Part shown: in pieces, positions 1-64,000 of the stretch
How positions within the stretch are numbered: the first letter of the stretch is position 1
Layout: every line of letters starts with the position of its first letter
Assembly (NCBI RefSeq): GCF_902459645.1
Contig: NZ_CABPSK010000004.1
Location: forward strand, 186,001 to 250,000
Direction: 5' to 3'
Source: Pandoraea pneumonica
Lineage (GTDB): Bacteria > Pseudomonadota > Gammaproteobacteria > Burkholderiales > Burkholderiaceae
DNA length: 64,000 nucleotides
The notes under the pieces: model-generated
What the model was told of the DNA's origin: nothing
What the model saw: the letters and a program-made list of their open reading frames with translations, nothing else
Database searches by the model: none
Translations under genes and position numbers: made by a program

Positions 1-1009
1 CCGCCGTTGCCGCAATCGCAATCAGGAACGTGACAGCCAGCACACTCGTGAAGCCCAGACGATCGATCACACGGCCCAGCAGCAGCGTGCCGATCACACC
101 GCCCGTCCACAGCGCAGTGCCCGCCATCACAGCCACTTGCGTCGAATAACCGGCGTCGCGAATCACCGTCGGCAGCCAATTCGACAGGAAGTACATATCG
201 AGCAGGTTGGCGAAGTTGATCACCCAAAGCAGCAGCGTCATACGCGCGCGGCCATCCTTGAACAACTCGATGAACGGCACGCCCTTGGCCTTCTGCTCGT
301 CGAGCACGAAGCGCGCGTCGGCAGGCAGATTCGCCGCCGGGGCCACACGCTGCAATTGCTTGCGAATGCGCGCGGTGTCGCTCTTCTTGAACATCAGGAA
401 CTGAATCGACTCAGGCAGCGAAACCCACATCAGGAAGCCGAGCACCAGCGGAATCGCGCCGCCGATGAAGAAGACTGCGCGCCAGCCCAGACTCGGGATG
501 ATCGCCGCCGTGATCAGGCCGCCGACCACGCCGCCCAGCGTAAAGCCGCACGACACCATCATCATCAGCGAAACACGGATGCGACGCGGGCTGTATTCGC
601 CCGCAAGCGCCATCGCGTTCGGCATGATGCAGCCCAGACCCAAGCCAGCAGCAAAGCGCCAGACGACGAGTTCGGTGATCGAGTTGGCAAAGCCGGTCAC
701 GATCATGCACACCGCGAAGAACAGCGTCGCGCCGATGAGCACCGGGCGGCGGCCCAGCTTGTCGGCCAGCGCCGAGAACGTGAGCGAGCCGACCAACATG
801 CCGAACAAGCCTGCACCGAACACCGGCGACAGCGTTTCCTTCGCAATACCCCACTCGCGAATCACGACCGGGGCCACGTAGCCCATCGCCTGCACGTCGA
901 AACCGTCGACGACCAGACACATCGCGCACAGCGCAATCACCCACCACTGATAGCCGCCCAGACGGCTCTCGTCGATCAATGCGCCGACATTCACTTCTGC
1001 TGCTTTCAT
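1..1009 (-). CDS. MFS transporter, aromatic acid:H+ symporter (AAHS) type, 3' part missing
   Basis: This is an inner-membrane secondary transporter of the major facilitator superfamily, probably importing an aromatic acid with protons. About 336 N-terminal residues are visible and the C-terminus lies beyond the window. After a short cytoplasmic N-terminus the first helix is followed by VVDGFDVQAMGY, the acidic D-G-F-D motif typical of the PcaK/MhpT group. The ADKLGRRP loop between helices 2 and 3 matches the MFS signature. The ATG at 1009 has GGAGA nine bases upstream on the minus strand. The substrate cannot be named from sequence. The nearest gene downstream of its promoter, a thiol dioxygenase at 1250-1858, is transcribed the same way but 240 bases away, so an operon is uncertain. 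Confidence 0.85.
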   Translation of the reverse strand, partial: MKAAEVNVGALIDESRLGGYQWWVIALCAMCLVVDGFDVQAMGYVAPVVIREWGIAKETLSPVFGAGLFGMLVGSLTFSALADKLGRRPVLIGATLFFAVCMIVTGFANSITELVVWRFAAGLGLGCIMPNAMALAGEYSPRRIRVSLMMMVSCGFTLGGVVGGLITAAIIPSLGWRAVFFIGGAIPLVLGFLMWVSLPESIQFLMFKKSDTARIRKQLQRVAPAANLPADARFVLDEQKAKGVPFIELFKDGRARMTLLLWVINFANLLDMYFLSNWLPTVIRDAGYSTQVAVMAGTALWTGGVIGTLLLGRVIDRLGFTSVLAVTFLIAIAATA

Positions 1010-1249
1010 CCTGTCTCCAAACGTTCTTGTCACTGCGTTCCTGTCGATGACGCCGACGGAATTACGCTTTGCGGAAGTTTATCTCGCGGAACGTAATTCG
1101 ATGCTTGGTGTTAACACTTAGATTCCCACGGCAAACGGCCATAGGCATCACCGGCCGAAAAATGGACGGTGATGGGCAAGCAATGTTGGGAAAAACCGAG
1201 AAGAACCGCTGAATAGACGCGATCGACGCGAGAAGGCGGGAGGTGCTGG

Positions 1250-1858
1250 TCAGCCGCCGACGAGATTCGGCTCGGCGGGATTGGCGTAGCCGGAGACGAA
1301 ATGACGGCGCGTACCGTCAGGCAGATAGACGGAGCGTGCTACGCGGCCGATGTCTGCACCGTAGACGTGGATGCTGATCGACACACGATCGTCGAACGCG
1401 TTGCGCACTTGGTGGATATCGCCGAGGGAGGGAGAAACGGCTTCGACACTACCGGGCACGAGCCTGATCGGGTCGCCTGCGGTGACGAGTTGCCCGTCGG
1501 CGTTGAACGCAAACGGCAGCGAGTCTTCGGCACCGCGCAGCATGCCGATCAGCCCCCATACCGTGTGGTCGTGCACCGGCGTGGACTGCCCTGGTCCCCA
1601 GACAAAGCTCACGACGCTGAAGCGGGCTTGCGGGTCCACGTAGAGGCGGTATTGCGTGTAGCGCGCCGGATCGGGCTGCGCGTAGGCCTCGGGCAACCAC
1701 GTGTCGCCAGCCACAAGCGTCGCTAACGCCGCGCTGCCTTCGGTCACGATCGTGGCTTCGTCCGGCTGGCGATCGAGCAACGCCGCCAAAGTAGTGACAA
1801 ACGTCCGAAGCGGCGCGAGCGAATCCTGATGAGCGTTCACTTTGTGGTTTTTCTCCAT
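1250..1858 (-). CDS. Cupin-fold thiol dioxygenase (cysteine / 3-mercaptopropionate dioxygenase family)
   Basis: A 202-residue cytoplasmic protein with the mononuclear-iron cupin core of the cysteine dioxygenase family, which oxidises small thiols to sulfinates with O2. The first metal motif is visible as PVHDHTVWG (two histidines about residues 96-98). A third histidine lies in GDIHQVRN, and the SIHVYGADIG segment resembles the SIHVYG signature of bacterial thiol dioxygenases. Length fits the bacterial family. The substrate (cysteine or 3-mercaptopropionate) cannot be decided here. The ATG at 1858 has no strong Shine-Dalgarno sequence, so a slightly shorter start is possible. Confidence 0.82.
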   Translation of the reverse strand: MEKNHKVNAHQDSLAPLRTFVTTLAALLDRQPDEATIVTEGSAALATLVAGDTWLPEAYAQPDPARYTQYRLYVDPQARFSVVSFVWGPGQSTPVHDHTVWGLIGMLRGAEDSLPFAFNADGQLVTAGDPIRLVPGSVEAVSPSLGDIHQVRNAFDDRVSISIHVYGADIGRVARSVYLPDGTRRHFVSGYANPAEPNLVGG

Positions 1859-1987
1859 ATGCGCCGTGGGAAGTCGCCTTGCACACGCACCTTAGAGGTA
1901 TATCAGGCGGCGTATTGGGCGATTTCGGTCCAAAAAAGCGACGAAATGTCGCAGTTGTGGTTTTTCTACATATTTTTTCGTCGCAGG

Positions 1988-2018
1988 TTTACCCGTTCAG
2001 GGATTTCCCTGATATAGT
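1988..2018 (+). promoter_or_regulatory. Candidate promoter with operator palindrome in the -35/-10 spacer
   Basis: A TATAGT hexamer (2013-2018) resembles a sigma-70 -10 box, and TTTACC (1988-1993) is a weak -35 at 19-base spacing. Between them is a perfect inverted repeat, TCAGGGATTTCCCTGA (1997-2012), with 7-bp arms around TT. A repressor bound there would occlude polymerase. It would drive the small-RNA candidate that follows. The promoter elements are imperfect; the palindrome is plain. Confidence 0.45.
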
Positions 2019-2020
2019 TG

Positions 2021-2084
2021 CACCTGTCTCCTCCACCTCCTCCTGGTGGATTTCACGGCCAGCAACGCGCTGGCCGTTTTTTTT
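2021..2084 (+). ncRNA. Candidate small RNA with CU-rich anti-Shine-Dalgarno segment
   Basis: About 64 nt lie between a promoter-like sequence and a strong Rho-independent terminator, with no + strand gene upstream that the terminator could serve. The 5' part is CU-rich (CTGTCTCCTCCACCTCCTCC, 2024-2043), complementary to ribosome-binding sites. Its end forms a small hairpin CCACC-tcctcct-GGTGG (2033-2049) that displays CCUCCU in the loop. The second hairpin is the terminator. The arrangement of a C-rich hairpin plus a terminator hairpin resembles known CCUCC-motif sRNAs of proteobacteria (inference). It could instead be a leader or attenuator of the lipoprotein gene that begins 120 bases downstream. 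Confidence 0.5.
2055..2084 (+). terminator. Strong Rho-independent terminator
   Basis: A perfect 9-bp stem ACGGCCAGC / GCTGGCCGT with a 5-base loop is followed by eight T residues. It faces the + strand, although the gene upstream is on the minus strand, so it must terminate a short unannotated transcript. Confidence 0.9.
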
Positions 2085-2205
2085 GCCTGTCGATTTCGCA
2101 TCGGTGCAACCCGCGCCGCACGGCTAACGGATCGTAATGCAAATGCGCGTCGATCTCGTGGCGCACGCCCTCGGTACCGCGATTTCCTGCGTTACACTCC
2201 TCGCC

Positions 2206-2886
2206 ATGAAAATCGCTCCGCTCGCTACCCTGCTCTGTGTCTTACCGCTCGCCGGTTGCTACGTCGTGCAATATCCGGGCGGTGCGCTGACTTTCTCGCA
2301 AGATCCTAACGCGCCGCAAGCGTTGCGCGCAGCGCCTGGCTCGGTCGGTGCTGCGGGCGATGTTTCCACCGCACCCGTGCCGACACCGACGGTTTCAGCC
2401 GCGCCTATGCAGGCGCAACCGGCGCCCAGCGTTAGCATGCCGCCTCCGCCGCCGGGCAAGTCGGCTCGACAAGCGTATCCGAATGGCTCATCGGTGCCGC
2501 CGGACTATCGGCCGGGTCGTGGCACCACGCCACCGGTCTATCCGAATGGTTCGCCGGTACCACCGGATTACCGTCCATCGCCGCAAAGCGCGCCGGTGTA
2601 CCCCAACGGTTCGCCGGTACCGCCTGATTATGTGCCGCCACAATCGCAGCAGATGCCGTCGGGCGGCCCCGTGTACACGACTTATCCCGCGTATTCGGCC
2701 TATCCGACATATGCGACATACCCGACGTATGCGCCTTACCCCGCATATGCTGCATATCCGAACTACGCACCGTTTTACCCGGGCTTCGCCCCGTCGCCAT
2801 GGCTCAGCAACGTGTCGCTCTCGTTCTCATGGGGACGCGGTTGGGGTGGGGGCTGGGGTGGGCACTGCTGCCGACGCTGGCACTAA
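2206..2886 (+). CDS. Proline/tyrosine-rich repeat lipoprotein
   Basis: A 226-residue envelope protein. The N-terminus has a short hydrophobic segment ending in LAGC, a lipobox that predicts signal peptidase II cleavage before Cys19, so this start is preferred over an in-frame ATG at 2137. After a low-complexity Ala/Pro linker come three copies of a PNGS(S/P)VPPDY motif, then a run of YPxYA-like pentapeptides (YPTYATYPTYAPYPAYAAYP), and a C-terminus rich in Gly and Trp ending in CCRRW-H. No enzyme domain is visible. The composition suggests an extended surface or cell-wall-spanning structural lipoprotein, but the function is unknown. Confidence 0.75.
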   Translation: MKIAPLATLLCVLPLAGCYVVQYPGGALTFSQDPNAPQALRAAPGSVGAAGDVSTAPVPTPTVSAAPMQAQPAPSVSMPPPPPGKSARQAYPNGSSVPPDYRPGRGTTPPVYPNGSPVPPDYRPSPQSAPVYPNGSPVPPDYVPPQSQQMPSGGPVYTTYPAYSAYPTYATYPTYAPYPAYAAYPNYAPFYPGFAPSPWLSNVSLSFSWGRGWGGGWGGHCCRRWH

Positions 2887-2902
2887 ACGCGCCAGCCGGC
2901 CC

Positions 2903-3169
2903 TCAATGGGTGACCGGATGCTCGCGAGCGACGCGATCTTCGATGCGTCGCTCGATGCGTTTGCGGATTTGTTCGGCAGCCAGCGACGCATCGTCGGCTT
3001 CGATGCTCGAATACTCGCATCGCCCGATGTAATGCCCCTCTGAGTAAGCATCGACGGCGCCATCGAAGCGGTCGTCGGCGCGCGGCGTGACCGCGCCCTC
3101 AAGGTCGAACGGCACGCCCGGTGCCGTGTCGCTTACGTAATGCCAAGAAAAACGAAAAGATTTGTCCAT
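2903..3169 (-). CDS. Small conserved-looking hypothetical protein (88 aa)
   Basis: A compact acidic/basic protein without signal peptide or membrane segment. The N-terminal part (MDKSFRFSWHYVSD) is followed by an aromatic/acidic middle and an amphipathic Arg/Glu-rich C-terminal helix (AAEQIRKRIERRIEDRV). It converges on the lipoprotein gene, with 16 bases between the two stops. I do not recognise the family. Codon use and the absence of a better alternative frame support it as real. Confidence 0.55.
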   Translation of the reverse strand: MDKSFRFSWHYVSDTAPGVPFDLEGAVTPRADDRFDGAVDAYSEGHYIGRCEYSSIEADDASLAAEQIRKRIERRIEDRVAREHPVTH

Positions 3170-3506
3170 ATGTCCCCCATCTGCAATCGACAGCTATGGC
3201 AACGCGAGACCAATGCTGTTTTTTGGTGAATCCTAACATGTTCACAAAACACGACGCATCACCGGAAAAAAAGCGGCCCGCCAGAACGGCGAGCCGGATA
3301 GTCCGTGGAGGTCGGGGGCACATCAGGACCACGGTCATTCCAATCTAGCGCCGAATGCGTGTCGTTATTCTCGGTAATTCGCCGGATATAACGAAAATAA
3401 CCGTTACGAAATCTTGCAAACGATTGCTCGCACCACACCATTGCGTGAATCAAATTGCCAACAGTTAATCGTATACGGTTTGTCGTAAATTCACGCTCAT
3501 GCAGAT
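3170..3506. other. Intergenic region (337 bases)
   Basis: No convincing gene is seen. The left part should contain the promoter of the 88-aa gene and includes GTGAA-N10-TTCAC (inverted repeat). A hairpin with an adjoining A-tract (T-tract on the minus strand) at 3266-3297 probably terminates the EAL gene. The right part is AT-richer and holds a CGTATACG palindrome. Confidence 0.5.
3266..3297 (-). terminator. Probable terminator of the EAL-domain gene
   Basis: The imperfect hairpin CGGC-cc-GCC-loop-GGC-ga-GCCG is followed on the minus strand by seven T residues. It lies 210 bases downstream of the EAL stop codon. Confidence 0.5.
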
Positions 3507-5093
3507 TTAAGTGACAGGTTGCGCATCGCCTTCCATGACTTTTATCAGCATTTCCGCCGACGGCAATTCATCCGCCGGCACAGCCTTGCCGAATAGCCAT
3601 CCCTGCCCCACCGCCCCCGGACACTGCGCGAGCATGTAATCGGCCTGTGCTCGCGTTTCCACCCCTTCCACGATCACGCCCACGTTCAGCAGCGCCGCCA
3701 TCTTGCAGATTTGATCGACAATCGCGCTGCCTACCGCATCGGCACCAATGGCCTGTGTGAACATGCGATCGATCTTCAACGTATCGACGTGCAGCGTCGA
3801 CAGATAAGCCAGATTCGAAAAGCCCGTACCGAAATCGTCGATATGAATCTGATAGCCATCCACTCGAAGGCGGTCGAGTGCGTCGCCAAGCCGTTTCATG
3901 CTGTCGGTCGAACGCTCGGTAATTTCAAGCGCAATTTGCGAACGCGGCACACGTAATGACGCCGCAATGTGATTCAAAAACACGTGGAAGGATTTGTCGA
4001 CGATATCTTCGGCGGCGAGATTAATGCTGATATGAAACTCGGGATCCGCCAGCGCGCGCCCGTGCATATCGATGAGCGCGCGACGCGCCACCTGACGGGT
4101 CACCAGTCCGATCACCCCCTGCCGCTCGGCAATAGGGATAAACATCTCGGGCGAGATGGGCTGGCCCGCACTGTCGCTCAGACGTGCCAGCGCCTCCACG
4201 CCGACGAGCTTGCGATCATGCAGGCGAACCAGCGGCTGGTACACAACGTTGATGCCTCCGTTTTCGGCGGCATGCTGAGTCACCCAATCGACGGACATCC
4301 GATAACGCTTGCGCGAGCGCCAAGACATCCCCATGGCACCACCGAGCGCAGCCCCGATGGCAAAGGCCAACGCGAGCCCGATCGGGTTACGCAACACGCT
4401 CGACGACGTGTAGACCGCCGACGCGCAGACATCCACCACGTCGGAGCAGGTCGAATACCGCCGCAACGGTCCGATGTCGAACCAGCGCGACGTAACGCCT
4501 AGCTCGATTCGGCGCTGATCGTCGAACATGCCCGCGCGCCAGAACTGAAACCGTTTGTCATTCGTCGATGCGATGGAGGCAAAGCCTGGGTCCGGCGTGG
4601 CGAAACGCGGCGGCAAAACGGGTGAGCTGAACACCACGATGTCGCCCCACCCCGTCGCATCGACCTGCACGCCCGGCGTCACCACGCCGGTGATCGTGTG
4701 CCAGAGCTTCACGCCATTGAGCGTCTCGTGGCTAGGTTCCGGCAGAACAGGGGCAGGCTCGATCTTGCCAAGCATGGCCGAGCAAAGCAGCTTCGAATTG
4801 TGCACGCGCCCGATGTCATGAAAATAAGGACTGCGCATCGCGACGCGCCGCAAGTCGAGAATGTCGGCATCCGTACAAGGCGTTTCGGCATTCTGCGGCG
4901 CTTGAAACAAGGCATTGCGGCGTGAGAGCGACGCGTCGTTCATGTAGCCCATGATGTCGCGCACAAACGCACGCAGACGAAAGTCATCGACACGCGTCTG
5001 CACCACCTGTGCCGCGATCAAGACGACGATCATGCCGACGATCGCACCGACAAGCACCGGCAGCCAACGGGTCAGCCTTTGAAGTGTCTGCAT
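3507..5093 (-). CDS. CSS-motif EAL-domain cyclic-di-GMP phosphodiesterase
   Basis: A 528-residue inner-membrane enzyme predicted to hydrolyse c-di-GMP. An N-terminal helix (about residues 10-32) is followed by a periplasmic CSS-type sensory region with TPCTDAD and the LLCSAMLGK segment, a second helix (about 240-260), and a cytoplasmic EAL domain. Catalytic signatures are intact: EALARL, INLAAEDI, EITER, DDFGTGFSNL, KIDR and EGVET. CSS-EAL proteins are regulated by redox state of periplasmic cysteines (family knowledge). The start at 5093 places the helix immediately after MQTLQRL. The frame stays open to 5252, and no start has a strong ribosome site, so the N-terminus is uncertain. Confidence 0.9.
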   Translation of the reverse strand: MQTLQRLTRWLPVLVGAIVGMIVVLIAAQVVQTRVDDFRLRAFVRDIMGYMNDASLSRRNALFQAPQNAETPCTDADILDLRRVAMRSPYFHDIGRVHNSKLLCSAMLGKIEPAPVLPEPSHETLNGVKLWHTITGVVTPGVQVDATGWGDIVVFSSPVLPPRFATPDPGFASIASTNDKRFQFWRAGMFDDQRRIELGVTSRWFDIGPLRRYSTCSDVVDVCASAVYTSSSVLRNPIGLALAFAIGAALGGAMGMSWRSRKRYRMSVDWVTQHAAENGGINVVYQPLVRLHDRKLVGVEALARLSDSAGQPISPEMFIPIAERQGVIGLVTRQVARRALIDMHGRALADPEFHISINLAAEDIVDKSFHVFLNHIAASLRVPRSQIALEITERSTDSMKRLGDALDRLRVDGYQIHIDDFGTGFSNLAYLSTLHVDTLKIDRMFTQAIGADAVGSAIVDQICKMAALLNVGVIVEGVETRAQADYMLAQCPGAVGQGWLFGKAVPADELPSAEMLIKVMEGDAQPVT

Positions 5094-5374
5094 AGCAGTG
5101 GGTGTGTCCCCAGAGCGCCCCGGAGCCCAACGGGGCATGGCCGCAGTGTAGCCTACCTGCCCGCTCGCAACGTACCCGTCGCCTATATACATCGGATTGC
5201 CACACGATGACCCCGCGCATGCGCCATCGCGTCCCGTCACGTGGCCTTCCACCGCTCACCAATGCCCCCGTGCGGCCCGCCCGGCAAGGCTCGGCAGGCG
5301 CGCCGCAGTGGGACGAAATGGGGTCGGCTCAGGTGTAACGTGATGGCTTCCATCACACCGCCTCCGAGTTTGCA

Positions 5375-5893
5375 ATGACACTGAAATTTCGCAATCCCGC
5401 GAACGGGGACGTCGTTGAAATTTCGCATCTGTCATGCGTGGCGGCCTTCTTTCTCGGCCCGCTCTATCTGCTCGCCTACGGGTTCACCTGGCATGCCATC
5501 GTCTGGGTCGTCCTCGCGTTTGGCCCGGCGCTTGTATGGCACGAATCGGCGTTGGCCATCTCGTTGCCTTTCACCTGCTTGCTGTACTCGCTGATGATTC
5601 ACCCGCTGCTGGTGAACAAACTGCGCGCGCAGGGCTGGTTGCCCACACGCGGCGAAACGCTGGCGAACCCGAGTCAGCGCGGCTACGGCGACTATGCCGA
5701 CGACGGCCGGTCGAGCAGTACGGGGCGCTCGCTCACCGGCATCGTGCTCGCGCCCACGCAACGCTCATCTTCGACAGTGCCTGCCGTAGCGACGATTACG
5801 ACGGTGGCAACAGTGGCAACGGTCGCAGCAAGGCCGGGGCCCGTCGGCGCCCCTAGCACGCGCGCGGCCAACGAGACGCCGATCAGCGAGTAA
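5375..5893 (+). CDS. Small inner-membrane protein with Thr/Val/Ala-rich tail
   Basis: A 172-residue protein. Residues about 18-90 form two or three hydrophobic helices (FFLGPLYLLAYGFTW, IVWVVLAFGPALVW, a third ending near LMIHPLLVNKL), followed by a hydrophilic tail with TITTVATVATVAA. The amino-terminal NPANGDVVEI segment and GPLYLLAYG resemble small DUF2628-like membrane proteins, but I cannot assign a function. It is divergent from the EAL gene. Its stop lies 31 bases from the convergent LysR stop. Confidence 0.7.
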   Translation: MTLKFRNPANGDVVEISHLSCVAAFFLGPLYLLAYGFTWHAIVWVVLAFGPALVWHESALAISLPFTCLLYSLMIHPLLVNKLRAQGWLPTRGETLANPSQRGYGDYADDGRSSSTGRSLTGIVLAPTQRSSSTVPAVATITTVATVATVAARPGPVGAPSTRAANETPISE

Positions 5894-5924
5894 GACACGC
5901 CGTCACAGCGCGCCGACTACGCCA

Positions 5925-6836
5925 TCAGTCGACAGACGTCGCGTCGCTTTCCGCCCCGCCCGACGGGCACATCGCAATGAATCGATCGAGGGCCGCCGAA
6001 CCATGCGCGGCTCGATACGCGAGACTGATCGGCGCACGCGGCACGTCGCCATCGATCGGCCAGAAGCCCATACCGGGCGTGCGAATCTGACTGACCGACG
6101 CCGGTACCAGCGACACACCGAAGCCTGCCGCGACCATCGGCACAATCGAAGTGATTTGCGGCGCTTCCTGCCCCAGCTTGGGCCGAAATCCGGCTGCCTC
6201 GCACGCCGCAACCGTGCGGTCGTACAGCGCCGGGCTGATCTCGCGTGGCAGCAGAATGAATTCGTCCTGCGCCAGCGCGGCAAGCGGCACGCGCTCACGC
6301 GCGCACATCGGATGCCCCAGCGGCAGCACCAGCACCATCGCTTCGTCGACCACCGGAACGCTCACGATCCCCGGCGGCGCATCGACTGGTGTGCGCACGA
6401 ATGCCGCATCGACCTCCTCGTTCACCAACGCCGCCAGCAGACTCGCTGTATTGCTTTGTTGCGGATGAAGTTGCACGTCCGGATAGCGCGCACGGAAATC
6501 GCGAATCCATGCCGGAATGGTCGGCTCGAAGTACGTTGCCCCGGCAAAACCGATACGGATATGGCCAGCGTCGCCGCGCGAAATCTGCTGCATCTGCCGC
6601 TTCACGCGCTCGACGCGCTCCAGAATATGACGCGCTTCCGGCAAGAACGCCTCGCCCAATTCGGTGAGCACCACATCGCGCGGCAAGCGCACGAAAAGTG
6701 GCCCGCCGAGTTCCTCCTCCAACTGCCGAATCTGAAGGCTGAGCGGCGGCTGCTGAATACCGACACGCGCCGCCGCCCTCGTGAAATGCCGCTCTTCGGC
6801 CACTGCAATGAAATATTGCAAATGCCGCAATTCCAT
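5925..6836 (-). CDS. LysR-family transcriptional regulator (divergent from CoA-transferase)
   Basis: A 303-residue DNA-binding regulator. The winged helix-turn-helix is at residues 1-60 (RHLQYFIAVAEERHFTRAAA, then QPPLSLQIRQLEEELG), followed by a linker helix and a periplasmic-binding-protein-like effector domain (about 90-290). The FTRAAARVGIQQPPLS form groups it with the BenM/CatM/HcaR-like branch that responds to small carboxylates (inference). It is transcribed away from the acetyl-CoA hydrolase/transferase gene, with a 232-base shared spacer containing an 18-bp near-palindrome, so it probably regulates that gene and itself. Confidence 0.92.
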   Translation of the reverse strand: MELRHLQYFIAVAEERHFTRAAARVGIQQPPLSLQIRQLEEELGGPLFVRLPRDVVLTELGEAFLPEARHILERVERVKRQMQQISRGDAGHIRIGFAGATYFEPTIPAWIRDFRARYPDVQLHPQQSNTASLLAALVNEEVDAAFVRTPVDAPPGIVSVPVVDEAMVLVLPLGHPMCARERVPLAALAQDEFILLPREISPALYDRTVAACEAAGFRPKLGQEAPQITSIVPMVAAGFGVSLVPASVSQIRTPGMGFWPIDGDVPRAPISLAYRAAHGSAALDRFIAMCPSGGAESDATSVD

Positions 6837-6906
6837 ATCCGCTCCCGCGTGAGGTCTGCCCCGTATGGGGATACGCCTTCAATACATAAAAAGTATTCAA
6901 ACAACG

Positions 6907-6924
6907 TTTTCAATATATTGGAAA
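6907..6924. promoter_or_regulatory. Candidate LysR operator
   Basis: TTTTCAATATATTGGAAA contains the perfect palindrome CAATATATTG and matches its reverse complement at 16 of 18 positions. It lies in the AT-rich half of the spacer between the LysR gene and the CoA-transferase gene, the usual place for a T-N11-A LysR site. The sequence is clear; the role is inferred. Confidence 0.5.
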
Positions 6925-7068
6925 TGTAGCCAATGGGTCAATACACTTCGAGTCAAGCGTGACAGGTGTACCCACGACCGTCGCGTCAAAGAGATCGAAG
7001 GGCCGGATTTCGCCTTATGCGGCGGGGTCGTGACCAGCGATCGAATAAGAGAGACGAGGAGCCTCACG

Positions 7069-8565
7069 ATGTATGAAGACCGCATCCGCCTGGCGTCGCT
7101 ACGCGACCGGGTGATGAGCGCCGACGAAGCCGCCCGGCTGGTTGGCGATGGCATGGTGGTCGGCATGAGCGGGTTCACCCGCGCCGGCGACGCCAAGGAC
7201 ATGCCCATTGCGCTCGCCAAGCGCGCCAAGACCCACCCGATGAAGCTCACGCTCATCACCGGCGCGTCGCTCGGACACGATTCCGACAAGACGCTGACCG
7301 AAGCGGGTGTGCTCGCCAAACGTTTGCCCTTCCAAGTCGACACCACGTTGCGCAGCGCGATCAATCGCGGCGAAGTGATGTTTGTCGACCAGCATCTGTC
7401 GGAAACGGTCGAATTCCTGCGCACGGGCCAGTTCGGCAAGCTCGACGTGGCCGTGATCGAAGCGGTGGCCATCACCGAAGACGGCGGCCTCGTGCCGAGT
7501 TCGTCGGTCGGCAATTCCGCGAGCTTCGCGATTCTCGCGGACAAGGTCATCGTGGAGATCAACCTCGCGCAGCCGCTCGCCTTCGAGGGCATGCACGATA
7601 TCTGGATTCCCGGCCAGCGCCCACATCGCACGCCGCTGCCGATTGTGGACGTGCGCGATCGCGTGGGCACTAATGTCGTCAAGATCGCCCCTGAGAAAAT
7701 CGCCGCGATCGTCATTACCGACACGCCCGACAGCGCATCGAACGCCCTGCCCGCCGACGCTGAAACGCAGCGCATCGCCGGCCACCTCATCGAATTCTTC
7801 CAGCACGAAGTCTCGCGTGGTCGCTTGCCGAGCACGCTGCCTGCGATTCAGTCGGGCATCGGCACCATTGCGAACGCCGTGCTCATGGGCTTCATCGACT
7901 CGCCGTTCGAGCACCTGACGATGTACTCGGAAGTGCTGCAAGACTCGACGTTCGAATTGATGGACGCGGGCAAGATGGATTTCGCGTCGGGCTCGTCGAT
8001 CACCGTCTCGCAAGCCGTACAAGATCGCGTCTTCGGCAATCTCGCGCGTTATCGCGACAAGCTCGTGTTGCGCCCGCAGGAAGTGAGCAACCATCCGGAA
8101 GTCATTCGCCGCTTGGGGCTGATTGCGCTGAACACCGCGCTAGAGACAGATATCTACGGCAACGTGAACTCCACGCACGTGGGCGGCACGCACATGATGA
8201 ACGGCATCGGCGGATCGGGAGACTTTGCACGCAACGCGCGCATGGCGATCTTCGCGACGAAGTCGGTCGCCAAAGACGGCAAGATTTCGAGCATCGTGCC
8301 GATGGTGCCGCACGTCGACCATAACGAACACGACGTGGACATCATCGTGACCGAGCAGGGTCTGGCCGACCTGCGCACGCTCGCCCCGCGCGAGCGCGTG
8401 AATCTCGTGATCGACAACTGCGCGCATCCGTCCTACCGCGAAGTGCTGCGCGATTACTATCGCGACGCCCAGCGCTATGCCGGTCACACGCCGCACGCGC
8501 TGGAGCGCGCCTTCGAGATGCACATCAACTTGCGCGATCGCGGGTCGATGCTCGCGGCACGGTAA
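7069..8565 (+). CDS. Acetyl-CoA hydrolase / succinate CoA-transferase family protein
   Basis: A 498-residue cytoplasmic enzyme of the class I CoA-transferase type that moves CoA between short-chain acyl-CoAs and acetate or succinate. Visible features are the N-terminal glycine-rich GMVVGMSGFTRAGDAK, the central GIGTIANAVLMGF, the region EVLQDSTFEL containing the expected active-site Glu, the conserved NSTHVGGTHMMNGIGGSGDF and IIVTEQGLADLR near the C-terminus. Length fits the SucCoA:acetate/propionate CoA-transferase group. The ATG at 7069 has GAGGAG at good distance; the frame is open upstream to 6865, but that extension would run into the regulatory region. A hairpin cluster and terminator follow. 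Confidence 0.92.
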   Translation: MYEDRIRLASLRDRVMSADEAARLVGDGMVVGMSGFTRAGDAKDMPIALAKRAKTHPMKLTLITGASLGHDSDKTLTEAGVLAKRLPFQVDTTLRSAINRGEVMFVDQHLSETVEFLRTGQFGKLDVAVIEAVAITEDGGLVPSSSVGNSASFAILADKVIVEINLAQPLAFEGMHDIWIPGQRPHRTPLPIVDVRDRVGTNVVKIAPEKIAAIVITDTPDSASNALPADAETQRIAGHLIEFFQHEVSRGRLPSTLPAIQSGIGTIANAVLMGFIDSPFEHLTMYSEVLQDSTFELMDAGKMDFASGSSITVSQAVQDRVFGNLARYRDKLVLRPQEVSNHPEVIRRLGLIALNTALETDIYGNVNSTHVGGTHMMNGIGGSGDFARNARMAIFATKSVAKDGKISSIVPMVPHVDHNEHDVDIIVTEQGLADLRTLAPRERVNLVIDNCAHPSYREVLRDYYRDAQRYAGHTPHALERAFEMHINLRDRGSMLAAR

Positions 8566-8700
8566 GCACAGCCAGCGCACAACCGACAAGGCAACGAGTG
8601 CCGCGCCGGGGGGCAGGCGCTCAGTTGTCGATGGTGGCGGCGCGATGATCGTGCCGCCCGAGCGAGAGACGCCCGCGCCCACGTCGCGGCAGAAAGAACA

Positions 8701-8750
8701 TGGGACGCATGCGGTCCCGTGGGCCGGACGCTGGTGAGAGCGTCCTGGCA
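8701..8750 (+). other. Tandem hairpins in the 3' region of the CoA-transferase gene
   Basis: Two stem-loops stand in line before the terminator: GGGAC-N7-GTCCC (8702-8718) and GGACGCT-ggtgag-AGCGTCC (8726-8745, 7-bp perfect stem). Together with the terminator they make a compact three-hairpin element that could be a 3'UTR-derived RNA. The remaining bases of the 294-base gap (8566-8859) show no gene. Confidence 0.45.
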
Positions 8751-8753
8751 TTC

Positions 8754-8788
8754 GCGGCTCGCCAGCCTACGCCGGCGGGCCGCTTTTT
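8754..8788 (+). terminator. Rho-independent terminator
   Basis: A 10-bp stem GCGGCTCGCC / GGCGGGCCGC (one T-G pair) with a 10-base loop is followed by TTTTT. It terminates the CoA-transferase transcript. Confidence 0.85.
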
Positions 8789-8859
8789 ATTGCGCGGTGA
8801 TTGGCCGATGATTGACCGGCGATTGCCGGACGAGTGCCCGACAATTGCCCGGGCGCCTA

Positions 8860-10455
8860 TCACGCCGACAAGCGGTGCGACTGCCCTGCTTGGTTGGCTG
8901 CGCCATCCAGCTTGAAGATCGACACCAGTTCGCGCAGGCCGCTCGACTGGGCAGCCATCGATTGCGCGGCGGCCGACGCTTCTTCCACCAGCGCTGCGTT
9001 CTGCTGCGTCACAGTATCCATCTGCATCACGGCCTGATTGACCTGCTCGATGCCCGTGCGCTGTTCCGTCGATGCGGCGGCGATCTCCGCCATCAGATCG
9101 GTCACACGCTTCACCGCTTGCACCACCTCGTCCATCGTGGTGCCCGCTTCTGAGACAAGCTTCGCACCTTCGTTGACCTGACGCGTGGAGGCGTCGATCA
9201 ACTCCTTGATCTCCTTGGCGGCATTGGCGCTACGTTGCGCCAGCGTGCGCACCTCACCGGCCACCACAGCGAAGCCACGGCCCTGCTCACCGGCGCGCGC
9301 GGCTTCCACTGCGGCGTTCAACGCGAGAATATTGGTCTGGAACGCGATGCCTTCGATCACGCTGGTGATGTCGCCCACGCGCGACGAGCCCTCGGAAATC
9401 TCGCGCATCGTCTCGACCACCTGCCGCACCACGGCGCCGCCGCGCTGGGCGATTTGCGACGCATTCGACGCCAGCACATTGCCTTGCTCGGCGTTGTCGG
9501 CGTTCTGCTTGACCGTGGTCGTGAGCTCTTCCATGCTCGCCGCCGTCTCTTCGAGCGACGCCGCCTGCTGCTCGGTGCGTGACGACAAATCGGTATTGCC
9601 CGCCGCGATTTGCGCCGAACCGGTCGCGATGCTCTCGCTCGTATTGCGCACCTGACCCACCACCTGGGCCAGCTTGCCGTTCATATCTCGGAGCGAGCCG
9701 AGCAGTTTCGCGAGTTCGTCTTGCCCGTGCACGTCGATGCGCGAACTGAGATCGCCTCGGGCGACCGTCTCGGCGATGTCGACGCAGCGGCCAATCGGCA
9801 CGGTGATCGAACGAGTAATGAGCAAGGCAATGAAGATGTTCACGCCCAGTGCCATCACGATCAACACGATCGTGGCGACGAAGGCCGCGTGGTAATTGGC
9901 TGCCGCGGCATCTGCCGCCGACACCGAGCCCGCGCGGTTGACGGCGACGTGTTCCGTCAGTTTCTGGCTGAGCACAGCAAAGGCTTGCACCTCGTCGGTC
10001 ATGGCGAGCGTGCGTGCCTGCACTTGTGCGGTGTCGTCACCCTTGGCCAATTCTGCAATGCGATTGTCGACGGCCAGATAACCGGACCATGCCTCGCGCA
10101 CCGCCTCGTACGCCCGGCGGTCCTCGTCGGAGGCGACCAGATTGCCGTAGGCCGTCAGCGTCTTGTTCATCAGATCGATGGACGCTGTGCGCTTGTTCAC
10201 TTCATCGAGGCGGGTTTGCTCCACCGTGGTCAGCAGCGTCGCGAGCGTGGCGCGACGTGCGGCATTGGCGGCAACCTGTGCGGTGCCAAGTGTCTGCACG
10301 CTGGGCAGCCAGTTGTCGGCGAGATCGCGCGTACCGCCGTAAATGCGCGAAGCCTGAAACACCGCCATGCCGCCCACGATACACAGCAGCACCAGCGTCA
10401 CGGCGAACCCGAGGGTCAGGCGCGTGCCGATTTTGAGACTACCCAAGAACTTCAT
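8860..10455 (-). CDS. Methyl-accepting chemotaxis protein (Tar-like, four-helix-bundle sensor)
   Basis: A 531-residue inner-membrane chemoreceptor. A first helix (about 12-32) precedes a periplasmic region of about 155 residues that looks like a four-helix bundle, then a second helix (about 190-212), a HAMP domain and the cytoplasmic signalling hairpin. The hairpin tip [20 protein letters not shown] is intact, and Gln/Glu-rich methylation regions flank it. The C-terminus lacks an NWETF-like CheR/CheB docking peptide. The ATG at 10455 has GGAG eight bases upstream and is preferred over an in-frame ATG at 10476. The ligand is unknown. Confidence 0.93.
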   Translation of the reverse strand: MKFLGSLKIGTRLTLGFAVTLVLLCIVGGMAVFQASRIYGGTRDLADNWLPSVQTLGTAQVAANAARRATLATLLTTVEQTRLDEVNKRTASIDLMNKTLTAYGNLVASDEDRRAYEAVREAWSGYLAVDNRIAELAKGDDTAQVQARTLAMTDEVQAFAVLSQKLTEHVAVNRAGSVSAADAAAANYHAAFVATIVLIVMALGVNIFIALLITRSITVPIGRCVDIAETVARGDLSSRIDVHGQDELAKLLGSLRDMNGKLAQVVGQVRNTSESIATGSAQIAAGNTDLSSRTEQQAASLEETAASMEELTTTVKQNADNAEQGNVLASNASQIAQRGGAVVRQVVETMREISEGSSRVGDITSVIEGIAFQTNILALNAAVEAARAGEQGRGFAVVAGEVRTLAQRSANAAKEIKELIDASTRQVNEGAKLVSEAGTTMDEVVQAVKRVTDLMAEIAAASTEQRTGIEQVNQAVMQMDTVTQQNAALVEEASAAAQSMAAQSSGLRELVSIFKLDGAANQAGQSHRLSA

Positions 10456-10576
10456 GCCAACTCCAGAATGCGACAAAACACGAACAATCGCATGGCATAA
10501 CGGAAGTTCATTTGAGAATCTTGAGCCAATAATCCCTCGATTCTCACGTAATGACTTTCAGATTCTTTCGAGAAAT

Positions 10577-10607
10577 AAAAAACGGCGCATTAGCTGCGCC
10601 GTTTTAG
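10577..10607 (-). terminator. Rho-independent terminator (GFA-family gene)
   Basis: AACGGCGCA / TGCGCCGTT stem flanked by A-tract and T-tract, so it can work in both directions. On the minus strand it follows the GFA-family gene. Confidence 0.85.
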
Positions 10608-10696
10608 CTTTCTGGTTTTGCATGGCAAACCGCAATTCGTAAAACCAAAACAATATCCGTTTAAATATATAGCGTCGTCTATTTTCACGAATACTG

Positions 10697-11053
10697 CTAC
10701 CGACTGGCTCCGTCGAACGGCGTGGGGTGCACGGCATCGAGGTCGATGCCGTCGAGGCAGCGCACATTGACCGCTGCCATTTTCGTGCCGTCGGGCATCT
10801 CACCAAAAGCAAACGCCTCGACGCCGCACGTCGGGCAGAACTGATGATGAATCATGTGCTTGTTGAAAAGATATTCCCGATTCGAAGCGGCACCCGCCGT
10901 CTGCGTGAATTCACCCAATGGCGTAAAGGTAAGAATCAACCCGCGCTTGCTGCAAATAGAACAATTGCACGCAATTGATTTGGACAAATCAAGATTTGCA
11001 GTAAAACGCAATTCACCGCAATGACAGCCGCCTTGGTATTGCTGAGTCGCCAT
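10697..11053 (-). CDS. GFA / CENP-V family zinc-binding protein
   Basis: A 118-residue cytoplasmic protein with the Mss4-like zinc fold of the glutathione-dependent formaldehyde-activating (GFA) family. The cysteine pattern is complete: GGCHCGELRF, CNCSICSKRG and FCPTCGVEAF. The actual reaction is unknown for most members. The ATG at 11053 is preceded by AGGAG seven bases upstream and is chosen over the longer open frame to 11140. A very stable terminator-like hairpin ends only 29 bases before this start codon, so the gene's own promoter must lie inside or beyond it. Confidence 0.88.
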   Translation of the reverse strand: MATQQYQGGCHCGELRFTANLDLSKSIACNCSICSKRGLILTFTPLGEFTQTAGAASNREYLFNKHMIHHQFCPTCGVEAFAFGEMPDGTKMAAVNVRCLDGIDLDAVHPTPFDGASR

Positions 11054-11076
11054 GTCGTGTCTCCTGAATTCGAAAT

Positions 11077-11133
11077 GAAAAAGCCCGCCCGCTGGAGGCT
11101 GTCCTATTGTGCGACAGATTCCAGCGGGCGGGC
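11077..11133 (-). terminator. Long perfect-stem terminator between chemoreceptor and GFA-family gene
   Basis: A 14-bp perfect stem (arms 11083-11096 and 11120-11133, GCCCGCCCGCTGGA and complement) contains an inner CTGTC/GACAG stem and is followed by TTTTT on the minus strand. It should end the chemoreceptor transcript, yet it sits in the leader of the next gene. Confidence 0.88.
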
Positions 11134-11207
11134 GATGCAAACACTATTCAGTGAGCCGCCGCGTCAAATGCGGCTTGAGCGGCTTTGGCAGCTTGGGCGG
11201 CTGAGGC

Positions 11208-13088
11208 TTACGCGGCAAGCGCCGGTTCGTCGCGATGCGAACCCGCGCCATCGCGCGCGTGCATGACCGTCACGCCGTGACGGCTGTGCTCGCGCAATTG
11301 GAACAGCGCTACCGTCTCGGCAAGGTTACGGGCCTGCTCGCTCAGCATGGCCGACGCGGCGGCCGATTCCTCGACCAGCGCGGCGTTCTGCTGCGTCGAC
11401 TGATCCATTTCCGCCACGCTGCGATCGATTTGGCTGATGCCCGTGCTTTGCTCGGTCATCGCGCTGTGAATCTCGCCGATGAGACGACGCACGCGCCCGA
11501 TACCGTCGACGATTTCGCCCATCGTGTTGCCAGCAGCCTGCACGCGCTGCGTGCCGCTCTTGACGTTTTGCACCGAGGCTTCGATCAGCGTCTTGATTTC
11601 CTGTGCGGCGGCGGCACTGCGTTGCGCCAGCGTGCGCACTTCACCGGCCACGACGGCGAAGCCACGGCCCTGCTCGCCAGCGCGCGCCGCTTCCACGGCG
11701 GCATTGAGCGCAAGAATGTTCGTCTGGAACGCGATACCGTCGATCACGCTGATGATCTCCGTGATGCGCTCGGACGATTGCGCAATCTCGCTCATCGTGG
11801 TGACGGCCCCCGTGACGACATCGCCGCCGCGCGCTGCCGCTTCGCTGGCGTCGTTGGCCAGACGCGTCGCGTGTTCGGCGGCTTCGGCGGTTTGCTTGAC
11901 GCTCGCGGTCAGTTCCGTCAGCGCGGCAGAGGTCTCCTGCAACGTGCCAGCCGACGACTCGGTGCGATGCGACAAATCGCGGTTGCCCATCTCGATTTCG
12001 CTGGTGGCCGACGTCATGCCGTGCACGCCCGAGCGCACGTCGAGCATCACTGTGCTGATCTTGTCGACGAATGCATTGAACGAGCGCGAGATCTGCGCCA
12101 CTTCGTCGTTGCCGACGACATCCAGACGGCGCGTCAGGTCACCGCCGCCCGAGCCGATGGTGTCCATGGCGTCGCGCACTTGCGACAAGCGGCGGAACGC
12201 CTGCGACGTAAAGAAGCTGGCGATACCGATTGCGCACAGCGTGAGCACGATCAACGTGATGACCGTGGCGCTCAGCACTTGCGAAAGCCCGGCGGTCGCT
12301 TCCGCCTTATCGAGTGCGACGACGAAGAGCCAGTCGGTGCCCGGCACCGGCTGAACCTTCAGCAGTTTGGCGTCGCCGCCGAGCTGCACTTCCATCGGGT
12401 CTTTGGCGCGCTCCAGCGCGACGAGCGCATCGGGGGTGAGCGCTTGCGCGAGATCGCTCGACTGCTTGAGCATCAGCTTCTCGTCGGGGTGCGCAATCAC
12501 GAGCCCGTCGCGCGAGACGACGAAGGCGAGGCTCGACGGCGTGGGGTGCACAGCCTTGACCACGTCCTGCACGGCATCGAGCGGCACGGCACCGCTCACG
12601 GCGCCGAGCGTCTGACCGTCGCGCAGAATCGGCGCGGCGAACGACACGTACAGCTTGCCCGACGCAATATCGGCGTATGGTTTGACGACGGTCAGCTTGC
12701 CCGCTGCGGTGGCGCCCTTGTACCAGGGACGCGCGGTCGGATCGTAATCGGGCGGCGTCGGGCCGCTCGAGAAGTAGGACTTATCGCTCCAGCCGATGCT
12801 CGAGATCGGGAAGCCGTTAGTCGCACCGAGCAATTTGGTGAGGGCGACGCCCTGCTCGCCCTTTTCGACGGCGGCGGCCGTGCCGACCACCGACTGGCCC
12901 TTGGCGGCAGCCCAGCGCTCGACGGCGAGGGTGTTGCCGCGCGCCACGGCGTCGAGCGTGTTGGAAATGGTCGACATCATGCTGCTGCGCACGATGAGGT
13001 AGGTGGTAATGCCGGAGAGGATCAGCGCACCGATGACGGTGGCACACGCGATCAGAATGATGCGTGTTCTAAGCGAAGATACTGTCAT
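11208..13088 (-). CDS. Methyl-accepting chemotaxis protein with dCache sensor
   Basis: A 626-residue chemoreceptor. Helix 1 (about 10-32) is followed by a periplasmic dCache_1 sensor (about 35-275) that includes [11 protein letters not shown] and a second PAS-like lobe ([16 protein letters not shown]), then helix 2, HAMP and a signalling hairpin with the invariant [20 protein letters not shown]. The DxxxRxWY element is the amino-acid-type dCache pattern, so amino acids are plausible ligands (inference). The C-terminus has no NWETF tail. The ATG at 13088 agrees with a sigma-28-like promoter about 100 bases upstream. Confidence 0.94.
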
Positions 13089-13184
13089 GCTGTCTGGACT
13101 GGCAGGCCTGCGGCTAGGGGGAAAGTAACGGAAGCGGGCGCCCCAGGCCGCCGCCTCCACGAGATGGAAGATTCCACCTCATGA

Positions 13185-13211
13185 CTTACGGCCATTGAAA
13201 GCGAAACTTTA
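13185..13211 (-). promoter_or_regulatory. Sigma-28 (FliA)-like flagellar promoter
   Basis: On the minus strand TAAAGTTT, 11 bases, then GCCGTAAG. The FliA consensus is TAAAGTTT-N11-GCCGATAA: the -35 is a perfect match, the spacing is exact, and the -10 keeps the GCCG core (5 of 8). It reads into the dCache chemoreceptor about 100 bases downstream. Confidence 0.7.
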
Positions 13212-13315
13212 GGTGTTAACCCGAAACGCACCCCCAAAGGTGCAACCGCATCGTTACGGATAGCGAAACGTCAGGCATGCCAAGCAGCCCAATACCTGTG
13301 CGCCCGGTTGCCACG

Positions 13316-13335
13316 TCCTGTCAGGACTGACAGGA
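13316..13335. promoter_or_regulatory. Operator-like palindrome upstream of membrane protein gene
   Basis: TCCTGTCAGGACTGACAGGA is a perfect inverted repeat with 9-bp arms and a GA centre. A further half-site CCTGTCA follows at 13344. It lies 40 bases upstream of a CATAAT -10-like hexamer, a suitable place for a dimeric regulator. Confidence 0.5.
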
Positions 13336-13474
13336 TGACAACGCCTGTCACTGTGTTGAAGATGGTTCGCTGGCATAATCGTGCGCGCCCTCGCGGCCAC
13401 CTCTCGCGTGCGCCTCTCGCATGGTTACGCCGGGCTTAGATTGCAACGTCAATACACCACGCTTCTCGATAACA

Positions 13475-14290
13475 ATGAAAACGCAAACGTACGTGGAAGG
13501 GGGACGGTGGGTCACCGATCATATCGGGCCGATCAACGCCGTCATGACAATTTCCACCGCCATTCTGATTCCGGTACTGGACTTCATCCGGCCTTTCTTC
13601 CCCTACATCAATTACGTGGCTGGCTGCGCAGTATTGGTGTTCGTCGTGCTGCTCGCCATGCGCCTGTTCGGTGGGCGGCGGCGCATTCACGGCAGTCTGG
13701 TCGTCTGTGCAGGCTTGTGCGCGGGCGCCTTCAGCTTTGGTGCCATTGCGAGCAGCAAACACGCCGAACAAGGCGGTGTGGGGGCGGCCAATGTGCAGTG
13801 GGTCGCCAACGTGCAAAAGCTGCTGGTCGATATCAAGAACGGCAAGAGCGACGACCCGCGCGTCGAACTCAACAACATCGGCATGAAATGGGACCCGTAC
13901 GAATTCGCCAAGGCGAGCCGGATGGGCGACTTGCGTGCCATTGAACTGTTCCTGCGCGGCGGTATGCCGGTCACCATGCCCGGCACCGGGATGGATGTCA
14001 GCCTGCCCTACCTCGTGGTGAAAGACGACTATCCGAATGCGGCCGAGCAACTGGCGCTCTTCAAGAAGTACGGCGTCAATCTGAACGAACCCAGCCTGAT
14101 CTCGCGCAGCCATCCGGGCGCACCGGACACGCCGCCGAATCTGTACGCGGTGGCGAAGGACGCGAAGAACGAAAAGGTCGCCGGCGCCCTGATCTCGCTG
14201 GGCGTTGCCACCGACAGCTACCCGGGCTGGCATGCGGGCGCGGAAGAGCGGCGCAAGCGTGGCGGCGTGCCAGCGGCTTGGTTGCAATAA
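13475..14290 (+). CDS. Membrane protein with C-terminal ankyrin-like region, function unknown
   Basis: A 271-residue protein. Three hydrophobic segments occupy residues about 20-42, 46-66 and 74-94, and the rest (about 100-271) is soluble. In the soluble part FAKASRMGDLRAIELFLRGG and EQLALFKKYGVNLNEPS resemble degenerate ankyrin helices spaced as tandem repeats, which suggests protein binding. The frame is open to an ATG at 13421. The ATG at 13475 (MKTQTYVEGG) is preferred by sequence quality, but neither has a clear ribosome site. I do not recognise a named family. Confidence 0.7.
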   Translation: MKTQTYVEGGRWVTDHIGPINAVMTISTAILIPVLDFIRPFFPYINYVAGCAVLVFVVLLAMRLFGGRRRIHGSLVVCAGLCAGAFSFGAIASSKHAEQGGVGAANVQWVANVQKLLVDIKNGKSDDPRVELNNIGMKWDPYEFAKASRMGDLRAIELFLRGGMPVTMPGTGMDVSLPYLVVKDDYPNAAEQLALFKKYGVNLNEPSLISRSHPGAPDTPPNLYAVAKDAKNEKVAGALISLGVATDSYPGWHAGAEERRKRGGVPAAWLQ

Positions 14291-14401
14291 CCCGATAATC
14301 CTGGGGCCTCGGCGCCCCCGGAACGGGGCGAGCGACGCCCATGTGGCGGTGCTATCCTGGCGAAGCTTCCCTTCGCACCACATCGTTCATCGGGGGTACT
14401 C

Positions 14402-14734
14402 ATGACTGAATATGACGTACTGGCCATGGAACAGCGGGCCACCGAACTCGTACACGCGCAGGTGTTGGGCATGCTGCTCGCCCACGTGAATCATCTCGAT
14501 GGACAGCCGGACACCTCGTTCGGCGCCATCAAACGTGGCGTGATCGGCGAGATCGCGAGACAAGTCGCGATGCAGGCGCGCTCGGCAGGTTGCGACGCCG
14601 ATAGCCGCGCACTGTTCAACACCGCCGTGCTGCGCGCCGCCGATACCGTGTTCGATACTGCCGACGTGCACAACACCGCGTTCTTTCGCCGCCTGCGCGA
14701 ACGCAAAGTCGCCGACGAACCGGCATTGGACTAA
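14402..14734 (+). CDS. Hypothetical helical protein (110 aa)
   Basis: A short soluble, largely helical protein with no signal peptide or membrane helix. A GGGGT ribosome-site-like sequence precedes the ATG at 14402, and a perfect terminator lies 17 bases beyond the stop, which supports a real gene. It may be co-transcribed with the membrane protein 110 bases upstream. No family was recognised. Confidence 0.6.
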   Translation: MTEYDVLAMEQRATELVHAQVLGMLLAHVNHLDGQPDTSFGAIKRGVIGEIARQVAMQARSAGCDADSRALFNTAVLRAADTVFDTADVHNTAFFRRLRERKVADEPALD

Positions 14735-14750
14735 GTCAGTGGACTAAACG

Positions 14751-14779
14751 AAAAGGCCAGCCTCATGGGCTGGCCTTTC
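14751..14779 (+). terminator. Rho-independent terminator, bidirectional
   Basis: The stem AAAGGCCAGCC / GGCTGGCCTTT with a 5-base loop lies between convergent genes (the 110-aa gene and the giant adhesin). Its A/T flanks serve both strands. Confidence 0.88.
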
Positions 14780-14807
14780 GCTTTCCTACCGCATCGCACT
14801 CACCGCA

Positions 14808-17800
14808 TCAGAACGGCGCCATGAGCGTCAGTCGTACACCCTGTTGCAAGCCGCCCATGCCGGTCGTCACGCTGTAATCCAGCCCGAAGACCAGCACGCC
14901 GGTGCGCAACTTCGAACCGAACCCGACCTGCACGCGATCGCTGCCGTACGGGCTGCCCGGCACGAAGTACACCGGCCCACTGCCCGCAATGTCGGCATAC
15001 GCCAGCCCGGCCATGCTCTGACCGTTGAAGTCGTGCTGCAACTCCACTCGGATATACGGCGAGAAGGTGCCGATCGGTGTGGCCTTGGCGAAGCCCGCGC
15101 GCACGCCGAGCGTGCCCGACAGCGTATTCACGTTCTGCTTGAAGTACGTGAGCGCGTTCAGCCCTGCGCCGGTTTCGCTGTATTGATCGAGTGTGGAGCG
15201 CGACGCCGTGAGACGCCCGTACGGCGAGAACAACCAGTCGTCGTTACGGAATTCGTAACCCGCCGACAGCGAGCCGAAGAACTGCTGGCCCGTGCGCTTA
15301 CCGCTCGCGAAGTCGTTCGAATCGATCACCCAACGGCGCGAACTGAAGTTCAGCGTGCCGAAGCCCGCCACCGCATCGACAAACAACGTCGGTATCGGAC
15401 GGAAGCTCGCATACAGCGCGCCGCTGTAGCTATCGCCCGTGCTGCGCGTGCCCGAGCTGCCGATATCGGTCGAATCGTGCCCGTAGCCCACCCCTGCGCC
15501 CAGCGACAACTGATCGGACAAACGGTAGTCCGCGCCGAGCGTCACGCCACCGGTCGTGAACTTGAAGCCCGAGCGCTGCGCTGCCGAACTGGCCGCCATA
15601 TTGGCAAAACCGAAGTCCACCGTCCCCGCCGTCCAGTAAGCAAAGCGCTGGTCGTCGTTGGCGCCCTCGCCCGGCAAGTCGGGCGCATTGGCATCGCCCG
15701 TACTCACGCCGCTACCGCCCTTATTGGCCGGGTCACGCACGTCGAGGCTCTTGGCTTTGCTCATCGCCGTCGGGCTGACTTCGCCGCGCAGACACGCATC
15801 GCGCTCGGAGATCCCCACAACGTCCTGACAGCGCGACACATTGCGATCGCGATCCGGCGACGGCAGCACCACATTGAGCCCGTTGCTCGACGGGGCGCGG
15901 CCCTTGCCGTGCAGCATTTCAAGGCGCTGGTTGTAGTTGCCGATCTGCGTGGTCGCGAAACGACGTGCCGCTTCGACCTGCGCGCCGATCAAGCCGGAAA
16001 CATCCGGATCGGTCGACGGATCTTTACGTGCGGCGACGCTCACTTGCAGCGTGCCCGGGGCCGACGTCGTGTTCTCGTTGGACAACGTGTACGCGATCAC
16101 CGCCGTGCCCGCAAACGCGGCTGCCGGTACGAAACGAACGCTGTATTGCGTGGTCGGCGCTGCCACAGCGGCGCGCAACAGACGCACGCCAGCGGCCGCA
16201 GCCGGTGCCGGGGCGGTGACGGCCACGATGCTCGCCGTCCCCGCATTGGCCGGAGACACCGACAGGATGTTGGCCCCCGTGAACGGCCCGCCGCTGGCCG
16301 CAGTCGTGATGTCGACGGTCGCGGTTTCGTTCGCACTGACACTCGATTGCAGGCCCGGGGCCGTGATCGGCACCGCCTCCACCGTCACCGACACCGGAAT
16401 CGGCGCCGACGTACCGACCGCATTCGTGAGCGCATACGTGAACGTGACCACGCCGTTGGTATTGCCTGCGGGCGTGTACACGATGTCTTCGCCATTCACC
16501 ACTGCCGTACCGGTCGCAGGCGGCGTGACGATGGCCACGCGTGTGAACGGTCCGCCCACCGCATTGGCCGTCGCGTGAATCGTGACTGGCGCGTTGGACA
16601 GCACCTTGGTTTGCACCGCGGGAGCCGAGGCGACCTGACTCGAGATGTTGAACGTGTAGCTCTGCGCTGCGGTGAGCGGCGTGCCCGGCCCCGTGCTGGC
16701 GTCCGTCGCCGTCACCGTGAACGTGCTGGTGCCCGTGGCGCTCGGCGTGCCGGTGATTGCGCCCGATGCCGCATCGAGGGCGAGACCCGCAGGCAACGCG
16801 CCGCTCGTCACGGTGAACCGGTATGGCGCAGTGCCGCCCGTTGCCTTCATCGTCTGGCTGTAGGCCTGCCCCGCCACCGGTGTCGGCAAGGTCGTAGGCG
16901 TAAGCGTCAATGCGGCCACGCCCACGGTGAGTGTCAACGTCTTGGTCGTGGAAAACGGCGCGCCAGTGCCCGTTGTGCTGTCGGTCATCTTGATCGCCAG
17001 GTTGAACGAGCCGGTCTGCGTCGGCGTGCCGCTGATCGTCCCGTTCGCGAACGTGAGTCCGGCGGGCAGCGTACTGGTTGTCGTGAACGTGTACGGCGAC
17101 ACGCCACCACTGCTTGTCAGTGCCTGCGAATAGCTGACGCCTGCGGTGGCGTTAGGCAGCGTGGTCGTATCGATCGACAACGTCGGCGCCGTGATCTGCA
17201 CGGTGAACGATTGCGTCCCCGTCAGATTGTTCGCGTCTTTGGCCTGCACCACGAACGTGAAGCTGCCCACCGCCGTCGGCTTGCCCGTGAGGGTGCCGGT
17301 AGCCGGGTCGAACGTCAGACCGGTCGGTACCCCGCCGGACGTGATCGAGAACACATAAGGCACCACACCACCGGTCACCTGAATCGTCTGGTTGTAACCA
17401 GCGGTGCCTGCCACCGAGCCGGGCAGCGTCGTCGTCACGAAATTGATCGCAGGCGGCGCGTTGTAGGTGAACTGGTTGCCCGTACCCGTGGCACTGGTAC
17501 CACCGGGCGTGGTGACAGTCACATTGGTCACGCCAGCGGTGCCCGCCGGAGACGTCGCGGTAATTTGCGTCGGGCTCACGACAGTCACATTGGTCCCAGC
17601 ATTCGTGCCGAATTTGACACCTGTCGCCCCGGTGAACCCCGTCCCGACGATCGTCACTGAGGTGCCGCCCGTCGTCAGCCCGTTATTCGGCGTAACACTT
17701 GTCACCGTCGGCGTGCCCGCATAGGTGAATTGGTCGGCCGAGACAATGGGGCTCGTGCCGCCAGCGGTCGTCACGCGCACGTCGACCGCGCCCGTCCCCG

Positions 17801-20800
17801 CAGGTGAGGTGGCCGTGATCTGAGTGGCGCTATTCACCGTGAAGCCGGTTGCCGCTGTACCGCCGAACGACACGCCGAACACATTGCTGAAACCCGTGCC
17901 CGTAATCACGACGGACGTCCCGCCTGCGGTTGGGCCGGTTGTTGGCGAAATAGCGGTCACCGCAGGCAGACCGGCGTAGGTGAACTTACTCGCGCTGCTC
18001 GATGCGCTGACACCCCCCGGCGTCGTGACGTTCACGTCGACCGTGCCAGCACCGGCAGGCGATGTCACCGAAATTATCGTGTCGCTGATGACGTTGACCC
18101 CTGTCCCCGCCACCCCGCCGAATGTGACGCTCGTGGCACCGGTGAATCCGCTGCCGGTGATCGTCACGGCGGTGCCGCCCGACGATGGGCCTGCGGTCAT
18201 CGATAGCCCCGTGAGCACAGGCGCTGCAAGGAAGGTGTAGCGAACGCTCGGATTCGGCGGGCTCGTCCCGCCCGGCGTCATCACGGTCACATCAGCCGTG
18301 CTGCCCGCGGTGCCACTGGGTGCCTTCACCGTAAGCTGCGAGTCGCTGACGACGGTCAAATTCGTCCCAAATCCTGTGCTGAACATCACTGCGGTCGCAT
18401 TGGTGAACCCGGTCCCGCTGATTGTCACCGTGGTGCCGCCAGCAGCCGGGCCACTTGCCGGCGATATCGTCGTTGTGGCCGGTACCGCCGCGTAGGTGAA
18501 CTTGGTGTTGGCGCTGGTCGCGCTGGTGCCAATGCTCGGCACCGTGACTGTCACGTCTTTCACACCGGCGCTAACGCTGGACGGCGCAGTCACCGTGATC
18601 TGAGTATCGCTATTGACGGTTGGCGTCACCATCGACGCGCCGAAGTTCACCGACGAGGCATTGGTGAAGCCGCTACCTAAGATCGTCACCGTAGCGCCGC
18701 CAGCGAGTGGCCCCGTCGTCGGGGAAATCGAACTCACGGTGGGGAACGCGATGTAGGTGAACGCGCCGGATTGCGTGGCGGTTCCGCCCGGCGCATTGAC
18801 AGTGATCGTCGCCGGACCTGGCGTGCCCGCAGGCGCTGAGACGGTCATCGAGGTCGAAGTGACAACCGAGGGCGTGACGAACGCACCGCCAAACGACACC
18901 GTCGTGCTGCCCGCGACGAAATTCGTGCCGGAAATCACCACCGCTGCGCCACCGGTCGCCAGTGCCGTATTGGGGAAGACCCCCGCTATCGTCGGCGCCG
19001 GGTAATAAGTGAACTTGCTCGACGCACTGGTGGCGCTCGTTCCGTTTGGCGTCGTCACGACGACATCGACGGTTCCCGAAGGCCCACTGGGCGAGTACAC
19101 CGTAAGTTGCGTGTCACTGTCGATATTGAAGCTCGACGCTGGCGATCCGCCGAACGTCACACCGACGGTACCGGTAAATCCGCTCCCCTTAATGATGGTC
19201 TTGGTGTTGCCCGTGATACCCCCCGACGTCGGCGAGAGGCTGGTCACCACCGGGAGCGGCCTATAAGTGAACTGGTCGCTCAAGTTGGCCGCACTGGTGC
19301 CGCCCGTTGTCGTGACGGTCACGTCGACCGTGCCCGTGCCAGCGGGTGAGCGAACCGCTAGCTGATTCGAGCTATTGAACACGACGTTCGTCGCCGAAAC
19401 CCCGCCGAATTTCACCGTTGACGCGCTGGTGAAACCGCTGCCGGAGATCACCACGGCGTCGTTCCCAGCGGTCAAGCCCGATGATGGCGAAATGCCCGTT
19501 ACGGTAGGCACGGCGCGGTAGGTGAACTGATCGGCGCTGCCAGTCGAGCTAGTTCCCCCGACCGTAATGACCGTCACGTCGACCACGCCAGCGCTTGCGC
19601 TAGATGGCGCTGTCGTGGAAATTTGCCCGTCGCTATTGACCGTGAAGGATGTGACGTTGACCGTGCCGAACTTCACAGCCGTCGCGGTCTTAAAGCCGCT
19701 CCCGCTAATCGTCACAGGCGTGCCGCCAACAAGCGGACCTTCCGTCGTCCCGAGAGAAGTGATGCTAGGGACGCCCGCGAATGTGAATTGATCGTTGGAA
19801 CTGGTCGCGCTGGTGCCATTCGTGTTGGTCACCGTCACGTCGACAGTGCTCGCCGCCCCCAAGGGCGAGGTGGCACTAATCACCGAATCGGTGAGAACGG
19901 TGACACCCGTTGCCGCTGAGCCACCAAACGAAACCGTCGGCACCCCGCCGCTGGAGAAGCCCGAGCCATTGATCGTGACAGGCGTTCCAACACCAGCCTT
20001 CCCCGCACTCGGTGTCACCGACGTCACAGTCGGCGCCGCGAGGTAGGTGTACTGGTCGCTGGCGTTTACGGCGCTGGTCCCAGCGCTATTTGTCACTTTG
20101 ACGTCCACGGTGCTCCCTGCCGTACCACCGGGTACGTTCGCCACCGTTATCGTGGTGTCGTTCACGATCGTATAGGGCAACGCGGCGTTCCCCCCGAACG
20201 TCACCGAGGTGGCATAGGTAAAGCCGGTTCCGGTGATCGTCGCGCCTCCACCGCCCACGGCGGGGCCCGACGACGGCGACACGCCCGTCACTGTCGGGGT
20301 GTACGTGAACCTATCGGCCGGGGGATTGGCTGCGCTGGTGCCTGCACTCGTGGTGACGGTGACATCGACTGGCGCTGTCCCCATAGGGGATGTCGCGGTG
20401 ATCGTCGTACTGTTCACCAGCACCACATTTGTCGCGGGGGTCGCGCCGAAGTTAACACCCGTTACGCCGGTGAAATTCGTCCCGGTGATTGTCACGGTCG
20501 TACCACCGGCGCTTGGCCCGCCCGCCGGGGAGAGTGCGGTGACCGTTGGCACGGGTGCGTTGAAGGTGAAACCGTTCGTTAGCGTCGCTGAGCCTCCCCC
20601 GCCGCCGCCGGTACCCGTCGTATTGACGACAACGTTCACCGTTCCGCTAGCATGCGCCGGGGTGAACGCCGTGATCGACGTCGCGCTATTCACGGTGACT
20701 CCGGTTGCCTGCGTGCCGCCAAACGTCACGACCGCACCAGCAACGAAATTCGTACCGGTAAGCGTGACCGAATCGCCGCCAGCGGTCGCCCCGCTGCTGG

Positions 20801-21266
20801 GTGTCACACCGACGAGTGTTGGCAGAGCCGCAGCGAGTTTGATGGCCACGGTGACCGGCGCGCCACTGACCTGATACAACGTAAATGACCACGAGGTCGT
20901 CGTGGTGTTTGCCTTTGGGGTGAAGACCAAGATGTCGAAACTGGGATTGCTCAGATCGACGGTCAATATCGAGCCATCTGGAGCCGTAACGTTACCGATG
21001 TCACCATTCGACGTCGTGTACAGCCCATCGCCAGTCGGGTCGCACGCGCCCCCTATCGGCATCTGATATTTGTAGGTCCCGTTCGAGAGCTGCGCTGGCG
21101 TGGGCGACCATGTCGTGCAAGCTGCCTGCGACCAAGCCGACGATGACGCCGTGAACAAAACCAACAGGGTCAGCAACGCACGCAGCCAGTGAAACCAAGC
21201 GGCAGGTGCAAAGGCCGACCGCCGGTGGCGTGCGGACTCGATAGAGAACGGGAGACTAGGCAGCAT
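14808..21266 (-). CDS. Giant IPT/TIG-repeat autotransporter adhesin
   Basis: A protein of about 2152 residues predicted to be displayed on the outer membrane. After an extended signal peptide (hydrophobic core RALLTLLVLFTASSSAWSQA) and a roughly 100-residue head come 13 IPT/TIG immunoglobulin-like repeats (about 149-1265), each opening like PTVT-x-(I/V)-(S/T)P-x2-G-x2-AGGT-x-VTI-x-G-x-GF and closing with DQFTY. Three putative-Ig (He_PIG) domains with LPAGL and GTISGTPT motifs follow, then two looser Ig-like domains. A C-terminal autotransporter beta-barrel (about 1860-2152) ends in LTLMAPF, with terminal Phe as expected for BAM recognition. The start at 21266 is chosen because the signal peptide follows; the frame is open to 21323. 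Repeat number is likely to vary between strains (inference). Confidence 0.92.
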   Translation of the reverse strand: MLPSLPFSIESARHRRSAFAPAAWFHWLRALLTLLVLFTASSSAWSQAACTTWSPTPAQLSNGTYKYQMPIGGACDPTGDGLYTTSNGDIGNVTAPDGSILTVDLSNPSFDILVFTPKANTTTTSWSFTLYQVSGAPVTVAIKLAAALPTLVGVTPSSGATAGGDSVTLTGTNFVAGAVVTFGGTQATGVTVNSATSITAFTPAHASGTVNVVVNTTGTGGGGGGSATLTNGFTFNAPVPTVTALSPAGGPSAGGTTVTITGTNFTGVTGVNFGATPATNVVLVNSTTITATSPMGTAPVDVTVTTSAGTSAANPPADRFTYTPTVTGVSPSSGPAVGGGGATITGTGFTYATSVTFGGNAALPYTIVNDTTITVANVPGGTAGSTVDVKVTNSAGTSAVNASDQYTYLAAPTVTSVTPSAGKAGVGTPVTINGSGFSSGGVPTVSFGGSAATGVTVLTDSVISATSPLGAASTVDVTVTNTNGTSATSSNDQFTFAGVPSITSLGTTEGPLVGGTPVTISGSGFKTATAVKFGTVNVTSFTVNSDGQISTTAPSSASAGVVDVTVITVGGTSSTGSADQFTYRAVPTVTGISPSSGLTAGNDAVVISGSGFTSASTVKFGGVSATNVVFNSSNQLAVRSPAGTGTVDVTVTTTGGTSAANLSDQFTYRPLPVVTSLSPTSGGITGNTKTIIKGSGFTGTVGVTFGGSPASSFNIDSDTQLTVYSPSGPSGTVDVVVTTPNGTSATSASSKFTYYPAPTIAGVFPNTALATGGAAVVISGTNFVAGSTTVSFGGAFVTPSVVTSTSMTVSAPAGTPGPATITVNAPGGTATQSGAFTYIAFPTVSSISPTTGPLAGGATVTILGSGFTNASSVNFGASMVTPTVNSDTQITVTAPSSVSAGVKDVTVTVPSIGTSATSANTKFTYAAVPATTTISPASGPAAGGTTVTISGTGFTNATAVMFSTGFGTNLTVVSDSQLTVKAPSGTAGSTADVTVMTPGGTSPPNPSVRYTFLAAPVLTGLSMTAGPSSGGTAVTITGSGFTGATSVTFGGVAGTGVNVISDTIISVTSPAGAGTVDVNVTTPGGVSASSSASKFTYAGLPAVTAISPTTGPTAGGTSVVITGTGFSNVFGVSFGGTAATGFTVNSATQITATSPAGTGAVDVRVTTAGGTSPIVSADQFTYAGTPTVTSVTPNNGLTTGGTSVTIVGTGFTGATGVKFGTNAGTNVTVVSPTQITATSPAGTAGVTNVTVTTPGGTSATGTGNQFTYNAPPAINFVTTTLPGSVAGTAGYNQTIQVTGGVVPYVFSITSGGVPTGLTFDPATGTLTGKPTAVGSFTFVVQAKDANNLTGTQSFTVQITAPTLSIDTTTLPNATAGVSYSQALTSSGGVSPYTFTTTSTLPAGLTFANGTISGTPTQTGSFNLAIKMTDSTTGTGAPFSTTKTLTLTVGVAALTLTPTTLPTPVAGQAYSQTMKATGGTAPYRFTVTSGALPAGLALDAASGAITGTPSATGTSTFTVTATDASTGPGTPLTAAQSYTFNISSQVASAPAVQTKVLSNAPVTIHATANAVGGPFTRVAIVTPPATGTAVVNGEDIVYTPAGNTNGVVTFTYALTNAVGTSAPIPVSVTVEAVPITAPGLQSSVSANETATVDITTAASGGPFTGANILSVSPANAGTASIVAVTAPAPAAAAGVRLLRAAVAAPTTQYSVRFVPAAAFAGTAVIAYTLSNENTTSAPGTLQVSVAARKDPSTDPDVSGLIGAQVEAARRFATTQIGNYNQRLEMLHGKGRAPSSNGLNVVLPSPDRDRNVSRCQDVVGISERDACLRGEVSPTAMSKAKSLDVRDPANKGGSGVSTGDANAPDLPGEGANDDQRFAYWTAGTVDFGFANMAASSAAQRSGFKFTTGGVTLGADYRLSDQLSLGAGVGYGHDSTDIGSSGTRSTGDSYSGALYASFRPIPTLFVDAVAGFGTLNFSSRRWVIDSNDFASGKRTGQQFFGSLSAGYEFRNDDWLFSPYGRLTASRSTLDQYSETGAGLNALTYFKQNVNTLSGTLGVRAGFAKATPIGTFSPYIRVELQHDFNGQSMAGLAYADIAGSGPVYFVPGSPYGSDRVQVGFGSKLRTGVLVFGLDYSVTTGMGGLQQGVRLTLMAPF

Positions 21267-21363
21267 GGCGAACCGGGAGAGAAGCAAACGACTTGGCAGG
21301 TGACCACCGCGCGTGCGCGGCACGACGCCCGCGCGTCACGCAGGCGCGCGACAAGCGAGCACG

Positions 21364-21409
21364 CACGCGAAAGCCGCGAGCCGATGGGTTGGCTCGCGGC
21401 TTTCGCGTG
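21364..21409. repeat. Perfect 19-bp inverted repeat upstream of the adhesin
   Basis: Arms 21364-21382 and 21391-21409 are exact reverse complements around the 8-base loop GATGGGTT. No T-tract follows on either strand, so it is not a standard terminator. It lies about 100 bases upstream of the adhesin start and would form a very stable hairpin in its leader if transcription begins further out. Confidence 0.85.
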
Positions 21410-21967
21410 AATAGATCAATCGGGGATGACTTGGCGCGTATCTAAGAAAGACCGGCTGGGCAATGCACACGCATTGCCGCTGACGGATGAGCGCGATGCC
21501 CATCGTATAAATGCCGATTCGCCCCGTTCGTATTGCGGTTTCATTTGACTTCCCCCGAAATCCCCACCCGTTATCAGGCAAAGATTCATTTGTAATTTTG
21601 CTTGCGTGTTTCGGTATTTCCGAAACATCGTTTCCGGCGCAGTGACCCCATGCTTACCGGCATCGAGCGGTGACGTCTAGCGAGAACTGACGGACACCTG
21701 ACTAATTTCTGCGCAAGGGTAGGCACCATTGCCTCCCGCGTCAAGCCCGATTCGCGGTAAACCGAAGTTACAACAACTAGCCAAGGGTATTCACCAATAT
21801 TTAGATGTCTCTTTTGTTAATAAGCGAACAATTTCAAACAATCGTTTTACCCATCGAAATTTAATACGGGTAACGAAATTTATTTGAAATGAAATATGGT
21901 GGTGGCAAAATGCGCGCCTATAAGAATTCAAAGATCGTGGCGTCGCCACTTAACCAGGAAGAAACGG
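21410..21967. other. AT-rich divergent spacer between adhesin and collar operon
   Basis: The right half (about 21760-21930) is clearly richer in A and T than the rest of the window and has several TTTCAAA/GAAATTT-like segments. A TATAAG hexamer (21918-21923) is a candidate -10 for the collar operon. No protein-coding gene is convincing here. The small open frames on the minus strand have no ribosome site or family resemblance. AT-rich islands like this are frequent targets of H-NS-type silencers (inference). Confidence 0.5.
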
Positions 21968-22519
21968 ATGGACTCCTATCTCGGGGAAATACGTTTGTGC
22001 GCTTTTCCGGTCATACCAAGGGGCTGGCTACCGTGTGACGGGCGCTTGCTTAACGTCAATATCAATCAGGTGCTGTTCGCCTTGCTCGGCACGCAATACG
22101 GTGGCGACGGCAGAAGCACCTTCGGGCTGCCCGACCTGCGCGGGCGCGTCGCGATGCATCGGCTGCCAGGGACATACAACCAAGGCGCGCCCGGAGGCAC
22201 CGAAACGGTGACGCTCAACACGCAGCAGGTGCCCGCGCACACGCACGAATTTCGTGCAACGACGAACGATGCGACGCAGCCGACCGCTGGCGCCGGCAAA
22301 GACCGTTTGCTTGCCAAGAGCGTGATCGCGCAGTCGGGCGCACCGACGGTGGATGGCACCGCGCTTTACGGCCCGGTAACGGCGCAGACGTTGGCGGCGG
22401 AATCGCCCGAAGCGAGCAGCGCGACGAGCGACGCCACCGCTCACAACAACATGCAGTCCTCGCTGGTCCTGAACTACATCATTTGCGTTCAGGGCGGCCT
22501 TTACCCGCCACGCCCCTAG
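21968..22519 (+). CDS. Phage tail collar-domain protein, first of three
   Basis: A 183-residue protein of the tail Collar family (microcystin-dependent-protein-like). It begins MDSYLGEIRLCAFPVIPRGW, has the CDGRLL segment and the family hallmark QYGGDGRSTFGLPDLRGRV, a variable Thr/Ala-rich middle with AHTHEF, and the conserved ending AHNNMQ...LNYIICVQGGLYPPRP. The ATG at 21968 has AGGAAG nearby and aligns with the two following paralogs, so it is preferred over an in-frame ATG at 21896. Collar domains trimerise at phage tail fibres. Outside prophages their role is poorly known, and no other phage gene lies nearby. Confidence 0.9.
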   Translation: MDSYLGEIRLCAFPVIPRGWLPCDGRLLNVNINQVLFALLGTQYGGDGRSTFGLPDLRGRVAMHRLPGTYNQGAPGGTETVTLNTQQVPAHTHEFRATTNDATQPTAGAGKDRLLAKSVIAQSGAPTVDGTALYGPVTAQTLAAESPEASSATSDATAHNNMQSSLVLNYIICVQGGLYPPRP

Positions 22520-22528
22520 GAGCCGGAC

Positions 22529-23065
22529 ATGGAAGCCTACATTGGTGAAATTCGCATGTTCGCTGGCAACTACGCCCCGCAGGGATGGAAGTTTTGCAAC
22601 GGAGAACTCCTCAACATCGCCTCCGATTACGAAGTGCTGTTCGCGCTGATCGGCACGACGTACGGCGGCGACGGCAGAACCAACTTCCGACTGCCCGACC
22701 TGCGACTGCGGGTGCCGATCGGCATGGGACAAGTGCCGGGATCCGGGCAGCGGCTGCTGGGTCAGCAGATCGGCAGCGACACGGTCACGCTCCAGCCTTC
22801 GGACATGCCGGGCCACTCGCATACGATCAACGCCTCGACGGAAGACGCCACGACGCCCACGCCCGGCCCGGGTGTGACGCTGGCGAAAACCAGTGCGGTG
22901 TTTTATGACTCGGGGGTACGTTCCGCGCCCACCAAGTCGGCACTGGCGGCGCCCGCCATTGTGCCCGCCGGTAATGTTCAGCCGACCGCGCACCCCAACC
23001 TCATGCCCACGGCGTCGATGAACTACATCATCTGCGTCAACGGCCTCTACCCATCGCAAGGCTGA
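22529..23065 (+). CDS. Phage tail collar-domain protein, second of three
   Basis: A 178-residue paralog of the preceding gene, starting 9 bases after its stop with AGGAG as ribosome site, so the two are translated from one message. It begins MEAYIGEIRMFAGNYAPQGW and has FCNGELL, TTYGGDGRTNFRLPDLRLR and PGHSHTIN, ending in MNYIICVNGLYPSQG. The His-x-His motif (GHSHTI here, AHTHEF in the first copy) is shared. The divergent middle suggests different binding partners within one heteromeric assembly (inference). Confidence 0.9.
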   Translation: MEAYIGEIRMFAGNYAPQGWKFCNGELLNIASDYEVLFALIGTTYGGDGRTNFRLPDLRLRVPIGMGQVPGSGQRLLGQQIGSDTVTLQPSDMPGHSHTINASTEDATTPTPGPGVTLAKTSAVFYDSGVRSAPTKSALAAPAIVPAGNVQPTAHPNLMPTASMNYIICVNGLYPSQG

Positions 23066-23077
23066 CCAGAGAGCTCC

Positions 23078-23599
23078 ATGGACGATTACTTCATTGGTGA
23101 AATTCGGCTCTACGCCTTCAACTATGCGCCGATCGACTGGGTCACTTGCGACGGCGCGCTCCTTCAGATTCGCGCCTTCCCCGAACTCTATGCGGTGATT
23201 GGCACGACGTACGGCGGGGACGGCCGGACTACGTTTGCGGTGCCGGATCTGCGCGGTTTGGTATCGCGGGGAACCACGGATGCGGCCCAGATGGGCAAGG
23301 TGGAGGGGAGCACGACGGTGACGCTCCAAGAGCAACACATGCCGCTGCACACGCATTCGGCATTTGCCAACTCCACGCGCCCGGCGGGCGAGTCGGCTGG
23401 CGACAAGTTGCCCGCTCGATTTGTTGTCACAGGCAACAACGCGTATCGCGAGAGCACGTCGGATCTGTCGCTCGTATCGCTCTCGCCGTGGACGGTCGGC
23501 CCCGCCTGCACCAGCGGTGCGCACAACAACATGCAACCGTATCTGCCGTTGAATTTCTGTATCGCGATTAAAAACGGCTGGTTCCCGCCGCGTCCCTAA
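23078..23599 (+). CDS. Phage tail collar-domain protein, third of three
   Basis: A 173-residue paralog, 12 bases after the second gene with a GAGAG ribosome site. It begins MDDYFIGEIRLYAFNYAPIDW and has TCDGALLQI, TTYGGDGRTTFAVPDLRGLV, PLHTHSAF and AHNNMQPYLPLNFCIAIKNGW, ending PPRP like the first copy. A strong terminator follows, which closes a three-gene operon. The three proteins are collinear and similar in length but only moderately identical, so duplication is old. Confidence 0.9.
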   Translation: MDDYFIGEIRLYAFNYAPIDWVTCDGALLQIRAFPELYAVIGTTYGGDGRTTFAVPDLRGLVSRGTTDAAQMGKVEGSTTVTLQEQHMPLHTHSAFANSTRPAGESAGDKLPARFVVTGNNAYRESTSDLSLVSLSPWTVGPACTSGAHNNMQPYLPLNFCIAIKNGWFPPRP

Positions 23600-23628
23600 C
23601 GCGCGCGTCGAGGTCTTCGTTGTTTTAG

Positions 23629-23670
23629 AACCGGCACATCCGCCATTCGTTGGCGGTGTGCCGGTTTTTT
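23629..23670 (+). terminator. Rho-independent terminator of the collar operon
   Basis: The stem AACCGGCACA / TGTGCCGGTT encloses an inner CCGCC/GGCGG stem and is followed by TTTTTT. It touches the stop of the convergent LysR gene. Confidence 0.92.
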
Positions 23671-24583
23671 ATTTGATGTCAGGCGTAAGGTGTCTGGCAG
23701 CTTGTGCAATGAGCCAGTCGAAGACTTCAGACACGAACACCGAGCGCGGCTCGCCCGCCACGCGCGACACCCACCACGTGCGCCCCTCTATGCGCGGATA
23801 GTCGGGAAGTATTCGCAAGCGGTCTTGATTCACGCTCTCATCCGCCAGCAATCGCGAAATGCACGCGATGCCCTGCCCGCGCAACGCGGCATCGAGCAAG
23901 AGACGCTCGTCGTCGTAAATAGCGCGTTTGCGAAACGGGTCCAGTGCATCACGAAACAGCGCCGCCGTTTCGTCGCGCGTAAAGCTCTCTTCGAGACAAA
24001 TCAGCGACGCGTTCGCGGGATGCTGCTCGCGAGGTATGCCTTCCAGCCGTGACGCCAATGTCGGCTCGGCGGCAATGACCCACTCGTCTTTCAGGAACGG
24101 CACTTCCATGAGCCCCGTCTGCGACAACGGCCGGTCGCTGATGACGATGTCGATGTCAGTCTCGTCGATAAACCGGGCGGCATCGTCGGTCGAGAGCATC
24201 GGACACAACGCGGGGTTACGCGCTTGAAGCTGCTCGATACGCGGGCTCACCCAACCGTGCAGCAACGTTGCCGGGCCAGCGATGGCAACGAGCCCCGGGT
24301 CAAGATAAGTGGCGATACGGCCGAGCCCGTTTCGCAAGGTATCGACCGAACGCTGCACGCTGCGTAGCAGCACTTCACCGGCGACGGTCAACTCCACACC
24401 CCGCCCGACACGGCGAAAGAGCGGCTGCCCGATTTCCGATTCCAATTGCTGGACTTGATGGCTGATCGCCGATTGCGAGATATGCAACTCGTCGGCCGCG
24501 CGGGAGAAATTTCCGTGACGGGCCGCCGCCTCGAAGCCCATCAGCAATTTGAGAGAGGGAATACGCTGCCGAGTCATCGCCAT
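23669..24583 (-). CDS. LysR-family regulator (GcvA-like), divergent from agmatine deiminase
   Basis: A 304-residue regulator. The helix-turn-helix (residues 8-65) reads SLKLLMGFEAAARHGNFSRA then HISQSAISHQVQQLE, a form typical of the GcvA/AmpR branch. An effector domain spans about 95-300. It is transcribed away from the agmatine deiminase gene with a 159-base AT-rich spacer containing TGATAA and TTATCA as an inverted pair, a plausible shared control site. The target is inferred from position only. Confidence 0.9.
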   Translation of the reverse strand: MAMTRQRIPSLKLLMGFEAAARHGNFSRAADELHISQSAISHQVQQLESEIGQPLFRRVGRGVELTVAGEVLLRSVQRSVDTLRNGLGRIATYLDPGLVAIAGPATLLHGWVSPRIEQLQARNPALCPMLSTDDAARFIDETDIDIVISDRPLSQTGLMEVPFLKDEWVIAAEPTLASRLEGIPREQHPANASLICLEESFTRDETAALFRDALDPFRKRAIYDDERLLLDAALRGQGIACISRLLADESVNQDRLRILPDYPRIEGRTWWVSRVAGEPRSVFVSEVFDWLIAQAARHLTPDIK

Positions 24584-24742
24584 TCACCAAGATATGAGAA
24601 AACTTGATAAATCATAGCAATAAACCTCGCTTTTTATTATCAGTTGGATGACGCAAACTGCGTCAACTGCCTGATTCGCCGACGCACCGGCGATACTCCG
24701 ATGGCGTAATCTCGTGCGAAAAGCCTTCCACAGGATGGGAAT

Positions 24743-25870
24743 ATGCAAGCAAGACGTCGTTTTCTGAAGCGCGGGCTGATGGCCTCGGGCGCCGCCCTGA
24801 TGAGCGGCGCCGTCACCGGCGGCTTGGCCCGCAGTGCGATTGCCGCTGGCGCGCCTGACGCGGCAGCGCAGACGTGGGCCATGCCCGACGAGGGTGAGCG
24901 TCACACGGCCACGTGGATGGCGTTCGGGCCGAGCGAAGACATCTGGGGACGCCGCATGCAAGCGGCGGCGCAAGACGGCTTGGCGCGCATCGCGCAGGCG
25001 ATCGGCGATTTCGAGCCGGTGAACATGCTCGTTCGCGAAGAAGACTACGACGTCGCCCAGCGTAAATGTGGCGACTCGGTGAACCTGATCGTGCAACCGA
25101 TCGACGACTTGTGGATTCGCGACACCGGGCCCGTTTTCGTGCGCGCTCGCACTGGCGAGAAGGCTGGCATCAATTTCAACTTCAACGGCTGGGGGAAAAA
25201 GCAGGCCTATGGCGACGACGCCAAGGTTGCCAACTTCGTTGCGCAAGAAGCTGGCGCACGCGTGCTGCATACGCGACTGGTGCTGGAGGGGGGCGGCATC
25301 GAGGTCGATGGCGACGGCACGGCGATCATCACCGAGAGCTGTGTGCTCAACCGCAATCGCAACCCGGGCGTCGATAAAGCGGCCTGTGAAATCGAGTTGA
25401 AGCGGTTGCTCGGGCTGCGCAAGATCATCTGGCTGCCCGGCATCGCAGGCAAGGACATCACTGACGGCCACACCGATTTTTATGCTCGATTTGCCCGCCC
25501 TGGCGTGGTGATCGCCCACTTGGACAACGACACCTCGTCTTACGATCACGCGGTGACGATGCGCCATCTCGACTTGCTGCGGCAGGCCACGGATGCGGCA
25601 GGCCGCAAGTTGCAAGTGGTTGTGCTGCCCGGGCCGAACAGCGTTCGCAGCACGTATGAGTCAGACGAATTCGCTGCTGGCTATGTCAACTTCTATGTGT
25701 GCAACGGCGCCGTCATCGCGCCGCAATTCGGTGACACCCAAACCGATAAAAGCACCCGCGACAAGCTGCGCGACTTGTTCCCCAAGCGCGAAATCGTGCA
25801 GATCAACATCGACGGGATTGCTGGCGGTGGTGGCGGCATTCATTGCACGACCCAGCAGCAGCCTGCGTGA
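24743..25870 (+). CDS. Agmatine deiminase family protein, Tat-type signal
   Basis: A 375-residue enzyme of the peptidyl-arginine-deiminase/agmatine deiminase fold, which converts agmatine to N-carbamoylputrescine and ammonia. Catalytic elements are intact: DDLWIRDTGPVFV, LEGGGIEVDGDG, DGHTDFYARF and the nucleophile Cys368 in GGGGIHCTTQQQP. Unlike the usual cytoplasmic enzyme it starts with MQARRRFLKRGLMASGAAL, a twin-arginine signal followed by a hydrophobic stretch and ending near AIAA, so export to the periplasm is likely. No N-carbamoylputrescine amidohydrolase lies next to it. Confidence 0.92.
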   Translation: MQARRRFLKRGLMASGAALMSGAVTGGLARSAIAAGAPDAAAQTWAMPDEGERHTATWMAFGPSEDIWGRRMQAAAQDGLARIAQAIGDFEPVNMLVREEDYDVAQRKCGDSVNLIVQPIDDLWIRDTGPVFVRARTGEKAGINFNFNGWGKKQAYGDDAKVANFVAQEAGARVLHTRLVLEGGGIEVDGDGTAIITESCVLNRNRNPGVDKAACEIELKRLLGLRKIIWLPGIAGKDITDGHTDFYARFARPGVVIAHLDNDTSSYDHAVTMRHLDLLRQATDAAGRKLQVVVLPGPNSVRSTYESDEFAAGYVNFYVCNGAVIAPQFGDTQTDKSTRDKLRDLFPKREIVQINIDGIAGGGGGIHCTTQQQPA

Positions 25871-26854
25871 TCACCCCAATGACGGCGGTGCGGCTTGGGC
25901 TACGTCGATGCGTTTGGGCAACAGATTGAGCTCAAGAAACGCATCGGCGATCTGCTGCTGCTCGGCGAGCGTGGCGCGTGTGATTCGCTCGATGCCGAAG
26001 CGTTGGCGTGACAGCACCAACTCGACCGCGTCGCGTGGCACGTTCCACAACTGCGAGTATTCGGCAGCGGCGGCCGCGCGATTCGCCTCGACCCATTTGT
26101 CGACGATATTGAGTTCGTCGATGACCGCGCGCAGCACATCTTCGTTGTGTTGAACGTAGGTGCGCGACGTGAAAAAGTACAGGCGATTGCCGACCAGACC
26201 GGTGCCGTCGGTAATGAGGCGCGCGTCGAGCGACTTCTGCGCGACCGCGAGGAAGGGATCCCACACGAGCCACGCGTCGATTGCCCCACGCTCGAAGGCG
26301 GCGCGCGCATCGGCGGGTTGCAGGAAAACCGGCGTGATGTCCTGCGGCTTGAAGCCCGCCTGTTGCAGCAGACGCACATATAGATAGTGCGTATTCGATC
26401 CCTTGGTGAAACCCACACGCTTGCCCTTGAGTTGCGCGAATGACGTGATGGGCGACGTCTTCGGCACTAGCAGGCCTTCGCTGTTGGGGCGCTGGACGCC
26501 CTGCCCGAAATAAACGAACGGTGCACCCGCTGCGAGCGCAAACACGGGTGGCGCCTCACCAACGTCGCCGAAATCGATCGAACCGACATTGAGCGCTTCG
26601 AGCTGCGGCGGCCCCGACGGAAACTCTGTCCAAGTCACGTGTACGCCAAGCGGTGCAAGACGCTTCTCCAGCGTGCCACGCCCCTTGAGTAGCGTGAGCA
26701 ACCCTTTCTGATGACCGATGCGCAGCACTCGCGCGCCACCCGCCCCCGCCGTTCCCGATTGTGCTAGGGCGATTGGCGCGGCAGCGGCGCTGGCAAGTGC
26801 AACGGCTCCCGTCGCGAGCAGGCGTCTGCGTGCACCGCTGAAATGGTCGGACAT
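25871..26854 (-). CDS. ABC transporter substrate-binding protein, sulfonate/nitrate (SsuA) type
   Basis: A 327-residue periplasmic protein of the NMT1/SsuA type. The N-terminus GARRRLLATGAVALASAAAA looks like a Tat signal ending at ALAQ. The mature protein has RIGHQKG, the LEALNVGSIDFGDVGEAPP specificity region and GSNTHYLYVRLLQQAGF. Aliphatic sulfonates are the likeliest ligand by resemblance. No permease or ATPase gene is adjacent, so it is an orphan here. Its stop codon abuts that of the convergent agmatine deiminase gene with no spacer. Confidence 0.9.
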   Translation of the reverse strand: MSDHFSGARRRLLATGAVALASAAAAPIALAQSGTAGAGGARVLRIGHQKGLLTLLKGRGTLEKRLAPLGVHVTWTEFPSGPPQLEALNVGSIDFGDVGEAPPVFALAAGAPFVYFGQGVQRPNSEGLLVPKTSPITSFAQLKGKRVGFTKGSNTHYLYVRLLQQAGFKPQDITPVFLQPADARAAFERGAIDAWLVWDPFLAVAQKSLDARLITDGTGLVGNRLYFFTSRTYVQHNEDVLRAVIDELNIVDKWVEANRAAAAAEYSQLWNVPRDAVELVLSRQRFGIERITRATLAEQQQIADAFLELNLLPKRIDVAQAAPPSLG

Positions 26855-27076
26855 GGCGATTCCATCGAAGTTGAACGTGGCGTCCAGACTAATCGGCCAC
26901 CGGCACGATGGGAACGAATCGCTTGTGGAATGCTTATGACGCCCGCGCGGCTTCAGACGGCAATTTGGGTGGGCCCCGATTTTCTTTGGGAAATTTCCTA
27001 GAGTTGGTAGAATCGGCGCGCCCAGTCAGGCATACGCCCTGCCCCTCAGTGAATTGCCCAAGAAATCAGCACAAGA

Positions 27077-28210
27077 ATGGCTAACTACAACGGACGGAAC
27101 CAGTGGCTCGATCTATTACGAGCCCTCGCGATTCTCCTGGTCCTCGTATCCCATGGTTTCACCTTCATCCCTGAGCCTGCCGTCGTTCTGACTCAACACA
27201 TGGCCGGGTTCTTCGGTGTCGAGGTTTTTTTCTGCCTTAGTGGGTTCCTGATTGGCGGAATTTTGATTGATACCGTCAAGCAATTCGATGGGTCGATGGC
27301 GACGATCGCCAACTTTATGGCGAGACGGTGGTTCAGAACGCTGCCGAACTATTATTTCTACCTTGTCGTAAATCTTTTGATTTTCTGGCTCGGCTGGACG
27401 TTCGCCAAAGAAGCGGAAGTGGGACGTTATCTCGTCTTTGCGCAAAACCTGCTTAGCGTTCATCCTTCTTTTTTCCCGGAAGCGTGGAGTTTGGCTGTCG
27501 AAGAAGTTTTTTACTTTGCGCTGCCTATTGCCATCGTGCTCGCCTGGACGCTGCTTCGTAAGCCAATGCTCTCGTTGTTAGTCGCGCTCTTCGCGCTATT
27601 GGCGCTCTCTATGGCCCTGCGCTATCACGGCGCACTGCATGCCACGCATTGGGACGATGAAGTTAGAAAAATTGCCTTGTATCGTCTTGACTCGTTGATG
27701 TGGGGCGTATTGCTCGCTTATCTGCATCGCGTGACGCTACGCGATAAACCGGCTGCGCTCCGAATTCTCAGTTTCGCCCTGCTTGGTTTTCTGCCCGTCG
27801 CCATTTACGCCATGTGGCTGGATACGGCTTGGCTCGATACGCACTTTTTTGCGAAATTCTGGCTCTTTACGGTTACTTCGCTAGGCGTGTGCGGCATGAT
27901 CACGCTCGGACTGTCGATACAGCTTCCTCGCTTCGTGGTGGCGTTCACATCGCGCATTGCAAAGCTTTCGTATTCGGCGTATCTGACGAATCTGTCGGTG
28001 TTTTATGTGCTGTACCACTATTTCGGACTCGGCGGCACCATGACCGAAAAGGTCATGCGAATCGTCGGTTTCTTTGTCATCGTGTTTTCGATGTCCACGC
28101 TGACGTATTTCGGCGTCGAGCGACCGTTCTTGCGGCTACGTGACAAATGGGTGCCTGCGCCCCAGAAAATGGCATTGCGGCAACGCAGCCAGCCCGATGC
28201 GGCCGTGTAA
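27077..28210 (+). CDS. Acyltransferase 3 (OafA/YrhL-type) membrane protein
   Basis: A 377-residue integral membrane enzyme that acetylates cell-surface carbohydrate. It starts RNQWLDLLRALAILLVLVSH (the catalytic His of this family is in helix 1), then FFGVEVFFCLSGFLIGG, RRWFRTLPNYY and EAWSLAVEEVFYFALP, with about ten helices. No SGNH extension is present. Its base composition is a little richer in A/T than its neighbours and it stands alone between two oppositely oriented genes, compatible with acquisition (weak evidence). A GGAAATTTCC palindrome lies in its upstream region at 26989-26998. Confidence 0.9.
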   Translation: MANYNGRNQWLDLLRALAILLVLVSHGFTFIPEPAVVLTQHMAGFFGVEVFFCLSGFLIGGILIDTVKQFDGSMATIANFMARRWFRTLPNYYFYLVVNLLIFWLGWTFAKEAEVGRYLVFAQNLLSVHPSFFPEAWSLAVEEVFYFALPIAIVLAWTLLRKPMLSLLVALFALLALSMALRYHGALHATHWDDEVRKIALYRLDSLMWGVLLAYLHRVTLRDKPAALRILSFALLGFLPVAIYAMWLDTAWLDTHFFAKFWLFTVTSLGVCGMITLGLSIQLPRFVVAFTSRIAKLSYSAYLTNLSVFYVLYHYFGLGGTMTEKVMRIVGFFVIVFSMSTLTYFGVERPFLRLRDKWVPAPQKMALRQRSQPDAAV

Positions 28211-28260
28211 TTGTTGACGCAATGCATTAGCGGCGAAAAGACGGTAGCCAAATTCGCGCG

Positions 28261-29295
28261 TTAGCTGACGCTCCGTCGACGCGCTTGTTGATCCTGTTCT
28301 TGCGATTCGAATAAGGCCTTGAAATTGCCTTCGCCGAATCCGTCTTCGCCGCGTCGCTCGATGATTTCGAAAAATACCGGGCCGATTTGCCGTTTCGTAA
28401 AACGCTGTAAAAGCACGCGTTTCGGCCCTTTTCCATCGACGAGAATGCCGCGCCCGGACAGGCGCTCAATGTCCAGTCCGTGATTGGGCAGGCGCGCCGC
28501 GATACCGTCGTAATACGATTGCGACGGCGCGGGCATAAACGCGATTCCGGCCTGGCTCAATTTGTCGACGGTGTGTTCGATGTCGGACGTCAGCAGCGCA
28601 ATGTGCTGAATGCCTTCGCCGCCATAGTCGCGAATGAATTCATCGTTCTGGTTGAGCACCCCAGGCTCGTCGTGGGCCGCTGCGGCCACCGGAATCGACA
28701 CGCGCCCGCATGGGCTGACCATGGAGCGGGCACGCATCCCCGACATGTGCCCTTTGACCTCGAGATACTGCTTTTCCGCAAACCCGAACGTGTCGCGATA
28801 GAAGTTCGCCCAGCGGTCGAGATTCTCCGGATGCACGATGTTCGACGTGTGGTCGACCGCCACGATGCTCGCACCGCCGTCCGCGATGTTCCATGCCTCG
28901 GCGGACGGATTGAACATCTGGCGGAAATCGAAATCGACGAAATACACCAGACTATCCCCGATGCCGAGGATGGCCGGTGCGTCGACAACGAACGCCCCTT
29001 GCTTGCTCGCCAACGCCACCTCAGCGCCGCCAACGAACGCTTGCGATTGCGCGCGTGCTGCGTCATTCACTCGAATGCCGATGGCACGCACCGACGCGCC
29101 GTGCGTCTCGCGAAAGGCATTCGGCATCCCATTCACGATGAACGCGGCAGCGCCTTGCGTGAGCAGGTACACCTCGCCTTGTGCTTTGCCGCGAACGCGA
29201 AACCCCAGATGCTGGAAAAGCTCGATGAGCTCACGAGGATGCGCTGAGACGAATTCGACGAAAGCGAATCCGTCAGTCTTCACTTGGCTAGCCAT
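28261..29295 (-). CDS. hppD: 4-hydroxyphenylpyruvate dioxygenase
   Basis: A 344-residue iron enzyme converting 4-hydroxyphenylpyruvate to homogentisate in tyrosine degradation. Two vicinal-oxygen-chelate modules are present. The facial metal ligands are visible as His149 (VAVDHTSNIVH), His231 (GIQHIALLTSD) and Glu310 (GPVFFEIIERRG), and the C-terminal gate helix EGNFKALFES is complete. The ATG at 29295 has GAGGAGA seven bases upstream. A RidA-family gene ends 20 bases upstream on the same strand, so the two form an operon. Homogentisate dioxygenase is not in the window. Confidence 0.95.
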   Translation of the reverse strand: MASQVKTDGFAFVEFVSAHPRELIELFQHLGFRVRGKAQGEVYLLTQGAAAFIVNGMPNAFRETHGASVRAIGIRVNDAARAQSQAFVGGAEVALASKQGAFVVDAPAILGIGDSLVYFVDFDFRQMFNPSAEAWNIADGGASIVAVDHTSNIVHPENLDRWANFYRDTFGFAEKQYLEVKGHMSGMRARSMVSPCGRVSIPVAAAAHDEPGVLNQNDEFIRDYGGEGIQHIALLTSDIEHTVDKLSQAGIAFMPAPSQSYYDGIAARLPNHGLDIERLSGRGILVDGKGPKRVLLQRFTKRQIGPVFFEIIERRGEDGFGEGNFKALFESQEQDQQARRRSVS

Positions 29296-29315
29296 TGATG
29301 TCTCCTCGCGGCGGA

Positions 29316-29732
29316 TCACGCCTTGCGCGTTGCGGCAACGACTTTGATTTCGACGATCAACTCCGGGCGGGCCAGCGCGGCAATGCCGAGAATGGTCCAC
29401 GCGGGGAAGTCGGCGCGAATGTACTGCGCCTTCACGGCGCGGAAGTCGGTCAGATGGTTTGTGAGGTCCGTGTGATAGGAGACCAATTCGACGACATCGC
29501 TGAAGTCGAGCCCCAGATGCGTGAGCACGGCAGCGATGCGTTTGAATGCTGCGTCGATTTGTTCTTTCGGCGATTCAGGGATCGTGCCGTCGGCACGCAA
29601 GCCGATTTGACCGGCGATGAATACCAGTCCGTTCGCAGTGACGGCAGGGGAGTATTGAAACAGGTCGAAGATGCGATTGCCGCCGAAAGTGGCGTCGTCC
29701 TCAGGCAAACGCAGGCGTTCGATAGGGGGCAT
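29316..29732 (-). CDS. RidA/YER057c/UK114 family protein
   Basis: A 138-residue cytoplasmic protein of the reactive-intermediate deaminase family, which hydrolyses enamine/imine intermediates from PLP enzymes. Visible parts are YSPAVTANGLVFIAGQIG, the middle LSxVVELVSYHTDL, and a C-terminal LIVEIKVVA. The typical substrate-binding Arg before the PxW-like region is not obvious (IRADFPAWTILGIA), so it may have a specialised substrate. It precedes hppD by 20 bases and has AAGGA as ribosome site. A role in tyrosine catabolism is inferred from this pairing. Confidence 0.88.
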   Translation of the reverse strand: MPPIERLRLPEDDATFGGNRIFDLFQYSPAVTANGLVFIAGQIGLRADGTIPESPKEQIDAAFKRIAAVLTHLGLDFSDVVELVSYHTDLTNHLTDFRAVKAQYIRADFPAWTILGIAALARPELIVEIKVVAATRKA

Positions 29733-29798
29733 GGCGAGTCCTTTTCGTTAAGTCGATGTGCAATGTCTTGGGGAACGGCATGCACACCACTCTATCGA

Positions 29799-29810
29799 GG
29801 CGAAATCGCC
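29799..29810. promoter_or_regulatory. Operator-like palindrome before ridA-hppD
   Basis: GGCGAAATCGCC is an inverted repeat with 5-bp arms in the 102-base gap between the Crp-family gene and the RidA gene. It may be a regulator site controlling the ridA-hppD unit. The sequence is too short to be certain. Confidence 0.35.
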
Positions 29811-29834
29811 AAGTCTGTATATCGCGCTACCAAA

Positions 29835-30509
29835 TCATCCAAGTAGCCGCGAGGCGTCGATGACCCAAATGCGGCGTTGTTTTATCTCGATCACGCCGAA
29901 ATCCGTCAGCCGTTTTAAAGCGCGCGTGACGGTGACACGCGTGGCGCCAGTCATCGCGGCAATTTGCTCGTGGGTCAGCGCAATCGTAATGAGCGTGCGG
30001 CCATCGTGCGCTTCTCCGTAGAGTTCGGAAAGGCGGCCGAGAAGCTCACCGATACGCGCTTCCGGTTTCGGCAACGCTAGAAACTGAATACGTGACGCGA
30101 GCACGCGCTGTTTTAGCGCAATGATGCGCATTAATGACACCGCCAGTTCGGGGTGCTTCGGTATTGCATCGGTGATGACGCGAATGTCGAATTCGATGAG
30201 TTCAGAATCTTCCACCGTGATCGCCGTGGCAATGCGGCTATCGCCTTCCACCGCTGGGCTTTCGCCAAACATCGACCACGGCCCCATCACTTCGAGAATG
30301 AACTCCGCTCCGTCGTGCTGAAAAATGGAGACCTGAACTCGCCCCGAAAGCAGGAAATAGAAAGTGGCGCCCTGCTCTCCCTGTCGATAAATGACCGAGC
30401 CTTTGACGTACTTCTTTTTATGGCCGAGATGGGCCGCCTGTATCCACGTATTAGCGGTCGCGTCGTCGAGATGCCAAGTCTGCGTCGTGGGAAGCGCGAG
30501 TTTTTTCAT
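29835..30509 (-). CDS. Crp/Fnr-family transcriptional regulator
   Basis: A 224-residue regulator with an N-terminal cyclic-nucleotide-binding-like beta roll (about 25-135, VIYRQGEQGATFYFLLSGRV and GPWSMFGESPAVEGDSR), a dimer helix and a C-terminal winged helix (ALTHEQIAAMTGATRVTVTRALKRL). There is no FNR-type cysteine cluster, so it does not bind an Fe-S centre. The AraC gene ends 14 bases upstream on the same strand, so the two are probably co-transcribed. It lies just upstream of ridA-hppD and may control them. Confidence 0.9.
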   Translation of the reverse strand: MKKLALPTTQTWHLDDATANTWIQAAHLGHKKKYVKGSVIYRQGEQGATFYFLLSGRVQVSIFQHDGAEFILEVMGPWSMFGESPAVEGDSRIATAITVEDSELIEFDIRVITDAIPKHPELAVSLMRIIALKQRVLASRIQFLALPKPEARIGELLGRLSELYGEAHDGRTLITIALTHEQIAAMTGATRVTVTRALKRLTDFGVIEIKQRRIWVIDASRLLG

Positions 30510-30523
30510 AGGTATGCGTCACT

Positions 30524-31315
30524 TCAAGATCCATCGGTAGAGAGATACGACGGACTTGTCCCCGTCTGGCGGCGGAACATGGCAATGAATGCGGACGAAG
30601 AACGATAGCCAAGATCGTCGGCAATCTTCTGCACGGACTTGCCCTCCTCGATTTGGGTCAGCGCGGCCACAAGTTTCAAACGTTGCCGCCACTCGTTAAA
30701 CGATATGCCAAGGCCCGCTTGAAAACGACGGGACACCGTACGCTCGGTCGTGCCAAGCGATTCGGCCCAGTCGGCTAACGAGCGCCGATCGCTCGGGTTT
30801 AACTGCAATGCGTCGGTGATCGGCGACAGCAATGGATCGTCCGACAGCGGCAGGTAACTGTCACGCCTTGGCGCCTTCCTCAACTGGTCCATCAAAACAC
30901 GCACGAGGCGCAGGTCGTCCTCGGTCACCGGCGTGACGACCTCTCGTGTCAGGAAGTCCGAAAAGATCGCACGAATCAGTGGGCTGAGCACTAGCGTGCA
31001 CGCGGTGTCCGGCATGTCCGCGCACCACGCGCGATCAATGTAGATCGTGACGAATTTGACACTGCTGCGGTTGTGGCAGTGGTGGTGCGCGTTGACGGGG
31101 ATCCACGTGGCGTAATGCGGCGGCGACAAGAATCGCTTTCCCTCGACACTCACTTCCATCACACCCGCCAACGCGAAGCCGATCTTTCCCCAAGGCTGGC
31201 GCCGGGGCATATAGGCAGCGCCGCCCTCGTAGGTGGCCGATCGGAACGTCAGGGGTGCCGGGGCCGGTGCTTCCACCGAATCGACCGTCGCGCGCACTTG
31301 TCCGGTTCTCTTCAT
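30524..31315 (-). CDS. AraC-family transcriptional regulator
   Basis: A 263-residue regulator with an N-terminal cupin-like ligand domain (SPPHYATWIPVNAHHHC) and two C-terminal helix-turn-helix units (SLADWAESLGTTERTVSRRF and SVQKIADDLGYRSSSAFIAM). The ATG at 31315 is preferred: the frame is open to 31549, but that extension would cross the divergent promoter and overlap the start of the EamA gene. Neighbouring AraC/EamA pairs often control export of a metabolite, so the EamA gene is a likely target (inference). Confidence 0.9.
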   Translation of the reverse strand: MKRTGQVRATVDSVEAPAPAPLTFRSATYEGGAAYMPRRQPWGKIGFALAGVMEVSVEGKRFLSPPHYATWIPVNAHHHCHNRSSVKFVTIYIDRAWCADMPDTACTLVLSPLIRAIFSDFLTREVVTPVTEDDLRLVRVLMDQLRKAPRRDSYLPLSDDPLLSPITDALQLNPSDRRSLADWAESLGTTERTVSRRFQAGLGISFNEWRQRLKLVAALTQIEEGKSVQKIADDLGYRSSSAFIAMFRRQTGTSPSYLSTDGS

Positions 31316-31391
31316 GGTTGTCTGAAAGTCGCTATATATCGATAAACAGATACTGGCTATTCTAGCCATATTCCGCTGATGGAGCCTTGGC

Positions 31392-32300
31392 ATGCCGCCG
31401 AAATACCTTTTTCTAAGCTTGCTCGCCGTTTGCATTTGGGCGGGCAACGCGATCGTGAACAAGCTTGCCGCCGGGGCGATTCCGCCAGGCGTGATCGCCT
31501 TCGATCGTTGGTTCGTCGCGTTTGTGGTGCTGACACCGTTCGTCGTCAAACGCGTTGTCCAGCATCGCGCCGCGATATGGACTCACCTTCCGAAACTCGC
31601 CGGGCTTGGACTGCTCGGCATGGCGCTGTGTCAGGGGGTTGGGTACTACGCCGCGAGTTTTACGACGGCAACGAACATGGGGATTTTGCTGTCGTTAGTG
31701 CCGCTGCTTACCGTGGTGCTCAACACAGCGCTCTTCCGTGATGTGCCTTCGCGTCGCGCCATGTTTGGCATCGCGCTGTCTTTCGTTGGCATTCTTTTGG
31801 TGATCACCAAAGGGGACGCGACGGTTTTGCTTTCGCAAGGCGTTGGCCGGGGCGATGCGCTCATGCTTTTGGTCGCTTCGACATTCGCCGCGTACGGCAT
31901 CTTGCTCAAGCGGTGGGCGATTCCGATACCCGCGTTCACGTCGATTTACGTGCAAATGGCGTGTGCGTTGGTATTTCTGCTGCCCACCTTCTTGCTCTCG
32001 CCGCCGATGCCGTACTCGTCATCGAACATGGCAATGGTGCTGTACGCCGCGATTCCCGGATCGATCGTCGCGCCGTTTGTCTGGATGTTGTCAGTGCAAC
32101 GCCTGGGCGCCAATCGCGTGGCCGTGTTCATGAACCTTATCCCGATCTTGACGGCGGTCGTCGCCGCAGCGTTCTTGGGAGAAGCACTGCACGCCTATCA
32201 CCTGTGGGGCGGCGGGCTGACGATTTGCGGGGTTGCATTAAGCCAAATGCGCGGAACGCGAGCGATGCAACGCAGAGCGAAGGTCGCGACGGAAGCTTGA
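31392..32300 (+). CDS. EamA-type DMT-superfamily transporter
   Basis: A 302-residue inner-membrane protein with ten predicted helices arranged as two EamA repeats. The first starts FLSLLAVCIWAGNAIVNKLA and the second covers about 150-290 (DALMLLVASTFAAYGILLKR). Members export amino acids or other small metabolites. It is divergent from the AraC regulator with 76 bases between start codons and ends in a bidirectional terminator. Confidence 0.9.
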   Translation: MPPKYLFLSLLAVCIWAGNAIVNKLAAGAIPPGVIAFDRWFVAFVVLTPFVVKRVVQHRAAIWTHLPKLAGLGLLGMALCQGVGYYAASFTTATNMGILLSLVPLLTVVLNTALFRDVPSRRAMFGIALSFVGILLVITKGDATVLLSQGVGRGDALMLLVASTFAAYGILLKRWAIPIPAFTSIYVQMACALVFLLPTFLLSPPMPYSSSNMAMVLYAAIPGSIVAPFVWMLSVQRLGANRVAVFMNLIPILTAVVAAAFLGEALHAYHLWGGGLTICGVALSQMRGTRAMQRRAKVATEA

Positions 32301-32305
32301 AAAGC

Positions 32306-32340
32306 AAAAAGCCCCTGACGGTGACGTCAGGGGCTTTTCT
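32306..32340. terminator. Bidirectional Rho-independent terminator
   Basis: The stem AAAAGCCCCTGACG / CGTCAGGGGCTTTT with a 4-base GTGA loop has A- and T-tracts on both sides. It ends the EamA transcript on + and the rpoD-tRNA transcript on minus. Confidence 0.92.
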
Positions 32341-32350
32341 TTTACTTCTT

Positions 32351-32426
<76 letters not shown>

Positions 32427-32454
32427 TTAACTACCGGCGCTCGCTCAGCAGCAA

Positions 32455-35085
32455 TCAATTGCCTTCGAGGAACGACTTGAGCTTGTCGGAACGGCTCGGG
32501 TGACGCAGCTTACGCAGCGCCTTGGCTTCAATCTGACGAATACGCTCACGCGTCACGTCGAATTGCTTACCCACTTCCTCGAGCGTGTGGTCCGTGCTCA
32601 TCTCGATACCGAAGCGCATGCGCAGCACCTTGGCCTCGCGCGGCGTCAACGAATCAAGCACGTCCTTCACGACGTCGCGCATACTACCATGCAATGCCGC
32701 ATCCGCAGGCGCCACCGTGCCGGTATCTTCAATGAAATCGCCCAAATGCGAATCATCGTCGTCACCGATCGGCGTCTCCATGGAGATCGGCTCTTTCGCG
32801 ATCTTCATGATCTTGCGGATCTTGTCTTCCGGCATTTCCATCTTCTCGGCCAGCGTCGCCGGATCCGGCTCAACACCGGTTTCCTGCAAGATCTGACGCG
32901 AAATCCGGTTCATCTTGTTGATCGTTTCGATCATGTGCACCGGAATACGGATGGTACGTGCCTGGTCAGCAATCGAACGCGTAATCGCCTGGCGAATCCA
33001 CCACGTCGCATACGTCGAGAACTTGTAACCGCGACGGTATTCGAACTTGTCCACCGCCTTCATCAGGCCAATGTTGCCTTCCTGAATCAGATCCAGGAAT
33101 TGCAGACCACGGTTCGTATACTTCTTCGCGATCGAGATCACCAGACGCAAGTTCGCTTCGGTCATCTCGCGCTTGGCCTTGCGTGCACGACGCTCGCCTT
33201 CCGACATCTTGCGGTTGACGTCCTTCAACTCCGCCAACGGCAGCACGACACGCGCTTGCAAGTCGATCAGCTTCTGCTGAAGTTCCTGCACGGCCGGCAC
33301 GTTACGCTCGACCACCGAGCTGTAAGCCTTGTTGTCGGCCACAACGGTGTAAATCCAGTCGAGATTCGTTTCGTTGCCCGGGAAGCGTGCCACGAAGTCC
33401 GCGCGCGGCATGCCGCACTTGTCGACCACGATGTACAGAATCGCGCGCTCGACGTTACGCACTTCGTCCACTTGCGAACGCAGCGTGTCGCACAGACGCT
33501 CGACCGTGCGCGCCGTGAAGCGAATCGTCATCAGTTCGGCCTGGATGGCTTCGCCAGCCTTCACGTACGGCTTCGACTGATAACCTTCCTTCTCGAACGC
33601 ACGGCGCATCTTGCCAAACCAATCGGCAATCGCGGCGAACTTGGCCAGCGAGTCACGCTTGAGCTGCTCGACCTGCGCTGCCGAAGCACCGCCGCCGCTG
33701 CTGCTGTCGTCTTCCTCGTCGGCTTCTTCTTCCTCTTCTTCCGCCTCTTCTTCCGCATCCGCGTCGAAGTCTTCGTCGTCAGAGGCCGCGGCTGCCGCAT
33801 CGGCGTCCGCATTCGGATCGATCAAGCCATCGACCACTTCGTCAATGCGCATTTCTTCGCGCTCGACCTTCTCGGCCATCGCCAAAATCTCGGCGATCGT
33901 CGTCGGGCACGCGGAAATGGCCTGCACCATGTGCTTCAGGCCTTCTTCGATACGCTTGGCGATCTCGATTTCGCCCTCGCGCGTCAGCAGCTCGACCGTC
34001 CCCATTTCGCGCATGTACATACGCACCGGGTCCGTCGTGCGGCCAAACTCGGAGTCGACCGTCGACAGAGCCGCTTCCGCTTGCTCCTCGACTTCGTCGT
34101 CCGTCGCAGCGTTCGGCGCATTGTCGTTGAGCAACAGCGTCTCGGCGTCCGGCGCCTGCTCGTAGACGGCCACGCCCATATCGTTAAACGTCGCGATCAC
34201 GCCTTCCAGCGCGTCGCCCTCCACCACGTCGTCGGGCAGGTGGTCGTTGATCTCTGCAAAGGTCAGGAAGCCACGTTCCTTGCCCAGCTTGATCAGTGTC
34301 CTCAGTTTGCCGCGACGTTCCTCAAGTTCCTCGGCCGTACCGGGCTGGTGCGAGGAAAATGCGTCCTTGAGCAGTGCTTTCTCTTTTGCCCGGCGATCTC
34401 GCGCCTTCTGCTTTTCCACTTTGGTCTGATCTTCGTTCACGGGTTGATCGTTAGTATTCGCTGCGACGTTCTGCTCATCCGAAATGGCGGTCTTCGCGGC
34501 TTTGCCACGCGTCTTGTGAACGCGCAACTCAACTTCTGCCGCCGTGACTTCCACAGCTTCGGGTTTGCGGGAGGCCCCGGTCTTGCGTGGGGCCTGCGTC
34601 GCAGGTGTACTGCGGCCCGCCGAGGTCGCTGCCTTGGCGGTAGTTGCGCTCTTCGCGCTTTTTTCAGCGGGTTGTCGGGCCTGCGGTTTCTCGCCGGCCG
34701 TCGCCTTCGGGTTCGTCGCCGCCTTCGTCGCCTTGACGGGCGGCTCGGACTTCACCGTGGGCTTGGCAGCTTTCGCCACCCCCACCTTTGCGGCGGTCGC
34801 ACTCTTGCGCGTGGTGACATCGGTCACCTTTGCAGCCGTCTTGCCGGTCGTCTTCGATTTTGCGCCGGCAGCTGCCTTAACTTGCGTAGTACGTTTCGCC
34901 GAACTTGCTGGGCTGGCTGTTTTCTTCGTGGCTTGCGATGTCTTTGCGGCCTTCACTGCAACGCCAGCCTGCGCAGAGCGAGACGCCCCCTTCCCACCTG
35001 ATGCCGCCGCCGCGCTTGTCGCGCGCTTTGCCTTCGGTGCAGGGATAACCGTCTTTTTTCCGCTGGTCGTTGTCATCTTTGCCAT
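32455..35085 (-). CDS. rpoD: RNA polymerase primary sigma factor RpoD (sigma-70)
   Basis: An 876-residue housekeeping sigma factor. Region 1.1 (about 240-310), region 1.2 ([11 protein letters not shown]), a non-conserved region with a very acidic stretch rich in Asp/Glu, region 2 ([20 protein letters not shown]), region 3 and region 4 ([20 protein letters not shown], ending [16 protein letters not shown]) are all present. The first about 230 residues are a Lys/Ala/Thr-rich low-complexity extension like histone-tail repeats, so the protein is roughly 260 residues longer than E. coli RpoD. The ATG at 35085 (MAKMTTTSG) is chosen because a -10 box lies at 35128-35133, too close for the longer frame to 35115. 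Confidence 0.96.
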
Positions 35086-35127
35086 AGCGATCTCGCTTGC
35101 CAGAAAACAGCCCACTGAAAACTTTCT

Positions 35128-35133
35128 ATTATA
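35128..35133 (-). promoter_or_regulatory. rpoD -10 box
   Basis: TATAAT on the minus strand, about 45 bases upstream of the chosen rpoD start and in the gap after dnaG. No good -35 at 16-18 bases was found, although TTGAGG lies 13 bases further upstream. It suggests rpoD has its own promoter besides read-through from dnaG. Confidence 0.5.
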
Positions 35134-35148
35134 GCACGCGGACTTACC

Positions 35149-37032
35149 TCAACTTCGCGCGCCTCCTGTGCTGACCGGAGCCAGCAGCCGCTTCAGTTCG
35201 TCGCGTTGCCGCGACACCGCCTGAGCGTGGCGGATTTCATCGGGCGTCAGTGACGTCCGTTTGAAAATCGTTTCGAGCTCGTCGCAAAGACTGTCGTACT
35301 GCAAGCGCCGAATCGCGCTACGCAGCTCGGTCAGACGCAACGTAATCTGTTCCTCACGGCGCTCGACCTGCGCCTCGTCTGCCGGATCGAACAACATCAA
35401 GTCGCGGGCATTTTCCTCGAAAGCGAGAATTTCCCGGATGATGTCATCGAAACTCGCCCAATTCGGCGACGCTCGCAGACGATCGTGCATAAATCGAAAA
35501 TCGGCTTGCTCGCCCAATTCGTGGCAATGCGCAAGCACTTCCGAGAAGATCTCCGCGTGATGCGTGACTTCCCGCAATATCTTGGTCTCCTCCTCGGTCA
35601 ATTCGTTTCCGAGGGCCGGGAACATCAGCAGATTCTGCAAAGCGCGGTGCTCGGTCCCCACCACACGCCGCTTCTCCCGCTTGGCAGGAGCTTTATCCCA
35701 TGCGTTGGCGCGGCGCACCGCACTCACCTGCAACTCGCACAACTCAGCCACTTCCTCGACGGAATTGCCGACGCGCTCCGCCAAGGCATGCAAAATCTGA
35801 CCGCGCAACGCGTTCGCAGGAAGCTGTTGCAACAAGGGCTTTGCCTCGAACAGCGCTCGCGCACGGCCTTCCGGCTGCTGCATATCCTTACCCGACGTCA
35901 CCTCACCGATCAGGAACTGCGACAGCGGCATGGCGCGCGAGACTTCACCCGCAAACGCATCGGTGCCGTACTCACGCACGTAACTGTCCGGATCGTGCTC
36001 GGTCGGCAGAAACAAGAACTTGAAGCTGCGGTTGTCGTCGGCATGCGGCAAACACGCTTCCAGCGCACGTCGCGCCGCGCGTCGGCCTGCGGCATCGCCG
36101 TCGAAGCTGAACACCACCGTCTCGGTCTGGCGCAACAGCTTTTGCACATGCATCGGCGTGCAAGCCGTACCGAGTGTCGCCACCGCCTGGGGAAAGCCCA
36201 ACTGCGCCAGCGCCACCACATCCATGTAGCCTTCGACCACGAGCGCGTAACCGGCATCGCGAATGCCTGCGCGCGCTTCGAACAGCCCGTAAAGCTCGCT
36301 GCCCTTATTGAAGAGCGGCGTCTCCGGCGAATTCAGGTATTTCGGCTCGCCCTTGTCCAACACGCGTCCGCCGAAGGCAATCACCTGCCCCTTCGTGTTT
36401 CGGATCGGGAACATGATCCGGTCGCGGAAACGGTCGTAACGACGCTTCGCGGTGCCCGGCTCGCCCTTATCGCTCTCGATGACCAGCCCGGCATCGAGCA
36501 ACTGATCGTCGCGATAGTCCTGAAACGCCGCCTCCAGGTTCTGCCACCCGTCCGGGGCATAGCCCAGACCGAAATGGGCGGCAATTTCACCCGTCAGGCC
36601 ACGTCCCTTCAAATAGTCGATCGCAGTACGCGCGCCACGCAATTGCTTGCGGTAGTAGTCGCACGCCCGCGTCATGACATCCACCAAACCCAGCGTCTGG
36701 GCGCGCTGCTGTGCGGCTGCGGGTGCCCCCGGCAGCGGCGTCTCGCGCGGCACATCCAAGCCGACGTTACGCGCCAACTCCTCGACCGCCTCGACAAACC
36801 CGAGACCGGCATGCTCCATCAGGAAGCTAATCGCGCTGCCGTGCGCGCCGCAGCCGAAGCAGTGATAGAACTGCTTGGTCGGACTCACTGTAAATGAGGG
36901 CGACTTCTCGTTATGAAAGGGACAAAGTCCCATGAAGTTCGCCCCGCCCTTCTTCAACTGCACGTAACGACCCACCACCTCGACAATATCGACGCGGTTG
37001 AGCAAGTCCTGCAAGAACGACTGGGGAATCAC
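35149..37032 (-). CDS. dnaG: DNA primase DnaG
   Basis: A 627-residue primase that makes RNA primers at the replication fork. The N-terminal zinc ribbon has Cys37-x2-His40 and Cys58-x2-Cys61 (CPFHNEKSPSF, YHCFGCG). The catalytic core includes FGGRVLDKGEPKYLNSPETP and the TOPRIM motif VVEGYMDVVALAQ, and the C-terminal helical domain for DnaB binding is present. The GTG at 37032 (giving IPQSFLQDLLNRVDIVE) is preferred by family resemblance; the frame is open to an ATG at 37074. It lies between yqeY and rpoD in the classical macromolecular-synthesis order. Confidence 0.95.
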   Translation of the reverse strand: MIPQSFLQDLLNRVDIVEVVGRYVQLKKGGANFMGLCPFHNEKSPSFTVSPTKQFYHCFGCGAHGSAISFLMEHAGLGFVEAVEELARNVGLDVPRETPLPGAPAAAQQRAQTLGLVDVMTRACDYYRKQLRGARTAIDYLKGRGLTGEIAAHFGLGYAPDGWQNLEAAFQDYRDDQLLDAGLVIESDKGEPGTAKRRYDRFRDRIMFPIRNTKGQVIAFGGRVLDKGEPKYLNSPETPLFNKGSELYGLFEARAGIRDAGYALVVEGYMDVVALAQLGFPQAVATLGTACTPMHVQKLLRQTETVVFSFDGDAAGRRAARRALEACLPHADDNRSFKFLFLPTEHDPDSYVREYGTDAFAGEVSRAMPLSQFLIGEVTSGKDMQQPEGRARALFEAKPLLQQLPANALRGQILHALAERVGNSVEEVAELCELQVSAVRRANAWDKAPAKREKRRVVGTEHRALQNLLMFPALGNELTEEETKILREVTHHAEIFSEVLAHCHELGEQADFRFMHDRLRASPNWASFDDIIREILAFEENARDLMLFDPADEAQVERREEQITLRLTELRSAIRRLQYDSLCDELETIFKRTSLTPDEIRHAQAVSRQRDELKRLLAPVSTGGARS

Positions 37033-37101
37033 TGGATAGATGCCATCGCAACGCGGTCCGGCGCCATCGCCCAAGCGACGGTGCCCAACCGCATAGTCGG
37101 A

Positions 37102-37548
37102 TTACGCAGCCAGCGCCGCCTTAACCTGCGCCGACACGGCCGTCATATCGGCGCGCCCGGCCAATTGGCCTTTGAGCACACCCATGACCTTGCCCATGTC
37201 CTGCGGACCGGCCGCGCCGGTCTGCGCCACGGCGGCCTTCACGGCCTGCGCCACTTCGTCTGCCGAGAGTTGCTGCGGCATATAGACCTGAAGCACTTCG
37301 ACTTCGGCGGCCTCCTTGTCGGCCAGATCGGTTCGGCCGGCAGCCTGGAACTGGCTGATGGAATCTTTGCGCTGCTTGATGAGTTTGTCGGTCACGGCCA
37401 CTACCGCCGTGTCGTCGAGCGTGATGCGCTCGTCGACTTCCTTCTGTTTGATCGCGGCGAGCAGCAAGCGGATGGTCCCCAGTTTGTCGGCGGCCTTGGC
37501 ACGCATGGCCGTCTTCATGTCTTCGGTAATGCGATCTTTCAGACTCAT
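37102..37548 (-). CDS. yqeY: GatB/YqeY domain protein
   Basis: A 148-residue protein of the YqeY family, related to the tail of the GatB subunit of tRNA amidotransferase and thought to act on tRNA-associated functions. It shows MSLKDRITEDMKTAMRAKA, KEVDERITLDD, KQRKDSISQFQAAGRTDL, YMPQQLSADE and the ending GRADMTAVSAQVKAAL. The ATG at 37548 matches the family; the open frame runs on to 37827 but that part is not homologous. It is the first gene of the yqeY-dnaG-rpoD run; rpsU, usually just upstream, is absent here. Confidence 0.93.
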   Translation of the reverse strand: MSLKDRITEDMKTAMRAKAADKLGTIRLLLAAIKQKEVDERITLDDTAVVAVTDKLIKQRKDSISQFQAAGRTDLADKEAAEVEVLQVYMPQQLSADEVAQAVKAAVAQTGAAGPQDMGKVMGVLKGQLAGRADMTAVSAQVKAALAA

Positions 37549-37679
37549 GAGCAGGGGTTCCGGAATTCGAATACGTTTCAGTGTAGTGCATGCCGCCCCA
37601 AAGAAAAGGACGGCCGGCAAGGCTTGACGCACACCGCTTGCAGCCGCTGCCGAGACACCGGCGCAGGCCACAAGCCGTG

Positions 37680-37722
37680 GCAAAAACACAAAAACCCGCT
37701 TGGAGAACAATTCACAAGCGGG
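37680..37722 (-). terminator. Rho-independent terminator of the flavoprotein gene
   Basis: The stem CCCGCTTG / CAAGCGGG with a 12-base loop is followed on the minus strand by TTTTGTGTTTTTG. It separates the flavoprotein gene from the yqeY operon. Confidence 0.75.
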
Positions 37723-37844
37723 CTCGACAGAGACGCAGATGCCGCACATCGGCGGCATCGGAACGGGTTTCGGCGAACGATTGACCTGCCAAAAAGCGCC
37801 GTCTCCACGAAGGAGAGAGCGTATCACGGCGATCTAGCCGCCGT

Positions 37845-39095
37845 CTACGACAGAGCGTCGCCTCCCGGGGACGCAGCGCGTACACTCTCGGACATCGCCT
37901 GTGCGCAGGCGACCGCGGATGCCCACGCCCACTGGAAGTTGTAACCGCCGAGCCAGCCCGTGACGTCGACGACTTCCCCAATGAAGTGCAAGCCGGGCTG
38001 CTGGCGCGCCTCGAGCGTCGCCGACGACAGCGCGCGCGTATCGACGCCCCCGCGCGTGACTTCCGCCTTTCGCCAGCCCTCAGAGCCGCACGGCTTGAGC
38101 GTCCAGCCCGAAAACGCCTGCGCCAGCGAGCGCAGCGCCTTATCCGATAGCTCCTGAACCCGCGCCTGTGGCGACAGACCGCTGTTGGCGACCCATGCCT
38201 CGGCCAACCGTGCCGGCACCCATTGCGCGAGCAAGTTGCCAAGCTGACGCTTCGACGTGGCTTTCGCCTCGAACAGCGCGGCTTCGATGTCCGTCGCGGG
38301 GGCCAAATTCAGCGCAATGGGCTGCCCCGGGGTCCAGAAACTGGAAATTTGCAGAATCGCTGGACCAGACAGCCCTCGGTGCGTAAAGAGCAGATCTTCG
38401 ACGAAACTGCCCGCTTCTTTGCCCTTCCCCGTACTAACGTCCACTTCCAGCGAAAGACCGGACAAACCAGCGAAAGGCGCCCATGTCGACGCGTCGAACA
38501 CGAGCGGCACCAGCGCCGGACGCGGCTCGACGATCTCCAAACCGAACTGCTTTGCGATGCGATAGCCCCAGTCGGTCGCGCCAATCTTCGGGATCGAGAG
38601 CCCCCCCGTCGCGATCACCAACCGTTTTGCCGCGATATGCCCCGCATCTGTCGTCAAATGATACGGATGCGCGCCGCCCGCCTCGGTATACGCAACGGTA
38701 TGCACTTCGCAAGGCATGCGCCAGTGCACATGCCCGGCAGCACACTCCTTGCGTAGCATTCCGATGATGTCTTCTGCGCTTTCGTCGCAAAAGAGCTGTC
38801 CGCGGTGCTTTTCATGCCACGCAATACGGTGGCGCTTGAGCAGATCGAGAAAGTCGCGCGGCGTATAGCGAGCCAGTGCAGACCGGCAAAAACGCGGGTT
38901 TTCCGACAGATAGTTCGCCGGACCGGCATTGATATTCGTGAAATTGCAGCGTCCGCCGCCCGAAATTCGGATCTTCTCCGCCAGACGCGTCGCATGATCG
39001 ATGAGCACGACGCGCAGCCCGAGTTGCCCAGCGGCGGCCGCACACATCAGGCCAGCCGCACCGGCACCCACAATCGCTACGTCGAACTTTTCCAT
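37845..39095 (-). CDS. HI0933/BaiN-type FAD-dependent flavoprotein
   Basis: A 416-residue Rossmann-fold oxidoreductase. The dinucleotide motif VAIVGAGAAGLMCAAAAG is at residues 6-23, then EKIRISGGGRCNFTN (family hallmark), the central LVIATGGLSIPKIGATDWGY and the C-terminal FIGEVVDVTGWLGGYNFQWAWASA. The family includes bile-acid BaiN-type reductases, but the physiological substrate of proteobacterial members is unknown. The ATG at 39095 gives the flavin motif its normal position. Confidence 0.92.
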   Translation of the reverse strand: MEKFDVAIVGAGAAGLMCAAAAGQLGLRVVLIDHATRLAEKIRISGGGRCNFTNINAGPANYLSENPRFCRSALARYTPRDFLDLLKRHRIAWHEKHRGQLFCDESAEDIIGMLRKECAAGHVHWRMPCEVHTVAYTEAGGAHPYHLTTDAGHIAAKRLVIATGGLSIPKIGATDWGYRIAKQFGLEIVEPRPALVPLVFDASTWAPFAGLSGLSLEVDVSTGKGKEAGSFVEDLLFTHRGLSGPAILQISSFWTPGQPIALNLAPATDIEAALFEAKATSKRQLGNLLAQWVPARLAEAWVANSGLSPQARVQELSDKALRSLAQAFSGWTLKPCGSEGWRKAEVTRGGVDTRALSSATLEARQQPGLHFIGEVVDVTGWLGGYNFQWAWASAVACAQAMSESVRAASPGGDALS

Positions 39096-39251
39096 GGCGC
39101 GTATTGGTCGAGAACCCGAACAGGTTCAGGCGAATTATTGATATTTATCAATCGCTTACAAGAAGCAACGGACGGACATCACAAAGAGGGGCGAATGATA
39201 CATGAAGCGCCGGAGAACTCAACGCCTAAATCGCACGCACCCCGAAAGCAG

Positions 39252-39285
39252 AAAAGCCCTCGACGGTGACGCCGAGGGCTTTTTT
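39252..39285. terminator. Rho-independent terminator, bidirectional
   Basis: The stem AGCCCTCG / CGAGGGCT with A- and T-tracts lies just downstream of the minus-strand MHS transporter gene. Confidence 0.85.
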
Positions 39286-39318
39286 ATCTTAAGTAATGAA
39301 TGCCGAATGCCGCGCGTT

Positions 39319-40599
39319 TTACCGCAGCTTCAACGCCCGAATGCGCAGCAATGCCGCCATGCTCAACACCGCTGCGCCCATCAGATAGAAGCTCGGCGCA
39401 AGCTTGCTGCCGCTGACTTGAATCAGCCACGTGATGATGAACGGCGCGAAGCCGCCGAAAATCGTCACCGCCAGGTTGTAGGCAATGGACATGCCCGTCG
39501 TGCGGATCTGCGTCGGGAACAGTTCACTGAGCAGCGCCGGCATGCCGCCGTAATAGATCACCGTAACGATGCCGATGCCCACCTGCACGGCGATCATCAC
39601 GCCGAACGTCGAGTGCATGTCGAGCAGATAGAACGCTGGCCATGACAGCAGCAGAAACAGCACCGCAGCGCCGAGCATCAACCCCGTGCGCCCGTGCTTG
39701 TCCGACAGGTGGCCAACGATCGGTGCGCCCACGGTCTGAATGACGCCGGTGGCGATGATGGCCGTAAAGACCGTCGACGCGGACACGCCAAGCTGCTTCA
39801 CAGCATACGTCGGCATAAACAGGATCAGATACGCCGACACCGTCGCGAGAATGACCACGCCAATGGCGAGCAACAGCCGCTCTTTCTGATTCGCGAACGT
39901 ATCGGCCAGCGGCGATTGCGTCGTCTCGACGGCCTGGAACTCAGGCGTTTCATCCATGTGCGTGCGGATGTAATACGCCACCGGGCCGATCATCAGACCG
40001 AACAGGAACGGGATGCGCCAACCCCAGCTCTGCATCTGCGCATCGCTCAACTGGCTCGTGAGCACCGCCCCGAAAACCGACGCCAGCAGCGTCGTCATCC
40101 CCTGACTCGATGCCTGCCAGCTCGCGAAAAACCCACGGCGAGCCGGGTTCTGCTCGGCCAGAAACGCCGTCGAACTGCCGAATTCGCCACCCGCCGAAAA
40201 GCCCTGAATCATGCGGGCGAATACCAAACCCACCGGGGCAAGCACGCCGATCGACGCGTACGTCGGCATCACAGCGATGAGCAGCGTGCCGATCATCATC
40301 AGCGTGATCGACAGTGTCAGCGCGGCCTTGCGCCCAGCCTTGTCGGCGTACACCCCGAGCACGATCGCGCCGAGCGGGCGCATGAAGAACGACACGCCGA
40401 ACGTGCCAAGCGTGAGCAGCAGCGACACGGTGCCGTCACCGGCGGGAAAAAACAGTCTGGAGATCGTGACGGCAAAGAAGCCGTAGACGACGAGGTCGAA
40501 CCATTCGAGCGCATTGCCGATGGTGGCAGCGGCAATGGCCCGCCACGCTGGCTGGGCCGGTTTCGCTTCGGCCGACAGTGCAAGCGACGCATTGTTCAT
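39319..40599 (-). CDS. MHS-family (metabolite:H+ symporter) MFS transporter
   Basis: A 426-residue inner-membrane transporter with twelve helices. Family marks are ATIGNALEWFDLVVYGFFA in helix 1, RPLGAIVLGVYADKAGRKAAL, the QGFSAGGEFGSS segment in helix 4 and ELFPTQIRTTGMSIAYN late in the protein. MHS members import citrate, alpha-ketoglutarate, betaine/proline or shikimate. The ligand cannot be fixed from sequence. It lies 100 bases downstream of a DUF2817 peptidase-like gene on the same strand, so it may import what that enzyme releases, or the reverse. Confidence 0.92.
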   Translation of the reverse strand: MNNASLALSAEAKPAQPAWRAIAAATIGNALEWFDLVVYGFFAVTISRLFFPAGDGTVSLLLTLGTFGVSFFMRPLGAIVLGVYADKAGRKAALTLSITLMMIGTLLIAVMPTYASIGVLAPVGLVFARMIQGFSAGGEFGSSTAFLAEQNPARRGFFASWQASSQGMTTLLASVFGAVLTSQLSDAQMQSWGWRIPFLFGLMIGPVAYYIRTHMDETPEFQAVETTQSPLADTFANQKERLLLAIGVVILATVSAYLILFMPTYAVKQLGVSASTVFTAIIATGVIQTVGAPIVGHLSDKHGRTGLMLGAAVLFLLLSWPAFYLLDMHSTFGVMIAVQVGIGIVTVIYYGGMPALLSELFPTQIRTTGMSIAYNLAVTIFGGFAPFIITWLIQVSGSKLAPSFYLMGAAVLSMAALLRIRALKLR

Positions 40600-40699
40600 G
40601 GCGATTCCTTAGACGACGAAAGACCTGCTAAATCGATGGAGATGCGGCGAGATGCGGCAAAATGCGCCGCCGCTATCGCGAGGCGCTGGGGCCAATGAC

Positions 40700-41800
40700 T
40701 CAGGCCGCCGACAAGCCGCACAACGCCTGAAGCACCGCCACCCGGCTCTGGCCGAGCACCATGCCCTTCCACGCCGTGTGGTCGCAATAGAACGCGTCGC
40801 GCACCCGCTGGCGCAGCGCGGCTGCGACGTCGGCCGGTGCGTCGGGGTGCGCCCGCAGCCACGCTTCGCCGCGCAACGCGCCGACCACGGCCTCGAACGG
40901 CTGCGTGCCGTACTCCATCGCCATCAACGTCGGGCGCGAGTTGGGGCAGCACGTGTAAATCGTCGAGGCCAGTTGGCCGGTGACGTCTACCGACGCCGAA
41001 GTGCCAGCGAACGGCACCGCGATGTCCGCGCCCCACCATTGCCGGGCGCGCTCGACCTCCTCCGCATGACGTTTGCCAGCGAAAATCTTCTCGCCGTGGC
41101 CTTCCGGCCCGAGCCCCGTGTGGTAATCAATCCAGCCGATATCGGCGTAGCTCGCCGCCTGCGTGCGCAGCACGTGCGAGAGCGTCTCGAGAGAACGGCT
41201 TTGCGCCCGGCCGCCGTAAAACAGGCCGTCGGCATGGGTGTATTGCCCGCCTGACACGGCATTGCGAAAACGTTGCAGGCCATTTCGCTCGATGTACGCC
41301 GCGATCGCCTGCTCGTTCTGTGACGTGGGCGGCCACTGCGCGGGCACGAGCCAGTCGTGCACATCGGCGTAGTCGGCGTTGACCGGCAACGGCTGGTCAC
41401 CGAAGGCCTGCGCGTTGCGGTTCAGGTCGATATTGTCTTCATTGGTCCGGCTGCTCCACGAGAAGCCGTACGGGTTCACCGCGTGCACGAACAACAGGGC
41501 AACGCCAGACTCGGCCGCGCGCGCGAGCATCGGTGCGTCGTCGAGCAATGCCAGTTGGCATCCCGAGCCACAGTGGCCCTCGGCGCCGTGCGTGGCGGAC
41601 GTCAGAATCAGAAGCCGCGTGGCATTCGGCGGCGCGATCATCGCCACGTCGGTCGACAGGACCTCGCCCTGCGCACCGGTCGCGTCGACGGCATACGAGT
41701 CGATGCGGTCGGTGTGCTGCCGTGCAGCCGCCAGAAAGCGCTCGCGCGCCTGCGCATACGTCGACGAAAAATAGCTGTCGATACGTTGTGAAGCCGTCAT
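40700..41800 (-). CDS. DUF2817 / M14-like zinc carboxypeptidase-family protein
   Basis: A 366-residue protein with a carboxypeptidase-type zinc fold. Metal and catalytic elements seem conserved: SATHGAEGHCGSG (first His/Glu pair), DNIDLNRN and IDYHTGLGPEGHGE. There is no signal peptide, so it acts in the cytoplasm. Two ATGs compete (41806 and 41800). GAGGAGG lies only one base before the first and seven before the second, so the 41800 start (MTASQRID) is chosen. The partner MHS transporter follows. The substrate is unknown; release of an acyl group or amino acid from a small amide is the likeliest reaction type. Confidence 0.85.
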   Translation of the reverse strand: MTASQRIDSYFSSTYAQARERFLAAARQHTDRIDSYAVDATGAQGEVLSTDVAMIAPPNATRLLILTSATHGAEGHCGSGCQLALLDDAPMLARAAESGVALLFVHAVNPYGFSWSSRTNEDNIDLNRNAQAFGDQPLPVNADYADVHDWLVPAQWPPTSQNEQAIAAYIERNGLQRFRNAVSGGQYTHADGLFYGGRAQSRSLETLSHVLRTQAASYADIGWIDYHTGLGPEGHGEKIFAGKRHAEEVERARQWWGADIAVPFAGTSASVDVTGQLASTIYTCCPNSRPTLMAMEYGTQPFEAVVGALRGEAWLRAHPDAPADVAAALRQRVRDAFYCDHTAWKGMVLGQSRVAVLQALCGLSAA

Positions 41801-42047
41801 CTCCATCCTCCTCGGTCGCACACTGGTCTTGCCAGCACACGTTTCGGTTGTCGTGACTCGGTCGCGCTTGCGTTCGGAATGACGCGGAGGTGATCTGCGC
41901 GCTGACGAGTTCAGGCGATCTTATCGCCGCGACCCTATACCTAAAAGATAAGAAATTTATTCCTGATATCAGGATTTGTTATCGCTATGTGCGGCCGAAT
42001 TTTGATTCCGAAACACGTGTTATTGGGTCCGAGCGGGACGGATCAGG

Positions 42048-42956
42048 TCAGTCGTCGATCGACGCCACGCTCGCCGCCGCCTCAGCCAGACAGGTCATCA
42101 AGCAGCGGGCGGCGGGTGTGGGTTGCGATTGAGGGCGCGTCACGAGCGACAACGAGGCCATCGGCAGTGGCTCGGCTAGGTGGAACATGCACAAGCTCGC
42201 AATGCGCTGGCGGCGGTCAAGTACGACACGCGAGAAAATGCCGAGCGCGTCGGAATTCTCCATGATGCTCAGCGCCGTCACGATCGAGCGGCATGAGATC
42301 ACATCCTGCGGCGGGCTCACGCGGTGGTCGTGGAATACGCGGCTCAGGTAGTCGGTTGCGGTATCTCCGACACCCGGCACGAGCCAGAGACTGTCGCGCA
42401 ATTCGGCGATCGACTTCGCGTTGCGCAACGGATGACGCTTGCGCCCCGCCACGACGAGTTGCATCGGCATGAGGATGGTGCGATCGAAACCGTCGGTGAC
42501 TACCCCTTCCAACTCGGTCAGCACCGCGAAGTCGAGACGCCCGGCTTCGAGTTGGTCCTGCGTGTGCGGCGGCGACGATTCGCTGATGGTCAGTTCGACA
42601 CGCGGCATGCGCTCGCGAAACTTCTGCAAGGCGAGCGGAAACAGCGAGAGCGCCGAGGTCGACGAGATGGCGATGTTCAGGCTGCCGCCCGCGCCGTCAC
42701 GCATCTGGTCGAGTTCATCCTGCGCTTTGCGCGCTTCTTCGAGAATCAGGTGAGCGCGCTTAAGCAACGCGTGGCCGTAGGGCGTCAACTCAATGCCCTT
42801 GCTCCCGCGATGCAGCAGATGGGTGTCGACGTTGCGCTCGAGCTCGCGCATGATGCGCGTGACTGCGGGCTGGGAAAGCCCGAGTACGCGCGCCGCGCTA
42901 CGGATACTTTGCTGTTGCGCGACGATCGTGAAGGCATGCAGATGCTGAAGGTTCAT
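42048..42956 (-). CDS. LysR-family transcriptional regulator
   Basis: A 302-residue regulator. The N-terminal helix-turn-helix is [20 protein letters not shown] then [15 protein letters not shown], and the effector domain spans about 90-295. It is on the same strand as, and upstream of, the DUF2817/MHS pair with a 247-base gap, a common position for a regulator of that pair (inference). On the other side it faces tsaD across a spacer with a minisatellite. Confidence 0.9.
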
Positions 42957-43034
42957 GCGGGGCTCTCGCGCGGAATCGGTGATCAGGAAATGATATCGCG
43001 AGATGCGGAATCAGCCGTTCGCCGCATCACGCCG

Positions 43035-43118
43035 CCCGGGATGTCGCCTGGGATGTCGCTCGGAATATCGCCCGGGATGTCGACTGGGGTACCGTCTGGA
43101 CTAGCGTCTGGGATACCG
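43035..43118. repeat. 12-bp tandem repeat (seven units)
   Basis: Seven consecutive 12-base units of the type CCCGGGATGTCG fill 43035-43118. Units 1 and 4 are identical, unit 2 differs by one base, and units 3, 5, 6 and 7 are more diverged (for example ACTGGGGTACCG, TCTGGGATACCG). An eighth degenerate unit may follow. It lies between the start codons of the LysR gene and tsaD. It is not in a plausible coding frame. Confidence 0.85.
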
Positions 43119-43140
43119 AACGGGCGGGCGGGACGACTGG

Positions 43141-43146
43141 TATACT
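43141..43146 (+). promoter_or_regulatory. tsaD -10 box
   Basis: TATACT, 47 bases upstream of the tsaD ATG and directly after the 12-bp repeat array. No good -35 is visible, since that position falls at the end of the repeats. Confidence 0.5.
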
Positions 43147-43193
43147 TCACGGTTCCTCTTTTTGATAGACGCCCCCGCGCCTCTCCCCACGCC

Positions 43194-44225
43194 ATGCTGG
43201 TTCTAGGCATTGAAAGCTCCTGCGACGAAACCGGACTCGCCCTCTACGACACCGAGGCAGGTCTGTTGTCGCACGCCTTGCATTCGCAGATCGCCATGCA
43301 TCGCGAATACGGCGGCGTGGTGCCGGAACTCGCGTCGCGCGACCATATTCGGCGCGCTCTGCCGCTGGCCGAAGAAGTGCTCGCGCAAGCTGGCAAACCG
43401 CTCAGCGCGGTCGATGCCATCGCCTACACGCAAGGCCCCGGTCTAGCCGGTGCCCTGCTCGTCGGCGCAAGCGTGGCGAACGCTCTGGCCTTCGCGCTGG
43501 ACCGGCCGGTGGTGGGTGTTCACCATCTGGAGGGCCATTTGCTCTCCCCGTTGCTGGCACCCGATGCACCCGGCTTTCCGTTCGTTGCGTTGCTCGTCTC
43601 TGGCGGCCATACGCAACTGATGGAAGTGCGCGCGTTCGGGCAGTACGCCATGCTCGGCGAAACGCTCGACGATGCTGCCGGTGAGGCCTTCGACAAGACG
43701 GCCAAGTTGCTTGGCCTGGGTTATCCGGGCGGGCCTGCGGTGTCGCGGTTGGCTGAATTCGGCACGCCGGGTCGCTATGATTTGCCGCGTCCGATGAAAC
43801 ACTCCGGCAATCTCGACTTCAGCTTCAGCGGCCTGAAGACCGCCGTGCTCACGCAAGTGCGCAACTTGGGCGGAAATGTCTGCGAGCAGGCGAAAGCCGA
43901 TCTCGCGCGCGGGTTTGTCGACGCCATTGTCGATGTGCTCGTCGCCAAGTCGATGGCAGCACTCAAGCAGACCGGCATGAAGACCCTTGTCGTCGCTGGC
44001 GGCGTCGGTGCCAACAAGCAACTGCGCGAGGGGCTCAACGAAGCGGCCAAGCGACGCGGCTATCGCGTGCACTATCCCGATCTTGCGTTCTGCACCGATA
44101 ACGGCGCGATGATCGCATTTGCCGGTGCCATGCGCCTCAAACACTGGCCGGACGAAGCCGATAGCGAATACGCGTACACCGTGCGCCCCCGCTGGGATCT
44201 GGCCGATATAGTGCGTAACGTCTGA
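43194..44225 (+). CDS. tsaD: tRNA N6-threonylcarbamoyladenosine synthase subunit TsaD
   Basis: A 343-residue essential enzyme transferring threonylcarbamoyl to A37 of ANN-reading tRNAs, with TsaB/TsaE. It starts [19 protein letters not shown], and the metal-binding His111 and His115 are in [38 protein letters not shown] and [13 protein letters not shown] are intact. The ATG at 43194 matches the family start; the longer open frame (to 42324) runs over the LysR gene and is spurious. It converges on folE2 with a shared terminator. Confidence 0.96.
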
Positions 44226-44244
44226 GCCGAATCGAACGCCCAAT

Positions 44245-44272
44245 AAAAAACCGCTCCGAAGAGCGGTTTTTT
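44245..44272. terminator. Bidirectional terminator between tsaD and folE2
   Basis: The stem CCGCTC / GAGCGG with a CGAA loop is flanked by AAAAAA and TTTTTT, so it can end both convergent transcripts. Confidence 0.92.
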
Positions 44273-44292
44273 ATATCAGCAGAGCACAGCGC

Positions 44293-45096
44293 TTAAGCGC
44301 GCTTGTCTCGCTCAATCACGGCGTAGGCGCTGTGATTGTGAATCGATTCGAAATTCTCGGCCTGAAGCACGTAGGCCACAACGCGCGGCTCGTTGTTCAA
44401 ACGCGTCGCCACATCACGCACCAGATCTTCCACGAACTTCGGATTTTCGTAAGCACGCTCGGTCACGAACTTCTCGTCCGGACGCTTGAGCAGCCCCCAC
44501 AGTTCGCACGATGCCTCTTCTTCCGCCATACGCACGAGTTCTTCCACGGCGATGTCGCCATCGATCTCCGCATCGATCGTGATATGCGAGCGCTGGTTGT
44601 GCGCACCGTATTGCGAGATTTTCTTCGAGCACGGGCACAGGCTGGTCACCGGCACCAACACCTTGAGCCACACGCGCGACACGCCGTTGCGCACGTCGCC
44701 CGTGAGCGTCACTTCATAGTCCATCAAACTCTGCACACCCGACACCGGGGCCGTCTTGTTGATGAAGTACGGGAAGGTCACTTCGATACGGCCAGCTTCG
44801 GCTTCGAGCTTGACGAGCATGTTGTCGAGCATCGTGCGGAACGCGGCGAGATCGAGCGGTGCGCGATTTTCTTCGAGCAGCGCCACGAAACGCGACATAT
44901 GCGTGCCCTTCTGATCGGCAGGCAGATGCACATCGAGATTGAACAGGCCGACGCTCGCCTGCACGTCACCACCAGCAAGACGCACCGAGAGCGGGTGACG
45001 CACGCCGCGCACGCCAACGCGCTGGATCGGGATCTGCCGCGTGTCGACGCTGCTCTGCACGTCCGGCATTACGAAAGCGGGGTTCATCTGGTTCAT
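44293..45096 (-). CDS. folE2: GTP cyclohydrolase FolE2 (type IB)
   Basis: A 267-residue enzyme converting GTP to 7,8-dihydroneopterin triphosphate, the first step of folate synthesis. It is the metal-flexible COG1469 type rather than the zinc-dependent FolE. The active-site Cys154 lies in [13 protein letters not shown], and [22 protein letters not shown] and a C-terminal NHSAYAVIE agree with the family. The ATG at 45096 has AGGAAG at good distance. In other bacteria folE2 is induced by zinc limitation, but I found no obvious Zur site. It follows dxs on the same strand but a terminator lies between. Confidence 0.95.
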
Positions 45097-45237
45097 CAAT
45101 TCTTCCTTCTGTGCCGGCAAGCCGACTTGGGGGGAGGCAATGGGCAAACGCATTCCGATGCCGGGCTCGCGAGCCTCTGGCGAGAGTCATCGGGAACGTG
45201 CCGGAGAGCCCCGGCACGGGATGTGGGAAGCGCTTCT

Positions 45238-45274
45238 CAAAACAAAACGATCCGGCGCGAAAGCCGGATCGTTT
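45238..45274 (-). terminator. Rho-independent terminator of dxs
   Basis: A perfect 12-bp stem AAACGATCCGGC / GCCGGATCGTTT with loop GCGAAA is followed on the minus strand by TTTTGTTTTG. It lies 23 bases after the dxs stop. Confidence 0.9.
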
Positions 45275-45296
45275 AGGAACTACGACGACCGACCGA

Positions 45297-47222
45297 TCAG
45301 GCGACGAGCTTTGTCGTCACCTTGTCCGATGTCTTCGATGCCTCAGCCGCAGCTTGCGACTTGAGGTCGAATCGCTCGACGATCGACTTCGCGATACCCG
45401 TTGCATCGAGGCCGACCGAAGCCAGCAGCAGTGCGGGGTCGCCATGATCGATGAAGCGATCGGGCAGGCCCAATTGTAGTACGGGGCGAGTAACCCCACC
45501 GGCAAGCAGGGATTCCGCGACGGCCGAACCCGCACCGCCCATGATGCTGCCCTCTTCCACGGTCACGAGATAGTCGTGCGTTTGCGCCAGACGCGCGATC
45601 AACTCGTCGTCGATCGGCTTGACGAAGCGCATGTCGGCAACCGTCGCGTCCAGTTGTTCTGCGGCGGCAAGCGCCGGTGCGACCATGCTGCCGAACGCGA
45701 GAATCGCGACACGACGACCAGCTTCGGCCTGCGATTCGCGACGCACCACACCCTTGCCAATCGGCAGGGCCGTCATCGTCTGCTCGATCGCAGCGCCCGT
45801 GCCCGCACCGCGCGGGTAGCGGACTGCCGACGGGCCGTCGAACTGCACGCCGGTATAAAGCATCTGGCGGCATTCGTTCTCGTCGGACGGCGCCATGACC
45901 ACCATGTTCGGAATACAGCGCAGATAGGCGATGTCGTACGCACCTGCGTGCGTCGCGCCATCGGCGCCCACCAGACCCGAGCGGTCCAGCGCAAAGACGA
46001 CCGGCAGGTTTTGCAACGCCACGTCGTGAATCAACTGATCGTAGCCGCGTTGCAGGAACGTCGAGTAGATCGCCACCACCGGCTTGAGACCTTCGGTCGC
46101 CATACCGCCGGCGAACGTCACCGCGTGTTGCTCGGCAATGCCGACGTCGTAATAACGCTCCGGGAAGCGCTTTTCGAATTCGACCATGCCCGAGCCTTCG
46201 CGCATGGCCGGCGTGATACCGACGACGCGCGGGTCAGCTGCGGCCATGTCGCACAGCCAGTCGCCGAACACTTGCGTGTACGTCTTCTTGCTGCTCGTGC
46301 TCGGCTTGATGCCTTCGGCAGGATTGAACTTGCCCGGGCCGTGATACAGCACCGGATCGGCTTCCGCCAGCTTGTAGCCGTAGCCCTTACGCGTGACCAC
46401 GTGCAGGAACTGCGGCCCCTTGAGATTCTTGATGTTCTCGAGCGTCGGGATCAGCGAATCGAGGTCGTGACCGTCGATCGGGCCGATGTAGTTGAAGCCG
46501 AACTCTTCGAACATCGTCGCCGGCACGACCATGCCCTTGGCATGCTCTTCGAACTTGCGCGCAAGCTCCAGCACGGGCGGCGCCACACTCAGCACCTTCT
46601 CCACACCCTTCTTCGCTGCCGCATAGAACCTGCCCGACATCAGGCGGGCCAGATAGCGGTTGAGCGCGCCGACCGGCGGCGAAATCGACATGTCGTTGTC
46701 GTTGAGGATGACCAGCAGCGGCACGTCTTCGTGCACACCGGCGTTGTTCATCGCTTCAAACGCCATACCGGCGGTCATCGCGCCATCGCCGATCACAGCA
46801 ATGCCGAAACGATGCTCGCCCTTGGTACGCGCACCCAGCGCCATGCCTAGCGCCGCCGAAATCGACGTGCTCGAATGCGCCGTGCCGAACGTGTCGTAAG
46901 GCGATTCGTCGCGCTTCGGGAAACCCGAGATACCGCCCAGTTGACGCAACGTGCCCATGGCTTCGCGGCGTCCGGTCAGGATCTTGTGCGGGTAGCTCTG
47001 ATGGCCCACGTCCCAGACGATACGATCTTCCGGCGTGTTGAACACGTAGTGCAACGCAATCGTCAACTCGACCGTGCCGAGGTTGGACGACAGGTGCCCG
47101 CCCGTGCGCGACACGCTCTCGAGCACAAAAGCGCGCAGCTCTTCGGCCAACGGTGCCAGTTGGCGACGCTCCAGACGCCGCAATGCGGCCGGGTCATCGA
47201 TGGTATTTAGCAGTTCGTACAT
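45297..47222 (-). CDS. dxs: 1-deoxy-D-xylulose-5-phosphate synthase
   Basis: A 641-residue thiamine-diphosphate enzyme joining pyruvate and glyceraldehyde 3-phosphate, the first step of the MEP isoprenoid pathway. It shows [34 protein letters not shown], the ThDP motif [18 protein letters not shown], and the pyrimidine-domain [13 protein letters not shown]. The ATG at 47222 ([11 protein letters not shown]) fits family length and has GGAACG upstream; an in-frame ATG at 47258 exists. ispA and xseB lie upstream on the same strand, the common dxs-ispA-xseB group. Confidence 0.96.
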
Positions 47223-47344
47223 CGTCGTTCCATAGATAGGCGTATTGTCGGGCAGCACCCCCAGAGCGCTGTCGCCGATGTCCTGCCGGTGCGTTCTGTG
47301 GGGAGATCGCGCCAGCCCTCCTTGCCCTTGCTTGTCACTACCGC

Positions 47345-47385
47345 AGGCGGTTTCGGGTCCCGTAACCCTCAGCCGAAAACCGCCT
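47345..47385 (-). other. Long hairpin between ispA and dxs
   Basis: AGGCGGTTTCGG pairs with CCGAAAACCGCCT (one bulged base), with an inner GGGT/ACCC stem. No T-tract follows on the minus strand. It lies 20 bases after ispA and 120 before dxs, and could be a Rho-linked structure, an attenuator or a stabilising element. Confidence 0.45.
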
Positions 47386-47404
47386 CTACATCTCTTAACT
47401 TCTA

Positions 47405-48301
47405 TCAGTTGATGCGATCGACCACGTAATCGGCCAGCGCACGAAGGCGCTCGGCATTACCCAGCGATTCGCTCGCCGCGTGGGCATCGGCGCGCAATTT
47501 TTCCGCGTAGCCGCGCGCGCCGTCCAATCCCATCAGCGACACATACGTCGGCTTGTCGTTGGCGGCGTCTTTGCCGGCCGTCTTGCCGAGCGTCGCCGAA
47601 TCGGCGGTTGCGTCGAGAATATCGTCGACCACCTGGAAGGCCAGGCCAACCGCCGCCGCGTAAGCATCGAGCGCGGCGCTTTCGTCGTCCGACAACGCGC
47701 GGCCGCAAATGGCGCCCATGCGCAGCGAAGCACGCAACAGCGCACCGGTCTTCAGACGATGCATGTTTTCCAGTTGCGCTTGCGTGAGCTTGATACCGAC
47801 GCTCTCCAGATCGATGGCTTGACCGCCAGCCATGCCCAGCGCACCCGAGGCAACCGCCAGTTCGCGCACCAAGGCGAGCGATTGGGCCGCACTCAGATCC
47901 GACGTGGCTTCGCCCAGCAGCGCGAACGCCTGGGTTTGCAGACCGTCGCCTGCGAGCAGGCCGGTCGCTTCGTCATATTGCACGTGTACCGTGGGCTTGC
48001 CGCGACGCAGATCGTCATCGTCCATGCACGGCAAATCGTCGTGTACGAGCGAGTAGGCGTGGATCATCTCCACAGCGCTGGCCGCCCGGTCGAGTGCCGC
48101 TTCGCTGGCCTGCGTCACTTCGCCAGCCGCAAAACACAGCAGCGGGCGCACCCGCTTGCCGCCGCCCAGAACGGCGTAACGCATTGCATCGTTGAGTCGT
48201 GCCGAGCCGCCATCGGCTGCCTTGGGCAGCGCGGCGTCGAGCGCCTGTTCCACACGAGCCTGCACCGCCTGCATCCAGGCCTTGATATTCTGATCCGCCA
48301 T
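47405..48301 (-). CDS. ispA: Farnesyl diphosphate synthase (short-chain polyprenyl synthase)
   Basis: A 298-residue prenyltransferase making farnesyl diphosphate from isopentenyl and dimethylallyl diphosphates. First Asp-rich motif is at 88-94 ([15 protein letters not shown]), the substrate Arg/Lys region is [10 protein letters not shown] and the second motif is VVDDILD. The two residues before the first motif (SLV) suit short-chain products. It is 88 bases downstream of xseB and upstream of dxs on the same strand. Confidence 0.95.
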
Positions 48302-48389
48302 CGTCTTCGTCCTGCACGTGCCTCAGCGGCCGTGCGTGTTATGGGTCGCCATGCGGCGCGATTTCCGCGCCTTTTTATTCACATGCCGT

Positions 48390-48656
48390 TTATTCGTCGC
48401 GGGTCGCGTCGAGCGGCTTCAAAGTTTCGCCCTCGAGCACCTTGACCTGCTGCTCCACCTTTTCGAGCAAACCCTGGCAGTATTTCACCAGCGCTGCACC
48501 GCGCCGGTATGCCCCCAGCGATTCCTCCAGACCCAACTCTCCGCCTTCCATCCGAGCGACGAGCTGTTCGAGCTCGGCGAGGGCGGCTTCATAGGTCTCG
48601 GGCAGGTCTTGCGGCACGTCGGGTGCCGCGTCTTGCGACTTTGCAGTCTTGGCCAT
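48390..48656 (-). CDS. xseB: Exodeoxyribonuclease VII small subunit
   Basis: An 88-residue subunit of ExoVII, a single-strand DNA exonuclease complexed with XseA. The conserved core TYEAALAELEQLVARMEGGE-LGLEESLGAYRRGAALVKYC is followed by a coiled-coil-like tail (LEKVEQQVKVLEGE). Length is normal. It heads the xseB-ispA-dxs run; xseA is not in the window. Confidence 0.95.
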   Translation of the reverse strand: MAKTAKSQDAAPDVPQDLPETYEAALAELEQLVARMEGGELGLEESLGAYRRGAALVKYCQGLLEKVEQQVKVLEGETLKPLDATRDE

Positions 48657-48808
48657 AAACGCAAAATTCGGGTCGAATGTTCCATTTTACGGCAAAAGCG
48701 TCCCAACTCGCAGAGCGCGAATTGCCTGAAAAGGGCTTGAGACGACATTTTTCGGACATTATTTAACGCAAATCATGGACTTAGCAGCCCCTTGAAGCGC
48801 ATACCGGG

Positions 48809-48814
48809 TATAAT
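48809..48814 (+). promoter_or_regulatory. TATAAT -10 box of the Rieske oxygenase gene
   Basis: A perfect TATAAT 72 bases before the ATG at 48886, in the divergent spacer next to xseB. No well-spaced -35 was found (TTGAAG is only 11 bases away), which suggests an activated or extended promoter. Confidence 0.5.
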
Positions 48815-48885
48815 CGTCGGTTCCCCTAAATCGATTTTTCGATGGTTGGGTTGTTCACTGCTTTCCAAGCTCGACGGGAGTGGGA

Positions 48886-50001
48886 ATGTCCAATCTAAGC
48901 AGCGCATTGCAATTGAAACCGGCCTCGAGCCAATTGCCGGTCTACACGTACTTCGACGAGGCCCTCTTGGCCCGCGAGCGTGAAGTCCTTTTCCAACATG
49001 GCCCACGCTACGTGGGCCATGAATTGATGGTCCCGGAAGCGGGTGATTATTTTGCCCTTCCGGCTGAGCAGGAAGGCCGCATGCTGGTCCGCAACGGTGC
49101 GGGCGAGCACGGCGGTATCGAACTGCTCTCCAACGTCTGCCGCCACCGCCAGGCGGTCATGCTCAATGGCCGTGGCAACGCGCGCAACATCGTGTGCCCG
49201 CTTCACCGCTGGACTTACGACACGAAGGGCGAACTGCTCGGCGCGCCGCATTTCCCGGAAAAGCCCTGCCTGAATCTCGGCAAGTTCCCGCTGCAACGCT
49301 GGAACGGTTTGCTGTTCGAGGCAGAAGGCCGTGATGTGCAGGCCGATCTCGCCCGACTGGGCGTGAAGCACCATCTCGACTTCTCGAACTTCATGTTCGA
49401 TCACGTCGAAGTGCACGAATGTAACTACAACTGGAAGACGTTCATCGAGGTGTACCTCGAGGACTATCACGTCGTGCCGTTCCACCCGGGCCTCGGCAGC
49501 TTCGTCTCGTGCGAAGACCTGAGCTGGGAATTCGGCGACTGGTATAGCGTCCAGACGGTTGGCGTACATGAAGGCCTCGCCAAGCCGGGCAGCCCGATCT
49601 ACCGGCAGTGGCACGACGTGCTGTTGCGCTATCGCGAAGGCGTCCCGCCCGACTTCGGCGCGATCTGGATGGTGTACTACCCGCATCTGATGATCGAGTG
49701 GTATCCGCACGTGTTGGTCGTGTCGTGGCTCATTCCGCGTGGTCCGCAGAAAACGACGAACATCGTCGAGTTCTATTACCCCGAGGAAATCGCCCTCTTC
49801 GAGCGCGAATTCATCGAGGCGGAACGGGCCGCGTACATGGAAACCGCCCGCGAAGACGACGAGATCGCCGAGCGCATGGATGCCGGGCGTCGAGCGCTGT
49901 ACGAGCGCGGCGTGTCCGAGGTCGGCCCGTATCAAAGCCCGATGGAAGATGGCATGCAACACTTCCACGAGTTTCTGCGCCGTCAAATGGGTGACTTTTA
50001 G
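48886..50001 (+). CDS. Rieske-type aromatic-ring-hydroxylating oxygenase, alpha subunit
   Basis: A 371-residue oxygenase with the two expected centres. The Rieske cluster is Cys85-x-His87 and Cys104-x2-His107 (NVCRHRQ, IVCPLHRW). The mononuclear iron site is in NWKTFIEVYLEDYHVVPFHP, with His195 and His200. The ATG at 48886 follows GGGAG. It stands alone, without a beta subunit, ferredoxin or reductase gene, so it must use electron donors encoded elsewhere. This gene beside xseB is a known Burkholderiales arrangement in my recollection, but no substrate can be stated. Confidence 0.92.
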   Translation: MSNLSSALQLKPASSQLPVYTYFDEALLAREREVLFQHGPRYVGHELMVPEAGDYFALPAEQEGRMLVRNGAGEHGGIELLSNVCRHRQAVMLNGRGNARNIVCPLHRWTYDTKGELLGAPHFPEKPCLNLGKFPLQRWNGLLFEAEGRDVQADLARLGVKHHLDFSNFMFDHVEVHECNYNWKTFIEVYLEDYHVVPFHPGLGSFVSCEDLSWEFGDWYSVQTVGVHEGLAKPGSPIYRQWHDVLLRYREGVPPDFGAIWMVYYPHLMIEWYPHVLVVSWLIPRGPQKTTNIVEFYYPEEIALFEREFIEAERAAYMETAREDDEIAERMDAGRRALYERGVSEVGPYQSPMEDGMQHFHEFLRRQMGDF

Positions 50002-50080
50002 GCCACTCCCCGTTGGAGTCTCACCACATGAGACAACGATGTCCCGCCTGAGAGACTGAATTAAATATTTGCCGAAAAAA

Positions 50081-50115
50081 GCGAAAGCGGCGGGCCATGT
50101 GCCCGCCGTTTTCGT
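50081..50115 (+). terminator. Rho-independent terminator after the oxygenase gene
   Basis: GCGGCGGGC / GCCCGCCG stem flanked by CGAAA and TTTTCG, 80 bases after the stop. A TAGAAT -10-like hexamer (50116-50121) follows immediately and may start the next transcript. Confidence 0.8.
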
Positions 50116-50232
50116 TAGAATCGTCGCCATGCTTTCGATAGTTACCGAGCGACGAAGGCATCATCCGCCACCCGTTCGGCTCAGATGCGCGCTCGATAGC
50201 TCCTCATCGCCGCCTGTCGGCCACAATTCGCC

Positions 50233-51087
50233 ATGCAATCGCTCTGGATGTTGGTCTCCGCCTTCATGTTCACGTTGATGGGGCTCTGCATCAAGCTGGC
50301 GGCGAACGAATACAACACCGGCGAAATCGTCCTCTACCGAAGTCTAATCGGCGTCATCGTGCTGCTGGTGATCGCCCGCATGCGCGGCCAGACGATTCGC
50401 ACGCGCCATCTCGGCTCCCACGTCAAACGCAGCACGGCAGGCGTCATCTCGCTCGGGCTGTGGTTCTATTCGCTCACGCAGTTGCCGCTCTCGACGGCGA
50501 TGACGCTTAACTACATGTCGCCGATCTGGATTTCGCTACTCGTCATGGCGACGGCGGCCATGCGCGGCAGTTTTCGCACCGATTTCCGGCTCGTTGCCGC
50601 CATCTTCGCGGGATTTGTCGGCGTGGCACTGCTCCTGCAACCGACCATCGACAGTCAGGCATGGGTTGCCGGGTTGGCTGGCGTGATTTCCGGTGTGTTC
50701 TCGGCCATTGCCTATATGCAGGTGAAGGAACTGGGTGCCGCCGGTGAGCCGGACTGGCGCATCGTCTTCTATTTCTCTGCGGGCGGTGTGCTGCTCGGGT
50801 TGGGCTGGGTTGCCATCGACGGCATGCATGCGATGACCTGGCGTGGCGCGGGTCTGATGCTCGGCATCGGCATCGCCGCGCTCATCGCCCAAACGGCGCT
50901 CACACGGGCATTCAGCCTGGGCAATACGCTGGTCACGGCGAATCTGCAATATTCCGGCGTAATCTTCGCTACACTGATCAGCATGCTTGTCTGGGACGAT
51001 TGGCCCGCGCTCGCCGGCTGGATCGGCATGCTGCTTATTGTGGCGAGCGGCATGACCGCACTTCGCCGACCTGCGACCACCGCCTGA
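50233..51087 (+). CDS. EamA-type DMT-superfamily transporter
   Basis: A 284-residue inner-membrane protein with about ten helices in two EamA repeats. The first begins WMLVSAFMFTLMGLCIKLAA with the conserved EIVLYRSLIGV in helix 2, and the second begins near AGVISGVFSAIAYMQVKEL. It probably exports a small metabolite. A sulfurtransferase gene follows 55 bases later on the same strand, so the two may be co-transcribed. Confidence 0.9.
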   Translation: MQSLWMLVSAFMFTLMGLCIKLAANEYNTGEIVLYRSLIGVIVLLVIARMRGQTIRTRHLGSHVKRSTAGVISLGLWFYSLTQLPLSTAMTLNYMSPIWISLLVMATAAMRGSFRTDFRLVAAIFAGFVGVALLLQPTIDSQAWVAGLAGVISGVFSAIAYMQVKELGAAGEPDWRIVFYFSAGGVLLGLGWVAIDGMHAMTWRGAGLMLGIGIAALIAQTALTRAFSLGNTLVTANLQYSGVIFATLISMLVWDDWPALAGWIGMLLIVASGMTALRRPATTA

Positions 51088-51142
51088 GTGGTCGCCGCGG
51101 CCTCGCCCGCCCTCTCCCCCCACGCCCGTCTGCGGAGTTGTC

Positions 51143-52027
51143 ATGGTTCACACGCATTTCACTACGCTTATCAGCCCGCAAAATCTCGATGCGCTGATGC
51201 AAACGGCCGCCGGTGGCGGTGCCCCGGTCATCATCTTCGATTGCCGCTTCGATCTCGCCAACCCGGCGGCCGGTGAAGCGGCCTACGTCGAAGGCCACAT
51301 CTTTGGCGCGTTCTACGCACATCTCGAACGCGATCTGTCCGGCAAGCCCACCGGCAAGAACGGACGCCACCCGTTGCCCGAGCGCGACGCCCTCGTGCGC
51401 CATCTGGCTTCGTGTGGTCTGTCGAAAGGGCAACAGGTCGTGGCCTACGATGCACAGGGCGGCATGTACGCCGCTCGCCTATGGTGGCTGCTGCGCTGGC
51501 TCGGTCACGAGTCGGTCGCGGTACTCGATGGCGGCTTGCAGGCTTGGCAAAGCGCGGGCTTCAAGCTCGACGCCGCGCCGCCGGAAGCCCCGCCCGAGGG
51601 CGACTTCACGCCGGGCGAACCGCTGGCCACCACGGCAGACGCCGCCGCCATCGAGCGCAATCTCAGTTCGCATGAGCGGCTAGTGATCGATGCTCGCGCG
51701 CCGGACCGATATCGCGGCGAGAACGAAACCATCGACCCGATCGGTGGCCACATTCCCGGCGCAGCGAACCGCTTCTTCAAGGACAACCTTGGACCAGATG
51801 GACGCTTCAAGCCTGCCGCGACACTCCGCGAGGAATTCATTCAGGTCATCGGCAAAGATCGTCAGCCGGAGCGCGTGATTTCGCAGTGTGGCTCGGGCGT
51901 CACGGCTTGCCACAACCTGCTCGCAATGGAAGTCGCCGGTCTGCACGGCGCCAGCCTCTACCCGGGCTCGTGGAGCGAATGGTGCGCCGACAAACGCCGC
52001 CCCGTGTCGACAGGCTCGCAGCCTTAA
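51143..52027 (+). CDS. 3-mercaptopyruvate sulfurtransferase (two-rhodanese-domain)
   Basis: A 294-residue enzyme moving sulfur from 3-mercaptopyruvate (or thiosulfate) to an acceptor. Two rhodanese modules are present. The first (about 10-130) is inactive, with the DxxGGxYAAR segment replacing the Cys loop, and the second (about 165-285) carries the active loop QCGSGVTACHN with Cys249. The CGSGVTA form is typical of mercaptopyruvate sulfurtransferases rather than thiosulfate rhodaneses. It ends in a clear terminator. Confidence 0.92.
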   Translation: MVHTHFTTLISPQNLDALMQTAAGGGAPVIIFDCRFDLANPAAGEAAYVEGHIFGAFYAHLERDLSGKPTGKNGRHPLPERDALVRHLASCGLSKGQQVVAYDAQGGMYAARLWWLLRWLGHESVAVLDGGLQAWQSAGFKLDAAPPEAPPEGDFTPGEPLATTADAAAIERNLSSHERLVIDARAPDRYRGENETIDPIGGHIPGAANRFFKDNLGPDGRFKPAATLREEFIQVIGKDRQPERVISQCGSGVTACHNLLAMEVAGLHGASLYPGSWSEWCADKRRPVSTGSQP

Positions 52028-52070
52028 GTTGCCGCGACGAGCATCGAATCAACGTCAGCACCACAAAACG

Positions 52071-52098
52071 AAAAGAGCATCCCGAGGGATGCTCTTTT
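52071..52098 (+). terminator. Rho-independent terminator after the sulfurtransferase gene
   Basis: The stem AAAAGAGCATC / GATGCTCTTTTT with a CCGAGG loop lies about 45 bases downstream of the stop. Confidence 0.9.
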
Positions 52099-52149
52099 TC
52101 ATTGGCAACTTCCACCTCTGCCCGACGTATCGGCGAAGCGCCTAGCGGC

Positions 52150-52971
52150 TCAATCCCGCGACTGCCCCGCCGACTTCCCGGCATCGTGCCCGCCCACCAA
52201 CGCCAGCGCGTTACCGCCGTTGTCGTGGTCATGCCCGTGACCATGTTCGTGATCGTGGCCATTGAGCCAGACCACCAGTGCGAGTCCCACGGCGATCAAC
52301 AGAATCTGCGGCAGTGCATCGCGCGGCGAAGTACGGCGCTGCATTTGCGGCATCAAATCCGACACGGCGATGTAGATAAAGCTGCTCGCCGCCAACGCCA
52401 GCAAATACGGGATCAGGCTTTGCAGCCGGTCGAGCATGAAATAGCCGAGCACGCCGCCAGCCAACGCCGTCAGGCTCGATGCCAGCGTAAGCACCAGCGC
52501 CTTGCGACGGTTAAACCCGGCATTGAGCAGTACCATGAAGTCGCCGAGCTTGTGCGCCACCTCATGCACCGTGATCGACACCGTTGCCGCCACCCCCAGC
52601 CGCGGGTCCGTCAGGAACGCGGCAGCAATCACCACGCCGTCGGCGAAGTTATGAATCGCACTGCCCACGAGGATCATCCAGCCGCCTTTACCGGCCTCAT
52701 GGGCATCGTGCCCGTGCTCGTGATGATGCCCGTCACCTTCGTGATGATGGCTATGGCGCAGCAACGCCAACTTTTCCAGCAAGAAGAAACCGAGCAGCCC
52801 GCCAAGCAGCCAGCGCGTGATGACATGGGCATCGACGTGCGACTCAAGACTCTCCGGCAGCAGATGCAGCAACGCCGTGCCGAGTAGCACGCCCGCCGAG
52901 AAGCTGACCATCTTGTCGATAAGCCGCGACAACAGCCCCAGCGAGAGCGAGGCCGCACCGGCCAGACTCAA
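52150..52971 (-). CDS. ZIP-family divalent metal transporter (start probably further upstream)
   Basis: A polytopic inner-membrane protein importing zinc or related metals. The ZIP metal-site motifs are SAIHNFADGVVIAAAF and VHEVAHKLGDF. A His-rich cytoplasmic loop (HSHHHEGDGHHHEHGHDAHE) and a His-rich tail (HDHEHGHGHDHDN) flank them, likely metal sensors or chaperone sites. The listed start is a TTG at 52971 without a ribosome site, which would delete the first helix. The same frame continues upstream as IDAILVFIVIATLASGAL to 53022, where no ATG, GTG or TTG exists but an ATC sits seven bases after GGGAG. The real protein is probably about 290 residues. Confidence 0.88.
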   Translation of the reverse strand: MSLAGAASLSLGLLSRLIDKMVSFSAGVLLGTALLHLLPESLESHVDAHVITRWLLGGLLGFFLLEKLALLRHSHHHEGDGHHHEHGHDAHEAGKGGWMILVGSAIHNFADGVVIAAAFLTDPRLGVAATVSITVHEVAHKLGDFMVLLNAGFNRRKALVLTLASSLTALAGGVLGYFMLDRLQSLIPYLLALAASSFIYIAVSDLMPQMQRRTSPRDALPQILLIAVGLALVVWLNGHDHEHGHGHDHDNGGNALALVGGHDAGKSAGQSRD

Positions 52972-53184
52972 CGCGCCCGAAGCGAGCGTGGCAATAACAA
53001 TGAAAACAAGAATGGCGTCGATGGTGATTCTCCCGCAGGCAAGGCGGCGATTTAACCAGCTTTTCCGCTGTCAGGCAAACCGTCGTCGAGATGAGCCACG
53101 ACGGCTTACCCTGGCGATGCCGTGAATTCCGGTGCGCCGTTCAGGCCTGCCAGGTCTGCCAGGTCTTCCGAACCGGTTGACCGG

Positions 53185-54060
53185 TCAAGCCACGCCGTGA
53201 TTGCGGAACCACTCCAGCGCCTTCGCCCATCCCGCCTTGGCGTCGGCTTCCACATAGCTGGCCCGATAGTCGGCAAAGAACGCGTGCCCCGAGTTCGGGA
53301 ACACCACCAGTTCCGATGCCTTCGACGCCGCGTTGCCCTTGGCGAGCGCCGCGCGCGCCTGCTCGACGCTGGCCACCGGAATGCCGGTGTCCTTGCCGCC
53401 ATACATACCGAGCAACGGCGCATGGAGCTGACCGGCAATGTCGATCGGATTACGCGGGAAGCTGGCGTTCGTGTCGCCCACGATACGCCCGTACCAGGCA
53501 ACGGCTGCCTTCACGTTCGGGTTGTAAGCGTCGTACAACCACGTGATGCGCCCGCCCCAGCAGAAGCCCGTAATCCCCAGCCGTTTCTCGTCGCCGCCAT
53601 TGGCCATCGCCCACTTCACCGTGGCATCGATGTCGGTCAGCACTTGTTGATCGGGCGTCTTGGCGACGATCTGCGACTGAATTTCGGCGATGGTGCCCAG
53701 CGATTGCGGATCCCCCGCGCGGGCGAACAATTCCGGTGCCAGCGCCAGATAGCCCAGCTTGGCGAAACGGCGGCAGATATCAGCGATATGTTGGTGCACG
53801 CCGAAAATCTCCGAGACCACGATGATCGTCGGCAGATGTGTCTTGCCCGCCGGCTTGGCGTAATACACCGGCATCTTGATACCGGGCACGTCGAGCATCA
53901 CCTCGCCCACATCGAGCCCCTGCGTGTCGGTGGTGATCGTTTCGGCCGCCACCGGCAGGACCGCCAGTGCGAATGCCGATCCGACGGCCGTCTTCAGAAA
54001 ATCGCGCCGGTTACGCGGCGCCACTTCGGGCACGAGACTATCCAGATCTGCTTGCGACAT
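53185..54060 (-). CDS. Dienelactone hydrolase family protein, Tat-type signal
   Basis: A 291-residue alpha/beta hydrolase of the dienelactone hydrolase family. The Cys-Asp-His triad is visible: nucleophile Cys167 in GITGFCWGG, Asp in GGKDTGIPV and His in NSGHAFFAD. The N-terminus carries RNRRDFLKTAVGSAFALAV, a twin-arginine signal, so this member is probably exported, unlike the cytoplasmic ClcD type. The ATG at 54060 has GGAG nine bases upstream. It is isolated from any chlorocatechol cluster, so the substrate is unknown. Confidence 0.9.
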   Translation of the reverse strand: MSQADLDSLVPEVAPRNRRDFLKTAVGSAFALAVLPVAAETITTDTQGLDVGEVMLDVPGIKMPVYYAKPAGKTHLPTIIVVSEIFGVHQHIADICRRFAKLGYLALAPELFARAGDPQSLGTIAEIQSQIVAKTPDQQVLTDIDATVKWAMANGGDEKRLGITGFCWGGRITWLYDAYNPNVKAAVAWYGRIVGDTNASFPRNPIDIAGQLHAPLLGMYGGKDTGIPVASVEQARAALAKGNAASKASELVVFPNSGHAFFADYRASYVEADAKAGWAKALEWFRNHGVA

Positions 54061-54313
54061 GTCGCACTCCAGGAGAAAGCGGTGGGTGAGAAAAAACGAC
54101 GGGAAGACAACAGGAAGGTCGCAACGCGCCATTGATTCCGGCCGCGATAGGACGTTTGGATATTACTAGAAAGCGTGCGTCACTTGCACTAGGCGGGACG
54201 CTCACCAGCTCTCGGAAGCGTCCGAAAACTGGCAAACGCGGCAAGCCATGGGGCGGCAGCGGGCGCAGCAAAGTCTCGCGAAAGACAGGCCGCCCGCACC
54301 GCCGACACTGGAA

Positions 54314-55726
54314 TCAATGGAGTTTGACGCGCGGCACCGTCGAGCGGCGCAGGCGATTCGCCACGGTGTCGAGCATCATGCGCCACACGCCGTGCAGCGC
54401 CGCCACGTGCATGCGATAGAGCGACGTGTACATCACCCGCGCGAACAACCCTTCGATGAACATGCTGCCGCCGATCAGACCGCCCATCAGGTTGCCCACC
54501 GCGCTGAACTTACCCAACGAGACGAGTGAACCGAAGTCGCGGTAAGTGAACGTCGGCAAGCTCTGCCCTTTCAACCGTGCCTCGATCGCCTTCACCAGAA
54601 AGCTTGCCTGCTGGTGGGCCGCCTGCGCGCGCGGGGGCACGAAGCCGTGGTCGGGCCACGCACAACTGGCGCAATCGCCGAACGCGAAGATGTCCGGATC
54701 GGTCACGCTTTGCAGCGTCGGTTGCACTTCGATCTGGTTCAGCCGGTTGACGGCCAGCCCCAGCGTGCCCAGCACAGCGGGGGCCGTGATACCCGCCGAC
54801 CACACGGTGATATCTGCCGGCAACACCTTGCCGCCCGTCGTGGTCACCTCGTTCGGCCGCACTTCCGCTACCGAATCGCCGCACAGAATATCGACGTCGA
54901 GTTTGCCGAGCAAACCGGCCACTGCACTCGACACCCGTTCCGGCAGCGCCTTGAGAATGCGCGGACTCGATTCGATGATGGTGATGCGCACGTCCTTGCG
55001 CGGGTCGAGCTTCAGGCCGTACGAGCGCAGCACTTCTGCCGTATTGCGCAGTTCCGCCGAGAGCTCCACGCCCGTCGCACCCGCACCGACGATCACCAAA
55101 TTGACCTTGCGGCGATCTTCGGCACTGATCGTGACACTTGAGGCACCCCCCGTTGCAGGCGTCGCGTCGGGCGAGGTCGCGCCAGCGGGCGGCGCGGCAT
55201 CTGCGCTCGGTGCCACCGGCGGGGTCTGTGCTGCGTTCTGTGCGCGCACGCATGCGGCCATCAACCGGCGGCGGAAGCGCTCTGCCTGTTCGACGGTGTC
55301 GAGAGCAATGGTGTTTTCCTGCGCGCCTTTCACACCGAAGAAGTTGGTCGTGCTGCCGATCGCGAGCACGAGCGTGTCGTACGGCAACGTGCGTTCGGGC
55401 AGCAGATCACCCTCGCCTTCATCGGCCGCCGCAGGCAGCGCGGCGAGCGTGATCGTCTTGGCCGCGCGGTCGAGACCGATCATCTCGCCAGCGGCAAATT
55501 CGAAGTGATGCCAGTTGGCCTGCGCAACGTAAGAGAGCTGATGCGTCGCCGTGTCCATCACGCCCGCAGCGACTTCGTGCAGCAGCGGTTTCCAGATGTG
55601 CGACATGGAACGATCGACCAACGTAATCTGAACGTCCTTGCCACGCCCGTACTTGTCACCCAAGCGGGTAACCAGTTCCAGACCACCGGCGCCACCGCCG
55701 ACCACCACGATACGATGCACACTCAC
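54314..55726 (-). CDS. Type II NADH dehydrogenase-like FAD oxidoreductase
   Basis: A 470-residue single-subunit, membrane-associated flavoprotein that oxidises NADH and reduces quinone without pumping protons. The FAD motif IVVVGGGAGGLELVTRLG is at the N-terminus, the NAD motif VIVGAGATGVELSAELRN is in the middle and the FAD-binding AFGDCASC is near the end. The C-terminal membrane-binding amphipathic region (RVMYTSLYRMHVAALHG) is present. An Ala/Pro-rich insertion (residues about 165-195) is unusual. The GTG at 55726 follows GGGGAG at 5-6 bases and gives the flavin motif its normal place; the longer frame to 55954 is unlikely. Confidence 0.9.
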   Translation of the reverse strand: MSVHRIVVVGGGAGGLELVTRLGDKYGRGKDVQITLVDRSMSHIWKPLLHEVAAGVMDTATHQLSYVAQANWHHFEFAAGEMIGLDRAAKTITLAALPAAADEGEGDLLPERTLPYDTLVLAIGSTTNFFGVKGAQENTIALDTVEQAERFRRRLMAACVRAQNAAQTPPVAPSADAAPPAGATSPDATPATGGASSVTISAEDRRKVNLVIVGAGATGVELSAELRNTAEVLRSYGLKLDPRKDVRITIIESSPRILKALPERVSSAVAGLLGKLDVDILCGDSVAEVRPNEVTTTGGKVLPADITVWSAGITAPAVLGTLGLAVNRLNQIEVQPTLQSVTDPDIFAFGDCASCAWPDHGFVPPRAQAAHQQASFLVKAIEARLKGQSLPTFTYRDFGSLVSLGKFSAVGNLMGGLIGGSMFIEGLFARVMYTSLYRMHVAALHGVWRMMLDTVANRLRRSTVPRVKLH

Positions 55727-55878
55727 GATAACTCCCCGCGCTTGAAAACCAACCGGCCGGTCGGCATTTCGCCGCCCGGCAATAGCGATCACCTTACCGC
55801 AGAGTGCGGTCATAGGGTATGCCTCAATCCCTATTTCCGCTATTGCGTAACACCGGTGTCGGCCGGTGTCAGCCGATA

Positions 55879-58617
55879 TCAGTGCGCCTGCTCCCAGTTT
55901 TCGCCCACACCGACTTCGGCCACGAGCGGCACACGCAGCTTCGCCACGCCGCACATCAGCTCCGGCAAGCGCTTCTTAACTTCTGCCAATTCATGATCGG
56001 GCACTTCGAGCACCAATTCGTCGTGCACCTGCATGATCTGACGCGTCTTCAAACCGCTGTCGTCAAGCCAGCGCTGCACCGCGATCATCGACAGCTTGAT
56101 GAGGTCGGCCGCCGTGCCTTGCATCGGCGCGTTAATCGCGGCACGCTCCGCGGCCTGACGGCGCGGCCCGTTTCCGCCATTGATATCGGGTAGCCACAGG
56201 CGTCGGCCGAATACCGTCTCGACAAAACCGCGCGCCTTGGCGCTCTTGCGGGTCTCGTCCATATAGCGCGCCACGCCCGGGTAGCGCATGAAGTAACGGT
56301 CGATGTATTGCTTCGCGGCATCGCGCTCGATGCCGAGATTCGCCGCCAGCCCGAACGCACTCATGCCGTAGATCAGACCGAAGTTGATGACCTTGGCGTA
56401 ACGGCGCTGCTCCGAAGACACTTCGAGCGGCGTCACCGCGAAGATTTCCGCAGCGGTAGCGCGGTGGATGTCTTCGCCATTGGCAAACGCGCGCAACAGG
56501 CTTTCATCGCCCGAGATATGCGCCATGATGCGCAGCTCGATCTGCGAGTAGTCCGCCGACACCAATTGGCTGCCCGGCGGCGCCACGAACGCCTCGCGAA
56601 TGCGGCGGCCTTCGGCGGTGCGCACGGGGATGTTCTGCAAATTCGGATCGTTCGATGCCAGTCGGCCCGTGATCGCCACGGCCTGCGCGTAATTCGTGTG
56701 CACGCGGCCGGTGTTCGGGTTCACCATCTTCGGCAGCTTGTCGGTGTAGGTCGACTTGAGCTTGGCGAGCCCTCGGTTCTCGAGCAGCACCTTCGGCAGC
56801 GGGTAATCTTCAGCCAGCTTCTGCAACACCTCTTCGTCGGTCGACGGCGCACCGCTCGCGGTCTTCTTGACCACCGGCAGTTGCAGTTGGGTGAAGAAGA
56901 TGTCCGCGATTTGCTTGGGGGAATTCAGGTTGAACGTCTGACCGGCCAGCGCGTAGGCTTCGGCTTCGAGCGTGACCAGACGCCGTCCGATCTCGTCGCT
57001 CTGTGCGGCCAGCCGTGCCGTATCCACCAGCACGCCGTTACGCTCGATGCGTTGCAGCACGCGCGCAGTCGGCATTTCAATATCGGCATAGACGAATTCG
57101 AGTGTCGCTTCGCGGGCGATATCGGGGTACAACGCGCGGTGCAAACGCAGGGTGATGTCGGCGTCTTCCGCGGCGTACTGTGTCGCCTGCTCCACGCTCA
57201 CTTCGTCGAAGCCGATCTGCTTCGTGCCCTTGCCGCAGACGTCTTCGTACTTGATCGTCGTCAAGCCGAGATGGCGCGACGCGAGGCTATCCATGTCGTG
57301 ACTGCGGTGCGATTCCAGCACGTACGATTGCAGCAGCGTGTCGTGCGCAATGCCGTTCAGATGGATGCCGTAGTTCTCGAGCACGTGCGAGTCGTACTTG
57401 AGGTTTTGGCCGACCTTCTTGTGCGCGGGATCTTCCAGCCAGCCCTTCAGGCGGGCGAGCACTTCGTCACGCGGCAGTTGCTCGACTTCGCCGGGTGCTC
57501 GGTGCGCCACCGGAATGTACGCCGCGCGGCCGGGTTCGCACGAGAACGACAAGCCCACGAGTTGCGCTTGCATCGCGTCGAGCGAGGTGGTTTCGGTGTC
57601 GAACGCGGTGAGTTCCGCCGCCTCGATGATCTTCATCCACGCGTCGAACTGTTCCCACGTGAGGACGGCTTCGTAGTGACGTTCGATCGTGTCTGCCTGA
57701 GGCGCGGGCGCTTCGTCGCCAGTCTTCTCGGCCACCGCCGCTTCGGCTTCGCGCAGCAGCGTCTTGAAACCATGGCGTGCGAAGAAATCGCGCAGCGTCT
57801 GGGCATCTTCGGGCTGCGTTTGCAAGCTGGCTTCGATAGAGGTCACTTGCGGCGTGAGGTCGCAATCGAGTGCGACCGTCACGAGCTTGCGGCCCATCGG
57901 CAGCCAGTCGAGAGCGCGGCGCAGGTTCTCGCCGACGGCGCCCTTCACCTCAGCGGCATTCGCGACGAGATTGTCGAGGTCGCCGTATTGCGTGAGCCAC
58001 TTCACCGCCGTTTTCGGCCCGCACTTATCGACGCCCGGCACGTTATCGACCGTGTCACCCACCAGCGTGAGATAGTCGACGATGCGCGCAGGCGGCACGC
58101 CGAATTTGGCTTCGACAGCCGCGGCATCGAGCGTTTCGTTGGTCATCGTGTTCACGAGCGTGACGCGATCGTTGACCAGTTGCGCGAGATCCTTATCGCC
58201 CGTGGAGACGACCACGCGCATGCCGAGTTCGGCGGCGCGCTTGGCGAGTGTGCCGATCACGTCGTCGGCTTCCACGCCGTCGATCATGAGTAGCGGCCAG
58301 CCCATCGCGCGTACGGCTTCGTGAATCGGTTCGATTTGCGCACGCAGATCGTCGGGCATCGACGGACGGTTCGCCTTGTACTCGGGGTACCAATCATCGC
58401 GAAACGTCTTGCCCTTGGCGTCGAAAACGCAGGCGCTATACTCTGCTTGTACGTCTTTACGCATGCGACGCAGCATGTTGACGATGCCGTGCAGCGCGCC
58501 CGTGGGCTCGCCATTGGGGCCGCGCAAATCCGGCAGGGCGTGATAGGCTCGATAAAGATAACTCGAACCATCGACCAATAAGAGCGTCTTACCTTCCAGA
58601 CTTTGCTGTTCCGACAT
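55879..58617 (-). CDS. polA: DNA polymerase I
   Basis: A 912-residue repair and Okazaki-fragment polymerase. The 5'-3' exonuclease domain (about 1-290) starts LEGKTLLLVDGSSYLYRAYH. The proofreading domain is active-looking (AFDTETTSLDAM with acidic residues kept), and polymerase motifs are A VSADYSQIELRIMAHISGDE, B RRYAKVINFGLIYGMSAFG and C QVHDELVLEVP. The ATG at 58617 (MSEQQS) fits the family. It is back-to-back with the start codon of the divergent LOG-family gene (CATATG), so its promoter must lie inside that gene. Confidence 0.96.
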   Translation of the reverse strand: MSEQQSLEGKTLLLVDGSSYLYRAYHALPDLRGPNGEPTGALHGIVNMLRRMRKDVQAEYSACVFDAKGKTFRDDWYPEYKANRPSMPDDLRAQIEPIHEAVRAMGWPLLMIDGVEADDVIGTLAKRAAELGMRVVVSTGDKDLAQLVNDRVTLVNTMTNETLDAAAVEAKFGVPPARIVDYLTLVGDTVDNVPGVDKCGPKTAVKWLTQYGDLDNLVANAAEVKGAVGENLRRALDWLPMGRKLVTVALDCDLTPQVTSIEASLQTQPEDAQTLRDFFARHGFKTLLREAEAAVAEKTGDEAPAPQADTIERHYEAVLTWEQFDAWMKIIEAAELTAFDTETTSLDAMQAQLVGLSFSCEPGRAAYIPVAHRAPGEVEQLPRDEVLARLKGWLEDPAHKKVGQNLKYDSHVLENYGIHLNGIAHDTLLQSYVLESHRSHDMDSLASRHLGLTTIKYEDVCGKGTKQIGFDEVSVEQATQYAAEDADITLRLHRALYPDIAREATLEFVYADIEMPTARVLQRIERNGVLVDTARLAAQSDEIGRRLVTLEAEAYALAGQTFNLNSPKQIADIFFTQLQLPVVKKTASGAPSTDEEVLQKLAEDYPLPKVLLENRGLAKLKSTYTDKLPKMVNPNTGRVHTNYAQAVAITGRLASNDPNLQNIPVRTAEGRRIREAFVAPPGSQLVSADYSQIELRIMAHISGDESLLRAFANGEDIHRATAAEIFAVTPLEVSSEQRRYAKVINFGLIYGMSAFGLAANLGIERDAAKQYIDRYFMRYPGVARYMDETRKSAKARGFVETVFGRRLWLPDINGGNGPRRQAAERAAINAPMQGTAADLIKLSMIAVQRWLDDSGLKTRQIMQVHDELVLEVPDHELAEVKKRLPELMCGVAKLRVPLVAEVGVGENWEQAH

Positions 58618-59352
58618 ATGACCAAGAGAAGAAAAGTGATACCGAGTCTGCGCATGCTGGCAGACCATGAGCGCGCCACTGCAAAGAAGGCGCGCGCGTC
58701 GTGGCAGATGTTCACGATTATGGCAGAGTTCATCGAGGCGACCGAGTACCTGTCCGAGATCCGGCCGGCCGTGAGCATCTACGGCAGCGCGCGCATCAAA
58801 CCCAAGTCGCCGTTCTACAAATTGACGATGACCATCGCCCGCAAGTTCTCAGACAGCGGCTTCGCGGTGATCTCCGGCGGCGGCCCCGGCATCATGGAAG
58901 CGGCGAACAAGGGCGCGCACGGCGGCGCCTCGCCGACGGTGGGCCTGAACATCGAACTGCCGCACGAACAGAAGGGCAACCAGTACCAGGACATCTCGCT
59001 GCGTTTTCGCCATTTCTTCACGCGCAAAGTCACGTTCGTGAAGAATTCCGATGCGTTCATCATCATGCCCGGCGGCTTTGGCACGCTCGACGAGTTGTCC
59101 GAAGTACTGACGCTGATTCAAACGCAGAAGTCGCGGCACGTGCCGGTGATTCTGGTCGGCACGGAGTTCTGGAAGGGGCTGCTCGATTGGGTGCGCTCGA
59201 CCATGCTGCCGATGGGACTGATCGGTGAAAAGGACCTCGATCTCGTGCAAGTCATCGACGATCCCGATGAGATTCTGAAAGCCGTGTTCGACTTCTACGA
59301 CGGGCACATCGAACCCGAGACCGAGACGAGCGAGAAGATGTTCTATCTGTAA
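58618..59352 (+). CDS. LOG-family (TIGR00730-type) protein
   Basis: A 244-residue Rossmann-like protein of the LOG/lysine-decarboxylase-like family, which includes nucleoside-5'-monophosphate phosphoribohydrolases. The nucleotide-binding SGGGPGIMEAANKGA and the signature PGGFGTLDELSE are both present. The start MTKRRKVIPSLRMLADHERA is chosen by family resemblance; an internal ATG at 58654 is the alternative. The ATG immediately follows the polA start codon on the other strand, leaving no intergenic base. A terminator follows. Confidence 0.9.
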   Translation: MTKRRKVIPSLRMLADHERATAKKARASWQMFTIMAEFIEATEYLSEIRPAVSIYGSARIKPKSPFYKLTMTIARKFSDSGFAVISGGGPGIMEAANKGAHGGASPTVGLNIELPHEQKGNQYQDISLRFRHFFTRKVTFVKNSDAFIIMPGGFGTLDELSEVLTLIQTQKSRHVPVILVGTEFWKGLLDWVRSTMLPMGLIGEKDLDLVQVIDDPDEILKAVFDFYDGHIEPETETSEKMFYL

Positions 59353-59384
59353 CGCCCGCTCTGCCCGCTCAGACGATGCAAACG

Positions 59385-59412
59385 AAAACGGCGCCGCAAG
59401 GCGCCGTTTCTC
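59385..59412. terminator. Rho-independent terminator between LOG gene and YeeE/YedE gene
   Basis: The stem AAACGGCGCC / GGCGCCGTTT with a GCAA tetraloop lies between convergent genes and can serve both. Confidence 0.9.
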
Positions 59413-59431
59413 GTTCTACCGCATAGCGAAC

Positions 59432-60676
59432 TTAGCAACCGGTCTCGCGCGGCGTGGTCTCCACTTCCAGCCCGAAGAACGGGCGCAGGCGCGTGCCGAA
59501 CACATTGCCGAAGAACGCGGCCACGAGCCACAGCCAGCCATGCAGGCTGCCCGAGATGATGCCGCTGAAGTAGGCACCGATATTGCAGCCGTACGCCAGA
59601 CGCGCGCCGTAGCCGAGCAGCAAACCGCCCACGACGGCGGCCAGCAGCGAGCGCACAGGAATCTTCCACACCGGCGCGAACTTACCGGCGATCGAGGCCG
59701 CTGCAAGCGCGCCGAGGATGATGCCGATGTCCATGACCGTGGTGACGTCCTGCGTGACCGGCGCGTTCAGCACGGCCGTCTGCTTGGCCCAGTACGGCCA
59801 CGAGGCCACATCGACGCCCATCGCCATGAAGGCCTTGGCACCCCACAACGCAAATGCCGACGTCACGCCCCACGGACGCCCTGCGAGCGCAAGCGTCGCG
59901 AAGTTGAGCAGCACCAGCGCCAGCGCACCCCACAGCAACGGCCACGGACCGCGCAACAGCGCCGGACGCCCCTTCGCACTCTGGGTCATCGGCACCCCGA
60001 CGACCCGCCCGTGACGGCGCTTTTCAGCCCACAACGTGAACGCGCCGATGGCGGCGAACAGCGCAAGATTGGCAATCAGCGCGGGCCACAAGCCCCACAC
60101 CTTCACGAGCGACACCGGCTTGATATGGGGCAGCGACTCCCACCACGGCAGATGCGCCGTTGCCACCACCGATCCGACGACAAATGCCGCCAGCGTCACG
60201 ATCATGCGCGTGCTGCCCCCGCCCACGGTGTAGAGCGTGCCCGACGCACACCCACCGCCGAGTTGCATGCCCACGCCGAAGATAAACGCACCGAACGCCA
60301 CCGAGACGCCGACCGGCGAGACCAAACCCACGACCTTGTTACCGAACAGCGTGCCGTCGGCCAATGCCGGGAAGAACAGCACCACGCCCACGGCGAGCAT
60401 CACCATCTGCGCGCGCAACCCGGCGCCGCGACGGTCGGCGATAAACACGCGCCAGGCCGACGTGAAGCCGAACGCCGCGTGATAAAGCGCCACGCCGAGC
60501 AACGCGCCCACACCGGCGAGCGCCGCCTGCTTCGGGCCGACCGTGGCTTGCAAATAGGCAATGCCAACGGCGATCAGCACCAGCGCAATGGCGAGCGGAC
60601 GGGCGTTATACGACGTAGGGGACGAGGGCGAGGGCGGCGCCGTTTTGACGGCGGCAGCAGCTGCGGAAGACGACAT
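59432..60676 (-). CDS. YeeE/YedE (TsuA-type) sulfur-compound transporter
   Basis: A 414-residue membrane protein with two homologous halves of four to six helices each. The conserved cysteine signatures of thiosulfate transporters are present as MQLGGGCASGTLYT and YGCNIGAYFSGI, which line the pore in the TsuA structure (family knowledge). The protein ends in Cys (PRETGC). No TusA or sulfur reductase gene is adjacent. The upstream region has repeated ATAAGC half-sites that may bind a sulfur regulator. Confidence 0.9.
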   Translation of the reverse strand: MSSSAAAAAVKTAPPSPSSPTSYNARPLAIALVLIAVGIAYLQATVGPKQAALAGVGALLGVALYHAAFGFTSAWRVFIADRRGAGLRAQMVMLAVGVVLFFPALADGTLFGNKVVGLVSPVGVSVAFGAFIFGVGMQLGGGCASGTLYTVGGGSTRMIVTLAAFVVGSVVATAHLPWWESLPHIKPVSLVKVWGLWPALIANLALFAAIGAFTLWAEKRRHGRVVGVPMTQSAKGRPALLRGPWPLLWGALALVLLNFATLALAGRPWGVTSAFALWGAKAFMAMGVDVASWPYWAKQTAVLNAPVTQDVTTVMDIGIILGALAAASIAGKFAPVWKIPVRSLLAAVVGGLLLGYGARLAYGCNIGAYFSGIISGSLHGWLWLVAAFFGNVFGTRLRPFFGLEVETTPRETGC

Positions 60677-61032
60677 GGCTTACAGACTCCGAAAATGCAG
60701 ATGGGTGGCACCGGGCCACCCATTAAGACAACTTCGCAGCATGCCAGAACCCGAGGCGAGCGAAAACGAACGATTCGTGATTCGCTTATAAGCACAGGTA
60801 ATAAGCAAATCTTCCCGGTGCGCGATGGTTTCGGTCGACAGCACGGGCACCATTGTTATGAATTGTGAAGAATCGGCCCCAAAATGGCTGAACGCAAGTA
60901 ACCACGGTGCTTAGCGCCATATTTCACGATGCGAAGTGGGGCACGTTTGATAGAATGCACGTATTGGAACCCATTGCGCCGGCACGCCACACAGCCGCCT
61001 CGACGCGGATGCGTTCCCGCCCTCGGAGAATA
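60677..61032. other. Divergent intergenic region (356 bases)
   Basis: The region lies between the YeeE/YedE gene (minus) and a DUF2782 gene (plus). It contains a perfect GCTTATAAGC palindrome (60784-60793) followed by another ATAAGC half-site, likely an operator for the transporter gene, and a TAGAAT -10-like hexamer (60951-60956) upstream of the DUF2782 gene. No gene is seen. Confidence 0.5.
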
Positions 61033-61404
61033 ATGATGAAAACGCTCTTGTCACGCGCCCTCCCCCTGGCCCTCGGTGCCAGCCTGCTGTTCGCCGGCCA
61101 GGTTTTCGCCCAAGATGCCAAGGAAACATCCGCACAAGCCGCCAAACGTGAGGCCGACGCGCGTGCCGCCGCCACGAGCAACGCCACCGTCGACGTCAAT
61201 CAGGAACGCAAGCCGAGCTTCTACGTCGACGACAAGGGCACCACCGTGACCGAGTACCGCGATCGCGGCAAGCCCACCGAAATCGACGTGCATTCGCGCT
61301 TCGGCACCAATTACCAACTGACCACGCCGCAAGACAACGCGCCGAAGATCCGCGACAACACGTCGCAAACCGATCGTCTGCCGTCTGTCGGTCTGAAGTT
61401 CTAA
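61033..61404 (+). CDS. DUF2782-type periplasmic protein
   Basis: A 123-residue secreted protein. A signal peptide (MMKTLLSRALPLALGASLLF) ends at VFAQ. The mature part is hydrophilic, Ala/Lys/Glu-rich at first, then PSFYVDDKGTTVTEYRDRGK, EIDVHSRFGTNYQLT and LPSVGLKF, as in the DUF2782 family. GGAG precedes two adjacent ATGs, and I use the first. This type of gene typically sits between polA and thrB in betaproteobacteria, as here, and its function is unknown. Confidence 0.85.
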   Translation: MMKTLLSRALPLALGASLLFAGQVFAQDAKETSAQAAKREADARAAATSNATVDVNQERKPSFYVDDKGTTVTEYRDRGKPTEIDVHSRFGTNYQLTTPQDNAPKIRDNTSQTDRLPSVGLKF

Positions 61405-61574
61405 CGTCGGCTCAGGGGTCTCGAATGAGACCTCTGCGATTCCGTCTGTTATCCTGCCCCACTCACCGCTGACACGCGAGCGCCACGCATTTCCGCCCTC
61501 GCGCCAGTTTTCGCCAAGCGGCCCGCTGCACGTGCGCGGGCCGTTTGTTTGAGTCTTATCCACCCGACGCACGC

Positions 61575-62546
61575 ATGGCCGTTTTCACTTCCGTCTCGCC
61601 CGAGCAGCTCGATGAGTGGCTGCAACGCTACGATTTGGGGAAAGTTCTCGACTTCCGAGGCATCAGCTCCGGCATTGAGAACACCAATTACTTCCTGACG
61701 ACCGAGCGCGGTGAGTTCGTTCTGACGCTGTTCGAAAAGCTCACCGCGACGCAGTTGCCGTTTTACCTGCAATTGATGGGGCATCTGGCGCATCACAGCG
61801 TGCCGGTGCCCGACCCGATCCCTGATCGCACGGGCGAGATTCTCGGTGAGTTGAACGGCAAACCGGCCACCATCGTGACGAAGCTGGCGGGCCGCTCGGA
61901 ACTGGCCCCCACGCCCGCGCACTGCGCCCATGTCGGTGCGATGCTCGCGCGCATGCATCTGGCCGGACGCGATTACACGCTGGAGCAAGCGAATTTGCGC
62001 AGCCTGCCGTGGTGGCGTGAAGCCGCACCGGCCGTCAAGCCGTACCTGAGCGCCGCCGAGCTCGCGCTGCTGGAAAGCGAAATGGCGCATCAGGAAGCGT
62101 TTTTTGCCTCCGGCGACTATCGCGCCATGCAGGCCGGTCCGTGCCACTGCGATCTGTTTCGCGACAACGTGCTGTTCGACAAGGACGAAGACGGTGCGCC
62201 CCGTTTGGGCGGTTTCTTCGACTTCTACTTTGCCGGCTGCGACAAGTGGTTGTTCGACCTTGCGGTGACCGTGAACGACTGGTGCTGCGACCTGAGCACC
62301 GGCGTACTCGACGACGCCCGCGTGCACGCGATGCTGCGTGCGTATGAGACAGTACGTCCGCTGACCGACATCGAGGCGTCGCACTGGCGCGACATGCTCA
62401 GAGCCGGCGCGCTGCGCTTCTGGCTCTCGCGCCTGTATGATTTTCATTTGCCGCGCGCGGCCGAAATGCTCAAACCGCACGATCCGGGGCATTTCGAACG
62501 AATCCTGCGCCAACGCATCGAAGCCGTTTCCATTCCCTGGCTGTGA
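61575..62546 (+). CDS. thrB: Homoserine kinase (aminoglycoside-phosphotransferase-like fold)
   Basis: A 323-residue kinase phosphorylating homoserine for threonine synthesis. It is the ThrB of the APH-like type found in many proteobacteria rather than the GHMP type. Marks are [15 protein letters not shown] at the ATP site, the Brenner-type catalytic loop [11 protein letters not shown] and the metal-binding [17 protein letters not shown]. The ATG at 61575 fits the family start (MAVFTSVS). A BPSS1780-type gene follows 31 bases later. Confidence 0.94.
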
Positions 62547-62577
62547 CCCGACGCCCAATCGGAGCAAATCGAACCTT

Positions 62578-63387
62578 ATGCAATTGCTTGAAGTCCCGCC
62601 GAAGAGTGGTTATGTGTGGCTGCGCCAAGGAATCTGGCTCTTCCGCAAGAACCCGCTCGCCATTCTGACGCTGCTCTTCGCCTACTTGTTCGGCGTGATG
62701 CTGCTCTCGATCCTGCCGGTCGTGGGCGCGTTTTTGCCGCTCCTGTTCATTCCCGGCCTGTCGGTCGGCTTTATGGCGGCGTGTCGCGACATCATCAAGA
62801 ACAAGCCCGTCTTGCCGCCCGTGCTGCTCGACGGTTTCCGCGGTCACGGCAAGGATGTCGCGCGCCGGTTGCTCGCGTTGGGCGGTTACTACATCGCGGC
62901 GATGATCGTGGTGTTTCTGTTCTCGGCGCTCTTCGACGGCGGCGATCTGCTGAACAAGATGCTGTTCGGCACGCGCATCGACGAAGATTCGCTCACGGGC
63001 GGCACGATGCCGCAAGCCATGCTGGCCGCAGGCATCGCCTATGTGCCGGTGGCGATGGCCTTCTGGTTCGCGCCGGTACTCGTGGCCTGGCACGACATCT
63101 CGCCTGTCAAGGCATTGTTCTTTAGCTGGACGGCTTGCGTGCGCAACATGCGCGCATTCGTCGTCTACGGCATTTGCACTGCGCTTGTCGCGACGGTACT
63201 GCCGGTGATCATTGCGCTCGTGATGACGGTGGTCGGCGCAGGCAAATACGCCATGATCGTGCTGATGCCGTACTCGATCCTGTTCACCGCCGTGCTGTAT
63301 TGCTCGTTCTACGCGAGCTATCGCGGCTGCTTCGGTGTGCAGGAGATTGGCGCGATCGATCCGAACGTGGCGCCGCCGGAAGCGTAA
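62578..63387 (+). CDS. BPSS1780-family membrane protein
   Basis: A 269-residue inner-membrane protein with about six helices, starting MQLLEVPPKSGYVWLRQGIW, which is the family opening. Helices are around 30-55, 100-125, 145-165, 190-230 and 235-255. It lies 31 bases after thrB, probably in the same message, and a terminator follows. The function is unknown; the neighbourhood does not explain it. Confidence 0.88.
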   Translation: MQLLEVPPKSGYVWLRQGIWLFRKNPLAILTLLFAYLFGVMLLSILPVVGAFLPLLFIPGLSVGFMAACRDIIKNKPVLPPVLLDGFRGHGKDVARRLLALGGYYIAAMIVVFLFSALFDGGDLLNKMLFGTRIDEDSLTGGTMPQAMLAAGIAYVPVAMAFWFAPVLVAWHDISPVKALFFSWTACVRNMRAFVVYGICTALVATVLPVIIALVMTVVGAGKYAMIVLMPYSILFTAVLYCSFYASYRGCFGVQEIGAIDPNVAPPEA

Positions 63388-63402
63388 GCATCCAGCGCTG
63401 CC

Positions 63403-63433
63403 AAAAAAAAGGGCACCCTCGGGTGCCCTTTTT
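63403..63433. terminator. Bidirectional Rho-independent terminator
   Basis: The stem AAAAAGGGCACCC / GGGTGCCCTTTTT with a minimal loop lies between the convergent BPSS1780-type gene and uvrD. Confidence 0.92.
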
Positions 63434-63457
63434 ACATCTTGGCGATCAGCGAACCGA

Positions 63458-64000
63458 TTATTCGATCGGTTGCAGCTTCGCGACAGCCAGCGCCAGCCAC
63501 TTTTCGCCGTGCCGTCCGAACTTCACGTGCGCGCGCGCTTCGTCACCGGCCCCTTCCAACCCGATGATCTTGCCCTCACCGAACTTGGTGTGGAACACGC
63601 CCTGCCCGACCTTGAAGCCAGTACCCGCCGAGCGGGAACGGTCGGCGAGCGCCTGCTCCGACTTCGTCGCGGCCCACTCTTCCTGACGCGGCGCACTGAC
63701 CTGCGGGCGCGAAAACCAATCGCGCCCCCATGCTGGCTCGGCTTGAGCGAGTCGCGCACCCGGCTGGGCACGCGGCGTCAGAAACTTCAGCACTTCCTCG
63801 GGAATTTCTTCGAAGAAACGCGAGCGCACGTTGTAACGCGTCTGGCCATGCAGCATGCGGCTTTGCGTGAACGAGAGGTACAGTCGCTCCTTCGCACGCG
63901 TAATCGCCACGTACATCAGGCGCCGCTCTTCTTCGAGCCCATCGAGCTCCTGCGCACTGTTTTCGTGCGGGAACAGCCCTTCCTCAAGCCCGGTCACGAA
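63458..64000 (-). CDS. uvrD: DNA helicase UvrD/PcrA type, C-terminal part
   Basis: The visible 180 residues are the end of an SF1A helicase for excision and mismatch repair; the rest lies beyond the window. Motif VI is clear in EERRLMYVAITRAKERLYLSF, preceded by EEGLFPHENS. The C-terminal tail has the Tudor-like RNA-polymerase-binding domain (VGQGVFHTKFGEGKIIGLEG), typical of UvrD/PcrA. The partial frame runs to the window edge. Confidence 0.92.
   Translation of the reverse strand, partial: FVTGLEEGLFPHENSAQELDGLEEERRLMYVAITRAKERLYLSFTQSRMLHGQTRYNVRSRFFEEIPEEVLKFLTPRAQPGARLAQAEPAWGRDWFSRPQVSAPRQEEWAATKSEQALADRSRSAGTGFKVGQGVFHTKFGEGKIIGLEGAGDEARAHVKFGRHGEKWLALAVAKLQPIE

Follow-up and report, generated by a model that had tools for sequence, protein, structure and literature searches.

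Positions 2025-2084 on the plus strand of the window (the whole 64-kb stretch of DNA that was analysed) are a known RNA, a member of the Rfam family RF02278 (Betaproteobacteria toxic sRNA, "double-hairpin RNAs"), and not a new family. The best explanation, which we consider very probable, is a trans-acting small RNA of this double-hairpin family. Infernal with Rfam 15 matched the element over the full model (1-64 of 64) at 53.8 bits, which barely exceeds the cut-off of 50, and the only other match above cut-off in the 64-kb window was a tRNA at 32 kb. The initial annotation had proposed a free-standing small RNA with anti-Shine-Dalgarno (anti-SD) segments. This core idea is right and is borne out by the full-length Rfam match, by near-invariance in 30 genomes with decay outside the element and by base-pair changes that keep its first stem. 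It is not new, as the sRNA family is already in Rfam and in print; with the finding placed there, it can no longer be claimed as a new regulator. The family name reportedly goes back to Kimelman 2012. The window copy has the traits of RF02278: two hairpins, the second being a terminator with T-tract, a 5' UGUCUCCUCC and a CU-rich loop, and several homologous copies per genome (four copies, three above cut-off). It differs from the model in stem 1, which has 6 bp here and 8 bp in the model. The features of the region are:

1..1009, minus strand: presumed MFS transporter gene (the name is our reading of the sequence, not from a domain scan), cut by the window end; possible target, with an SD GGAGACAG complementary to the sRNA 5' end
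1250-1858, minus strand: cysteine dioxygenase type I-like gene (PF05995), between the sRNA and the MFS gene
1988..1993, plus strand: -35-like hexamer TTTACC (30-genome comparison; 3/6 positions invariant)
1997..2012, no strand: inverted repeat TCAGGGA-TT-TCCCTGA, candidate operator (sequence)
1999..2010, no strand: genus-wide invariant core AGGGATTTCCCT (12/12 positions invariant, 30 genomes)
2010..2018, plus strand: extended -10 TGA-TATAGT (sequence, alignment)
2025..2084, plus strand: sRNA RF02278 (53.8 bits, model 1-64), with a probable start at about 2024-2026
2024..2031, plus strand: unpaired 5' end CUGUCUCC, anti-SD segment 1 (fold)
2032..2050, plus strand: hairpin 1, 6 bp (fold; changes on both sides at pairs 5 and 6)
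2038-2044, plus strand: loop UCCUCCU, anti-SD segment 2 (fold)
2055..2084, plus strand: intrinsic terminator with 9-bp stem, 5-nt loop and T-tract (terminator scan, fold)

The hairpins, the terminator, the T-tract and the TATAGT box noted in the initial annotation are all present. Between TATAGT (2013-2018) and the end of the T-tract at 2084 lies an element of 60 nt on the plus strand, and the terminator hairpin proper spans 2055-2077, followed by T's to 2084. The RNA from 2024-2084 folds at -27.8 kcal/mol compared to a shuffle mean of -12.41 (z -5.94), and 0 of 200 shuffles were as good. The CU-rich stretch at 2028-2043 had been placed in a hairpin loop, which is correct for UCCUCCU, the only CU-rich segment within the loop, but not for CUGUCUCC, which forms the free 5' end, or for UCCACC, which sits in the stem. 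Base changes in both arms of the hairpin, at pairs 5 and 6, support that stem 1 is maintained. Among 89 unique RF02278 sequences from the fetched loci, pair 5 was C-G in 40, U-A in 44 and U-G in 4 (88), and pair 6 was C-G in 42, G-U in 39 and G-C in 5 (86); these counts were made per sequence from single folds, because the 3' arm of the window copy's stem is displaced when 29 sequences are aligned with MAFFT. CCUCC occurs in the loop of 63 of the 89. In the ORF list two putative ORFs span the region on the plus strand, one of 62 aa at 1829-2017 and one of 82 aa at 1879-2127; both are probably chance.

Membership of three other sRNA families was considered and rejected. The element scored 18.7 bits for MmgR (RF00519; cut-off 41, E 0.12). 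CcsR1 (RF02791) is named after a CCUCCUCCC motif to which the window sRNA is similar, yet the score of 16.8 bits (E 0.094) is far below the gathering score of 65.3. SorX (RF02784), which also resembles the window sRNA, gave 17.7 bits versus 46.6.

The own genome contains four RF02278 copies, all with E 9.5e-8 or better: A (69.3 bits), B (67.3), C, the window copy (53.8), and D (46.1), which is below cut-off. They are dispersed and have different promoters. The covariance search in related genomes that the initial annotation had suggested found RF02278 in 31 of 32 genomes of the genus, and an orthologue of the window copy, recognised by a score of 53-55 bits together with its promoter, in 30 of 32. 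It is missing from two genomes, one of 1.2 Mb and one of 3.6 Mb that is split into about 500 contigs. RF02278 is present in 114 of 130 genomes of the wider family, and the combined pattern of promoter and sRNA occurred in 30 of 299 family genomes, every one in the genus; the exact combination was found in 19 named records, all Pandoraea. When the window was aligned with 29 orthologues (30 genomes), 52 of the 60 sRNA positions were invariant, as were all 12 of the dyad core and 14 of the 16-mer, compared to 8 of 56 at 1931-1986 and 0 of 26 after the terminator (2085-2110). The conservation of the dyad is notable relative to its flanks. The spacing between TATAGT and UGUCUCC is unchanged in 28 of the 30 genomes, and the other two, which are divergent, have TATTAT in its place.

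The reading as an anti-SD sRNA is supported by published relatives, since these are expressed and one of them represses by pairing at a target leader. Two papers on B. cenocepacia describe four RF02278 transcripts found by dRNA-seq (ncS03, ncS05, ncS27 and ncS62), of which three RF02278 RNAs tested by qPCR were up in biofilm, starvation and glucose medium (PMC4603805, PMC5688073). They also report that ncS27 overexpression slows and silencing speeds planktonic growth, which was interpreted as metabolic repression, and they describe an upstream motif for three Burkholderia copies in Fig. S3 (PMC4603805, PMC5688073). A review states that NcS27 affects phenylalanine, tyrosine and carbohydrate genes (citing Sass 2019), and the 2017 B. 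cenocepacia paper states that the regulator of RF02278 RNA accumulation is unknown. The window copy is like the Burkholderia ncS RNAs in its 5' UGUCUCCUCCA, CU-rich hairpin loop, terminator, length of about 60 nt and intergenic position, and the multi-copy state is alike, with three to five RF02278 copies in each Burkholderia genome. Unlike them, it has a genus-specific dyad promoter. The relative S17 of Bordetella pertussis (PMC11722255) is Hfq-dependent and represses BP2158 by pairing in the leader, where compensatory mutations at site 1 restore repression, and two other target candidates showed no effect. S17 has a 5' anti-SD site 1 and a loop site 2, like the window copy, and represses near ribosome-binding sites. 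A difference is that S17S comes from a 190-nt precursor by cleavage, while the window copy has promoter-like sequence immediately in front of the short form.

Judging from the sequence and these relatives, sigma-70 polymerase would use the extended -10 TGATATAGT, with transcription beginning at about 2024-2026 and ending at 2084. Base pairing of the free 5' CUGUCUCC and the loop UCCUCCU with Shine-Dalgarno regions, probably with the help of Hfq, would then prevent translation of genes for transport and catabolism, as shown for a few targets of the relatives. mRNAs whose SD resembles GGAGGAGACA are those on which the window RNA would, by homology, be expected to block initiation.

The promoter has a spacer of 19 nt between the -35-like TTTACC, which reads TTAACC in part of the genus, and the -10 TATAGT. 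A simple sigma-70 scan of positions 1-6000 that requires a spacer of 16-18 nt gave no promoter at all. TTGCACC as a sigma-54 element was discarded on visual inspection; TTGC is not kept across all species. The initial annotation described a perfect 16-bp palindrome between the two hexamers. The sequence TCAGGGATTTCCCTGA at 1997-2012 consists of 7-bp arms that flank a TT which is not self-complementary, so the term perfect does not hold, and since the 64-kb window contains 12 inverted repeats with arm 7 and spacer 2, the dyad alone is not beyond chance. The exact TCAGGGANNTCCCTGA occurs at the sRNA locus in only 4 of 32 genomes of the genus (G000, G015, G016, G022); in most species the left arm is TCTAGGGA and therefore only AGGGATTTCCCT is common to the species. 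The 17-mer AGGGATTTCCCTGATAT was found with at most 2 mismatches in 30 of 32 genomes, as a single site in 27 of those 30. The proposed operator remains a candidate; the shorter core is genus-wide and also found beside a GntR/FCD gene in 3 of 5 genomes. The dyad fills the spacer up to the -10, and a protein bound to AGGGATTTCCCT would most likely repress the promoter.

A dyad inside the long spacer TTTACC-19-TATAGT could also be the site of a MerR-type activator that untwists the promoter, rather than a repressor operator. MerR-type promoters have spacers of 19-20 nt, with the dyad centre about 8.5 nt from the -35. Here the distance is 11.5 nt and the dyad is off-centre in the spacer; only half of the -35 is invariant, the two most divergent genomes have lost it, and the same core adjoins a GntR-type, not a MerR-type, gene. 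We therefore consider activation of this kind improbable. Somewhat less improbable, but still unlikely, is a start further upstream: the dyad would then form an additional, third hairpin in a longer precursor, from which the 60-nt form is made by trimming. There are precedents among the relatives, as RNase E shortens the 190-nt S17L to 67 nt (PMC11722255) and ncS27 is processed (PMC4603805, PMC5688073), and the whole 97-nt stretch folds well (z -5.49). However, the -10 keeps its distance to UGUCUCC in all 30 genomes when both hexamers are counted, and most species retain the core alone, which would give a short hairpin.

The family name and the growth inhibition of E. coli by cloned relatives, cited in PMC4603805 and PMC5688073, could point to a toxin RNA of a toxin-antitoxin pair. 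This seems very improbable given four dispersed copies with different promoters and the reading of the ncS27 growth effects as metabolic repression; moreover, according to PMC11722255, S17S is not toxic in E. coli and the name "toxic" may thus not fit the family. Even less probable is a role as leader or attenuator for the downstream gene, which lies on the same strand 121 nt past the T-tract with its start placed at 2206, because a strong terminator intervenes, conservation ends at this terminator and only 20 of 29 orthologous loci gave a match to the protein encoded downstream, a count limited by short flanks. A free-standing, trans-acting sRNA with a putative repressor site in its promoter remains our preferred reading.

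Further occurrences of the dyad were sought in the genomes. A search of the own genome for the 16-mer with at most 2 mismatches gave 8 sites versus 6 for the reversed control, and the idea of a dyad regulon was rejected. Two near-matches in the own genome are at L022 and L023. A general GGG-N4-CCC in the RF02278 promoters of other genera was rejected as well (5 of 58 versus 0-5 of 58 in control windows). The exact 16-mer was also present elsewhere in G001, G009, G019 and G027, with one place orthologous among the four (exact TCAGGGA-N2-TCCCTGA at L058, L059, L062 and L064, position 1501), and was not found away from the sRNA in the other 28 genomes of the genus. The shared place is beside or within the start of an ORF that reads like a FAD-dependent oxidase, and its conservation says little because the surrounding DNA is 92-97% alike.

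The pattern AGGGANNTCCCT occurred 10 times in five genomes: five times at the window sRNA, three times at one orthologous intergenic region between a GntR/FCD gene and an MFS gene (G000, G020 and G028), and once each at single places in G023 and G020. G003 has no second dyad of this pattern and the second one in G023 is at an unrelated place. With the reversed pattern as control there were 0-3 occurrences per genome, similar to the 1-3 of the pattern itself. The orthologous region retains ATAGGGAWWTCCCTA, and its dyad reads ATAGGGA-AA/AT-TCCCTA (L165:1501-1512, G000:C1:703240; also L168 and L170, with identical or near-identical core). The distance from this dyad is 46 bp to the start of the divergent gene, which encodes GntR and FCD domains (L165 766-1455 in G000), and 120 bp to the MFS transporter gene. 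G000 and G028 have the same 12-bp core here as at the sRNA promoter, and the proteins of the locus share 80-82% and 91% identity with their counterparts in the other two genomes. NCBIfam gave no name above cut-off for the regulator. Regulators of the GntR/FCD kind often bind their own divergent promoter. Since the divergent promoter region of this one has the same dyad core, it is the best candidate for a repressor that would bind the dyad at the sRNA promoter.

The sister copies have other promoters, many of which carry a different motif. PhbF/PhaR is the repressor of polyhydroxybutyrate. In many sister-copy promoters TTGC-N3-GCA-N-CA is present near the -35; read on the opposite strand, it corresponds to the PhbF consensus TG[N]TGC[N]3GCAA (PMC3206438). 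The promoters compared were those of L001, L002, L029-L057, L094-L103 and L180-L218. Among 39 promoters from outside the genus, hand-picked from the RF02278 matches listed, the strict motif occurred in the 110 nt upstream in 19, compared to 0-4 in seven control windows, and the loose TGC-N3-GCA in 25, compared to 1-9 in controls and 0-2 for five other dyads. Within the genus, the unique promoters of copy A had the loose form in 24 of 24 and the strict form in 20, and those of copy B in 14 of 14 and 7, respectively. For copy D this was 1 of 10 and 0; these counts leave out one locus without anchor. The window-copy promoters lack the motif (30 orthologues: strict 0, loose 1). Of 31 genus loci, 26 had the strict motif in a control window 200-310 nt upstream. 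About 270 nt upstream of copy A lies another strict PhbF-type motif (L001:1234, G000:C2:1279535), before a divergent OsmC-family gene.

The own genome encodes PhaR (PF07879), as do 113 of 130 genomes of the family. Of these 130, 110 have both PhaR and the sRNA, 13 have neither, 4 the sRNA only and 3 PhaR only; as 10 of the 13 genomes with neither are of 1.2 Mb or less, genome reduction may explain the co-absence. Several results speak against a PhaR link. The motif is missing despite PhaR at all 8 matches of two g15 genomes (three of these matches are below the family cut-off), and also in G035, G049 and one of two G051 matches. PhaR was not found in G081 (83% complete), which has the motif at 3 of 3 copies, two of them strict. 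In favour of the link, the PhaR-negative G065 (0 of 2), G032 (0 of 1) and G070 (0 of 1) are without motif. Against it, in the whole own genome TTGCRNYGCANCA was not enriched, with 50 sites versus 46 for the reversed control; of these 50, 30 loci were examined and 20 neighbouring ORFs scanned. A PhbF-type motif on both strands is present 68 bp before a PHB depolymerase gene (PF06850; L227/L228, G000:C1:1753226).

The different promoters of the sister copies suggest that the copies answer to different signals with the same targeting module. The promoter comparison yields candidates for the input, namely the GntR/FCD protein for the window copy and PhaR for many sister copies. We tentatively propose that the anti-SD sRNA copies of Burkholderiaceae share targets and differ in signals, many being repressed by PhaR/PhbF, a sensor of polyhydroxybutyrate, while the window copy was rewired to GntR/FCD; this is possible rather than probable, and the idea is testable but unproven. 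If true, the PhaR/PhbF-repressed copies would rise during carbon storage and then shut down carbon uptake, and the GntR/FCD regulator of the window copy, which adjoins an MFS transporter gene, would use the same dyad at both places. It would also parallel the repression of MmgR, which is outside RF02278, by AniA/PhaR in rhizobia. According to PMC8401924, AniA/PhaR represses mmgR in S. meliloti, and the mmgR promoter has a dyad between -35 and -10. The alphaproteobacterial MmgR resembles the window sRNA as a short trans-encoded sRNA with such a dyad, and it is linked to carbon-storage control (PMC8401924, PMC9049629). A link between PhaR and RF02278 was not found in the open-access literature, including a search for PHB words in the available text of PMC5688073.

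Targets of the window sRNA are likely to be recognised by their SD. GGAGACA precedes the start of the neighbouring MFS gene in 25 of 25 alignable orthologues (4 of the 29 fetched loci were without usable match). Within the window GGAGACA before ATG had 4 matches versus 0.79 expected, and target prediction has little power because this is a common SD form here. A duplex-energy ranking of the window ORFs gave no clear winner. The own genome has 6 matches to GGAGGAGACA-N0-9-ATG (control 0), one of which is sRNA copy D in reverse; three of the other five begin an MFS transporter, an ABC permease and a Phenol_MetA_deg protein, and the last two begin ORFs of 22 and 70 aa. Cysteine dioxygenase was rejected as a fixed partner of the sRNA, as it occurs within about 1.3 kb in 7 of 29 orthologous loci. 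Near-identical TTGTGGTTTTTCTNCATAT sequences are located at 1841-1860, at the start of the cysteine dioxygenase gene, and at 1953-1975 in the intergenic region, and a hairpin GCGACGAAATGTCGC lies beside the latter at 1938-1952.
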